The notes under the pieces are model-generated. The model was not told the origin of the DNA and searched no databases. It worked only from the letters and a program-made list of their open reading frames with translations. The position numbers and the translations under genes were made by a program. DNA of 41,720 nt from Acidimicrobiia bacterium (GTDB taxonomy: Bacteria; Actinomycetota; Acidimicrobiia; Spongiisociales; ZC4RG35): positions 1-41,720 of the forward strand of contig JANQRA010000001.1 in the NCBI GenBank assembly GCA_028284765.1, written 5' to 3'. Within the stretch, counting starts at the first letter, position 1, and every line of letters begins with the position of its first letter. Shown here in pieces: positions 1 to 41,720 of this stretch.

Positions 1-1139
1 GACGTGTAGGAGTCACCGGCGAAGAACACACGGTCGCCCAACGGCCGAGACAGCTCTCTCGAAATCCGGAAGTCGGCCTCATCTTCGAGATATGCGGCAC
101 CGGCGAAAGGCTCGGCGTTCCAGTTCTGGACCAGGTGCCGCATGTAGGAGCGTGAAGCTATGCCGTCGAAGCCATCGTCGAGGTCGGCCAGCACACTGGT
201 AACAAGCTCATCATCGGTCATTGCCTGGTAGGCCTCTGCCTGAGCTCCAACCGAGAACACGCCAAGGATGTTCTGGTCGGTTCGCTGCCCGTAGGCGGCG
301 TCATAGAAGAGTCGCTGCCCGGCGTCGGTGTTGCTGTCGGGGAAGCCAACACCTGCCGGGTAGAACGCTTCGTCGAACTCGAAGAAGGCCTTCAATCCGC
401 TCCAAACAGTGGCTTCGTCGATGGCTTCGAGGCGATCTGCTTCGAGAGGTGGCATGAACGAGATGTCCCGTCGCTGGAGGATGCGAAGAGGAACCGTGAT
501 GATCGTGCGATCGGCTGAGTAGGTGCGGCCTGTGGCATCGGTGAGGACGACCTCGTCTCCAGCATGATTCACCGCGACAATCTGGGTGTTGTAACGGATG
601 AGATCACTGATCCCCGGCGTCACGTAGGTGTTGTAGAAGTCGAGCCAGCTCGAGCCCCGGAACTTCGTGTCCACATCGAATATCTCGGGCACCAGCGGTC
701 TGAAGGTGGTTGCCCCGTTCTGGATGTAGGCGATCTCGTCACTGTCCTGGTAGCCGACGAGCTCGGTGGTGACCTCAACTGTGGAGTCGTTGACGATCTC
801 ATCGAGGATCGAGCCATCGACGTGTACCCACTCGGCACCCAGAGAGATCGGGAAGTCGGCAAAGTCGAGGTTGTGCCGAATCCGGCCCCCATGGATGGGC
901 CCGGCTTCGAGCATCTCCACGTCGATCCCCTGCTGGACGAGCAGATGGGCGGCCGTCATACCGGCCGGTCCCGCACCCACAACAAGCACCTTGCCGGTGA
1001 ACGATGTGGAACGAGGCAGGCATCCAGTGAGCAAGACGGCGACGGCCGCCGCCCCGGAGGCCACGAACTGTCTTCTGGTCAGCAATGGACTGCTTCGCTG
1101 GCTCGGCTGTTGCGATCTGGCGGACTCGGCTGGCTTCAC
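1..1139 (-). CDS. Tat-exported flavin monoamine oxidase-like protein (3' end outside window)
   Basis: The minus-strand reading frame encodes an FAD-dependent amine oxidase. The N-terminus carries a twin-arginine signal (LTRRQF followed by an Ala-rich hydrophobic stretch) ending in a lipobox, LLTGC, so a Tat-secreted lipoprotein is predicted. The Rossmann dinucleotide-binding motif VVGAGPAGM follows directly, then LEAGPIHGGRI and GAEWVHVDGS, as in MAO/polyamine oxidases. The sequence at the window edge reads FFAGDSYT, matching the C-terminal FAD-contact motif (FAGE/D), so only a short tail is missing. The family oxidises primary or secondary amines to aldehyde, ammonia and peroxide; the substrate here is unknown. 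The start is uncertain: GTG at 1139 is used, TTG at 1085 would give a compact MLTRRQF start, and GTG at 1181 overlaps the upstream PIN gene stop. None has a clear ribosome-binding site. Confidence 0.85.
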   Translation of the reverse strand, partial: MKPAESARSQQPSQRSSPLLTRRQFVASGAAAVAVLLTGCLPRSTSFTGKVLVVGAGPAGMTAAHLLVQQGIDVEMLEAGPIHGGRIRHNLDFADFPISLGAEWVHVDGSILDEIVNDSTVEVTTELVGYQDSDEIAYIQNGATTFRPLVPEIFDVDTKFRGSSWLDFYNTYVTPGISDLIRYNTQIVAVNHAGDEVVLTDATGRTYSADRTIITVPLRILQRRDISFMPPLEADRLEAIDEATVWSGLKAFFEFDEAFYPAGVGFPDSNTDAGQRLFYDAAYGQRTDQNILGVFSVGAQAEAYQAMTDDELVTSVLADLDDGFDGIASRSYMRHLVQNWNAEPFAGAAYLEDEADFRISRELSRPLGDRVFFAGDSYT

Positions 1140-1177
1140 GAGCCACAAGGTAACGGCAGATCTGCGGACTCGACTCC

Positions 1178-1594
1178 TCACCCTGGACCGAGGTGGCTCA
1201 TCGCCAGAAACTCGGCCGGAGAGCGAACGGGTATCCGCCCAGACAAGGTCAGAAGATCTGAGTCCCCTGAAACCAGCACGGACTGTGTGCCGGCAGCGAG
1301 TGCGATCAGGTAATCATCGTCGGGGTCTTCCGACCGCACATCGGGAGGCCCCTCAGGATCGTCAGTCGTCGTTCCACCTCTCGCGAGAAGCTCAAGCAGC
1401 TCGATCGCCTCCTCGGGAGTGATCCGACTAACAAGCTTCGGATAGTTGAAGGCGCGTTCTAGCTCAGCAAGCAGCCTGTTGGAGACAACGAGCTCAAATG
1501 CCCCTTCCAACCAGGCCGCGAATACTCGGCCTGGTGAACCCCCTGGCGAAAGAGTTGCTGAGATGATGACGTTTGGGTCGAGAACCGCCCTCAA
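1178..1594 (-). CDS. PIN-domain ribonuclease toxin (VapC-like)
   Basis: This 138-residue protein is a PIN-domain toxin of the 'putative TA toxin component, PIN family' type. It starts MRAVLDPNVIISA, which carries the first conserved Asp, followed by the GGSPGRVF segment typical of this subgroup. A conserved Glu lies in LLAELERAF, with further acidic residues in DPDDDYLIALA and SGDSDLLTL, completing the Mg-binding site of these RNases. The ATG overlaps the stop of the upstream RHH antitoxin by 4 nt (ATGA), implying translational coupling. The second residue of the usual LDTN motif is Pro instead of Thr. The RNA target cannot be inferred from sequence. Confidence 0.85.
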   Translation of the reverse strand: MRAVLDPNVIISATLSPGGSPGRVFAAWLEGAFELVVSNRLLAELERAFNYPKLVSRITPEEAIELLELLARGGTTTDDPEGPPDVRSEDPDDDYLIALAAGTQSVLVSGDSDLLTLSGRIPVRSPAEFLAMSHLGPG

Positions 1595-1824
1595 TTGTCG
1601 GATTCACGCCGGGCGGCAGTCTGCGCCTCTAAGGCCAGTTCCATCGCGTCTTCCTCGGACATGTCATTCCGTGCCCAGAGTCGCTCCATTAGGTCCAGAC
1701 CGAGGTCTCGTCGGACAGCCTCCTCGATAACTTCGCTTTCACCCTTGCCGGTGCGGGCGGCTCGAACCTTGACCGCTTTCAAGACTTCCTCATCAATCGT
1801 GAGGGTCGTGCGCGTCTTTGTCAT
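1591..1824 (-). CDS. Ribbon-helix-helix antitoxin for the PIN toxin
   Basis: This 77-residue protein begins MTKTRTTLTIDEEVLKAVK, the beta-strand plus first helix of the MetJ/Arc/CopG fold, with helix two around KGESEVIEEAVRRDL. The acidic C-terminal half (ERLWARNDMSEEDAMELAL) is the part expected to bind and neutralise the PIN toxin. It is the first gene of a two-gene operon. The ATG lies 6 nt below a TATGAT -10 box and within an inverted repeat, so a leaderless, self-repressed transcript is likely. Confidence 0.85.
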   Translation of the reverse strand: MTKTRTTLTIDEEVLKAVKVRAARTGKGESEVIEEAVRRDLGLDLMERLWARNDMSEEDAMELALEAQTAARRESDN

Positions 1825-1846
1825 GTTCGCATCATAGCATCATGAC
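1820..1846 (-). promoter_or_regulatory. Promoter/operator of the PIN-RHH operon
   Basis: On the minus strand TATGAT (1831-1836) is a good -10 box with only 6 nt before the antitoxin ATG. The box is enclosed by the perfect inverted repeat GTCATG (1820-1825) / CATGAC (1841-1846) and by the direct repeat GCATCAT-A-GCATCAT, a likely RHH antitoxin operator. No convincing -35 box is visible. Confidence 0.6.
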
Positions 1847-1878
1847 GCGTGTCTCTTGGGTCGACAGATTCAGGATCG

Positions 1879-1915
1879 TTGACTTTCACGTTGCGTGAAG
1901 ATATCTTCATATATT
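1879..1915 (+). promoter_or_regulatory. Promoter with palindromic operator for the MNT-HEPN operon
   Basis: TTGACT (1879-1884) and TATCTT (1902-1907) are separated by 17 bp. The spacer holds a perfect palindrome, TTCACG-TTG-CGTGAA (1885-1899), and GAAGATATCTTC (1897-1908) is a second perfect 12-bp palindrome overlapping the -10 box. The GTG at 1916 is 8 nt past the -10, predicting a leaderless mRNA. The operator could be bound by the winged-helix domain of the first gene product. Confidence 0.65.
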
Positions 1916-2470
1916 GTGAAAGTAGGCATCCGTCTTCCGATCTTCAGGTCGCCGGAACAAGAGAGGCTTCTCGGCGAACTCTTCGTGTTTGCCGACGGGC
2001 CGATCTCTCTAAGCGAGCTGTCCGCTCGGGCTGGGACGTCGATGGGCGGCACGCACAAGGAAGTGGAAAGACTCGAGGCATCGGGATTGGTCAGATCGAC
2101 GACAGTTGGGCGCAACAGGCTCATAGAAGCCGACCCCAAGTCGCCCGTCTATCAAGACCTGCGAGGACTGCTAGTCAAGACGCTCGGACCTGAACCCCTG
2201 CTTCGCTCTGCCCTAGCCGAAATCGACGGCATCGAAGATGCGTTCATTTACGGCTCATGGGCAGATCCAGCACGGCCGTCTGCGGCGGATATCGACGTCC
2301 TCGTTGTCGGCGACCCCGAATTGGACGCCGTATATGACGCCGCTTCAGCGGTCGAAAGGGTGGTTGGACGCCCCGTCAACGTGGCAATCCGCTCCCCCGC
2401 CGAGTGGGCCGAATCCAACGGTGGATTTGAACGGGCCGTCAAGGCCGGCGCGCGTATTGATCTCAGATGA
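1916..2470 (+). CDS. Winged-helix/MNT nucleotidyltransferase fusion, antitoxin of a MNT-HEPN system
   Basis: The product is 184 residues from GTG 1916; an upstream in-frame GTG at 1895 lies inside the promoter palindrome and is rejected. Residues 13-72 form a winged-helix DNA-binding region (RSPEQERLLGELFV, ISLSELSARAGTSMGGTHKEVERLEASGLV). The C-terminal half is a minimal nucleotidyltransferase: GSW at about 113-115 and DID at about 125-127 supply the GSx10DxD metal-binding signature. In known MntA-HepT systems the MNT protein neutralises the HEPN RNase by adding AMP to it. The fused DNA-binding domain suggests it also represses its own operon. The stop overlaps the HEPN start by 4 nt. Confidence 0.85.
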   Translation: MKVGIRLPIFRSPEQERLLGELFVFADGPISLSELSARAGTSMGGTHKEVERLEASGLVRSTTVGRNRLIEADPKSPVYQDLRGLLVKTLGPEPLLRSALAEIDGIEDAFIYGSWADPARPSAADIDVLVVGDPELDAVYDAASAVERVVGRPVNVAIRSPAEWAESNGGFERAVKAGARIDLR

Positions 2471-2889
2471 GCATCCTCGACGACCTCAGGAATCGTGGGC
2501 TGATCGAAACCGTCAACGCTGATCGAGTCACGGCGAATCAATGGCTCAACGACGCCGAGCGACATCTCGAAGCAGCGCGCCACATTGCCCAACTCGATCC
2601 TTCGGGTGCCTATGTGCTGGCCTACGACGCAGCTCGAAAGGCGGTAGCGGCTGCTCTGCTCATGGACGGACACCGGGTTCTCAGTCGACCCGGAGCTCAC
2701 CGAGCCTTGGCCGAATACTCCGACTGGCTCGCCACGGAAACGGGAGAACGAGCCTTGACACGTTTCGATCGAATGAGAAGGAACCGAAACCAATCAGAGT
2801 ATGGATCAAGGACATTCGGGGAAGCCGAAGTAGTGGGAGCCATCGACACCGCCCGATCGATCCACGCCGCCTGCGCCAATCACATCTGA
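2467..2889 (+). CDS. HEPN-domain toxin partner of the MNT antitoxin
   Basis: The 140-residue, all-helical protein has the HEPN pattern NDAERHLEAARHIAQ, then AYVLAYDAARKAVAAALLMDGHRV, then a basic catalytic-type segment RMRRNRNQSEYG (about 102-113). The Arg-Asn and downstream Tyr correspond to the HEPN active-site region and to the Tyr that MNT partners can AMPylate. It is coupled to the upstream gene by an ATGA overlap. The expected role is an RNase toxin. Its substrate is unknown. Confidence 0.8.
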   Translation: MSILDDLRNRGLIETVNADRVTANQWLNDAERHLEAARHIAQLDPSGAYVLAYDAARKAVAAALLMDGHRVLSRPGAHRALAEYSDWLATETGERALTRFDRMRRNRNQSEYGSRTFGEAEVVGAIDTARSIHAACANHI

Positions 2890-2902
2890 CACGCCCACGA
2901 GG

Positions 2903-2935
2903 AGTGGAACTCTGACGACCGCCCGGAATTGGTGC
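2903..2935 (+). repeat. Degenerate R1 repeat copy (left part only)
   Basis: TGACGACCGCCCGGAATTGG followed by TGCGGT matches the left end of the R1 repeats at 4249, 5984 and 6111 (consensus CCCGGAATAGGTGCGGT). The right half with GTCGTTGTTGGG is not recognisable here. It starts about 14 nt after the HEPN stop codon. Confidence 0.45.
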
Positions 2936-3021
2936 GGTCGACGAGAAGACATCTCCACCCCGACGACCCGGACGACTGCGATGCGACACGGCTCGATGTA
3001 GACCGAAACGCATACTGAACG

Positions 3022-3027
3022 TAGACT
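3022..3027 (+). promoter_or_regulatory. -10 box (TAGACT) of the first MazF-type operon
   Basis: TAGACT ends 8 nt before the antitoxin ATG at 3036, the leaderless spacing seen at other TA operons in this window. The -35 region is weak. GTAGACCGA/GTAGACTGA form a nearby direct repeat. Confidence 0.45.
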
Positions 3028-3035
3028 GACCAGGT

Positions 3036-3275
3036 ATGGCAACCACCACGATCCGCGTCGACACCGACACCCACTCTCGCCTTCAGGCGTTGAGCAAAGA
3101 GTCCGGCAGGTCGCTAATCGAAACCATCCGGGATGCCACAGAAGCTCTCGGCCGACAACGATTCGCTCATCAGGTGGCAACCGAACTAGCTGCGCTGCAA
3201 GCAGACGAGAGTGCCTGGAAGGCCTACCTCGCCGAAGCCGACTCAACGTCAGTTGCAGATGGCATCAGTCGATGA
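3036..3275 (+). CDS. RHH-type antitoxin (MazE role), module 1
   Basis: The 79-residue protein begins MATTTIRVDTDTHSRLQALS, the strand-helix start of VapB/MazE-like RHH antitoxins, with the second helix at SLIETIRDATEALGRQR. The C-terminal half (ELAALQADESAWKAYLAEAD) should wrap the toxin. The gene ends inside the MazF-type toxin gene (17 nt overlap). It is a distant paralogue of the orphan antitoxin at 20965-21159, which shares the TTxRVDxxTH start. Confidence 0.8.
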   Translation: MATTTIRVDTDTHSRLQALSKESGRSLIETIRDATEALGRQRFAHQVATELAALQADESAWKAYLAEADSTSVADGISR

Positions 3276-3597
3276 TCTGTGGCTTGTCGACTTTGGCGAG
3301 CCATACCCGGGTGAGCCGGCAGCCCATCGGCCGGCGCTAGTACTAGGGCCGCCAGAGACTTTCGGACCGAGGTTCCCGTTTGTGATCGTCACACCCCTGA
3401 CGACCACCCGGCAGGGACTCTCTCTCCATATCGAAGTGGAGCCGACCATCGAGAACGGGCTCGACGACACCAGCTACATCCAATGCGAGCTAGTTCGGTC
3501 GATCAATCGAAAGCGTCTGGTGCACCGGCTCGGCACCATCGACGCCGACACCAGCCGGAGCGTCGCCAGCGTCGTCAAAACACTCCTCAGCTACTGA
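3259..3597 (+). CDS. mazF: MazF/PemK-type endoribonuclease toxin, module 1
   Basis: From ATG 3259 the 112-residue product reads MASVDDLWLVDFGEPYPGEPAAH, then RPALVLGP, FVIVTPLTTT, a GLDDTSYIQCELVRSI segment and RLGTID. These are the core strands of the MazF/CcdB fold, with the RP and TSYIxC regions corresponding to the RNA-binding and active-site Arg/Ser/Thr positions. MazF toxins cleave single-stranded RNA at short sequence motifs. An upstream in-frame ATG at 3211 would add 16 residues of low-complexity sequence and is less likely. Confidence 0.85.
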   Translation: MASVDDLWLVDFGEPYPGEPAAHRPALVLGPPETFGPRFPFVIVTPLTTTRQGLSLHIEVEPTIENGLDDTSYIQCELVRSINRKRLVHRLGTIDADTSRSVASVVKTLLSY

Positions 3598-3676
3598 CCC
3601 AAGGCTGCCGACAGAACGCAACAGGCAGTAAAGCTGCCCATCGGTGCAATGGGACTGAGACCCCTTGAATGGATTC

Positions 3677-3708
3677 TTGTCATACGCCTTAGGCTCGACG
3701 TATGACAA
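3677..3708 (+). promoter_or_regulatory. Inverted-repeat operator and leaderless promoter of the second MazF-type operon
   Basis: TTGTCATACG (3677-3686) and CGTATGACAA (3699-3708) form a perfect 10-bp inverted repeat whose right arm contains the antitoxin ATG (3702). TAGGCT (3690-3695) between the arms is a plausible -10 box 6 nt before that ATG, and TTGAAT (3665) is a possible but distant -35. Antitoxin binding would block both transcription and ribosome access. Confidence 0.65.
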
Positions 3709-3953
3709 TGTTCAGCTTCCGTGTCGATACCGAGGAGGCAGAGGAAGCCACCCAGTGGGCTCGGCGTCTCGGCATCGACCGGTCCGAGCTTCTCCGAGAT
3801 GCTCTACATCGATATCTGGTGAGACTCAGGGCAGAAGATGACATCGAAGCGTGGTTGCAGCGGCCCCCAACTGAAGATGAGGAGAGCCTCGGTGAGATCT
3901 CGGACTGGGGTCCCGCCGAAGACTGGACAGACTGGCTCGATGCGACGGGGTGA
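3702..3953 (+). CDS. RHH-type antitoxin (MazE role), module 2
   Basis: The 83-residue protein has the RHH start MTMFSFRVDTEEAEEATQWA and a second helix IDRSELLRDALHRYLVRL. An acidic, Trp-rich tail (DWGPAEDWTDWLDATG) follows, as often seen in actinobacterial MazE-type antitoxins. The start codon lies within the right arm of the operator repeat. The gene overlaps the downstream MazF-type toxin by 14 nt. Confidence 0.8.
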   Translation: MTMFSFRVDTEEAEEATQWARRLGIDRSELLRDALHRYLVRLRAEDDIEAWLQRPPTEDEESLGEISDWGPAEDWTDWLDATG

Positions 3954-4248
3954 GATCTGGTTCGCAAAGACTCCAGGTGGCGACAGGCCGGTCCTCGTTC
4001 TCACACGTGACCCGGTCGCCGATCGGATCGGGTCGGTTGTCGTGGCATCCTTGGCCAGGACCCAGCGAGGGCTCGTATCGGAACTCGAGCTGTCTCCCGA
4101 TGTCGACGGTGTGCCGACGGAGTGCGTGGTCAACTTCGACAACCTTCACACGATCCCGCGAGGGTCTTTCAGAAGACCAATCGCCCAACTATCACCTAAG
4201 AGACTCGCAGCTTGCTGCCGCGTACTCCGGGACGCAATGGGCTGCTGA
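3940..4248 (+). CDS. mazF: MazF/PemK-type endoribonuclease toxin, module 2
   Basis: From ATG 3940 the 102-residue product begins MRRGEIWFAKTPGGDRPVLVLTRD, the classic MazF start (RGEIW...RPVLVL). It continues with VVVASLARTQRGLVSELELS, a CVVNFDNLHTIPRGSF stretch and a C-terminal helix. The family cleaves mRNA, tRNA or rRNA at specific sites. It is translated with its antitoxin through overlapping frames. An R1 repeat begins at the base after the stop codon. Confidence 0.88.
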   Translation: MRRGEIWFAKTPGGDRPVLVLTRDPVADRIGSVVVASLARTQRGLVSELELSPDVDGVPTECVVNFDNLHTIPRGSFRRPIAQLSPKRLAACCRVLRDAMGC

Positions 4249-4345
4249 GCGCGACCCGGAATAGGTGCGGTTGGCAAAGGCGTGCCCGGACCGAACACGA
4301 TGTCGACTCGTAGGTCGACCTGAGATCAAACGCTGGGACTCCATT
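4249..4345 (+). repeat. R1 dispersed repeat, copy A
   Basis: It shares CCCGGAATAGGTGCGGT, GGCAA and a distal ATCAAACG...GGGACTC with the best copy at 6111. The central GTCGTTGTTGGG is replaced by unrelated sequence containing GTCGAC palindromes. It starts directly after the mazF stop codon. Confidence 0.6.
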
Positions 4346-4375
4346 TCTGTCGCTATCGAGCGATACCCTTTGACT

Positions 4376-4492
4376 ATGCCTAAAGCCCGAGATGATGCAA
4401 CCGACCAGGACATCAGCGCGATCGATGTTGCCTGGCTGGAAGCAGCTTTGGAGGAGTACGCGGCACTCCTCCAGTACTTGCGCGAGCATTGA
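4376..4492 (+). CDS. Possible small ORF, 38 residues, unrecognised
   Basis: A short ORF begins MPKARDDATDQDISAIDVAW and ends EYAALLQYLREH. It is acidic with two probable helices and has no recognised family. GATACC lies 8 nt before its ATG, the same geometry as the TA promoters here, which is the main reason for listing it. It could be an antitoxin remnant or noise. Nothing recognisable follows until repeat B. Confidence 0.25.
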   Translation: MPKARDDATDQDISAIDVAWLEAALEEYAALLQYLREH

Positions 4493-4601
4493 GGAAACCA
4501 GATCTCCGACTGGCCATCGCCGTCAAACACAGAGTCCGGGGCGACGACGAATGGTTCGATGAGCCAGATGACCTCGACCGTGTCCAGATTGCTCTCCAAT
4601 C

Positions 4602-4690
4602 CATCGAAGAAGTGGGTGGTGTTGGTACGGAAAGGCCTGTCGTTGTTGGGGAATCGGACGATCTGGCTGATGACGTCAAACGGGGGTTGA
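4602..4690 (+). repeat. R1 dispersed repeat, copy B
   Basis: It contains GAAGAAGT, GGTGGTGTTGG, AGGCCTGTCGTTGTTGGGG and a distal GACGTCAAACGGGGGTTGA. The core AGGCCTGTCGTTGTTGGG is identical to copy D. It lies between the small ORF and the Fic gene, about 120 nt before the Fic start. Confidence 0.75.
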
Positions 4691-4807
4691 GCGCATCTGA
4701 AGTCTCATTTCAATCTTTCTGCGATCGAGTTCAATTCCACCTGGACATTTGCACCACAGTTGATTAGCTTCGAGCAGAATTCAACCGAATGCTCAAACTG
4801 GTGAATT

Positions 4808-5983
4808 ATGGATACCGAGCGGTTCGGATCGTCACCGATCGGCCAACTGATCCCAATCAACGGATACGACACCCGATTCGATGAGGAATACGACCATGTC
4901 GCTTTCATCCCGGACCCATTGCCGGAGCAGATCTTGCTCGAATCCGATACCTGGAAGATCGTTGCCGACGCAATGCTCGAACTCGGGCGTCTCGATGATG
5001 CAACTTCGAGGTTCCCAAACCCGTTGCTCCTCGTTCGCCCTGCGCTGAGGCGAGAAGCAGTGAGCACCTCTGCTCTCGAAGGCACATTCACTGATCTCGA
5101 GGACGTGTTGGCAGCGGATGTCGAGGAGCGCAGCCAACTGCCCGCCGACGTCCGGGAAGTCATAAACGCAATCGCGGCGATGGAGTTCGGGGTCGAGGCG
5201 ATCAGCTCAGGTCGCCAATTGAGCATTCATCTTGCCTGCGAACTCCAAGAGATTCTGATTGCGGGCACCTCATCGGACGGCCCCGACACCGGACGGATCC
5301 GAACATCGAACGTTTTCATCGGTCGAGACGATCAGCGCGTCCACGAAACTCGGTTCGTCCCTAGCCCGCACGGGCCAACCCTTGAAGGGCTCTTCCGTCG
5401 CTGGGAAGAGTGGATCCAGGCAGACCAAGGCCTGCATCTACTGGTCAAGTGCGCTCTTGCTCACTACCAGTTCGAAACTATCCACCCTTTTCACGACGGG
5501 AATGGGCGAGTGGGAAGAACGCTGGCCATCCTTCAGCTGATCGAGAGTGGAGCCACTCATCATCCGAACCTCGCCATATCCGTTTGGCTGCAGAATCATG
5601 ATGATGAGTACAGGGACAGCCTTCCTGAGTTGAGCGCGACAGGCAGGTTTGATCCCTGGGTCAGGTTCTTCGCAACGGCGGTAGCCGAACAGGCAATCAG
5701 CGAACGTGGCCGAGTCAGCCGACTTCTGACAATGAGAGACGAGATCGTCGATCAAGCAAGGCAGGCAAAGCTGAGAGGGGTGGCCATTCAGATTGTGGAG
5801 GATCTGATCGGTTATCCGTATCTCCGAGTTCCAGACATCTCCGACCGTTACAGCATCAGTTTCCAGGCGGCCAACAAGGCCGTTGGGAGGCTTGTGGAGG
5901 CGGGAGCCCTGGTGCAGGTCGGAGAAGGCGGCTACGGGCGTGTGTTCACATCACCAAAGGTTGTGAGGGCACTAAGGATCTGA
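4808..5983 (+). CDS. Fic-family AMP-transferase with intrinsic inhibitory helix and C-terminal winged helix
   Basis: This 391-residue protein has a Fic N-terminal region and an inhibitory motif TSALEG (87-92; [S/T]xxxE[G/N]). The Fic core carries HPFHDGNGRVGR (226-237), the complete catalytic motif with His, acidic residue, Gly-Asn-Gly and Arg. A C-terminal winged helix (about 325-385, YLRVPDISDRYSISFQAANKAVGRLVEAGAL read in two parts) follows. The layout matches class II Fic enzymes, in which the same protein contains its own Glu switch. They AMPylate target proteins and may act as stress regulators. It stands alone between R1 copies B and C. The stop codon abuts copy C. Confidence 0.9.
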   Translation: MDTERFGSSPIGQLIPINGYDTRFDEEYDHVAFIPDPLPEQILLESDTWKIVADAMLELGRLDDATSRFPNPLLLVRPALRREAVSTSALEGTFTDLEDVLAADVEERSQLPADVREVINAIAAMEFGVEAISSGRQLSIHLACELQEILIAGTSSDGPDTGRIRTSNVFIGRDDQRVHETRFVPSPHGPTLEGLFRRWEEWIQADQGLHLLVKCALAHYQFETIHPFHDGNGRVGRTLAILQLIESGATHHPNLAISVWLQNHDDEYRDSLPELSATGRFDPWVRFFATAVAEQAISERGRVSRLLTMRDEIVDQARQAKLRGVAIQIVEDLIGYPYLRVPDISDRYSISFQAANKAVGRLVEAGALVQVGEGGYGRVFTSPKVVRALRI

Positions 5984-6080
5984 CGACCCCTGGAAGAAGT
6001 ACATGGTGTTCGAGAGGAGGGGCCCGTCGTTGTTGGGGATTCGGGGGGTGGGGTAGCTCGCGTCAGACGGGAGTCATACA
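5984..6080 (+). repeat. R1 dispersed repeat, copy C
   Basis: It contains GACCCCTGGAAGAAGTACAT, GAGAGGAGGGGCCCGTCGTT, GTTGGGGATTCGGGGGGTGG and a distal GCGTCAGACGGGAGTCA. It begins at the base after the Fic stop codon. Confidence 0.8.
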
Positions 6081-6110
6081 TCAAGCTCCGGGATTCTTAG
6101 GCGTGGCAGT

Positions 6111-6216
6111 CGCGCCCCGGAATAGGTGCGGTAGGCAAGGAGAGGCCTGTCGTTGTTGGGAAAATCGGCGGTTGGGCCTTTGGCGTCAAACGTGGGTCAA
6201 ACCCAACGACAGGAGG
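6111..6216 (+). repeat. R1 dispersed repeat, copy D, with partial inverted extension
   Basis: This is the most complete copy: CGCGCCCCGGAATAGGTGCG, GTAGGCAAGGAGAGGCCTGT, CGTTGTTGGG, GGTTGGGCC and GGCGTCAAACGTGGGTCAAA. Immediately after it CCCAACGACAGG (6201-6212) is the reverse complement of the repeat core apart from a 3-nt bulge, so the copy can fold into a long hairpin. The 311-nt gap between Fic and the next gene consists mainly of copies C and D. Confidence 0.8.
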
Positions 6217-6294
6217 TCCGACCTCAGTCGAGAACGGACCCAGCTCTAGCGGTCTGCCCGTCCGCGCTCCATAGGAAGACAACGCGCGTCGATG

Positions 6295-6924
6295 TCAGTT
6301 ATCGGCGATTTCTTGGATTTGCTGCACATTGGCACCAGCTTCAGAGGCTGCCTTGAACTCTGCCCACTTCTCAACCGCAGCTGTCCCGAAATAAAACCCT
6401 ATGACGACGGTCATAAGGAAGGTGAAGCTCGTGAGCAACGTTTCAGTGACTGCGGGTAGGTCCTCCTCTCGACTCACAAACAGGACTAGTGCCACCGCGA
6501 CCAGGTACGTCAACACAAAAGAGCCAGCGATTGCGTTCCGCATCCGATTCTTGGTGATCTGGCCCGTGGTCGGCATCTGGGCCACGAGTAGCACGAAGAA
6601 GCTGATGACTGCAGTCGTCCCCACGGACCAAGTGACGCCTGCGAAACCTCCGAACTCGGCAGCGAGCCACAATCCCAGCGCGATCGACCCGGAAAGGCCT
6701 AGAGCAGCCCCGAGAAGAAGACTCCCGTACGCAGCGGTCCATATGGCGATGAGCAAGAAGATTGTCGACGTGACGACTAAACCGACGAAAGTATCTCGTG
6801 TGGTGGGTAGCCAATCACCGTCATCCAACCAGAACGTCGTCACGACGAGGACAACGGAAACCAGAAGCAGAATCACGGTTACCGGGACGGCAAGTCTTCG
6901 GAAGAACTGGGACGCCACTGTCAC
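6295..6924 (-). CDS. Small polytopic membrane protein, unrecognised
   Basis: The 209-residue product has about six hydrophobic segments: about 13-30, 44-62, 66-90, 98-115, 132-150 and 160-182. A short amphipathic C-terminus (EKWAEFKAASEAGANVQQIQEIADN) is probably cytoplasmic. No enzymatic motif is visible and I do not recognise the family. It is a single-gene cassette between R1 copies D and E. Isolation amid TA and defence genes makes a stress or defence role possible, but that is inference only. Confidence 0.7.
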   Translation of the reverse strand: MTVASQFFRRLAVPVTVILLLVSVVLVVTTFWLDDGDWLPTTRDTFVGLVVTSTIFLLIAIWTAAYGSLLLGAALGLSGSIALGLWLAAEFGGFAGVTWSVGTTAVISFFVLLVAQMPTTGQITKNRMRNAIAGSFVLTYLVAVALVLFVSREEDLPAVTETLLTSFTFLMTVVIGFYFGTAAVEKWAEFKAASEAGANVQQIQEIADN

Positions 6925-6967
6925 CTCCTGTGCCGAAGCATAGAGATCGGCAACCTAGCGTGGTATG

Positions 6968-7063
6968 AGGATCAGACGATAAGGGTAGGTGCTGTTGGTT
7001 AGGAGAGGTCCGTGGTCGTTGGGGATTTGGCAGTCAGACAGCTATGCAACGGGGGCCAAACCT
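6968..7063 (+). repeat. R1 dispersed repeat, copy E (diverged)
   Basis: It contains GGTAGGTGCTGTTGGTTAGG, AGAGGTCCGTGGTCGTTGGG, GATTTGG and a distal CAACGGGGGCCAAACC. It is recognisably R1 with several substitutions and lies 44 nt upstream of the membrane-protein start. Confidence 0.6.
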
Positions 7064-7606
7064 GCGCCGCCGCGGACCAGAGGAAGGGACGGATCACCCC
7101 AACTCCGGCGTCCAGTTGGAGAGTCGCACGCCAGGACCGGACGTGCCCTGTCGATGCTGAGGCCTCCTCGTCGGAACTCGGAAGTCCTGCAGGGCCGGCC
7201 GTGCGGCGCATGACGTGCTCAACGCAGACGAGCGGCGCCTTGCAAGCATCTGAACGGGCCGCCTTCAGTAGGAACTCGCTTCTGTTCCGGATCTGTTGTC
7301 TAAAGCGTGTGAGGGGCCCGTAGCTAGCCCATGTTTCCGACCAGCGCATCACCGTTGACTCACAACTGCCGCTGACCTTGACTGGCGGTCGCCCGGGCGG
7401 AGAAGGAAGAGACAAGTAGTGCGATTCTACAACGGACACCTCAGTGGGATTCGGGTGCGATCTAGACGATGGTGGGACCGTCAACGCAAGTACCCCCTCG
7501 GCATTTGTGATCTGCGACAGGATGGCCGCGGCCAGGAAATCGGGCGACCTGAGCCCATAGGCCGCACCGACCCACCTTGAAGTTGGGCCCTGGTGACGCA
7601 TTCCGA
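7064..7606 (-). other. Stretch without a confident gene
   Basis: A 200-codon minus-strand frame covers 6999-7601 but runs through repeat E and shows no recognisable domain or ribosome-binding site. Pieces such as RNRSEFLLKAARSDACKAPL look protein-like, so it may be a decayed cassette gene. No RNA gene or strong hairpin was noticed. Confidence 0.3.
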
Positions 7607-8155
7607 CTAGGTCGAGGCCGGAGTCGTATTGGACGACCCGACGGCGAGCCTTGCGAGCAGTACCACATCCAGAAACCCGCCCTCGACGAATGCGTATTCC
7701 TTGAGAATGCCCTCGCGTCGAAATCCAGAGTTCTCGAATAGCTTCAGAGACGGCTTGTTGGTTTCAAAGACCGTTGCCTGGAGACGGTGCAAGCCCAGTC
7801 GACGGAACCCGAGGTTGAGCAACCACTGAAGGGCTAAAGAACCGTGTCCTTTCCCGCGTGCAGCAGGCTGCCAAAGGGCAATACCCACGGAACCACGCCT
7901 GTGGATCCAGTCCAGACCATGCAACTCAGCAAAACCCACCGGCATACTGGGATCGCCCGCATCGAACACTCCGTAGCGGAACGCTGTCTTCGCTATTGCC
8001 TCGTCCTGCGCTCTCGAAACGTACGAGCGCACGTCGCAAACGGTCCAAGGCCTCTCGAAGGTCGTCGTCAAGAGGTGCAGATCCTCCGCGTCCGAGAGAG
8101 CCAAATGGAACGCTTCCGAATCGCCTAGCTCGAATGGTCGGATGACAACTGGCAT
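7607..8155 (-). CDS. GNAT N-acetyltransferase (RimJ/RimL-like)
   Basis: The product has the GNAT arrangement: MPVVIRPFELGDSEAFHLAL at the N-terminus, a central YGVFDAGDPSMPVGFAEL, then the acetyl-CoA pyrophosphate loop QPAARGKGHGSLAL (Q/RxxGxG/A type). LHRLQATVFETNKPSLKLFE and GFRREGILKEYAF follow, the latter typical of RimJ/RimL enzymes that acetylate protein N-termini or small amines. The start at 8155 (MPVVIRPF) is preferred over 8161, which adds two residues. It is a single gene between R1 copies E and F. The acceptor substrate cannot be deduced. Confidence 0.88.
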   Translation of the reverse strand: MPVVIRPFELGDSEAFHLALSDAEDLHLLTTTFERPWTVCDVRSYVSRAQDEAIAKTAFRYGVFDAGDPSMPVGFAELHGLDWIHRRGSVGIALWQPAARGKGHGSLALQWLLNLGFRRLGLHRLQATVFETNKPSLKLFENSGFRREGILKEYAFVEGGFLDVVLLARLAVGSSNTTPAST

Positions 8156-8210
8156 CTGCAAAACCTAGTCACCTAAGTGTGGGGGAATGGGACGCCATCC
8201 CTGGATTCGC

Positions 8211-8313
8211 GTCCCAGGAAGAAGTAGGTGGCGTTAGAGCAAGGAGCCCCGTGGTTGTTGAGAGTTCGAGGGGTTGGGCGCGTCGCGTAAAAGGGGAGTC
8301 AACCCCCGGGGGT
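8211..8313 (+). repeat. R1 dispersed repeat, copy F, ending in a 12-bp palindrome
   Basis: It contains GTCCCAGGAAGAAGTAGGTG, GAGCAAGGAGCCCCGTGGTT, GTTGAGAGTTCG, GGGGTTGGGCGCGTCGCG and GGGGAGTCAACC. The perfect palindrome ACCCCCGGGGGT (8302-8313) sits at its right end and overlaps the last codons of the minus-strand HEPN gene, whose stop is at 8299-8301. Confidence 0.7.
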
Positions 8314-9117
8314 GACGTTGTCATGACCTTGGAGAACCTCAGCGACCGAGTTCACGACGTATTGACAAGCTGAAAGAGCCTCAGTCGACAACTCCGTAAC
8401 CGCGCTTATCGTCCGGGGTTTCCTGCGATGCGCCTTTGCGCCTCTACTAGTCGTGTCGGGGTCCCTCAGGTCGAGTTGATGCACGATTTCGTTTCGAGCA
8501 GTAAAGGCATCCTTGAGCAGGCTCTTGCCAGGATCGATTCTCTTGAGAAAGGCCTGATCGTTGATGCCCAATGCCAATGCGACTTCCTTGAAGCGGTCAG
8601 CAGACTGCAAACTCCCGCCAGTCAAATTGTCGGTATACGACTCAACTAGGGCGTCGCGTGGCTGATCCGACAGGAACAGCCGCGCCACGACCTTCCGATC
8701 AACGGCGCCATCGCTCTGGGCAAGATGCTCTTCAGCGAACCGGACAAGCCGCTTCTCGGCAATCTCGCTGCGTAGCACTACTGCAGGGAGCGCATCGCGC
8801 AACAGTCTCTTCAGTGCAGAGTCGCATCCAGCACCAGCAAATAGCAGGCCGGCCCTGAGCAGGTCCTGATCCGCCTCGCTGTACCGGCCCTTTGATGACT
8901 TACCTTCAAATGCGAGCCGAACGCCACGCTGCCTTGACGCTCCCGACAGTGCACTCTCGACACTCGCCTTTGCTGAATCTAGGTAGTTCTGGGCTCCCAC
9001 AACGAGAGCGGGAAGGCTCGCATCCGGCCATGGCTCCGGGTCAAGCGAGAGATCTACGTTCCAGTTCTTCTTCAACGCGGCAGTGACTCGCTGGCCTGAG
9101 GTCCGATTCGCTGCCAT
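8299..9117 (-). CDS. HEPN-family (RX4H) protein, probable RNase effector of a two-gene unit
   Basis: This roughly 272-residue, mostly helical protein carries RNEIVHQLDL near residue 208. It is a textbook HEPN RX4-6H catalytic motif of the kind found in RiboL-PSP-type HEPN domains. The helical region about 145-235 (LFLSDQPRDALVESYTDNLT, FKEVALALGI, LLKDAFTARN) forms the domain. The N-terminal 110 residues (VGAQNYLDSAKASVESALSG, DLLRAGLLFAGAGCDSALKR) are helical and unassigned. HEPN proteins with this motif act as metal-independent RNases in abortive infection or TA systems. The start at 9117 follows an AAGGTGA ribosome-binding site, 14 nt after the stop of the upstream gene, so the two form an operon. 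The partner is not a known MNT antitoxin. Confidence 0.75.
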   Translation of the reverse strand: MAANRTSGQRVTAALKKNWNVDLSLDPEPWPDASLPALVVGAQNYLDSAKASVESALSGASRQRGVRLAFEGKSSKGRYSEADQDLLRAGLLFAGAGCDSALKRLLRDALPAVVLRSEIAEKRLVRFAEEHLAQSDGAVDRKVVARLFLSDQPRDALVESYTDNLTGGSLQSADRFKEVALALGINDQAFLKRIDPGKSLLKDAFTARNEIVHQLDLRDPDTTSRGAKAHRRKPRTISAVTELSTEALSACQYVVNSVAEVLQGHDNVTPGG

Positions 9118-9131
9118 CACTTCACCTTGCC

Positions 9132-10184
9132 CTAACCCACTGTCCCATCTGGGTCAGTCTCCGTATCCTCGACCTCGGCCACGAACCCAACTGGGAGTTG
9201 GATGGCCAACCGAATCCAGTCGATAAGTTTCCGGCGGCGAGTTGAGCTTGGGTCGCCCTTTGGCAAGGCCTCACTCGAGAGTTCGTCCAGGAGCGGTGTC
9301 TCGACCTCCTCGTCGAGTTCGTTGGCCAACGCTGATTCCAGTTCCTGGTCTGCCTCAAGTTGTACGGCTCGACGCTTCTGCTCGTTGTCCAACTGAATAC
9401 CTTCAGCTTCGTATTTCTCCCTGGTTCCCTGGTACCAGGTAAGCCGTAGCGTCGCGACGATCTGAAGCAGCTTCACGGCTGCTCCGACCGCAGCTCCCCC
9501 GATGAGCAGTATCTCCAAGGGACTTTGCATGTTGAGCGACTGGAGGCGGACCAGTTGGCTGTCTTCAACGTCTGAAGACACCCCGATCATGAGTCGATCC
9601 ACATTCAGCATCAGGTCACTGACCGCGGCAACATTCTGAGCGTCATCTGGAAGCTCGAAGCGCAGGAGCGCCCGGTATCGAGCGTCGGTGGGAGCGACTG
9701 GCAGGCTCGAGTAGGGATCGAATGCTATGTGGGTCAAGCCGCTCGACGGATCGGCCCGAACGATCGTCCCCGTGCGCTCGATCTCAGTCGTCTGCAGGAC
9801 CAGAACTACGGGAGATCCAGCAGGTGGAATGGGCCAAGTTTCAATCGTCGCAGTTGCCGAACCGAGAGCAAGGACAGTCGCGTCCTGCACGGCTGCTCTC
9901 CAGATGATCTGGGCTGGAAACGCCTGGCTGACCTCTGGGTACCGAGCTCGAATGTCCTCCGACCACGCTGAGTCGCCAGCAACAGCGACGTCCAATCTGT
10001 TTATTGGGATGTACGCCTCGTAGCCAAACCGAGCAAGGCGCTGGTAGTGCAGGTACATCCGAGGAGACACTTCTCGCAAACCAATCCCCCTGAGGTACTC
10101 ATTGATCTCGTCGAGCTCGACTCCGCCAGAATGCTGACGGTAGAGCCGATACCCCTCAGCAGCGTCTATTGGTCGTGCAGTCAT
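9132..10184 (-). CDS. Uncharacterised 350-residue protein with one predicted membrane segment, partner of the HEPN gene
   Basis: I do not recognise this family. Residues 1-65 (EGYRLYRQHSGGVELDEINE, SPRMYLHYQRLARFGYEAYI) are helical and Tyr-rich. Residues 125-160 (VVLVLQTTEIERTGTIVRAD, GLTHIAFD) look like a small beta-barrel, perhaps PilZ-like, though that is weak. NMQSPLEILLIGGAAVGAAVKL (read in two parts, about 218-240) is a hydrophobic, probably membrane-associated helix. A charged coiled-coil-like stretch (about 253-295) and acidic tail follow. It is the first gene of a two-gene operon with the HEPN protein, with a GAGGGGG sequence just before its ATG. A sensor plus HEPN effector arrangement is a reasonable inference. 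Confidence 0.6.
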   Translation of the reverse strand: MTARPIDAAEGYRLYRQHSGGVELDEINEYLRGIGLREVSPRMYLHYQRLARFGYEAYIPINRLDVAVAGDSAWSEDIRARYPEVSQAFPAQIIWRAAVQDATVLALGSATATIETWPIPPAGSPVVLVLQTTEIERTGTIVRADPSSGLTHIAFDPYSSLPVAPTDARYRALLRFELPDDAQNVAAVSDLMLNVDRLMIGVSSDVEDSQLVRLQSLNMQSPLEILLIGGAAVGAAVKLLQIVATLRLTWYQGTREKYEAEGIQLDNEQKRRAVQLEADQELESALANELDEEVETPLLDELSSEALPKGDPSSTRRRKLIDWIRLAIQLPVGFVAEVEDTETDPDGTVG

Positions 10185-10234
10185 GACCCCCTCGCGTCTA
10201 TTGGGAATCTAGCGATGCCCGCTGGCGGGAACTG

Positions 10235-10319
10235 GCACACAGAAGCGACCTCATCCGTCTGGTCGAGGCGAGGAAGTCTGTCGTTGTTGGCCATTCGGTG
10301 ATTGGATCAAGGGGAGCCC
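10235..10319 (+). repeat. R1 dispersed repeat, copy G (diverged left half)
   Basis: GAGGCGAGGAAGTCTGTCGT followed by TGTTGGCCATTCGGTGATTG retains the R1 core CTGTCGTTGTTGG and ATTCGG. It lies about 50 nt upstream of the operon start at 10184. Confidence 0.6.
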
Positions 10320-10366
10320 GGTACCGACTGGCATTTACGCTGTTGTCCGATTGGAGGCAGCCTGCC

Positions 10367-11002
10367 TCAGTCGAGGGGAGCGTCTCCATACCAGGCATTC
10401 CTCCGCTTGTACGGCAGGTGCTCGCTCGTATAGATCAATCGCCGCATGTTCTTGAAACTCTCGGTCTTCACAACTGCCGTCTTGCCCGAATCACCTGGGG
10501 TATTGCTGAGGTCGAAGTCACTCTCGCCTAGTTCCCCCGCTCTTACTTCCCAGATCCAGACGGTGTCGCCTCTGTGCTCCTTGCCGATCTCGAAGTTGCC
10601 ATCACCGTCGCCGAGCACATACCTGAATGTGAGGTAGAACCCTGCTTTGGGAAGGTGCCCTTTCGGCTTATTCGTCTCGAGTGCCGTTTTGATTTCAATC
10701 CGAGGAAGGCTGTCGTCTAGCGGAACAAGGTCTGGAAAGGCGTGTGGCCTGTTTCGCACATAGCGACCATCGGAGGCCTCGGCGAGGCCTGCTCCGAGGA
10801 GGTTCCCAAGCATCGACGAGAGGTTCGCTAGTTCAACAATGCCAGAGAGCGGGTCTGACCCTTTGGCCGTGAGTTGCTCGTCGATAGTGTCGAGTGTGTC
10901 ATACGCCGACTCGATTCCCCGATGGATCCAGTCGACAGCGAGGCCTGTCTCACCCGCCAGAAAGTCGTCGTGCGCGGTTGCTTGGTCAACTCTGGGCCGC
11001 AT
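10367..11002 (-). CDS. Probable type II restriction endonuclease (PD-(D/E)xK-like)
   Basis: The product is 211 residues from ATG 11002; ATG 11029 would add nine. The segment FPDLVPLDDSLPRIEIKTAL holds an Asp-rich turn followed by E-I-K, fitting a PD-(D/E)xK nuclease core, and a charged beta region with TVWIWEVRAGELGESDFDLS follows. No close family is recognised. Its identity is inferred mainly from position: it overlaps an XRE regulator, which is divergent from an m5C methyltransferase, the standard layout of type II systems with a controller protein. The tail LIYTSEHLPYKRRNAWYGDA is basic. Confidence 0.6.
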   Translation of the reverse strand: MRPRVDQATAHDDFLAGETGLAVDWIHRGIESAYDTLDTIDEQLTAKGSDPLSGIVELANLSSMLGNLLGAGLAEASDGRYVRNRPHAFPDLVPLDDSLPRIEIKTALETNKPKGHLPKAGFYLTFRYVLGDGDGNFEIGKEHRGDTVWIWEVRAGELGESDFDLSNTPGDSGKTAVVKTESFKNMRRLIYTSEHLPYKRRNAWYGDAPLD

Positions 11003-11348
11003 CAGGCTCCCTCGCGTCCTCCCGAGCAAGACGCTGCTCTCCTAGAGAGATCAATTCCGAGGTGGCTAGACCGAGAGACCGAGCGATCTGCGCCGCGGTA
11101 GCGATAGTCAGCTTTCTCTCGCCGCGCTCAACCAAACCGATAGAGGTGCGGTGCAGGCCGGCGTGAGCGGCGAGATCCTCCATTGTCATGCCCTGTTCGT
11201 GACGTCGGTCGCGGACTACCTCACCGACAGCTGCTGACAACTCAAGCCCGAATCTCTCCACAAAGCCCAACGTAGAAAAGCTGGCCTGTCCGGTCCACGA
11301 GACTATGGTCTCCACCGGACCCGGATTTCTGTCGGTCTCGTCCGGCAC
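10986..11348 (-). CDS. XRE-family regulator of the restriction-modification set
   Basis: The 120-residue protein has a lambda-repressor-type HTH at about 47-100: VRDRRHEQGMTMEDLAAHAG, LHRTSIGLVERGERKLTIAT, AAQIARSLGLATSELI. This is the layout of restriction-modification controller proteins, which time endonuclease expression after methylation. It overlaps the endonuclease start by 17-44 nt. A roughly 40-residue N-terminal extension is longer than usual for a C protein. The GTG start (11348) is 32 nt from the divergent methyltransferase start, so one short intergenic region would control both directions. Confidence 0.8.
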   Translation of the reverse strand: MPDETDRNPGPVETIVSWTGQASFSTLGFVERFGLELSAAVGEVVRDRRHEQGMTMEDLAAHAGLHRTSIGLVERGERKLTIATAAQIARSLGLATSELISLGEQRLAREDAREPDAAQS

Positions 11349-11380
11349 GATGCGAGACAGCTCAGCTTAGGAGTGGAGGA

Positions 11381-12568
11381 GTGAAGCGCTACAAGGTAAT
11401 GGACCTCTTCTGTGGGACCGGTGGCTTTTCTAAAGGCTTTGAGAACCAGGGTGAATTCGATGTGATCTACGGGATCGATCTACTCGATTCATCGGTGGAT
11501 ACCTTCAAAGCCAACCATCCGCAGGCCCTCGGTCTTTCTGGCGACATTCGAGCAACCAGACGTTCGGAGGTCGCAGACCGGCTCAGTCTCCTAGCCGGGG
11601 ATGTTGATGTAGTCGTCGGTGGCCCACCGTGCCAAGGATTCTCGTCGATCAGGCCATTCCGCTCTACCTACGATGATGATCCTCGAAACGACCTCTTTGA
11701 GGAGTTCGCGGCCTACGTGAACTTCTTCCGCCCTCACTACCTGGTCTTCGAGAATGTCGTCGGGTTGGCCACTCACAAGAAGGGCTCGACCATGGACGCG
11801 ATTCTCGACGCATTCGACGGCCTTGGCTACGACGTCGATTGGCGGATTCTGAATTCTGCCCACTTCGGAGTACCGCAGAAGAGGGAGCGCCTCATCGTTC
11901 TGGGAGCGGAACGAGGGATACCTATCGAGTTCCCTCAGCCGACCAGAGCCGGAACGTTCAAGACCATAGGTCACGTCGAGCAAAACCGAATGCTCAGACC
12001 CCCGGAAAGCTTGGAAGGGACACTCTTCGAGATCGATGTTGATCCGCTTCCTCACGCGTGGACGGTTGAAGAAGCGATCGGAGACTTGCCCATAATCGCG
12101 TCCGGCGACGAGGCGACTATGTATGACAAGCCGCCTACCAACGAATACCAGCGTGCACGCCGGGGTGGGTCATCGTCCCTAGCACTCCACTCGGCTACCC
12201 GTCACTCGGATCGCATGTTGGAGATCATTCGCCACTCGGGTCCAAACATCCAATCGATCCCGGAGCATCTGATTTCCAGCGGGTTCAGTTCGTGCTACTC
12301 GAGACTGGACGCAAACACTCCCTCCACGACGATCACAGTGAATTTCGTGCACCCTGCGTCGAATCGCTGTATTCACCCTTACTCTGATCGTGCACTGACG
12401 CCACGCGAGGGAGCAAGACTCCAGTCGTTCGACGACAGCTTCAAGTTCCTGGGCAGCAGAACGCAGATCGTCAAGCAGATCGGCAATGCGGTGCCTCCAT
12501 TGTTGGGAGAGTCCCTGGCCGGTTCGGTCGCTCGATCCCTTGCTGGGCGAAGCGCCGTTGCCAACTGA
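11381..12568 (+). CDS. DNA (cytosine-5-)-methyltransferase
   Basis: The 395-residue enzyme carries the m5C motifs in order. Motif I is MDLFCGTGGFSKGF (7-20). Motif IV is GGPPCQGFSS (80-89) with catalytic Cys84. Motif VI is ENVVGL (124-129). Motif VIII is QKRERLIVLG. TITVNF and PREGARLQSF (motif IX) follow, then motif X QIGNAVPPLLGESLA near the C-terminus. It transfers a methyl group from SAM to cytosine C5 and here most likely protects DNA from the neighbouring endonuclease. The GTG start follows a GGAGTGGAGGA ribosome-binding sequence. Target recognition (about 250-310) cannot be read from the sequence. Orphan regulatory methylation is less likely given the neighbours. Confidence 0.95.
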   Translation: MKRYKVMDLFCGTGGFSKGFENQGEFDVIYGIDLLDSSVDTFKANHPQALGLSGDIRATRRSEVADRLSLLAGDVDVVVGGPPCQGFSSIRPFRSTYDDDPRNDLFEEFAAYVNFFRPHYLVFENVVGLATHKKGSTMDAILDAFDGLGYDVDWRILNSAHFGVPQKRERLIVLGAERGIPIEFPQPTRAGTFKTIGHVEQNRMLRPPESLEGTLFEIDVDPLPHAWTVEEAIGDLPIIASGDEATMYDKPPTNEYQRARRGGSSSLALHSATRHSDRMLEIIRHSGPNIQSIPEHLISSGFSSCYSRLDANTPSTTITVNFVHPASNRCIHPYSDRALTPREGARLQSFDDSFKFLGSRTQIVKQIGNAVPPLLGESLAGSVARSLAGRSAVAN

Positions 12569-12717
12569 CAAGCCCGCCTCTTTTTTAGGACGGCGCTCGT
12601 CAGGCATTCGAAGCCCAGCGAACACCACCCAGAACCCGAGGTTGCGCTGTCCGTTTCTGGAAGGGCTGCCGTGCTCTAGCGAGGAAGCTGCAGGAAGCCC
12701 ACGACCGAACTCATCAG

Positions 12718-13270
12718 TCAACAGCACCGGGCCGGTTTTGGCACGCGAAGGATCGGGATGGTCACTGGGGGGAGACCCAGTCGCTGAGTCATCGACTGCA
12801 CATACTCTCGCCAATAAGGCCAGGCATTGAAGGCCGAGTTGAAGTGTGCGAAAGCACCGACTGCCTCTCTATCTAAGGCGCCCGCAAGATCCTGTCGGTC
12901 TTCAGGGACGCGATACTGGAGCAAAAAAAGCCGCCCAGAGGTGAGCCCCAAAGACATCTTCGTCCTCAGGCCCCCTGTCGTTGGCTTCCGGCTCCTCGGA
13001 CTCCTCAGGGTTCGACCGTGTGTCGTGGTAGTCAAAGAAGATCATCACATCAAAACCCCCAGCAAGATCGGCGGCGTCGGTGTCCTTGCCCACGACGCCC
13101 GACGGGCCGAAGGCGCCTACGTCCCACCGTGTGTGATAATTCTCAGGATCGAGGTCGTCGAGATCGAAACCAATTGCGTGATACTCGACCATCCGCAGCT
13201 GTACAAGGTCTACAACTTTTGCCACCCGACCGATCTTCTCAAATGGCCAAGGCTGAACGGGCTCAGGCAC
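12718..13270 (-). pseudogene. SecB-like chaperone gene with a homopolymer frameshift
   Basis: Two overlapping minus-strand frames make one protein. The first (from GTG 13270) reads VEYHAIGFDLDDLDPE, FDVMIFFDYHDT and ends near FGAHLWAAFF. The second continues LLQYRVPEDRQDLAGALDRE, AVGAFAHFNSAFNAWPYWRE and YVQSMTQRLGLPPVTIPILR. The join coincides with a run of seven A on the plus strand (12923-12929; T7 on the coding strand). The C-terminal half resembles SecB-family export chaperones, including those linked to TA systems (NxxxYxREyvxxxTxRxGLPPv pattern). The intact product would be about 180 residues. The frameshift may be a real mutation, programmed slippage or a sequencing error. No cognate TA pair adjoins it. 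Confidence 0.6.
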
Positions 13271-13506
13271 CTACGACCGTCCGGCTTGACTCGTCATCGT
13301 GGCCATGAGGGAACAACTCAACCACCGTGGCATGACCGCCTTCTGCAGGCGAGGCTACAGGCCAGCGATGGAAGGTGTCGCCGCGGTGTGAGGATGAAGT
13401 CGCGTGGAGACTCCACGCCTTTTCCTTAAGCGTCTCCTGCGCAATCGTGAAGACACTGGCAGCCAATGCCGAAGAATGCCTCGCCTTGACAACCATCTGA
13501 TAGTCC
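13271..13506 (-). other. Short stretch between the SecB-like gene and helicase fragment, no confident gene
   Basis: A 77-codon minus-strand frame (13263-13496, starting MVVKARHSSALAASV) fills the stretch and its stop overlaps the SecB-like start. It has no recognisable domain and may be debris from the truncated helicase gene. No repeat copy or clear terminator is visible. Confidence 0.3.
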
Positions 13507-14058
13507 TCACACGAGAGGATGGCGTCCGTTCTGACGTGTATTCGCAGCTGCTTCGGCTCGACCTCGAGCCTTGAGTTCCTTCAGCAGGAGGCCAGCCATG
13601 ATCGTCTTCCCCGCTCCAGGGTCGTCGGCGAGCAGGAACCTGATTCGGGGAAGGCTGAAGAAGTAGTCGTACACCGCCTCCAACTGATGCGGCAGGAGAT
13701 CGATCCGGGCAATCGACAGCGAGAAGTAGGGGTCGTACTCATACGCCAGCCCCAGACGCATCGCTTCGACCCCGAGCCGAAAGAGCTGCGGATCACCGTC
13801 GAAGGGCTGTTCTACCGGTGTTGCGGTCAGGTCGTCGAGGTGTCGCTTGTCAAGGAGTATCTCTCTGACCTGATTGGCGTGAAGTCCCTTACCGACGATC
13901 TTGACTGACTCGCCTACGGGTGTGGTCACCAGGATTTGAACCGGTTCGGGGAACACCGGGCCCTGGACGATCACGTCCGGCTTCAAGTCAGCTAGTTCCA
14001 CTGGTGGTCCGCTCTCCTCAGGCGTAGACGCTCGCGACGTTATAGGCAGCTCGGGCAC
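13507..14058 (-). pseudogene. Truncated SNF2/DEAD-type helicase, N-terminal piece ending after Walker A
   Basis: The 183 codons from GTG 14058 encode the start of a large defence-type helicase. There is an N-terminal domain (KIVGKGLHANQVREILL, GVEAMRLGLAYEYDPYFSLS), then a Q-motif-like IDLLPHQLEAVYDYFFSLPR and Walker A LLADDPGAGKTIMAGLLLKE. Twenty-odd residues later the frame ends in unrelated sequence (RQNGRHPLV), so all other helicase motifs (II-VI) are missing. Full-length relatives occur in DISARM-type and other defence islands. It lies directly downstream of the Shedu gene, suggesting a deleted neighbouring defence system. It is probably non-functional. Confidence 0.75.
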
Positions 14059-14120
14059 AACCGTAGGTGCCTGTCCAGGGGCGTTGAGTCAGAGCAGATA
14101 GGCGGATTGAGATAGGCCGT

Positions 14121-15386
14121 TCAGTCTTCGGTCAAGCTCAGGATCTCCCGAAGCGTGTTCAGCCATGTCTGAGCGCGCTTGGCGACGAGATCATACGGAA
14201 GAATCTCCACGCGGTGCAGCGTCTGATTCAGCTGCTCGAGCACGGTCCTTTGATGTGGCTGCAGATCGTGGTCCCTTCCGATCACGATGATGAACCTTGG
14301 ACTACGAGCGAGATTCAGGCCATAGAGGCTGGACAAGTGCTGTGGGCTGCCGGAAAGCGCGTCGCGGTAGAAGTGGATCTGGGCAAGTGCGGCTGCCAAG
14401 CTCGGACCCAACCGATACGTGCTTGCGGGAGGCGGCACACCATCCTGAACCTCCGGCGCAATGACAATCGGATCCGCTGGTCCCTTCAATTCGAGGACGT
14501 CGAAGTAGCCGTCGAATCTATCGAGGACGAAGTCGAGTTCACCTCGTGGAATGTTCACCTTCGACCGGACTCTCACATAGTCCATACCGAGCAGCCAGGG
14601 TGTTTCCTGCAGGAAAGCGTGCAACTCAGTCTCCGTGACCCCTGACGAAACAAGCTCGTCGTATTCCGATGCCGCTAGCTCCAAATCCTGCAATCTCTCT
14701 GCAATGCGATTGCCGATGGTGTGGATCGTTGCTCGGCGGCCGGTTCTATCGCCTGTGGTGACCCGTGCGAGGTGTTCCCATTGATCCTCTTCGATCAGCA
14801 CCCCAAGAGCGTCGAGTAGTGCCTCCCATTCGATGTCATCGAATCTTTCAAAAGATGCGATTGCATCCTCAATGGTCACGTCGGCCTTTGGATCGGGGCT
14901 CCGACCCAAAGCTTGGCTGAGGTCGGCGACACGTTCCGCATCAACCGAAGCCCACTTGGCGATTAGGTCCGTTGTCAGATGCTCGTCGAGAAAGAGCTGC
15001 AGAAGTTCTGGTGACTCAGCTAGATCGCTGAACCGGGAGAGAGATGCAATGCCCGTGCCAATTGTGTCTGCAAAATACGTAGATGCGGCATCAGCGTGAT
15101 CAAGCTTCAGATAGTCATGGATTCGTACAACCAAGATGTATTCATGGTCAGTCTCAACGGGAGTGCGATCGGCTGCTTCGTTGGCCGTAAGGAGGAGAGC
15201 TGGGGCCTTGCCGTCCGGGGCTTCTCTAGTCGCTAGGCGCGCAAGGGAGAGGCCGTTTCGGAACTGGGCGCGCCGGTCAGGAAAGACGTCCGTCCATCTG
15301 AAGTCGTAATAGATCTTCAACCCGAGCAGCCGACGAGGGCCGCCGCGTCGGGTCCTCATTGACGAGAGATCCCAGCTATCGGCCAT
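14121..15386 (-). CDS. sduA: Shedu-type anti-phage nuclease (SduA-like, DUF4263)
   Basis: This protein of about 421 residues is predicted to start at ATG 15386, which has an AGGAGGA ribosome-binding site 8 nt upstream; ATG 15410 is weaker. The C-terminal region from about 250 carries the DUF4263/Shedu signature: TELHAFLQETPWLLG, then RGELDFVLDRFDGYFDVLEL and LKGP. This is a PD-(D/E)xK-like core with E-L-D and E-L-K as metal-binding and catalytic residues. IHFYRDALSGSPQHLSSLYG and RFIIVIGRDHDLQPHQRTVL follow as in family members. The N-terminal 240 residues would act as sensing or regulatory domain. Shedu is a single-gene defence system. The neighbours (restriction-modification, helicase fragment, integrase) fit a defence island. 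Confidence 0.85.
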   Translation of the reverse strand: MADSWDLSSMRTRRGGPRRLLGLKIYYDFRWTDVFPDRRAQFRNGLSLARLATREAPDGKAPALLLTANEAADRTPVETDHEYILVVRIHDYLKLDHADAASTYFADTIGTGIASLSRFSDLAESPELLQLFLDEHLTTDLIAKWASVDAERVADLSQALGRSPDPKADVTIEDAIASFERFDDIEWEALLDALGVLIEEDQWEHLARVTTGDRTGRRATIHTIGNRIAERLQDLELAASEYDELVSSGVTETELHAFLQETPWLLGMDYVRVRSKVNIPRGELDFVLDRFDGYFDVLELKGPADPIVIAPEVQDGVPPPASTYRLGPSLAAALAQIHFYRDALSGSPQHLSSLYGLNLARSPRFIIVIGRDHDLQPHQRTVLEQLNQTLHRVEILPYDLVAKRAQTWLNTLREILSLTED

Positions 15387-15507
15387 GAGGCGTGTCCTCC
15401 TATTGGCCAACCACGCTACCGATGCCTTCTCATAGAAGCGCTAAAACTCCCGCTATCAAACATCGCCCTTCTTGTCCCTTCGGGATTGTACGTTGGAATC
15501 AAGAAGC

Positions 15508-15538
15508 GGCCCCGGCGACGTTGGAGCGTCCCGGGGCC
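15508..15538 (+). promoter_or_regulatory. Strong hairpin upstream of the integrase leader
   Basis: GGCCCCGG (15508-15515) pairs perfectly with CCGGGGCC (15531-15538). Inside, GACG (15517-15520) pairs with CGTC (15527-15530) after a one-base bulge, leaving the loop TTGGAG. No T-run follows, so it is not a standard terminator. It may be an attenuator, an mRNA-stabilising element or part of a recombination site. Confidence 0.55.
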
Positions 15539-15566
15539 TGGACGACACCTATAGGGAGGTGACGCC

Positions 15567-15620
15567 ATGGCTCAGCTTATTGCTGACTCTGGTTTCGATC
15601 GCATGGGGAGCGATCACTGA
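15567..15620 (+). CDS. Seventeen-codon leader ORF translationally coupled to the integrase
   Basis: ATG 15567 is preceded by AGGGAGGTGA, one of the best ribosome-binding sites in the window. It encodes MAQLIADSGFDRMGSDH. Its TGA overlaps the integrase ATG (TGATG), so translation of this leader would deliver ribosomes to the recombinase. Its role is probably regulatory rather than through the peptide itself. Confidence 0.5.
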   Translation: MAQLIADSGFDRMGSDH

Positions 15621-16789
15621 TGCAGGGGCACATCCACAAACGTGTCCGTACCTGCAAGAACGGTCGGAAGTCGACACTCTGGTACGTGGTGGTCGATCTG
15701 CCACAAGGCGCCAACGGCGAGCGCCGGCAGAAGTGGCACGGCGGGTTCCAGACCAAGAAGGCGGCGGAGGCGGTGCGGGCCCGTCTCGGCCACGAGTTGA
15801 CCACCGGGTTCTACGTGGAGCCGTCACGAATGCTGCTCAGCGAATGGTTGGTCGACCACTGGCTGCCGGTGCACAAGACCCGGGTGAAGAAGACGACGTA
15901 TCGGGCGTATCGGTCGGCAGTCGTCCATCACATCAACCCGAGGATCGGTGGCGTGGCGATCGGAAAGCTGAAACCGCAGATGCTCAACAACCTGTATCAG
16001 CAGCTGTTGGCCGACGGACGTTGTGACGGCGAAGGCGGGCTAGCTCCGGCGACGGTGAGCGGCGTCCACGTGGTGTTGCGGAAGGCGTTGGCCGACGCCG
16101 AGGACGCCGGGCTGATCCCGAGGAACCCGGCGGTCAGGGCCAAGCCGCCACGTCCCAAGTCGCAGGGTGGCGAGCTCCGCTACTGGACACCAGCCGAGTT
16201 GCGGGAATTCCTTGGGCTGGTGGAAGGGCATCGTCTCGAGGCTGCATTTCATCTGCTGGCGATGACCGGGGCCCGACGTGGTGAGGTTGCCGGGTTGCGG
16301 TGGGTCGACGTCGACCTTGATGCTGCCCGGATCACTATCCGTCAGACGTTGCTGGCTGGCGACGGCGAGGTGTATGTGTCATCTCCGAAGAGTGGGCGTG
16401 GGCGGACCGTCGATCTCGATCAGGCAACTGTGGACCAGCTGCGTGAGCACCGGGAGCGTCAAATTCAGGAGGCGGCGAAGACGTGGCGGTGGGAGGACAG
16501 CGGGTACGTGTTCACCAGGAAGGACGGGTCGGCGCTGAATCCATCGACGTTGACCCGGGCGTTCCGGTGGATTGTCGACCATTCGGAGCTGCCCCGGATC
16601 CGTCTGCATGATCTGCGGCACACCCATGCCTCGATTGCGGTGAAGGCGGGTGTGCCCATCGGTGTGGTCAGTGAGCGGCTAGGGCATGCCTCACCGGAGT
16701 TCACCCTGCACCGGTATTCGCATGTGATGCCAGGGATGCAACGGGAAGCGGCGGATGCGGTGGCGAGGGCGGTGCGGTTTGCGGGGTGA
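15620..16789 (+). CDS. Phage/ICE-type tyrosine recombinase (site-specific integrase)
   Basis: This complete 389-residue integrase has an N-terminal arm-binding-like domain (HKRVRTCKNGRKSTLWYVVV, KKAAEAVRARLGHELTTGFY), a SAM-like core-binding domain (about 72-165) and a catalytic domain. All catalytic residues are visible: Arg219 in TGARRGE, Lys257 in SPKSGRGRT, His330 and Arg333 in HDLRHTH, His356 in LGHASPE and nucleophile Tyr366 in HRYSHVMPG. It breaks and rejoins DNA through a 3'-phosphotyrosine at att sites. No excisionase, relaxase or phage structural gene lies nearby. It is the only recombinase in the window and is therefore the prime candidate for mobilising this island. Whether it uses R1 or R2 is unknown. 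Confidence 0.93.
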   Translation: MQGHIHKRVRTCKNGRKSTLWYVVVDLPQGANGERRQKWHGGFQTKKAAEAVRARLGHELTTGFYVEPSRMLLSEWLVDHWLPVHKTRVKKTTYRAYRSAVVHHINPRIGGVAIGKLKPQMLNNLYQQLLADGRCDGEGGLAPATVSGVHVVLRKALADAEDAGLIPRNPAVRAKPPRPKSQGGELRYWTPAELREFLGLVEGHRLEAAFHLLAMTGARRGEVAGLRWVDVDLDAARITIRQTLLAGDGEVYVSSPKSGRGRTVDLDQATVDQLREHRERQIQEAAKTWRWEDSGYVFTRKDGSALNPSTLTRAFRWIVDHSELPRIRLHDLRHTHASIAVKAGVPIGVVSERLGHASPEFTLHRYSHVMPGMQREAADAVARAVRFAG

Positions 16790-16817
16790 TTGCGTGTCGG
16801 CAGCACTAGACGACAGA

Positions 16818-16835
16818 TACCTCTCTTAGGAGGTA
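16818..16835 (+). promoter_or_regulatory. Short hairpin between integrase and kinase-HD gene
   Basis: TACCTC (16818-16823) and GAGGTA (16830-16835) flank the loop TCTTAG. It is followed by AGTTTCGGG without a T-run. It could be a weak terminator for the integrase or an operator for the kinase-HD gene. Confidence 0.35.
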
Positions 16836-16877
16836 GTTTCGGGCGGTAATGAAAGGACGCCCCTGAGCGACTTAGAG

Positions 16878-19421
16878 GTGAATACGCTGCTGCAGCAGCT
16901 TGAGGACATCTATGCCGGAAGCAGGGCAACGAAGGCAGCATGGCCCAATGAACGGATAGAGCTCGAGAAGCTTCTCCCAATGGTGGCCGAGGAGGTTTCG
17001 TTCAACTACGACTTGGTTCGGCCTCTAGCGGTTGGTGGAGGCGGAGTCGTTTTTGAAGTCGAGGACAGGAATCTCGGGGTGACTCGAGCGTTGAAGCTGG
17101 CGCGCCCGTCTCCCGGCAAAGAACGGTTCTTGGCAGAGTCACTAACGGCCGAAACCGATAAGCTGACGCGGTTGGCCCACGCCAACCTGATGCCGGTCTA
17201 TGCCAGAGGGGTCGTGACCACCGAGGAGCAGGCAAGCCCCTTCTACGTAATGCGGTTCATAGAAGGTGTCGTAGACCTCGATGACGCCCTAGAGAAACAC
17301 ACCCTGGATGGTCATCGCTTGATTCCTGCAATTGCCGCTCTCGTGGATGTGATTTCCTACCTCCACAGCAATGACGTTGCGCATATGGACCTGAAGCCCG
17401 CAAATGTCATGCTCGAATCTGATGGCTCTCCGCTTCTCGGCGATCTTGGGTTCGCCAAAGACCTAGATCTCAGCGATGGCGACACTATGGCGGCCGGAAC
17501 AGATGGCTACACCCATCCAGAATATGCGAACTACTTGGTCGAGGCTTCCTCGGACCCGAATCGGAACAGTGGCCCAATCCCGCGTGACGTTGTATCCACA
17601 TACGGGCGCGTTTGGGACTTGTTCGGACTAGGTAAGACCATCGAGCGACTGCTGGCCTCTCAAATCGCACAAAGGGAACTCGACAACTACACGTATTCGT
17701 ATCTGGAACTGATGAGTGCGAGGCTCCTCGACGGTCACTACGACGGCGAGGCAGTCCTTGGACTCGGCAGGGACGCTATAGCCGAGTTGTCCTATACAAC
17801 GATTGCCGAAGTTCAGTTCGACGTACTGAAGCTGCTTGGTTCGGTGGACATTCTCGAGCTTGTACCTGAGCTCAACGTTTTTAGCATGAAGACTGTCCAA
17901 GTGTCGACGCTCGCGACCACTCCATTGACCGAACGGGTCAGTCGCGTGGTCGGGTCTAAGGGCATGCTGAGGCTCAAGGGGTTCACACAACTTGGTCTGT
18001 TGGATCTCATCTATCCGACCGCCGTTCACACCAGATTTGAACATGTTCTCGGCACCTACAGCGCTGTCGCTCGGTATCTCAATGCGCTCTACAACGACCC
18101 CTTGAACCCCGTGTTCAAGCAACTGATGACAGTCGAGGACTTTGAAACGGCGCTCCTCGCTGCTCTCTTGCATGACATCGGACACTTCCCGCTTGCTCAC
18201 GACTTTGAGGAAGCGGTTCCACGTTTGATCTCACATGAGCGAATGGGCTCCGAACTCCGCTCCCAGGACGATTCTCTGCGTCGAGCCCTGGCAACAGACC
18301 ACGAAGCGGCCCCTGGAGCAGCGGGCCATTCATGGAACACGAGCATTGAACGGGTTGAAGCCGTCCTTTCATCGGACATCGGCTCATGCTCGGGCCACTT
18401 CAGAGACCGCATCATCAAGTCACTGATCGACGGACCCATTGACGCAGACAAGCTTGACTATCTCATGCGCGACTCGCAGGTACTCGGGTTAAAAGCCGGG
18501 TTCGGCATCGACGTGGAGCGCCTGCTACGCACCCTCACAGTGGTGGTCCGGCCTGGCCACGAAGGCCGAACGTTTGGAGCCTTGGGCATACATGAGAAGG
18601 GGAAGGTCACGGCGGAGTCCGTGGCCTTCGCGCGTTACACGCTCTACGGGTCTGTTTATTGGCATCACACCTACCGAGCCATCAAGGCGATGCTTCACTT
18701 CGCGGTTTGGGACTGGTTGGGGTCTACGGACACGAAGGCTGCGATTTCAAACCTCACGGAATTTGTAGGACTGCTCGATTCTCAGCAGACCAGCTTGCCC
18801 TTGGATTCCGGCGAAATGCCAGCGTCGGAGACTCTAGTCTCAGGAAACGAACTGGAAATGTTGCGCTGGTTGGCTGATCGCTCTGGAGATCGCTCCAAAG
18901 TTGTGTTGAGGCGTATTGTCGACCGTCAGTTGCATAAGCGTTTAGCCGTATGGTCACACGGATATGCCGGTCAGCAAAACGTCTGGGCACAAATGCGAAG
19001 GTTTGTGGAAACTCAGACCGAAAAAGACTCAGGATGGACACACCGCCAGACCCTTCAAGAACGGGTTGGGTCTGAGATCATTTCTCGAATTGGCGCCCGC
19101 GACTCCGCCCTCGCCGAAAATCTTAAGAAACTCAACCACCACGTTCCGATCTTCCTCATAGATATGCCTATCCCCAAGAGGGCAGCTACCACGGGCTTGG
19201 AGTATGTGTTCGAAGGCTCGCGTGCCGAGCTGAGAGCCAAGCGGACACTTAGCACGTCGCGTTTCGAGGACTCTGAGGTTTGGAACATTCTCAACAGCCA
19301 GTTTCATCAGTCGCTGGCAAATCTCCGTTTGTACTGCGAGCCGTCGGTTGTGGACCTGGTTAGGGAAGCCGGCGATCGTGACCTTTTGGAGCATGCGATG
19401 ATCGAGGCTTTCCGTACCTGA
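16878..19421 (+). CDS. Ser/Thr protein kinase-HD phosphohydrolase (SAMHD1/dGTPase-like) fusion
   Basis: The 847-residue protein joins two enzymes. Residues 45-300 are a Hanks-type kinase: Gly-loop VGGGGVVFEV (52-61), ATP Lys73 in ALKLARP, catalytic loop HMDLKPANVML (169-179) and a DFG variant, GDLG (188-191). Residues 365-640 are an HD hydrolase close to dNTP triphosphohydrolases: RLKGFTQLG, YPTAVHTRFEHVLG (His384/His389), LLHDIGHFPLAHDFE (His432-Asp433) and IDADKLDYLMRD (about 521-532). The C-terminal 200 residues are unassigned. A kinase could sense or regulate an HD domain that depletes nucleotides during infection; this is inference. GTG 16878 lacks a well-spaced ribosome-binding site. 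CTG 16863 (LSDLEVNTLL) lies 5 nt after AAAGGA and may be the true start. A reverse R1 copy follows 16 nt downstream. Confidence 0.88.
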   Translation: MNTLLQQLEDIYAGSRATKAAWPNERIELEKLLPMVAEEVSFNYDLVRPLAVGGGGVVFEVEDRNLGVTRALKLARPSPGKERFLAESLTAETDKLTRLAHANLMPVYARGVVTTEEQASPFYVMRFIEGVVDLDDALEKHTLDGHRLIPAIAALVDVISYLHSNDVAHMDLKPANVMLESDGSPLLGDLGFAKDLDLSDGDTMAAGTDGYTHPEYANYLVEASSDPNRNSGPIPRDVVSTYGRVWDLFGLGKTIERLLASQIAQRELDNYTYSYLELMSARLLDGHYDGEAVLGLGRDAIAELSYTTIAEVQFDVLKLLGSVDILELVPELNVFSMKTVQVSTLATTPLTERVSRVVGSKGMLRLKGFTQLGLLDLIYPTAVHTRFEHVLGTYSAVARYLNALYNDPLNPVFKQLMTVEDFETALLAALLHDIGHFPLAHDFEEAVPRLISHERMGSELRSQDDSLRRALATDHEAAPGAAGHSWNTSIERVEAVLSSDIGSCSGHFRDRIIKSLIDGPIDADKLDYLMRDSQVLGLKAGFGIDVERLLRTLTVVVRPGHEGRTFGALGIHEKGKVTAESVAFARYTLYGSVYWHHTYRAIKAMLHFAVWDWLGSTDTKAAISNLTEFVGLLDSQQTSLPLDSGEMPASETLVSGNELEMLRWLADRSGDRSKVVLRRIVDRQLHKRLAVWSHGYAGQQNVWAQMRRFVETQTEKDSGWTHRQTLQERVGSEIISRIGARDSALAENLKKLNHHVPIFLIDMPIPKRAATTGLEYVFEGSRAELRAKRTLSTSRFEDSEVWNILNSQFHQSLANLRLYCEPSVVDLVREAGDRDLLEHAMIEAFRT

Positions 19422-19437
19422 CGATTTCGCGACTTTG

Positions 19438-19532
19438 TAGTTTGACTGCTGTTTGATCTCACCACGCCAAGCCACTGAATCCCAACAACCACAGCCCTCT
19501 CCCCAGCCACCGCACCTAGTTCCCGAACGCGC
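19438..19532 (-). repeat. R1 dispersed repeat, copy H (reverse orientation)
   Basis: Read on the minus strand it gives CGGGAACTAGGTGCGGTGGC, TGGGGAGAGGGCTGTGGTTG, TTGGGATTCAG and a distal ATCAAACAGCAGTCAAAC. This aligns with copy D along its whole length. It lies 10-15 kb from the other copies and closes the kinase-HD cassette 16 nt after its stop. Confidence 0.75.
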
Positions 19533-19550
19533 GTTTGACGCAAAGCTCGC

Positions 19551-19602
19551 AAAACACCTGGTCAGCGCGATATCCGTCAGGTGACAATCAGGTGCGACTC
19601 AC
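19551..19602 (+). repeat. R2 dispersed repeat, copy a
   Basis: It contains AAAACACCTGGTCAGCGCGA, TATCCGTC and GGTGCGACTCAC. It shares CTGGTCAGCGCGATAT with copy b. It lies 9 nt before the 3' end of the HTH antitoxin gene and 19 nt from R1 copy H. Confidence 0.6.
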
Positions 19603-19610
19603 TTTCGGGG

Positions 19611-19946
19611 CTAAGACGCTGCTTCTCCAATGTGAATCGGGACTGCGCGTTCCTCGTCAGCTCCAAACACGGCCGTCAGTTCCAAGCGTGCTCCGAGCTT
19701 TTCCAAGTACTTCCTCAACGTGGAAAGTTTCAAGTCGCCAGCGCGTTCGAGTTGAGAAATTGCGGACTGGCTTATGTCGAGCTTCGCAGCCAGATCTTCC
19801 TGGGAAACGTCGAGGACGCGGCGAAGCTCGAAGAGGCCAATCTCCACGAGCGTCTCCTCACGGAGGGCGTCGAGACGCTTGAGCGCGCCCTCACGCTCCA
19901 CAACACGCTGATGCAGTTCCTTGTAGTTCTTGGCCTTAGGCATCAC
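19611..19946 (-). CDS. XRE-family antitoxin (HigA-like)
   Basis: The 111-residue protein has a long N-terminal helix (AKNYKELHQRVVEREGALKR, LDALREETLVEIGLFEL) and a C-terminal HTH: LRRVLDVSQEDLAAKLDISQ, SAISQLERAGDLKLSTLRKY. LEKLGARLELTAVFGADEER follows. This layout is that of HigA-type antitoxins encoded after their RelE-fold toxin. The ATG overlaps the toxin's stop by about 11 nt, so the two are co-translated. It should bind the toxin and repress the shared promoter. Confidence 0.85.
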   Translation of the reverse strand: MMPKAKNYKELHQRVVEREGALKRLDALREETLVEIGLFELRRVLDVSQEDLAAKLDISQSAISQLERAGDLKLSTLRKYLEKLGARLELTAVFGADEERAVPIHIGEAAS

Positions 19947-20319
19947 TTTCTCCTTGATGCTCGATGGTCACTCTTCGATCAAACCTTCCTGACGCAGCTC
20001 CTGCAGGTGTGTCGTACAAGTCATCCGCCTCTGGGATTGCCACTTCGTACCAGCGCTCCCACTCTCCAGACTTGTCTCCGCCAAGCAGCAAGATCGCATG
20101 CCGACGAGGATCAAACGCAAAGAGAACCCGCAAGGCACCACCCTTAGATGCTCGAAGCTCCTTCATGTTTGGATGCCGCGAATTGGTGATGCTCCCGACA
20201 ACTGGCCTCCGAAGGGCAGGCCCGTGCGTCTCAAGGAGCATCACCCGATCATCAATGGCTTCCTGTTGCTCGACTGTCAGCGTCTCCCACCAGTCTTCGA
20301 ACTCGTGGGTGTATTCCAC
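19936..20319 (-). CDS. RelE/HigB-fold toxin, N-terminus possibly disrupted by a +1 G
   Basis: From GTG 20319 the product is 127 residues: VEYTHEFEDWWETLTVEQQE, then RPVVGSITNSRHPNMKELRA, RVLFAFDPRRHAILLLGGDK and EWERWYEVAIPEADDLYD. This is the HigB/phage-derived RelE-like fold with basic catalytic-region residues. Homologues commonly begin (M)xxWEVEYT. Here IWEVEYT is open upstream, but the nearest ATG (20335) is one base out of frame. Deleting one G from the GGGG run at 20330-20333 would give MGIWEVEYT, 8 nt downstream of a TATAGC -10 box. The toxin may therefore be weakened or rely on the GTG. Confidence 0.75.
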   Translation of the reverse strand: MEYTHEFEDWWETLTVEQQEAIDDRVMLLETHGPALRRPVVGSITNSRHPNMKELRASKGGALRVLFAFDPRRHAILLLGGDKSGEWERWYEVAIPEADDLYDTPAGAASGRFDRRVTIEHQGESDA

Positions 20320-20395
20320 TTCCCAGATGCCCCATGAGCATAAGCTATAGCTAATAGAAGTGCAATCTTCTACTGAGGGCGGATGTTCCCGATCG

Positions 20396-20733
20396 CTATA
20401 TCTCTCTCGCTCGGACACCACGCACGACCTCAAATTCGGACCGATTCCGAGTGAACAAGCTCAGCTTGTGTTCAATAGCCGTGGCTGCGATCAATGCGTC
20501 TGGAAGCCGTATGCCTGACTCTCGCCTGATCCTTCCAACGCGCTCCGCCACCTCACGCCCGATGCCCAACTCACGAAAAGGAGCGAGTAGCACGCTGACA
20601 ATCTCGGTCGCGGTGTTGCCGGCAAACAACTCGGCCCTCGTCACAACGGAATAGTGGATGCGGTGTGACTTCGGATCTAGTTCCTTGGCTCCACGCAGAT
20701 GATCGACGAAAACGTCGGTAGGAAGTCAGCCAC
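20396..20733 (-). pseudogene. PIN-domain toxin (VapC) with a broken 5' end
   Basis: Downstream of its antitoxin the frame reads LPTDVFVDHLRGAKELDPKS, HRIHYSVVTRAELFAGNTAT, SGIRLPDALIAATAIEHKLS and LFTRNRSEFEVV, clearly a VapC. The expected start GTG (20733, reading VADFL) overlaps the antitoxin stop as in intact modules, but it is in another frame, and the first catalytic Asp (xLDTDVF) is missing (LPTDVF). The PIN frame itself has only the antitoxin stop upstream. A small deletion fits. Translation could restart at GTG 20644 (82 residues), which would lack the first motif. The toxin is therefore likely inactive. Confidence 0.7.
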
Positions 20734-20941
20734 GCTCCCACTCGTCTGTCGATGGAACTTCAAGATCCGGGGTCCAGCCGAAAGTGGCTACCAGGGCAGA
20801 CCGGGGATCTGCTTGCTCGTCCAAGTAGCCGTCGAGTGCACTACGAATGACCTCTGCCATCGTTATCCCTTCAGCAGATGCCAACTCGTCGATCCGACGT
20901 CTCTGCTCCACCGTGAGGTAGATCTGAGTTCTCATCGACAT
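20726..20941 (-). CDS. RHH antitoxin (VapB-like) of the broken VapC
   Basis: From ATG 20941 the protein begins MSMRTQIYLTVEQRRRIDEL, with helix two at GITMAEVIRSALDGYLDEQ and an acidic tail (FGWTPDLEVPSTDEWERG) for toxin binding. It is a standard VapB with RHH DNA-binding domain. A longer frame starts at 20968 with ATGA overlap to the upstream antitoxin stop (adding MRSFYTLRC), but the shorter start fits the family. It appears intact although its toxin is not. Confidence 0.8.
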   Translation of the reverse strand: MSMRTQIYLTVEQRRRIDELASAEGITMAEVIRSALDGYLDEQADPRSALVATFGWTPDLEVPSTDEWERG

Positions 20942-20964
20942 ACATCGCAGCGTATAGAACGACC

Positions 20965-21159
20965 TCATCCGAGGTCAGCATCGAGCCAACTCGCCTCGCC
21001 CTCGGACAGAGGGGCACTCAAGTCTCGGCCGATGCGCTGCTGACGAAGTCGTCGGGTGGCGATTGCGACGGCCTCCCCGACAGTCGTCCCGAGGTCGCGA
21101 GCCAGCTTCTTGAGCTCCTCATGGGTCTTCCGATCAACACGCACGGTGGTGCTTCGCAT
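20965..21159 (-). CDS. Orphan RHH antitoxin
   Basis: The 64-residue protein begins MRSTTVRVDRKTHEELKKLA, followed by TTVGEAVAIATRRLRQQRIG and the tail SEGEASWLDADLG. It resembles the module 1 MazE-type antitoxin at 3036. No toxin follows: at its stop (TGA overlapping ATG 20968) the sequence runs into the next antitoxin. The toxin has probably been lost by deletion, leaving two antitoxin genes in tandem. Confidence 0.75.
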   Translation of the reverse strand: MRSTTVRVDRKTHEELKKLARDLGTTVGEAVAIATRRLRQQRIGRDLSAPLSEGEASWLDADLG

Positions 21160-21167
21160 ACGACATC

Positions 21168-21173
21168 AGCATA
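21168..21173 (-). promoter_or_regulatory. -10 box (TATGCT) of the orphan antitoxin
   Basis: On the minus strand TATGCT ends 8 nt before the ATG at 21159. CGTATGC occurs twice around it as a direct repeat, a possible operator. No strong -35 is visible. Confidence 0.45.
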
Positions 21174-21220
21174 CGTTTTGCCAATACCACGTTGCGCACC
21201 GACGCCGCCCGACACGAGGC

Positions 21221-21279
21221 CACAAACCCTCTGGTCAGCGCGATATGCCTCGATTGAGAAACGGGCGCAGTGGACTCAC
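21221..21279 (+). repeat. R2 dispersed repeat, copy b
   Basis: It contains CACAAACCCTCTGGTCAGCG, CGATATGCCTCGATTGAGAA and ACGGGCGCAGTGGACTCAC. It shares its core with copy a and the right half (TTGAGAA...GCTGGAC type) with copy c. It separates the decayed VapBC cluster from the Doc cluster. Confidence 0.65.
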
Positions 21280-21309
21280 AGTATGACGAGATCGTGATAT
21301 CGTGATCGC

Positions 21310-21519
21310 GTGACTAAGCAAACGACCGTACGACTCCCCGACGAGTTGGCCGACGATGCGGAAGCCGTTGCACGTGTGAAAGGAATCAGCGCCAACGCCC
21401 TCATCGTCGATGCTCTGACGAAAGAGATCGAGCGCGTCAGTGGCGACGAAGACTTCACCAGCCGGGCAAAGAAACTCCTCGAACGGGACAAGCAGCTGTT
21501 AGAGCGACTCGCCAAGTGA
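21310..21519 (+). CDS. CopG/RHH-type orphan antitoxin
   Basis: The 69-residue protein begins MTKQTTVRLPDELADDAEAV, with helix two at ISANALIVDALTKEIERV and a basic C-terminal tail (RAKKLLERDKQLLERLAK). This is the usual RHH antitoxin plan. The GTG start follows the tandem repeat ATCGTGAT-ATCGTGAT (21291-21306), a likely operator overlapping the promoter. No toxin gene follows. Confidence 0.75.
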   Translation: MTKQTTVRLPDELADDAEAVARVKGISANALIVDALTKEIERVSGDEDFTSRAKKLLERDKQLLERLAK

Positions 21520-21550
21520 GCCGGCACATCACGCTCGATAAGTTCTTCTC

Positions 21551-21685
21551 ATGAGTCCGGATGAGCTCGAGTCTCTCGAAGAGTCACTTGACATCCTTGA
21601 CGACGACGACCTCATGAGGTCTCTAAGGCGCTCCCGTGAAGAGGCGACAAAAGGCGAGAGGCTACGCCTCAAGGACCACATCTAG
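21551..21685 (+). pseudogene. Fragment of a Phd/YefM-type antitoxin (44 codons)
   Basis: The ORF begins MSPDELESLEESLDILDDDD and continues LMRSLRRSREEATKGERLRL before KDHI. It matches the C-terminal, toxin-binding half of Phd/YefM antitoxins (xDLESLEETLxxLxDPexxxxlrea). The DNA-binding N-terminal half is absent and a stop lies four codons upstream in frame. No RelE/YoeB toxin follows. It is too short for an automated gene caller and probably a remnant, though an expressed mini-antitoxin cannot be excluded. Confidence 0.5.
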
Positions 21686-21698
21686 TTCTCGAGTGGCG

Positions 21699-22073
21699 TC
21701 AGGACTGTTCGACGTTGCGCCGCAACCAGCTGTCGACCGCTTTCCAGTCGAGGGCACCGGTCTCCATCAACCCGATAATGAACCGATGGTGCTCCATCGA
21801 GTCTCCTCCCAGCTCGAGTCCATTCATCCGCAAATGGACATCGGCAGCTGCGAGGGCGGTGCGCTTGTTCCCGTCGAGAAAGGGATGCGTCTGGACCAGA
21901 CTCTCGAAAAGGGCGGCAGCCTCGGCGATCGGATCTTCGTAGTAACCGGTCTGCGGTCGAAACACCGCTGCTTCGAGAGCACCTAGATCCCGCACGCCCT
22001 CTGTCCCGCCGAACTCTTCGATGAGGATGGCGTGGAGAGCCAGAACCTCCACGACGCTGAGGTAGTCGGGCAC
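21699..22073 (-). CDS. doc: Doc-type Fic-fold toxin
   Basis: The 124-residue Fic-fold protein begins MPDYLSVVEVLALHAILIEE, with GVRDLGALEAAVFRPQTGYY and motif HPFLDGNKRTALAA (63-76). The Lys in DGNKR, in place of Gly, defines the Doc subfamily, which phosphorylates EF-Tu and stops translation rather than AMPylating. The GTG start immediately follows the antitoxin stop with no gap. All key residues are present, so this looks like the intact toxin of this cluster. Confidence 0.92.
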   Translation of the reverse strand: MPDYLSVVEVLALHAILIEEFGGTEGVRDLGALEAAVFRPQTGYYEDPIAEAAALFESLVQTHPFLDGNKRTALAAADVHLRMNGLELGGDSMEHHRFIIGLMETGALDWKAVDSWLRRNVEQS

Positions 22074-22295
22074 CTATTTCGCGAGCTCTTCATAGAGCTT
22101 GCGATGCCGGGCAATGGAGGCCTTGATGTGTGCGAGCACCTCAGGTCTCGGCGCCTCTCCCTTCTTGCGATCAAGCCACTCCGCCAAGGCCTCGTCCAGC
22201 ACCGATTGAAACTGTCGACCCTCGGCTGCTGCCACGGCACGAACCTCTTCGAGTAGTTCAGGCCTTGCTTGAGAAGAGAACTTCTGCATCACCAT
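22074..22295 (-). CDS. Antitoxin partner of Doc (RHH-like)
   Basis: The 73-residue protein reads MVMQKFSSQARPELLEEVRA, VAAAEGRQFQSVLDEALAEW, then a basic linker and IKASIARHRKLYEELAK. The N-terminal half fits an RHH fold rather than the Phd fold usually paired with Doc. Such RHH-Doc pairs are common in actinobacteria. ATG 22295 is 6 nt from the -10 box. An internal ATG at 22289 is also possible. Confidence 0.8.
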   Translation of the reverse strand: MVMQKFSSQARPELLEEVRAVAAAEGRQFQSVLDEALAEWLDRKKGEAPRPEVLAHIKASIARHRKLYEELAK

Positions 22296-22301
22296 TGTTT
22301 C

Positions 22302-22330
22302 ATGATAGATCTTGAAGTGTCATGATTCAA
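22302..22330 (-). promoter_or_regulatory. Leaderless promoter of the Doc operon with TCATGA boxes
   Basis: On the minus strand TTGAAT (-35, 22325-22330) and TATCAT (-10, 22302-22307) are exactly 17 bp apart, with 6 nt from the -10 to the ATG. The palindrome TCATGA occurs twice, once next to the -35 and once overlapping the -10. These are probable antitoxin-binding half sites. Confidence 0.65.
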
Positions 22331-22374
22331 CGCTCGCTCAAGTGCACCTTCCCTAGGGCGCGTTTTGCAGAAGG

Positions 22375-22429
22375 TCACAAGCTCCCTGGTCAGAGCGACA
22401 CCCGTAGTTGAGAACTGTCGCTGGACGCT
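22375..22429 (+). repeat. R2 dispersed repeat, copy c
   Basis: It contains TCACAAGCTCCCTGGTCAGA, GCGACACCCGTAGTTGAGAA and CTGTCGCTGGACGCT. It lies upstream of the Doc operon and is the last R2 copy, after which defence genes stop and the secreted RTX protein begins. Confidence 0.6.
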
Positions 22430-22560
22430 TGTCGATACCCGCTGCAAATCCAAAGGCAAGCCACGTGTAAGCAACGAATAAGTGACATCACCTACAACGA
22501 CTCGAGAGTCGCTGTACCCACATCGGGAGAAGGCGGAGTCCCGCAAAAAGGAGGGGTGTT

Positions 22561-24591
22561 GTGCGATCGGTAAGACGAGCCTTGATGACAGTGGCGCTAG
22601 CAGCATCGGTAGTGGCGGTCGACGCACAACCTCCGGCTTCTGCCGCGGAGTCGGAGGAATGGGTCGGGTGGATCCAGCAGCTCGACAGTTCCGAGACGAC
22701 AACTGAACACACCACCTTCGAGTCAGAGCGGAAGATCCGGTACACCACCATCCCTGGTGATTGGCCCAGAGCCAACGGCGTACTGTCGGTCTACGAGCGA
22801 AGCACCACCGACTGCTTCAGCGACTCTTGGGTTTCCAACGGGACATGGGAAGGCCAGGGAGAAGCTCCAGGAGAGATGAGTGTCGGTCAGAACTCATCCG
22901 GGGAATGGGTGATCAGAGTCCACGGAGGCGAGGGGGCCGCCACCTATGACAAGGCGACCAGCTTCTGCAACGGAGTCTCCAGTGGATACACCCGAGGACC
23001 CGATCCCTTCGTGCTCCCGATCGACACCCCTTTCGACCACCAGCCGATACCCACAGGCGAGACCGATCCCAACGTGGGCTGGCTGTACGGAACTATCACG
23101 CTTCCGGGTGGAGCAAGCTCGTATGAGTACATGTGGAGTCTGAGACGGCTCGACTGCGACAACACAGTCGACACCGACGGTGATGGTCTCGGTGACTGCA
23201 CAGAGATCGACCTCAGCACCGATCCAGCGAACCCTGACACCGACGGCGATGGTGTTTCGGATGGTGGAGAGGTGGACGCGGGAACCGACCCTCTCGACCC
23301 TGACGAGGTACCGACCAATAGTCGCCCCGTTGCAGTGCCCGACCAGCTCATTGCGCCGAGTTGTGGAGCGTTCTCTTTGGACCTGCTGGGGAACGACTAT
23401 GACCCCGACGGTGATGCCATCTCGCTTGCCCATCTCGACTCGCAGACCATTGTGCCGGTAGGTGGGGAACCGACTGGCTCCCAGGGTTTCCTGACGTACG
23501 TTGGTCCTGCCCCAACCGTGGGCACATACGCCATTACGGATGGCGAGTTGGACTCTGCTCCTGCAGAGATCATTGTCAACGCCGCTGCGTGTATGGCCAG
23601 CTATCCCCACGCGCCGGCGGTAGCCAATCCAGGCAAACTCATCCCAATATCACTGTCCGGCTACGACCCCAGAACGCAGGTCGGCGTCTGGTTGGCGAGC
23701 GACCCGGAGTTCCTCGGCCTACTCGACGTGGCACCCGACGGCACCGTATCTGCAACGGTCCAGATACCGATCGACGCACAAGTTGGCGACCACACACTAT
23801 GGCTTATCGGCAGCGACTCAGCGGGAGAACCGTGGGTTGGTTCGGGTCCAATCACGATCGCCGTCGACACCGATGGGGATGGCGTTCTGGACCCAGATGA
23901 CAACTGCGTCGACGTTCCAAACGTAGATCAGGCGAACCACGACGGCGACGACTCGGGTGACGTATGCGACCCAGACGACGACAACGACGGCGTCAACGAC
24001 GACGAAGACGCGTTCCCGTTCGACCCTGCTGAGTCTTCCGACAACGACGGCGACGGCATCGGGGACAACGCGGATCAGGACGACGACAACGACGGACAAT
24101 CGGACATCGATGAAACGGCCTGTGGATCCGACCCCCTTGATGCAGCCAGCACTTCACCCGACGCCGACGGCAACGGAGTCCCCGATTGTCTCGACGAACA
24201 TGAGTGCACAATCGTCGGAACGGAAGAGAGAGACCGCCTCTTCGGGACCAATGGTGACGACGTCATTTGCGGACTGGGAGGCAATGACTTCATCTTCGGC
24301 CTCGGCGGCAACGACATCATCTTCGGCGGAGATGGGAAAGACCTCATATTCGGTGGCTCCGGGCATGATGAGTTGAACGGGGAGCAAGGCCGTGACCTTC
24401 TACTCGGATGGTTCGGAAACGATGACTTGAACGGCGGTCCGGGCAACGACCGCCTATTCGGGTGGTTCGGTTCGGATAGTCTCAATGGTGGAACTGGTCT
24501 CGACCTCTGTTCGCCGGGCTGGGGAGCAGCCACGATCGTCGACTGCGAGTTGGTTCCCCGACGGTCGTTGGCTGCGATCAGAGCCAGGTGA
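22561..24591 (+). CDS. Secreted calcium-binding protein with TSP3-like and RTX repeats
   Basis: The 676-residue protein has a Sec signal peptide (MRSVRRALMTVALAASVVAV, cleavage near ASA-AES). Region about 50-200 is of unknown fold with Cys. Thrombospondin type 3-like repeats (DTDGDGLGDCTEIDLSTDPA) follow at about 203-250. An Ig/cadherin-like segment (VAVPDQLIAPSCGAFSLDLL, NDYDPDGD) spans about 255-435. A second Asp-rich block lies at about 437-545 (DPDDDNDGVNDDEDAFPFDP). At about 553-650 there are RTX nonapeptides (GGNDFIFGLGGNDIIFGGDG). Secreted calcium-binding and adhesive or matrix roles are typical. No catalytic domain is recognised. AGGAGG lies 8 nt before the GTG start. Type I or Sec export is inferred. 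Confidence 0.88.
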   Translation: MRSVRRALMTVALAASVVAVDAQPPASAAESEEWVGWIQQLDSSETTTEHTTFESERKIRYTTIPGDWPRANGVLSVYERSTTDCFSDSWVSNGTWEGQGEAPGEMSVGQNSSGEWVIRVHGGEGAATYDKATSFCNGVSSGYTRGPDPFVLPIDTPFDHQPIPTGETDPNVGWLYGTITLPGGASSYEYMWSLRRLDCDNTVDTDGDGLGDCTEIDLSTDPANPDTDGDGVSDGGEVDAGTDPLDPDEVPTNSRPVAVPDQLIAPSCGAFSLDLLGNDYDPDGDAISLAHLDSQTIVPVGGEPTGSQGFLTYVGPAPTVGTYAITDGELDSAPAEIIVNAAACMASYPHAPAVANPGKLIPISLSGYDPRTQVGVWLASDPEFLGLLDVAPDGTVSATVQIPIDAQVGDHTLWLIGSDSAGEPWVGSGPITIAVDTDGDGVLDPDDNCVDVPNVDQANHDGDDSGDVCDPDDDNDGVNDDEDAFPFDPAESSDNDGDGIGDNADQDDDNDGQSDIDETACGSDPLDAASTSPDADGNGVPDCLDEHECTIVGTEERDRLFGTNGDDVICGLGGNDFIFGLGGNDIIFGGDGKDLIFGGSGHDELNGEQGRDLLLGWFGNDDLNGGPGNDRLFGWFGSDSLNGGTGLDLCSPGWGAATIVDCELVPRRSLAAIRAR

Positions 24592-24817
24592 AATCGCCTC
24601 TCCTCCATCGGAATGGCGGCAGCAGATCGAGGAACGTCCGCAATCGGCAGCCATCCTCTGCACGAGCGAATTCGTTATCACTTCGGCAGCCGAACGCGCC
24701 TTCGGCTCATACAACCGAAACGGTGATCGGGCGCGGTCAGAAGCGAATGGCTACGACGCCGTAAGCGCCCGATAAGCGCCGCTTCTTACGTTGGGTAAAC
24801 CTCAACAAGGAAGGCCC

Positions 24818-25786
24818 GTGCGTAGCAAACGAACCCTTTGGATTTCGGCGATCACACTTGTATTGGCGGCCTGTGGCGGTGGTGATACAACAGTCGCAAC
24901 CTCCACGACTTCTGCTGGCTCCGCCAGCTCAACATCGGAGCAGTCCACAACGTCGACTCGGCCCGCACCAACGACAACCACAACCTTGGCCACGACAACG
25001 ACAACGACAACCATCGGCGCACCCGCAGCGGCCGACGTGGTCGCACAGTTCCGTTCCTACTTCGATCTGATCGCTGCTGGGGACTACGAAGGAGCAGCGG
25101 CTATGTCCTCCGGAAGTGCCAATGACTACGCCAACTTCGTTTCTGACCTGGCATCGATTTCCCCTCAACCCAACTGGGCCCTCGAGGCCGAGTCACAGCC
25201 CCTCGACGGCGATGCAGAGATCCTCGAAGACGGGCGGGCAGCCACACCGGCGTCCTTGACCTACGCCGACGGTGGCAATCGTTTGGCAGTCGGCAACCCC
25301 GCCGTTTTGCTCAGCGCGGATGGATCGACACTCGACGAGTGGGGTATCGACCTTGGAACACGTGTCAGCGGGCCAACACTGGGTCAACGTCTGAAGAGCA
25401 TCGCTCTCAGTCCTAACCCCGACCCGACCAGTTGCTTCCCCGACGGGTTGTGGGCCTACATCCCCGGAGGGTCTGACACCTCAGTCGACGTCTCGATTAT
25501 CACCATCGGGCGAATGTGCGACCTCAACGACGACCTGATTGTCCAGGGAGAGGCCTCGAGGCTCTACACCGAAGACGGTGCGGTTGACATCACGGCCAGC
25601 GTGGTGTTCATCGAGGGTGGGGGCGATACGGTGCAGAAGGGAAGCCCGACGCGATTCCTCGCCACGTTCACGGTCCCGTTCGAAGATGTCTCGAAAGAGC
25701 TCATCTGGGACACCCCATTCGACCGAGTGGGGAAACCAGCCACCACTTTCGCGAACTTCGCCGTCGGACCATTCGATCTCGATTGA
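24818..25786 (+). CDS. Secreted lipoprotein with Thr-rich linker, function unknown
   Basis: From GTG 24818, with AAGGAAGG just upstream, the product has a lipoprotein signal (MRSKRTLWISAITLVLAACG; lipobox LAAC). A Ser/Thr-rich linker to about residue 65 follows, then a soluble domain. ADVVAQFRSYFDLIAAGDYE, GAAAMSSGSA resembles NTF2/Rv-lipoprotein-type small alpha-beta domains. The remainder (TPASLTYADGGNRLAVGNPA, VSIITIGRMCDLNDDLIVQG) is beta-rich and unrecognised. An upstream ATG (24791) would break the signal peptide and is rejected. Confidence 0.8.
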   Translation: MRSKRTLWISAITLVLAACGGGDTTVATSTTSAGSASSTSEQSTTSTRPAPTTTTTLATTTTTTTIGAPAAADVVAQFRSYFDLIAAGDYEGAAAMSSGSANDYANFVSDLASISPQPNWALEAESQPLDGDAEILEDGRAATPASLTYADGGNRLAVGNPAVLLSADGSTLDEWGIDLGTRVSGPTLGQRLKSIALSPNPDPTSCFPDGLWAYIPGGSDTSVDVSIITIGRMCDLNDDLIVQGEASRLYTEDGAVDITASVVFIEGGGDTVQKGSPTRFLATFTVPFEDVSKELIWDTPFDRVGKPATTFANFAVGPFDLD

Positions 25787-25800
25787 CCCCTCTGGCTTGA

Positions 25801-27108
25801 TCAGAGCCCCGCAGATGCGTGGGTATCCATACTCCGGCGTGAGATCGGATACCCACGCATCAGAAATGCAGCCAGCGCCAAGAACCCCGCAGGCACCAAG
25901 CTCGCCAGCAGTCGGATAGCCGTCAGCGCCGACCCCTCGATTGACCCCGAGCCCTCATAACCGGCGAGCGCGAGAACAGTCGACACTCCGACCAGCGCTG
26001 CGGACCGGGTGAGCTTCTCGATGACCCCGTAGACACCAAACGAGGTCCCAACTTGGACACCCGCCACCTGTTCGGTCGCATCAGGCAGCATCGACCACGG
26101 GATGATCCAGTGTGCTCCACTTCCCAGACCAACAACTGCAACCGCCACGGCAGCGGCACTCAAAGCAGACGATGGAACGAACCAAACAGCCGTCAACCCT
26201 ACCGCCGTAGTCGCCAACCCCGCTCGGTACGCCGGCGCCTTGTCCCATCGCTCCGAGACCCACCGCCATACCGGAATGCTCACGATCACCGCCAGCAGAA
26301 GCACCCCGACCAATAGCGAAGCGACACCTTGATCCTCCTTGAGCCAGTTCACGACATAAAACACGAGAGAAGCTGACGCCACCGTCAGACCGACTCTGCT
26401 GGCACCAAGTGCGAACATCAGACGCCGGTAGACCTTGGCTCGTAGAAGCGATGAGGCCGCAGTTGTCAGCGCGATGTCTTTCGCCGCCGCCTTCGCATCT
26501 CGCTCGCGAAGAAGAAGCCCCGCAATGCCTACGGTCAATCCGGCGAGCACCCCGAGAACAACCCCAACCAGCCCATAGCCTTCTACAAGCAAGTCCGGCT
26601 GCTCGGCTATCTGAGGCACGGCGACCCCTCCGATCGCATATCCGATGAGTGCGCCGACGGCCCCGTAGCTGACGATGCTGGTGCGCTCGTCATACGCGGG
26701 ATGCGACTCCACCGCGAGGGCATAGAACGGAACGTGGACAATTGTCAGAGCCGCGTCCCAGAGAACGAATGTGCCGACCAGCCATGCGAACGCCGCAAGC
26801 CCAACCTGACCTTCGGGAATCGAGACAAGAAGGATCGTTGCGATCGTCAGCGGCAGTGCACCAGCTACCACATACGATCGCCGCTTCCCAAACCTCGAGG
26901 TGCTGCGGTCGGACAGCCAGCCCACCAGCGGGTCGTTCACGATGTCCCATGCACGGCCGACAAAGACACCGATGGCCACGACCGCCGCCGGGAGCTGCAC
27001 CACATCGGTGTAGAAGAACAGGAGGTAGAAGCCGGAGAATGCAAACAGAGATCCGGGCCCAAGAGAGCCGAATCCGTAGATGAGCTTTTGGAGTCGCAAG
27101 GGTTCCAG
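25801..27108 (-). CDS. MFS transporter, GPH (MelB-like sugar:cation symporter) family
   Basis: The roughly 435-residue protein has 12 predicted membrane helices. The family signature is near the start: LQKLIYGFGSLGPGSLFAFS, FLLFFYTDVVQ-like segment, and VGRAWDIVNDPLVGWLSDRS with TSRFGKRRSYVVAG. These are the GPH motif (Asp of WDxxxDPxxG and the SRxGKRRP loop). MelB-type proteins import sugars or sulfonates with H+ or Na+. The start is unusual. CTG 27108 (LEPLRLQKLIYG) sits 7 nt after GAGGAA, and TTG 27099 is the alternative. The longer frame extends into the upstream regulator gene. It is probably co-transcribed with that SARP-type regulator. Confidence 0.85.
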   Translation of the reverse strand: MEPLRLQKLIYGFGSLGPGSLFAFSGFYLLFFYTDVVQLPAAVVAIGVFVGRAWDIVNDPLVGWLSDRSTSRFGKRRSYVVAGALPLTIATILLVSIPEGQVGLAAFAWLVGTFVLWDAALTIVHVPFYALAVESHPAYDERTSIVSYGAVGALIGYAIGGVAVPQIAEQPDLLVEGYGLVGVVLGVLAGLTVGIAGLLLRERDAKAAAKDIALTTAASSLLRAKVYRRLMFALGASRVGLTVASASLVFYVVNWLKEDQGVASLLVGVLLLAVIVSIPVWRWVSERWDKAPAYRAGLATTAVGLTAVWFVPSSALSAAAVAVAVVGLGSGAHWIIPWSMLPDATEQVAGVQVGTSFGVYGVIEKLTRSAALVGVSTVLALAGYEGSGSIEGSALTAIRLLASLVPAGFLALAAFLMRGYPISRRSMDTHASAGL

Positions 27109-27112
27109 TGCT

Positions 27113-30046
27113 CTATTCCTCGGACGAGTTGGCGGCAGCGGTGGCTGACTCGACGAAGGAAAGCAATCGCACATCGAGCGGACCAAGAGGTGAGCCCATC
27201 TGGGCAGCAAGCTCCATGACCTGGTCGGTTCGTCTCTTTGCGGACTGGGAATCGCCGGCGAGTACCTCGAGATATCCCTCCGTGATCAGCACACAAGCGC
27301 GGAGGGCTGGCTCTTCGTGAAACCTGAGCATCGACTGAGCGAACCCAAGTTGTCGCTCCGATCCACTTGACTCGTCTTGGTCGGCGAGGATCGTTGCAAG
27401 CCGCAGCGATGCCAGGACGGCCCCACGTGCGTCGCCCATGGATCGGAAGCGCTCTACACACTCCTCGTAAGAACCGTAGGCCTCGTCGATCTCACCAAGG
27501 AGATGCGCTGCCTCCGCCATGCCGTACCGGCCTGCTGTATAGATCCACCCGCGATCCTCAAACCTCGAAGCGAGGTCGAGTGCTCTCGTGTACGCTCCCC
27601 GAGCCGATTCGAACTCCGCTCCGTAGAGGAGGAGGTGGCCAAGGTTCAGGGACAGGAAGGACTCCATCGTTGCCAGGCCGGCCTCCTCACTGATTCCAAG
27701 AGCCCGGTTCACCATTCGGATGGCTCCACCAAAGTCGAACCTGCTCGCCAAGGACCCTGCACGCGCGAATGTGGCAAACGACGACACAAAGGGATCCTCT
27801 AACCCAGGATTGAGATCGTCGAGCGTGGACAGCGCGTCCGGTTCCGCATCCCGGGCAAACGCGGTGGCTATCTCGAAAAGGGCCGAAGCGAGACGACCCT
27901 CAGCAAGAAACTCTTCCTGTGCCGCAATCTCGACAGCGTGCACGAATCGTTCGCGCTTCTCAGCGAACCTGAGATACGAGAAACCTGCAATCCCCGCCGA
28001 GATGAGTGCCTTTACAGCCACGACCGGCTTTACATCATCTGCCGGGGCCATCGCCATGATGCGTGCCTCCCATCGCAGGGCTTCGTCGCGGGCCTGCGTC
28101 AGCCACCAAAAGTGGCCCAGCGAACCAAACAGCCGCCAAGCAACCTCCACATCGCCGCCATCGACCGCGGAGGACATCGCGTCGATGAAATCGGGAGCCA
28201 GCCGCTGGAGACGACGCAAAGCGTCAAGCTGCTCTGATGTTCTGAGCTGGCCGTCGAGATTCTCCGCAAGATCAGCCATTGAATGTGGGAAGCGGCGCAA
28301 CGAGTCACCCAGGCCGAACGGCACGGACTCTCTGACACTTGCCAACATCGTGTAGACACCCCAACCTCGATGCTCGACGAGGGACCGATAACTCAAATCC
28401 TCCACCGCCCGTCCGACCTCGCTAACCGACATAGGACTGGCTAACACCTCGAGGTCGGCAATCGTCCAGCTGCCTTGCATCTCTCTGGCCACGGCCAGAG
28501 TCTGGAGACTGAGATCGGACAAATCCTCAATGGCTCCTCTCACCATCTGATGCAGCCGATTTGGTTGCTGGTCCCTGGTGTTGACATGAGATTCGGCGAG
28601 CCGGTCGCGCAGGGTGGCGACCGAGACGTCTGCCGTCCGGCCGGCGGCAAGGATGATCGACATTGGATGGCCACCGAGGGCTTGGACGATTTCGGTCACG
28701 GCCTCGGTCTCATGGCGGAGATCAGATGCATCTCGAGCATTTGCGGCAAACAACTGCATAGATGGCTTCTGCCAAACGAGATGCGACGACTCGTCAGCCT
28801 CAGGTCGGGCCAGCGGCTCAAGACGAATCACCGTCTCCGAGGCAACAGAAAGAGGCGTGGTCGTGGCCAAGACGATCGAAGCTCGTAGGCCTCCATCCAA
28901 GAGTCCTGTGACGGCCGCTCCAAGCCCACCCTCGACCCCATTGTCATCCAGAATCAAGACTGACTCACTATCTAGCGCCACGCTCAACAAATCGACTCTG
29001 CGCTCGCCTGTCAGATCTTCCGAACCGCCGCGCAAGACCGCATCTGAGATCGACAACAGTGGATCTCCACCTCCGCCGAGCGATACCCAGACGACTTCCT
29101 TTCCGCCGCTGCGGGTTATCACGGCGAAGGCCTCCGCGAGGCTGGTTTTGCCAATACCCGGTGCACCAACGATCGACACCAGCCTGCCCGGCAACGCCTG
29201 GGCGACCAGACTCCTGAGTTCCTCGCTCCTACCCAGGAGGGCCGAGCCTTGGCCGGCTGTGGGAGCGAAGCCCACTGACGGGTCACCCAGACGAACGCGC
29301 TCTTCTAACTCGGATAGCGAAGGCCCGGGCACCAGGCCAAGCTCACCCAAGGCAGCTCTAGCGTCGTCAAGGGCGTGCAACGCCTCTGATTGGCGTCCGT
29401 CGATCATCAATCCGCGAACCAAGTGCTCCCACCGCCGCTCACGAAGTGGTTCTGAGGTGGCGAGACCTCTTAGGCGTTCCACCGAGGGCGGATCTCCGAT
29501 ACGGAGCAAAGTCTCGCTCAGAAGATCCTGACCATCGAGGAGAGATTGATGCAGCCGGTGGGCTGCGGCTTGTAAAGCCGGGTGGTCAGTGATCCCTGCA
29601 AACGGCTCGCCCCACAATCTGAGACTGCGGGACGCAACTTCAGCTGCTTCATCATTGGCTCCCGCCGACAGCATCTGGCGGGCCTGGTCCAGGCCGTCAA
29701 CCATCATCTGCGTGTCGATGCCAACCTTCGACGTGTCGAGCCGATATCCCAACTCGGTACGGATCAGACTCGACTGTGCTGAGATTCCACCTACAGAGTG
29801 ATCCAGCGCGGATCGAAGCTTGTGAACGGCGACTTGAACGGCAGTTTTGGCTGACTTGGGAGGGTCGGGCCAGACTCGTTCGATCAAGTCCTCGGTGGCG
29901 ATCGGAACGCCGTCTCGCTCCACCAGATGGAACAAGACCCGCGCTTGAACACCCCGAATCAGGTGAGAGCCTGTAGGTGCTTCGATTCGCGTAGGTCCGA
30001 GCACATAGACCGTTGCGCCTGCCCGTGGCGTTGTGACTGTCTCCAT
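27113..30046 (-). CDS. SARP/AfsR-type transcriptional activator with NTPase and TPR regions
   Basis: The 977-residue regulator has an OmpR-type winged helix (5-105: VYVLGPTRIEAPTGSHLIRG, TEDLIERVWPDPPKSAKTAV), a BTAD domain (about 110-255: GEPFAGITDHPALQAAAHRL) and an NB-ARC/STAND ATPase. The ATPase has Walker A SIVGAPGIGKTSLAEAF (291-307) and a Walker-B-like VLILDDNG. A long C-terminal TPR-like helical repeat (about 560-970) completes it. This is the AfsR/large SARP plan, in which ATP binding and ligand sensing control activation of target genes, often secondary metabolism or transport. It lies directly upstream of the GPH transporter, a likely target. Confidence 0.88.
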   Translation of the reverse strand: METVTTPRAGATVYVLGPTRIEAPTGSHLIRGVQARVLFHLVERDGVPIATEDLIERVWPDPPKSAKTAVQVAVHKLRSALDHSVGGISAQSSLIRTELGYRLDTSKVGIDTQMMVDGLDQARQMLSAGANDEAAEVASRSLRLWGEPFAGITDHPALQAAAHRLHQSLLDGQDLLSETLLRIGDPPSVERLRGLATSEPLRERRWEHLVRGLMIDGRQSEALHALDDARAALGELGLVPGPSLSELEERVRLGDPSVGFAPTAGQGSALLGRSEELRSLVAQALPGRLVSIVGAPGIGKTSLAEAFAVITRSGGKEVVWVSLGGGGDPLLSISDAVLRGGSEDLTGERRVDLLSVALDSESVLILDDNGVEGGLGAAVTGLLDGGLRASIVLATTTPLSVASETVIRLEPLARPEADESSHLVWQKPSMQLFAANARDASDLRHETEAVTEIVQALGGHPMSIILAAGRTADVSVATLRDRLAESHVNTRDQQPNRLHQMVRGAIEDLSDLSLQTLAVAREMQGSWTIADLEVLASPMSVSEVGRAVEDLSYRSLVEHRGWGVYTMLASVRESVPFGLGDSLRRFPHSMADLAENLDGQLRTSEQLDALRRLQRLAPDFIDAMSSAVDGGDVEVAWRLFGSLGHFWWLTQARDEALRWEARIMAMAPADDVKPVVAVKALISAGIAGFSYLRFAEKRERFVHAVEIAAQEEFLAEGRLASALFEIATAFARDAEPDALSTLDDLNPGLEDPFVSSFATFARAGSLASRFDFGGAIRMVNRALGISEEAGLATMESFLSLNLGHLLLYGAEFESARGAYTRALDLASRFEDRGWIYTAGRYGMAEAAHLLGEIDEAYGSYEECVERFRSMGDARGAVLASLRLATILADQDESSGSERQLGFAQSMLRFHEEPALRACVLITEGYLEVLAGDSQSAKRRTDQVMELAAQMGSPLGPLDVRLLSFVESATAAANSSEE

Positions 30047-30330
30047 CCCGCCGACAGCAGTGTATTCGGAGAAGGCCAGATCGGTGTAGAGGAGCGGTGA
30101 GCGCAGTTCGCTCTGCGACCGACAGTCATCCCGCCTGACCCGTCAGAGAGCTTACTGGCTAGAGACAGTGAGATGTGCGGGCCAAACCGCAATCACACAA
30201 GACTAGGTGTATTGATCCCTGGGGTTGTTGACGCGGCTGAAGGGTGGTCGACGGCTCTGCTGGCTCAACCCTCTTTCCCTCGTCGCTCCAAACCCGACAT
30301 GGTGAACAAAGACCAACAAGGGGAGAAACG

Positions 30331-30807
30331 TTGGACTCAGAAGAACACCACGAACAGACGCTCGCTATCAGCCGGATCGTCGACCAGGTGGCAGAGAAAC
30401 TCCTCGGCGATGAGGCCGACTGGGATCCGCTCCACAACGTCTTATCCCTGCATTGGTGCGACGGGTTCATGTGGATGTACCGGCTAGACCAGGACGGCGC
30501 TGTCCTCGAGCACTACAAACACGGGATCACCCGCCGCTACCTGGTGATCGATCAGATCAACCGCACCTACCAATACAACGGCAACAGCTACGACTTGATC
30601 CCCGTGGCGGTGGCTGTGGAACGCGCCTTCGAGGGACTCGATGAAATGGGCTGGACTCGTGAAACCAGATACGACGAAGAATTCGTCGCCGAGAAACACC
30701 GCCTACTCCGCGAAGCCGGTGCGACCGTGATCTCGACGGCCAATCCCAACGAAACGGAACTGGCTTCGGAGCTCGGCCAGCTGGACGATGTGTCTAGTGA
30801 GGTATAA
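30331..30807 (+). CDS. Uncharacterised soluble protein upstream of the RES-Xre module
   Basis: From TTG 30331, preceded by AGGGGAGAA, the 158-residue acidic product reads MDSEEHHEQTLAISRIVDQV, LSLHWCDGFMWMYRLDQDGA, HGITRRYLVIDQINRTYQYN and VAVERAFEGLDEMGWTRETR. I do not recognise the family. The central part is probably an alpha-beta fold. The stop codon lies inside the TATAAT box of the next operon. An upstream ATG at 30244 would add 29 residues of unlikely composition. Confidence 0.6.
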   Translation: MDSEEHHEQTLAISRIVDQVAEKLLGDEADWDPLHNVLSLHWCDGFMWMYRLDQDGAVLEHYKHGITRRYLVIDQINRTYQYNGNSYDLIPVAVAVERAFEGLDEMGWTRETRYDEEFVAEKHRLLREAGATVISTANPNETELASELGQLDDVSSEV

Positions 30808-30825
30808 TTAGGTGTCACATGACAC
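30803..30825 (+). promoter_or_regulatory. Promoter and operator of the RES-Xre module
   Basis: A consensus -10 TATAAT (30803-30808) is followed by the inverted repeat GTGTCA-CA-TGACAC (30812-30825) at the predicted transcription start. This is ideally placed for autorepression by the Xre antitoxin. The -35 is poor. Confidence 0.65.
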
Positions 30826-30835
30826 AGCTGACCTC

Positions 30836-31273
30836 ATGAGCCTCGAATACGACGTTGGAGAGATCCTCGGACTTGGCGCCCGGACCGAGGCAGAGATGGA
30901 AGAAAACGTCCGGACTGGAGCACTGCCCGCCTCGACCCTGATCGAGTTGGTTCGCCATCTAGCCGGAGCGACTCGTGGTCCGACGACGACAGGCATCGCC
31001 GAGCGAATCGTCTCAAGAGCCACCTGGAGTCGGGCCCTTCGAAACCCCAAGGCGAAGCTATCCCAGGCTGTGGCCGACCGAGTCGAGCGGGTCGGCCAGC
31101 TGGCTGCTCACGCCGGGGCGGTTTGGGGCGACCCTGAAGACGCTCGACAGTTCATCACCTCCACCCAGACCACGCTCGGCGGAGCACCTCTCGATATGGC
31201 GGCAGACTCGACGGTCGGAGCGCGGAGAGTCGAAGCCCTACTTGCTCGCATCGACCACGGAATCGTGGCTTGA
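30836..31273 (+). CDS. Xre/MbcA/ParS-type antitoxin
   Basis: The product reads MSLEYDVGEILGLGARTEAE, ALPASTLIELVRHLAG, then RIVSRATWSRALRNPKAKLS, QAVADRVERVGQLAAHAGAV and WGDPEDARQFITSTQTTLGG. The C-terminal part, ending GGAPLDMAADSTVGARRVEALLA (in pieces), is the DUF2384 domain that plugs the RES toxin active site. A GTG at 30812 falls inside the operator, only 3 nt after the -10, and is unlikely to be the start. The stop overlaps the toxin's TTG start. Confidence 0.88.
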   Translation: MSLEYDVGEILGLGARTEAEMEENVRTGALPASTLIELVRHLAGATRGPTTTGIAERIVSRATWSRALRNPKAKLSQAVADRVERVGQLAAHAGAVWGDPEDARQFITSTQTTLGGAPLDMAADSTVGARRVEALLARIDHGIVA

Positions 31274-31734
31274 GAGCATGGCGGTTCCATAGGAGCGTCC
31301 ACGACCCACTCGACACAACCGGCTCGCAGACATACGGGGGACGCTGGAACCCGAAGGGTGTCCCCGTGGTCTACGCATCGCCCACTTTCTCCGGCGGACT
31401 ACTGGAACTGATCACCCACGCATCTGCACCGCATCGACCGCCACTGGGACATGTCGCCTCTCTGCTGGAGGTCCCCGAAGAGGCCGGCGTCGCCATCCTC
31501 GAGCCGCCGTATCCGCCCGGATGGAACCATCTGAGCGACTACCGGGTGTCGCGAGGGCTGGCGAACAGTTGGCTTCGCTCCGGAAAGAACCTGTGCCTAG
31601 AGGTGCCCTCGGTCCCAGGAGCGCCTATTGAGCGCAACCTGGTGCTCAATGCACGTCATGACGGGTTCGGCGAAGTGGAAGTGATCGACACGGTACGGCC
31701 AGCATTCGACCCTCGCCTCTGGGACAACGGTTAG
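31270..31734 (+). CDS. RES-domain NAD+-degrading toxin
   Basis: The 154-residue protein begins MRAWRFHRSVHDPLDTTGSQ, then TYGGRWNPKGVPVVYASPTF (the GGRWN and VYAS motifs with Arg25 and Tyr35) and GGLLELITHAS (Glu46). NSWLRSGKNLCLEVPSV and NLVLNARHDGFGEVEV follow as in RES toxins. Members such as MbcT hydrolyse or phosphorolyse NAD+ and stop growth. The TTG start (31270) overlaps the antitoxin stop. All recognisable active-site residues are present. Confidence 0.92.
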   Translation: MRAWRFHRSVHDPLDTTGSQTYGGRWNPKGVPVVYASPTFSGGLLELITHASAPHRPPLGHVASLLEVPEEAGVAILEPPYPPGWNHLSDYRVSRGLANSWLRSGKNLCLEVPSVPGAPIERNLVLNARHDGFGEVEVIDTVRPAFDPRLWDNG

Positions 31735-31752
31735 CCGACGTGTTCAGCTGAT

Positions 31753-31788
31753 GCCATAAGTAAACTTTGCGCCATAAGTCTTCTTATG
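31753..31788. repeat. GCCATAAGT direct repeat with CATAAG/CTTATG palindrome
   Basis: GCCATAAGT occurs at 31753-31761 and 31771-31779. The second copy forms the inverted repeat CATAAG-TCTT-CTTATG (31773-31788). It lies between two convergent genes where no operator is expected. It could be a terminator-like hairpin or a relic operator. Confidence 0.4.
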
Positions 31789-31855
31789 AGTGAACATCGT
31801 TCAACTAGCTGACACATGCGGCAGTGGGCTGACCCAACACGGTTCTGACCGACTT

Positions 31856-33556
31856 TCAGCCTGACGTCACCTGGATCTCGTGGATGATCACCCATCCGTC
31901 CATCGCCACGGCTTCGACTCGGACCCAGCGCACATCGTCGACTGGCTCGAAGTCGACGACAAGCCAATCTCCGGCAGTGGCATCGGCCGAAACCTCCCCG
32001 ACAAAGGCCTCCGAAGACCCCTCGCTCCTCACGTATACCCGATGTGTCTGCGGTCCGGTTGGCGAGACGGTCCCGATCAGGATCTCGACACGACCCACCG
32101 GCGCCGGTTCTTCGAGGTCGATCTCGATCCACTGGGGCGGGCCGTCCGCAGCGCTCCACCAGGTGGCATCGCTCCCGTCGACTGCCCATCGTCCCGCGTA
32201 CTGCTCGCCTTCTTCTGCCGAAGCCGTCACCGGGCGATCCAACGCCAGGTTGTCCGACGTGAAGTCCGCCGCATCGCAAGGATCGGGCCGCACGAGTGGA
32301 GAAACGGCACGAGCCACCCTTGCGTCGAACACCTCGGCCGTGATCACCTCGTCGTCCTTGTCGGCTCCCCAGAACCAGAGCAGCCAACCGCCGAACCCCC
32401 ATTCACATGAAGACGCCTGCCACCGGGCCATCGCTGCCGCGGCGTCGTCAGGATCCGGATAGGCGAACTCGAACGCCCCATACTCGCCGAGGAGGAGCGG
32501 ATAGTCGAGTGGGTCGCCGGTCAAGCCGTAGGCCTCGGAGATCAACGGCCACGTGCCACCCAGACCCGGATAGGCGTGCAAGTCGACGAAGTCGAGGGTC
32601 GACTCCTCCACCACCTTGTCCGGCACCACCCAACGGTTGTCGTTGGCAAAACGACCGGCGTCGGGCTCCTCACCGGGGAAGAACCCCATGGAGATCAACG
32701 CACCCTCGTCCGCCTGTCGGATGGCGTCGCCAACGGTCGTGATGTAGGAGCGGAGGTTGCTGATCACCATCTCAGCGACGGCATCGTCGTCAGCCATGTC
32801 GTAGGTCATGCCGTCGGCGGTGGTGACGCTGCCCTCGGTCAAGTTGATGGGAGCAACGTCACGAAACACGAACTGCTCGTTGGTGAGCTGCCACCCCAAG
32901 AGATGGTGGGTGGGGGCACCACGCTCCTTCACGCCCTCGATAAGCTCGGTCCAATACTCCACAGCGATCTGATGGCCCTCGGCGCTCAGGTAAAGCGAGT
33001 TGCGGTAGCCACCGAACGGGTCACAGCAGGGAAGCCGCTCACTGAACCCCGGGTCGGGGACGTCATTCGAGGTCGGGAATGCGGCCAGCCCATGCGCCTC
33101 GAGACGAGTCAGGAGATCCGCAAGATCGTCCAGATAGTCGGCTCGGAGGCCCGAGCTGTCGGTCGTGCAAGGCATGCACATGTCAAGGAAGAACCTGACG
33201 GTGTTGAAACCCAAATCGGCGATCCCGCTCAGTTGCTCCTCCACCCACGCCGAGTCGTAGAAGCGGAACAGCTTGTCTGCTCCCCCACCACCAGTCTTCA
33301 GGAGGAGGTTCACCCCGGACGGGACGAAGACCTCCCCGGTTCTGGTGTCGATGAACTGATCTCCCGAGATCTCAAACCATCTGTCCTCGGGCAGAGGGAC
33401 GGTCGTAGTAGTGGTCGTTGTCAGCGGTGCGGCAGTGGTTGTTGTCTCGAGAGGTGCCGCTGTCGTCGTGGTGGTCGTGTTAGTAGCCGCGGTGCAGGCG
33501 CCCAACAGCAAGGTGGCGAACACAAGGAGATTCAGGCGAGGCGCGCGGGAGACCAC
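31856..33556 (-). CDS. Secreted GH5-like glycoside hydrolase lipoprotein with C-terminal F5/8-type (CBM32-like) domain
   Basis: The 566-residue protein has a lipoprotein signal (lipobox LLGAC, Cys21) and a long Thr-rich linker (to about 55). A TIM-barrel hydrolase spans about 60-420. GVNLLLKTGG and GFNTVRFFLDMCMP occupy early strands, WQLTNEQF supplies the Asn-Glu acid/base (226-227), DLHAYPG follows, and LLLGEYGAFEF holds the predicted nucleophile (Glu358). This matches clan GH-A, probably GH5. Residues about 430-566 (NLALDRPVTASAEEGEQYAG, WWSAADGPPQWIEIDL) are a discoidin-like carbohydrate-binding domain. It likely acts on extracellular beta-glycans; exact specificity is unknown. Confidence 0.88.
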   Translation of the reverse strand: MVSRAPRLNLLVFATLLLGACTAATNTTTTTTAAPLETTTTAAPLTTTTTTTVPLPEDRWFEISGDQFIDTRTGEVFVPSGVNLLLKTGGGGADKLFRFYDSAWVEEQLSGIADLGFNTVRFFLDMCMPCTTDSSGLRADYLDDLADLLTRLEAHGLAAFPTSNDVPDPGFSERLPCCDPFGGYRNSLYLSAEGHQIAVEYWTELIEGVKERGAPTHHLLGWQLTNEQFVFRDVAPINLTEGSVTTADGMTYDMADDDAVAEMVISNLRSYITTVGDAIRQADEGALISMGFFPGEEPDAGRFANDNRWVVPDKVVEESTLDFVDLHAYPGLGGTWPLISEAYGLTGDPLDYPLLLGEYGAFEFAYPDPDDAAAAMARWQASSCEWGFGGWLLWFWGADKDDEVITAEVFDARVARAVSPLVRPDPCDAADFTSDNLALDRPVTASAEEGEQYAGRWAVDGSDATWWSAADGPPQWIEIDLEEPAPVGRVEILIGTVSPTGPQTHRVYVRSEGSSEAFVGEVSADATAGDWLVVDFEPVDDVRWVRVEAVAMDGWVIIHEIQVTSG

Positions 33557-33718
33557 ACCTCGACCCTAACCAGCCTGGCCAGGACCAGTTTGGCTCACCT
33601 GCGGCAAGCCAAGTCGGAAGTATTGAGATGTAGTCGACGGGCACCGATACTGTCAGCAGTGCTAGCTTGCCTGACCTCGCCGTGAACACCTCACAGAGCA
33701 CCAATGCCTGAACCGGCA

Positions 33719-34081
33719 ATGCGCGTAGCAGACGCCGTTGTCGCCGGGTATCTGTACCGAGTTGTCGCCCGGCTCCCAGCAGAGAAACACCCCGTGGAAG
33801 CGTGGTTTCGTGTAACGACCGGAAGCTCCCACATAACCCTGGAGATGGGCGAGACGACACCGGTAATCGACCCGAACTTCGAGGTACGGATTGTCGTCGA
33901 AGACACCGTTCCTGGCCTGCTGGCTGTCCTCACTCGGGCATCTGCGGAGATGGAAAAACCCGTGCGCGTGCTGCCCTCGGCAAGGTTGGCATCTGATTTC
34001 TCGTCTGAGTCTCACGGTGCTGGTGGTTGGAAGCAGATCGCTATCCCTCAGATACCAGAACCTGAACTATTGAGCGTTTAG
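33719..34081 (+). CDS. Hypothetical small protein
   Basis: The 120-residue product from ATG 33719 (33704 also possible) reads MRVADAVVAGYLYRVVARLP, VEAWFRVTTGSSHITLEMGE and FEVRIVVEDTVPGLLAVLTR. It is mostly beta-strand and not recognised. It is convergent with and overlaps by 4 nt the frameshifted HEPN-like gene. No clear ribosome-binding site is seen. Confidence 0.45.
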   Translation: MRVADAVVAGYLYRVVARLPAEKHPVEAWFRVTTGSSHITLEMGETTPVIDPNFEVRIVVEDTVPGLLAVLTRASAEMEKPVRVLPSARLASDFSSESHGAGGWKQIAIPQIPEPELLSV

Positions 34082-34484
34082 CCCCAGGCCAATCTCTTGA
34101 TCTCTGGAACCAGAGTTCTCATCAGCTCCAGAGCCCGATCGACGGCTGCCTCCTCGGACTGATAGGACGGTTGGTACCAGCGGTCCGCGACAACTTCTGC
34201 CTCTAGATACCGAGCGGCGAACGACAGGATCATCGCCTCTTGGATGTTGGCTGCCAGAACTGGCCTTCGGGATCCAGTCGCATCGCGACACTCCTCACCG
34301 CAAAATGATCTGTCGGATGTTCACCCCAGCGATCAGCTGCGACTGCGTGAGCGACGTGAAGGATGGCGTAGTAGGCCACAACGGCTGACCAACGACGAGC
34401 AGCCTCGCTGCCTGACTCCCAGAGTTGCTCGGCGAGCGTTGCATGTTCATCAGCCCAAAGTAGGTGGTCACTCTTGTTGCCCAC
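34078..34484 (-). pseudogene. HEPN-like gene split by a frameshift
   Basis: The first frame (from 34484) reads MGNKSDHLLWADEHATLAEQ, RRWSAVVAYYAILHVAHAVA and HPTDHFAVRSVAMRLDPEG, typical of HEPN-like proteins (W..vv.fYaalH). It then ends in an aberrant tail. Coding resumes in another frame with VLAANIQEAMILSFAARYLE, AEVVADRWYQPSYQSEEAAV and ALELMRTLVPEIKRLAWG. The switch lies near 34245-34260 at the short inverted repeat GCCAG-TT-CTGGC. The restored product would be about 135 residues. It lies 4 nt into the convergent hypothetical gene. Confidence 0.65.
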
Positions 34485-34570
34485 ACGTCAAACGTACCGG
34501 GCGAGGGTGGACGGATTCCAGGGCGCTACTCGGCGCCGAGAGTTGCTCTGATAACGGGACTGACAGCCGC

Positions 34571-35560
34571 CTACGCCACCAGGGACGAAGGCAAAGGTTG
34601 GGTGAGGTCGAGGTCGGCCAGCTTGGACGGGCCGACCACCGGAGCACGCAGCTCGGTCGTCAGGTCAGCGGCGAGAGACTCCGTCATCTCCGCTGCCACC
34701 TCTTGAAAAGCAGGGATTCCCGGATGCTCGCTTTCCACCCTGCTCGCAAGCCCAATCACGGCAGGTGCGATATCGCTCAACGGCACCAGGGCCAACGATC
34801 CGTCCCGGTAGTAGGACATGACGGTCGAGATGGCGATCACAAACGCCTGGCCCGCCAAGACCACGGCAACCGACTCGTCGGCGTTGGCCACCACCGGAGC
34901 CGGCGGCACCCAATCGTCGATCGGTCGCGGGCTCGCCGTCCAGAAGTCCCGCCAGTCGGCTGAAGCGCCCCGAGGCACAGCGAGGGCATGGCCGCGCAGC
35001 TCCTCGATGCTCATGCTCGGCTTCGAACTGAGCGGGTGGCCACTGGGTGTGCCAACCGCACGCGGCGCAGCGAGAAGATCGAACACCTCTATCTGATGAT
35101 GCGACACCGGATGCAAGACAAACGCCACGTCGACAAGACCGGTGAGAAGGCACGAGACTTGGTCGGTCCACTCAATTCTCGACGTCTCCACCGACATGTG
35201 CGGGTAACGGTGACGGAACTCACGCACGATCGGCTCGAGAAGGGGAAGACTGGCTGCGAGCCTGAACCCGATGCGCAGGCTCCGGCTTTCGATCCGGCCG
35301 GCCTGGGCGGCTCGAGCCAAAGCACTGTCGAAGCGATCGATCGCCTGACGGGCCTCCGCCAGCATCAGGTGCCCGGCGTCGGTGAGCTCGACCCTCCGGG
35401 TGGTCCGCTCGAGCAACACCACCCCGAGCTGAGTCTCTAGCGCTTTGACGGCGCGGCTCAGCGGAGGCTGCGCCATGTGAAGACGCTGCGCAGCCGTCGA
35501 GAAGCTCAACTCCTCTGCAACGGCTACGAAGTACCTGAGATGACGCATCTCGAGATCCAT
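34571..35560 (-). CDS. LysR-family transcriptional regulator
   Basis: The 329-residue protein starts with the LysR winged HTH: MRHLRYFVAVAEELSFSTAA, QRLHMAQPPLSRAVKALETQ, LGVVLLERTTRRVELTDAGH. A linker helix and type 2 periplasmic-binding-like effector domain (LRIGFRLAASLPLLEPIVRE, GLVDVAFVLHPV, GHALAVPRGASADWRDFW) follow. LysR proteins usually control the divergent neighbouring transcription unit, here the peptide-binding/TldDE/esterase operon starting 163 nt away. The effector is unknown. Confidence 0.93.
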   Translation of the reverse strand: MDLEMRHLRYFVAVAEELSFSTAAQRLHMAQPPLSRAVKALETQLGVVLLERTTRRVELTDAGHLMLAEARQAIDRFDSALARAAQAGRIESRSLRIGFRLAASLPLLEPIVREFRHRYPHMSVETSRIEWTDQVSCLLTGLVDVAFVLHPVSHHQIEVFDLLAAPRAVGTPSGHPLSSKPSMSIEELRGHALAVPRGASADWRDFWTASPRPIDDWVPPAPVVANADESVAVVLAGQAFVIAISTVMSYYRDGSLALVPLSDIAPAVIGLASRVESEHPGIPAFQEVAAEMTESLAADLTTELRAPVVGPSKLADLDLTQPLPSSLVA

Positions 35561-35723
35561 ACGCCCTGAGCATAGATCGGTTGGACCAGCACCACCACAG
35601 TGGGGTTATATCGAGGACGTATAGATCCACATGTAACAAGTATTGGTCGCCGGAACTTCGCTGTCGGATGATTGCCAAGTTGACGCGGATGCGTCCGTGT
35701 CGGTGCACCCATAGGAGGAATCC
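35561..35723. promoter_or_regulatory. Divergent LysR/SBP intergenic region
   Basis: The 163-nt gap holds the direct repeat ATAGATC (about 35572 and 35631), a possible LysR site, and the sequence ATAGGAGGAATCC immediately before ATG 35724, a strong ribosome-binding site. No clear -10/-35 pair was assigned. Confidence 0.4.
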
Positions 35724-37361
35724 ATGAGAAGACGATCAGCCTGGTTGTCTCTTTTGCTCGTGTTGGCGCTGGTCATGACAGCCTGCTCCCCGGGCGAATC
35801 GGACAGCACAACAACAACGTCAGGGGGCGACCCCGGAGAAGTCACGACCACAGCCGGCGGCGACGGCGGGCCAGAGCCCACCGATCCCCCGGAGGAGCCC
35901 AGCGGCAAGCTGGTGGTGGCACAGGGAGTCGACCCGAGAACATTCACGCCCTGGACATCAGTCGCAGCCGAGTTGAGTGTCACCACTCTCCTCTTCGAGA
36001 AGCTCATCGCCTTCAATCTCGACACAGGCGAATACGACCCGATCCTCGCCGAGAGCTACGAGTGGGTCGATGACCTCACGCTCCATATAGCGCTGAAGGA
36101 CGGAGTCGTCTTCTCGAACGGCGAGGCCCTGGATGCCGACGCCGCTCTGTTCAGCCTCGAGTTGCTCCTCGACCCAGAGGTGGGCGGCATCGAGCTGAGC
36201 AACCGGACAGCCAACATCGTGTCCGTCGAGAAGGTCGACGACATGACCGTCCAGATCAACTTCGCCAACGCGATCGCCAAGAGCCTCAACCTGGCCAACC
36301 TCGCCCAGAGCACCTTCATGGTGCCCCCGGCCTACTACCAGGAGATGGGCTTCGAAGGGTTCATCGAGTCACCGATCGGATCAGGGCCAATGGTCCTCAC
36401 CGAACGGGTTCGGGACAGCTTCATCCTGCTCAGCACCAATGACAGCTACGCAGGACACAGCGGCCCGGCACCCCTGCTCGATGAGATCGAGTTCCGGATT
36501 CTCCCCGAGCCGGGCGCACGTGTCGCAGCTCTCGAAGCCGGCGATGCCCACATCATCGTCGACCTGCCGTTCGAAGAGGCCGACCGCCTCCAAGACGTGG
36601 GCGACATCAACGTCGTCTCCATTCCCGGTCTCCGGATCATGGAGATGCAGGTGGACATGCGTCACGGCCTGAGCGATGCCTCGGCAATCAAGGAAGTTCG
36701 CCAGGCACTGCTGTATGCCCTCGACCGGCAGCTGATCATTGATGCTGTCTTCTTGGGCCAGGGCAAGCCGGTCAACCAGCTTGCCGTTGAGCAGTACTTC
36801 GGGTTCGTTGAAGACCTTCCGGCCCTCGACTACGACCCGGACAAGGTCCAGGATCTGCTCACCCAGGCCGGGTTCCCGGATGGCGTGAACCTTCCGCTGA
36901 CCTGCCCGTCGGGCCGCTACCTCAAGGACCGCGAGGTCTGTGAGGTGATCGTGTCGGAGCTGGCCAAGGTCAACATCGACGCACAGCCCTTCGAGGCGAT
37001 GGAAGTCGGTGCCTACTTCGGTGGCGTCCTCGCCGGCGAGGTCGGCCCGCTGATCTACATCGGCAGGCTCGCCCCGTCCATCAACGTCGTCGACATGTAC
37101 AACTCGAGCCTGTGCGGGAGTGCGGACTCCTACAAGTGCGATGAGCAACTCGACGCTCTTCACACTGCCGCACGCACAGAGCCCGATCCCGAGGCACAGA
37201 AGGCCGCCATCGCAGAGATGGTCCGGTACGACCTCGACGACCCGGCCCGAATCCCGCTGTGGGTTCTCAACGATGTCTACGCCGTGTCCGGCGACATCAA
37301 CGGCTGGGAGCCTCGATCCGATCAGGTTCTCGAGTTCTGGGGCGTCAGCGCCTCCAACTAA
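35724..37361 (+). CDS. ABC transporter family 5 substrate-binding lipoprotein (peptide/nickel type)
   Basis: The 545-residue protein has a lipobox (VMTAC, Cys21) and Thr/Gly-rich linker. The family 5 fold begins at about 60: LVVAQGVDPRTFTPWTSVAA, LFEKLIAFNLDTGEYDPILA, ESYEWVDDLTLHIALKDGVV. It continues with VRQALLYALDRQLIIDAVFL, the family signature, and YDPDKVQDLLTQAGFPDG. It captures oligopeptides or similar ligands outside the cell and hands them to a permease. No permease or ATPase gene is present in the window. It is the first gene of the TldD/TldE/esterase operon. Confidence 0.93.
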   Translation: MRRRSAWLSLLLVLALVMTACSPGESDSTTTTSGGDPGEVTTTAGGDGGPEPTDPPEEPSGKLVVAQGVDPRTFTPWTSVAAELSVTTLLFEKLIAFNLDTGEYDPILAESYEWVDDLTLHIALKDGVVFSNGEALDADAALFSLELLLDPEVGGIELSNRTANIVSVEKVDDMTVQINFANAIAKSLNLANLAQSTFMVPPAYYQEMGFEGFIESPIGSGPMVLTERVRDSFILLSTNDSYAGHSGPAPLLDEIEFRILPEPGARVAALEAGDAHIIVDLPFEEADRLQDVGDINVVSIPGLRIMEMQVDMRHGLSDASAIKEVRQALLYALDRQLIIDAVFLGQGKPVNQLAVEQYFGFVEDLPALDYDPDKVQDLLTQAGFPDGVNLPLTCPSGRYLKDREVCEVIVSELAKVNIDAQPFEAMEVGAYFGGVLAGEVGPLIYIGRLAPSINVVDMYNSSLCGSADSYKCDEQLDALHTAARTEPDPEAQKAAIAEMVRYDLDDPARIPLWVLNDVYAVSGDINGWEPRSDQVLEFWGVSASN

Positions 37362-37375
37362 TCGCGAGATATTCA

Positions 37376-37405
37376 GGTGGGGCGGAACCTGTACCCCGCC
37401 CCACC
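37376..37405 (+). terminator. Ten-bp GC-rich hairpin between SBP and tldD
   Basis: GGTGGGGCGG (37376-37385) and CCGCCCCACC (37396-37405) are perfectly complementary with a 10-nt loop. It starts 14 nt after the SBP stop codon and 22 nt before tldD. No T-run follows. It may partially terminate or protect the 3' end of the SBP mRNA, giving more SBP than TldD/E. Confidence 0.6.
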
Positions 37406-37427
37406 TGACCTCCAGAGGAAGGGAAAG

Positions 37428-38888
37428 ATGGAGCACGCCAACCTGCTTCGACGTGGCGTCGAAGGCGCCACCGCAAGAGGGGCCCAGTACGTCGAAGCCC
37501 GATATGGCCGCAAAGAGCGAGAGACCATGCAGTTCGCATCAGGTGCATGTGTCGGGCTCGGCACACAGGTCCTCGACGGCTGGGGAATCCGAGTACTCGT
37601 GGACGGGTACTGGGGGTTCGCCGCCGGCGGCGACCTGACCGACAGCAGCATCGACAAGCTGCTTGCCGATGCCTTCGCTCTGGCCGAAGCCGCCAGAAGC
37701 GCCGGAGGTCCGCGTGCCGAGCTGGCGTCGGTCCCAGTCGTCACCGCCGAGCACAACGCCGTCGGAGAGACGGACCCGTTCTCAGTTCCCACCTCCGACA
37801 AGATCGCGCTGATGGCTGAGATCCACGGGTCGATGTCATCGGTCCCAGGGTTCGCCAAGAGCAGCGGAATGCTCGATTTTCACCTCGACGTCATGGAACT
37901 GATCACCAGTGAAGGCACTGAGATCAGCCAGCAGCTTGCAGTCACCGGCGGTGGCTACGCGGCCGTCGTCGACGGAGCCAACGGAGCGCGGTCGAGAAGC
38001 TTCCCCCACCACGGTGGCAAGGACTATGCGACGGCCGGCTACGAGTGGACCGACCACATCGGGCTGCTCGACAATGCCGAGCGGACAGCTCTCGAAGCGG
38101 CAGCTCTCACCGAAGCGGTGCAATGCCCGGTGGGACGGACCACAGTGGTCCTCGACCCGGCCATGGTCGGGACCGTCCTCCACGAGACGATCGGGCACGC
38201 AACCGAGCTCGACCGCATCATCGGCGACGAGAGAGACAACTTCGGTTCGAGCTTCGTGGCACTCTCAGACATCGGCAGCTTTCCTTACGCCTCACCCGCC
38301 GTCTCGGTCACGGCGGACGCCACCTATCCGATGGCGGCAGGCAGCTACGGCTACGACGCCGAAGGTGTCAAAGCCGAGCCCCTGCCGATCATCGACCAGG
38401 GCGTCCTGGTCGGGGCGATGAACAGCCGTGAGTCGGCAGCCGCGGCCGGCGTCACACCCGCCGGCACGGGACGGGCAGTCGACTGGACGCGGATCCCCAT
38501 GGCCCGGATGACGAACATGGTGCTGCTCCCCGGTTCCGGCACCACCGCAGACCTCATCGCCGATGTCGATGACGGCATTTACATCGCAGGCGACGCGACA
38601 ACCGACATAGATGACAACCGCGAGCTGTGCGCCTTCGGCGGAGAGATCGGATGGCGAATCCGGCAAGGAGAGCTCGCCGAGGTCATCGACAGGCCGATCA
38701 TCTACAGCGACTCGCATCAGTCGCTGCGCCAGGTCGACAAGGTGGCCGGCGAAGAGGAGTCCTGGGTCACCGGGATACTCGGATGTGGGAAAGGTCAGCC
38801 GTGGCAGTTCGTGTTCAGCGGCCAGGGCGGGCCGTCGGCGCGATTCAGAAACGTAGAAGTCGGATTCCCAGGAGGGGGGCAACGATGA
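37428..38888 (+). CDS. tldD: TldD metalloprotease subunit
   Basis: The 486-residue product from ATG 37428 (AGAGGAAGGGAAAG upstream; the frame's earlier start at 37377 lies in the hairpin) is TldD. MEHANLLRRGVEGATARGAQ and YVEARYGRKERETMQFASGA mark the N-terminal domain. LHETIGHATELDR (His252-Glu253-His257) is the HExxxH zinc motif unique to TldD. ESWVTGILGCGKGQPWQFVF closes the C-terminal domain. TldD pairs with TldE to cleave unfolded or small peptides, as in microcin B17 and CcdA processing. The ATG of tldE overlaps its stop (ATGA). Confidence 0.95.
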   Translation: MEHANLLRRGVEGATARGAQYVEARYGRKERETMQFASGACVGLGTQVLDGWGIRVLVDGYWGFAAGGDLTDSSIDKLLADAFALAEAARSAGGPRAELASVPVVTAEHNAVGETDPFSVPTSDKIALMAEIHGSMSSVPGFAKSSGMLDFHLDVMELITSEGTEISQQLAVTGGGYAAVVDGANGARSRSFPHHGGKDYATAGYEWTDHIGLLDNAERTALEAAALTEAVQCPVGRTTVVLDPAMVGTVLHETIGHATELDRIIGDERDNFGSSFVALSDIGSFPYASPAVSVTADATYPMAAGSYGYDAEGVKAEPLPIIDQGVLVGAMNSRESAAAAGVTPAGTGRAVDWTRIPMARMTNMVLLPGSGTTADLIADVDDGIYIAGDATTDIDDNRELCAFGGEIGWRIRQGELAEVIDRPIIYSDSHQSLRQVDKVAGEEESWVTGILGCGKGQPWQFVFSGQGGPSARFRNVEVGFPGGGQR

Positions 38889-40261
38889 CCGACAGATCAC
38901 TACCCAAGGGAATGCCGACCAGCGCAGAGTTGGCTGACAAGCTGGCCGATGCGTTACCGGCCGACGGCTCCCAAGTCGAACTGACCGCCGTGTGGCAGCA
39001 ACTCGACCTCACCAGATTCTCCGGAGGCCGGATCAACCAGAACGTGGGCGACTCCGCCTTCAAGGTCTGGGCTCGCACCTGGACCACCGGCGGGCCCGGC
39101 TTTGCCATCGGCTCTTCGGTCGATCCGTCAGATCTGGCCCAACTCGTCGCCGAGGCCACAGCCAACGCCAACCATGTCGACGGATCGAAGATCTACTTGC
39201 CGTCAAGCACCACTCTCGTCAACGACCCCTACTTCCAGTCGACGGCCGACCTCGACGCCGAGGCACGAGCAAAGCTCGCCGAGACGATCATCGCCGGCGG
39301 TGACGGGAAGGCGGTGGCCCACGGGAACATCCGTGTCGCTCTCCAGTCATTCGGGCTTGCGAATACCTCCGGGCTCCGCACCGGGTACGAGGCGACCTAC
39401 GCCGCCATGAACATGGTCTCCCAAGCCAGAGGCAGAGCCACCGGCTACGCCGGCGCCATCGGCAGAGACGCCTCCCAGCTCGACTTCGTCGGAGCGGCCA
39501 AGCACTCCGCCGAGATGGCGATTCAGGGCGAAGACCCGGTTGTCGTCGAACCGGGCGACTACGAGATACTCCTCGACCCGCCCGCAATGTCGATGCTGCT
39601 CGTCAGCCTCGGGTACGTCGGCCTCAACTTGTTCGGCGCCACCGCGGCGCGCCAGCCGAGTGCTTGGCATCATCTGGGAAGGAAGACCGCTTCGCCCAAC
39701 TTCAGCCTGTTCGACGACCCACTCAACGAGAAGGCCCTCTTCTCGCCCATCGATGCTGAAGGAACACCCCGAAGCGCGATCACGCTCATCGATGAAGGCA
39801 AGGCCGAAGGTGTGGCGCACGACATCGCATCGGCGGCAGCTGACGGAACCGTCTCGACGGGCCACGCGATGCCTCCGGGCGACAAGGGCCCAGCTCCTCA
39901 TTCACTGAGCATCCCCGCCGGTGAGACCAGCCGGGCGGACATCATCGCCGGCATGAAGCGAGGCCTCGTCGTCAATAGGATCCATCCTTTCATCTCGCTG
40001 CGAGGCGGGCCAGAGGGCGACCTGAGCGGGACAACCCGCGACGGCGCGTTCCTCGTCGAGAACGGCGAAGTGGTGGCACCGGTGGCCAACGTCCGCTGGT
40101 CGAACTCGACAACAGACTTGTTCGGCAACGTGGAAGCCGTCTCCGTCGAGAGAAGCGTCGAGTTCATGGATCTTCCCGAGTTCTCCCCGCACACTGCACA
40201 TCTCCCGAGCGTGTACTCGACCCGCTTCACTGTGCAGAGTTCACAACCGAGGGAGCGTTGA
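38885..40261 (+). CDS. tldE: TldE (PmbA) subunit of the TldD/E protease
   Basis: The 458-residue protein from ATG 38885 matches TldE/PmbA: LTAVWQQLDLTRFSGGRINQ, KVWARTWTTGGPGFAIGSSV, YLPSSTTLVNDPYFQSTADL, YEATYAAMNMVSQARGRATG, FSPIDAEGTPRSAITLIDEG and GLVVNRIHPFISLRGGPEGD. As expected for this subunit, no HExxxH motif is present; it completes the active complex with TldD. It overlaps tldD by 4 nt and the next gene by 1 nt (TGATG), so all three are translated together. Confidence 0.93.
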   Translation: MTDRSLPKGMPTSAELADKLADALPADGSQVELTAVWQQLDLTRFSGGRINQNVGDSAFKVWARTWTTGGPGFAIGSSVDPSDLAQLVAEATANANHVDGSKIYLPSSTTLVNDPYFQSTADLDAEARAKLAETIIAGGDGKAVAHGNIRVALQSFGLANTSGLRTGYEATYAAMNMVSQARGRATGYAGAIGRDASQLDFVGAAKHSAEMAIQGEDPVVVEPGDYEILLDPPAMSMLLVSLGYVGLNLFGATAARQPSAWHHLGRKTASPNFSLFDDPLNEKALFSPIDAEGTPRSAITLIDEGKAEGVAHDIASAAADGTVSTGHAMPPGDKGPAPHSLSIPAGETSRADIIAGMKRGLVVNRIHPFISLRGGPEGDLSGTTRDGAFLVENGEVVAPVANVRWSNSTTDLFGNVEAVSVERSVEFMDLPEFSPHTAHLPSVYSTRFTVQSSQPRER

Positions 40262-41720
40262 TGGCTGGATTCGAAGTAACGTTGGGTGGCGGTGGCCCGG
40301 TCACGGGCCGCGTGTTCATCCTGATGAACTCAGCCGATGTCGACGAGCCGCGTCTGGAACGTGTCGGGTGGGGTTCCATGCACCCGTTCTTCGGCATCGA
40401 CGTCGACGACATGTCAGATGGCGACTCCGTTGTGTTCGACGAGGAGACTCTCGGATTCCCGGTCAACGACCTCTCCGAAGTGCCGGCCGGCACCTATCGA
40501 GTCCAGGCCCTTTGCGACGTCTACACCTGGTACGAGCGTGGCGACGGACACTCCCTGTGGGCGCCCGGCGTCGGCTGGGAAGGGCGGGTCTTCACCAAGG
40601 CGCCAGGAAACATGTACTCCAGCCCGCAGACGATCGAGTGGGACCCGGATTCGGATGAGCCGATCCGACTGCTATTGGATCAGACCGTCCCGCCGATCGA
40701 GTTTCCCGAGGACACAGACTGGGTGAAACGATTCCAGATCGTCTCCGAGCCACTGTCGGAGTTCTGGGGCCAAGAGATGAAAGTCGGAGCGACCGTCCTG
40801 CTCCCACCCGGCTATCACGACAACCCCGACAAGCGGTATCCAGTCGTCTACGTCCAGAACCACTTCTCCTTCGAACCACCTTTCTCGTTCCCCGATCTCG
40901 ACGACTCCGACTCGCAGACCGACCGCGACGAGTCATCCAATGAGATCCAGATCGAAGCCCAGAACTATCACGAGGCTCTGGGCTTCACCGAGACACCTGA
41001 GGAGTTTCATCGACTCTGGACCCGAGGAGAGCTGCCGGAATTCCTGGCGGTGACCTTCCAACATCCCAACCCGTGGTTCGACTCCTCCCACGCAGTCAAC
41101 TCCGAGAACGCCGGCCCCTTCGAAGACGCCCTGATCAAAGAGCTTCTCCCCGAAGTCCAACGAAGGTTCCGAACCATCGAAGAGCCTTGGGCCAGGCTGC
41201 TGACCGGAGGCTCGACCGGCGGATGGACCGCCCTCAACCTCCAGGTCAAGCACCCCACCCTCTTCGGTGGATGCTGGTGCTTGTTCCCGGACCCCATCGA
41301 TCTCCGTCGCTGGGTGCTAAGCAATGTGTACGAAGACGAGAACATGTTCGTGGTCCAAGACCACGAGGAGCGGGACCGCGACCAACGCTTCCCCTCCCAA
41401 GAATGGGGCCCAGCAGAACGACCCTTCCGACGCACCATCGAAGGCCAAGTCCATGTCACCATGCGAGAAATGGACCGCCTCGAGCGCACCGTTGCCAGCA
41501 ACGCCCGCTCGGGTCTACAGCTCCACCCGTGGCACGCCATCCTCGGCCCCGTCGGCGAGAACGGCTACCCGGTCGAGGCCTGGGCTGAAGATGGGACCAT
41601 CAACCGGGATGTCGCCCACTACATGCGTGACCAGGGGTTCGACCTGTCCCACTACATCAGAACCAACTGGGAACAACTCGCACCCAACCTCACCAACAAA
41701 CTCTTCTTCTACTGCGGAGA
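40261..41720 (+). CDS. Putative esterase (alpha/beta-hydrolase, 3' end outside window)
   Basis: The open frame runs from ATG 40261 to the window edge (486 codons, no stop). It starts MAGFEVTLGGGGPVTGRVFI, a beta-sandwich-like N-terminal domain. KVGATVLLPPGYHDNPDKRY, PVVYVQNHFS then begins the esterase D-type hydrolase domain. LLTGGSTGGWTALNL contains the nucleophile elbow with Ser318, and NVYEDENMFVVQDHEERDRD follows. Acid and His of the triad lie further on (a His is in YLHPWHAILG-like context near 41530). Coupled to tldE by TGATG. It may deacylate or de-esterify the peptide substrate handled by TldD/E; this is inference. Confidence 0.85.
   Translation, partial: MAGFEVTLGGGGPVTGRVFILMNSADVDEPRLERVGWGSMHPFFGIDVDDMSDGDSVVFDEETLGFPVNDLSEVPAGTYRVQALCDVYTWYERGDGHSLWAPGVGWEGRVFTKAPGNMYSSPQTIEWDPDSDEPIRLLLDQTVPPIEFPEDTDWVKRFQIVSEPLSEFWGQEMKVGATVLLPPGYHDNPDKRYPVVYVQNHFSFEPPFSFPDLDDSDSQTDRDESSNEIQIEAQNYHEALGFTETPEEFHRLWTRGELPEFLAVTFQHPNPWFDSSHAVNSENAGPFEDALIKELLPEVQRRFRTIEEPWARLLTGGSTGGWTALNLQVKHPTLFGGCWCLFPDPIDLRRWVLSNVYEDENMFVVQDHEERDRDQRFPSQEWGPAERPFRRTIEGQVHVTMREMDRLERTVASNARSGLQLHPWHAILGPVGENGYPVEAWAEDGTINRDVAHYMRDQGFDLSHYIRTNWEQLAPNLTNKLFFYCG

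Follow-up and report, generated by a model that had tools for sequence, protein, structure and literature searches.

The window analysed here, one entire contig of 41,720 bases from a 2.9-Mb genome assembled into 23 contigs, encodes in a single uninterrupted reading frame a Ser/Thr protein kinase followed by an HD hydrolase of the EF1143/SAMHD1 type. This architecture had been proposed by the initial annotation, and both the Pfam matches and the separate structure models of the two halves agree with it. We tentatively read the product as a mobile, single-protein nucleotide-depletion immune switch gated by its own kinase, a reading whose chances we put a little short of even. The gene is organised as follows.

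16863-19421, plus strand: whole gene, fusion of a Ser/Thr kinase and a predicted HD dNTPase (open reading frame with a GTG start at 16878, 847 residues, or a CTG start at 16863, 852 residues)
16878-16997, plus strand: N-terminal helical leader, residues 1-40 (helices 2-13 and 22-40 in the structure model; without family match)
16974-17840, plus strand: protein kinase domain, about residues 33-321 (Pfam, alignment and structure model; G53, K73, E92, HMD 169-171, K173, N176, DLG 189-191, E215, D247)
17865-19418, plus strand: predicted EF1143/SAMHD1-type HD dNTP triphosphohydrolase, residues 330-847 (R386, H389, H432, D433, H436, H441, H453, D524, Y528, D532)
17952-17978, plus strand: residues 359-367, equivalent by alignment of SAMHD1 allosteric site 1 (D137, Q142, R145), here G359, L364 and K367
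18795-19418, plus strand: C-terminal lobe of the HD enzyme, residues 640-847 (structure alignment, profile comparison, common motifs, Pfam match in a stand-alone relative)

The frame 16878-19421 holds neither stop nor frameshift. Its first ATG, GTG or TTG start is the GTG at 16878, with a ribosome-binding site poorer than that of the in-frame CTG at 16863, which has AAAGGA 5 bases upstream and is plausible as the start given earlier. Three Pfam families match the protein above their curated gathering scores: Pkinase (PF00069) at residues 46-217 (1.2e-18), HD at 386-464 (7.6e-07) and HD_assoc_2 at 544-621 (5.6e-10). The two halves were modelled separately (a joint alignment of kinase and HD had been misaligned), and the models show the fold of each, while the kinase and dNTPase activities are those to be expected from the families. 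That an assembly error joined two genes is hardly credible: the genome is indeed an assembly of 23 contigs, but the junction, at about residues 320-330, is in frame, with a complete domain on either side of it and similar GC3 in the two halves.

The kinase half appears competent for catalysis. Aligned with 12 bacterial kinases it keeps G53, K73, E92, H169, D171, K173, N176, D189, G191, P214, E215 and D247, among which K73, E92, D171, N176, D189 and E215 (the VAIK Lys, alpha-C Glu, catalytic Asp, Asn, DFG Asp and APE Glu) are invariant across all these proteins. Its catalytic loop reads HMD and not HRD, the Arg being present in all 12 compared kinases, and Leu replaces Phe in the DFG motif (DLG). 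The loop is thus not of the RD type, which is a mark of subtype, non-RD kinases still being kinases; as a rule these are independent of activation-loop phosphorylation. From its residues we expect an active kinase of the non-RD type. Modelled as residues 1-325 (mean pLDDT 78), this half aligns in structure with protein kinases (Z up to 21.6; 20.6-21.0 for PknB), and the two N-terminal helices are placed ahead of the domain. Its best PADLOC match is PD-T4-6 (4.1e-26, residues 42-225 to 9-193 of 292), but this match is unspecific and mirrors the shared kinase core, which is all that matches over the length of the model; kinases of this class are generic. By the features tested, we assign this half to the eukaryotic-like Ser/Thr protein kinases, with phosphotransfer as its predicted activity.

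The solved structures closest in sequence to the HD half are 2hek, 2q14, EF1143 (2o6i) and SAMHD1 proteins. In structure alignment the model of residues 330-847 matches residues 3-455 of EF1143 (4lrl_C, in complex with dGTP and dTTP) with Z 32.5 and 3.7 A over 415 residues, and residues 115-577 of SAMHD1 with Z 29.6; model confidence is mostly 76-94 per block of ten in residues 345-610 and ranges from 29 to 88 in the blocks of the C-terminal lobe, parts of which have pLDDT under 50. The catalytic apparatus described for SAMHD1 and EF1143 comprises R164, H210, H215, H233 and an H...HD...D metal site (PMC8177086). The equivalents in the fusion, R386, H436, H441 and H453 for the former and H389, H432, D433 and D524 for the latter, are all present and are kept in nearly all relatives. 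The intact catalytic motifs noticed at first (HMDLKPANV, GDLG, HTRFEH, HD, DADKLDY) are therefore no chance matches, because the catalytic residues follow family-wide conservation. The tested features place this half in the EF1143/SAMHD1 branch (Dgt-type models match it weakly, 1.1e-05), and we infer that it would hydrolyse dNTPs to nucleoside and triphosphate.

The C-terminal 200 residues had been left without assignment, and this has to be corrected: they belong to the HD enzyme, because the structure alignment to EF1143 and SAMHD1 extends to residue 847. The profile comparison aligns them, weakly, with stand-alone relatives (E 6.9e-05, probability 63%), and the two groups have in common the motifs RxLxKR (RQLHKR in the fusion, RVLYKR in relatives), LIDxP (LIDMP, LIDAP) and an ending QF...R[LV][YF]xxP (SQFHQSLANLRLYCEP, KQFDDFVKRVRVFAHP). 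In one stand-alone relative, that of locus L107, HD_assoc_2 spans the equivalent stretch almost fully (239-460 to 1-205 of 222). An extra C-terminal domain was considered and rejected on these grounds.

The regulatory site of the HD half departs from its family. Where SAMHD1 has D137, Q142 and R145 in activator site 1, the fusion has G359, L364 and K367, a correspondence obtained by reading the SAMHD1 sequence by eye against the alignment, and the canonical residues are absent. Of the 38 rows in two alignments of relatives, 35 have D, N or E at the first position and 36 have Q or R at the second, so G and L are rare there; the third is mostly R and more variable than the other two. This suggests that allosteric control of the HD half is altered. 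Because of the residues found at site 1, the usual activation by dGTP/GTP may be lost or changed, and the change is consistent with this control being replaced.

Several known systems come close to parts of the fusion. EF1143 of Enterococcus faecalis (PDB 2o6i/3irh/4lrl), for which a role in regulating the cell's dNTP pool is described (PMC8177086), has the same whole fold and the same metal and catalytic residues as residues 330-847, but it lacks a kinase and dGTP activates its Mg form, whereas the fusion has a kinase and G/L/K at the activator positions. SAMHD1, the eukaryotic antiviral dNTPase, resembles the fusion in its HD fold, active site and order of parts (an N-terminal regulatory module, then the HD enzyme); it carries a SAM domain where the fusion carries the kinase, differs in the activator-site residues and is phosphorylated by separate kinases, phosphorylation of T592 being described as regulating its restriction activity (PMC4980677). 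In Bacteria, dNTPases are established anti-phage effectors through CloA of Clover and SpdGTPase (PMC12265719). Clover (the dGTPase CloA with the nucleotidyltransferase CloB) and SpdGTPase employ an HD dNTPase effector as the fusion would, and in Clover it is held back by a second enzymatic activity. Control in Clover is exerted by nucleotides (dTTP, and p3diT made by a separate gene product), and the paper mentions no kinase (PMC12265719). No nucleotidyltransferase gene adjoins the fusion, the nearest being in an MNT-HEPN pair 14 kb away. One structure first taken for Clover, PDB 9mr6, proved to be a fungal SAMHD1 and was set aside. PD-T4-6 and the related defence Ser/Thr kinases in PADLOC match nothing beyond the generic kinase core, the fusion having a predicted HD dNTPase as its second half. 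The kinase-kinase-phosphatase module KKP of Pf prophages resembles the fusion in setting, with element-borne Ser/Thr kinases acting in phage defence, and differs from it by having separate genes that include a phosphatase and no nucleotide hydrolase (PMC11341870). The sequences closest to the HD half are stand-alone HD proteins of Planctomycetota (such as L061, L062 and L068), which reach 41% identity and share with it the C-terminal lobe and a PE[LV] motif near the N-terminus, but measure about 450 residues and lack a fused kinase. The fusion is neither a Clover nor a PD-T4-6 system.

The gene sits in a stretch of about 21 kb (about 1.2 to 22.1 kb of the window) rich in defence-type genes, with a GC content of about 56-60% against 60-65% in the right flank. 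It comprises, in addition to a SoFic match (1.7e-85), a Doc/Fic gene and several toxin-antitoxin-like pairs, the following.

1895-2889, plus strand: overlapping pair of an MNT-type nucleotidyltransferase (with HTH) and a HEPN gene, PADLOC candidate PDC-M05 (PDC-M05A/B)
8299-10184, minus strand: HEPN_RiboL-PSP-like gene (weak match) and, before it on the same strand, a 350-residue gene without family match, possibly one operon
10367-12568, both strands: likely type II restriction-modification system with an EIK nuclease-like frame (minus; by motif only, without family match), a control-protein-like HTH gene (minus) and a cytosine-5 methyltransferase (plus)
13507-14058, minus strand: truncated SNF2/HmaA-like helicase (2.2e-30) reduced to an N-terminal fragment, a remnant of a larger defence system
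14121-15410, minus strand: Shedu-like SduA with an N-terminal region of about 230 residues ahead of the SduA_C domain
15620-16789, plus strand: tyrosine integrase with Arm-DNA-bind_4, SAM-like and catalytic domains (Pfam), ending 88 bases upstream of the GTG at 16878
19611-20334, minus strand: toxin-antitoxin pair of XRE-type HTH and Gp49/RelE type, its HTH gene (19611-19946) being the first gene downstream of the fusion

The integrase reported ahead of the gene is thus confirmed as a tyrosine integrase, and the defence reading first offered for the gene is borne out as to its setting, mobile and with Shedu, restriction-modification, SoFic, MNT-HEPN and toxin-antitoxin genes within 20 kb. It is weakened by how common HD-only relatives are. 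Defence islands also carry non-defence cargo. The boundaries of the integrase element were not found: the island showed no tRNA or clear attachment site, and comparison of its flanks with 40 relatives yielded no empty site. An exact 16-bp direct repeat (CTGGTCAGCGCGATAT, at 19558-19573 and 21231-21246), inside a longer repeat of 46 bp and 74% identity, flanks the toxin-antitoxin genes and not the integrase, and recurs with one mismatch at one more site of the genome; it is possibly a recombination site or a shared regulatory element.

The fusion has been seen once. No second kinase-HD fusion turned up in about 1,220 distinct genomes, a sample that is a small part of known diversity. The full-length protein, searched against 296 genomes of the class, gave only kinase matches besides the window gene. 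The HD half was searched in 396 genomes of the phylum, 199 of Planctomycetota, 345 of the class, 299 of Pseudomonadota and 29 of the class that holds the closest relative; among the 132 HD-bearing and 28 kinase-bearing frames collected, the window gene alone has both domains. No place in the plasmid and phage collections covered 80% of the protein, and viral contigs carried the HD domain at 39 loci and a kinase at 31, never the two together; the scan of genome contigs and the first viral scan require exact 8-residue matches and so exclude close relatives only. The earlier statement that no single-protein system of this architecture is known stands, and searches of the PMC texts, which miss most subscription journals, found no paper on it. 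Long HD-matching frames in Planctomycetota, Actinomycetota and Pseudomonadota (up to 1303 residues) were fetched and searched as candidate fusions, and none has a kinase; a match to residues 657-740 in another genome (G090) was rejected, because the frame runs antisense to the gene for a solute-binding protein in a transporter locus.

Relatives of the HD half in Planctomycetota, Actinomycetota, Pseudomonadota and viral contigs all lack a kinase. They are widespread chromosomal proteins (in the phylum search, 31 of the 46 matching genomes fall in two families, f66 and f72), possibly with housekeeping roles, and for this reason the HD half alone is no sign of defence. A quick tree places the HD half next to the stand-alone proteins of Planctomycetota. 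Support for this is modest (87), and the branch is long (2.3 changes per site), for which relaxed selection could also be the reason. The 344 other genomes of the class hold no close HD gene of the EF1143 type, only distant HD or Dgt-type matches, and the gene was therefore probably acquired from outside the class. Of 19 loci with the closest HD relatives, 2 have a kinase gene at a distance of up to 10 kb, directly adjacent in neither. At L107 (8541-13474, minus strand) a planctomycete has a Ser/Thr kinase gene, a membrane-protein-like gene and the stand-alone HD gene in a row on the same strand. We rejected this as a kinase-HD operon, as the kinase gene is paired with an ECF sigma gene and the order is absent from the other loci; the arrangement is probably incidental, and possibly an unfused version of the fusion. 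A conserved EF1143-type HD protein of 510-515 residues also occurs on prophages and viral contigs (L146-L157 and, at 2415-3947, the Klebsiella phage ST11-VIM1phi8.3, L056); in the latter it lies near an integrase. The protein is a candidate prophage-borne dNTPase cargo.

How such a protein might work can be put as a hypothesis with three parts: kinase gating, an infection trigger and phage protection. The kinase would be triggered by a sensed infection cue (no sensor domain is recognisable in the protein) and would serve as the control of the hydrolase. The simplest way would be phosphorylation of the HD half, either in cis or from one subunit of an oligomer to another, and this could in principle activate or restrain it. 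Metal-dependent hydrolysis of dNTPs by the HD half would then drain the pool and stop phage DNA replication. A more specific and more doubtful version holds that the fused kinase, placed where SAMHD1 has its SAM domain, replaces nucleotide allostery, so that phosphorylation relays infection sensing to dNTP depletion within one mobile protein. The intact active sites, complete domains, similar GC3 and the defence island with its integrase support the reading as a single-protein switch. Its main weakness is the singleton status, because a pairing seen once among about 1,220 genomes offers no evolutionary comparison by which to test it.

Other readings must be weighed against this one. The same enzyme could do another job, regulating the dNTP pool of the host or of the integrating element in the cell cycle or under stress and having no anti-phage role, which we consider unlikely. 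In its favour, HD-only relatives are widespread on chromosomes, EF1143 is described as a pool regulator (PMC8177086), and a Caulobacter dNTPase promotes cell-cycle progression (PMC12186491). Against it, no other genome searched in the class carries the fusion gene, and the gene lies directly behind an integrase among defence genes, where housekeeping genes are rarely placed. It is also conceivable, at a still lower probability, that the protein is defensive with an HD half that is constitutive or controlled by dNTPs alone, while the kinase acts on other targets, in the manner of stand-alone defence kinases, and the fusion merely co-localises two effectors. The generic PknB/PD-T4-6-like core fits this, as does the defence of hosts by Ser/Thr kinases in element-borne modules such as KKP (PMC11341870); but the direct N-terminal fusion and the altered activator site favour coupling, and enzymes of this kind have to be restrained, since a lowered supply of nucleotides is toxic to the host itself (PMC12265719).

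Quite improbable, in our judgement, is a lineage-specific fusion that arose once without selected function, or a cargo gene in decay. The fusion is a singleton, its HD half is on a long branch, and the truncated SNF2/HmaA fragment at 13507-14058 shows that decay does occur in the island, but 847 codons without a stop and the intact catalytic residues of both enzymes speak against it. The single-protein immune switch remains the reading that we put forward, as a tentative one.

How cells restrain dNTP-destroying immune enzymes before infection is an open question. Clover, a known bacterial answer, relies on nucleotide signals, and SAMHD1 on nucleotides together with phosphorylation by outside kinases. 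With hydrolase and kinase in one chain, the control of a SAMHD1-type enzyme by phosphorylation becomes testable with two point mutants of a single gene.
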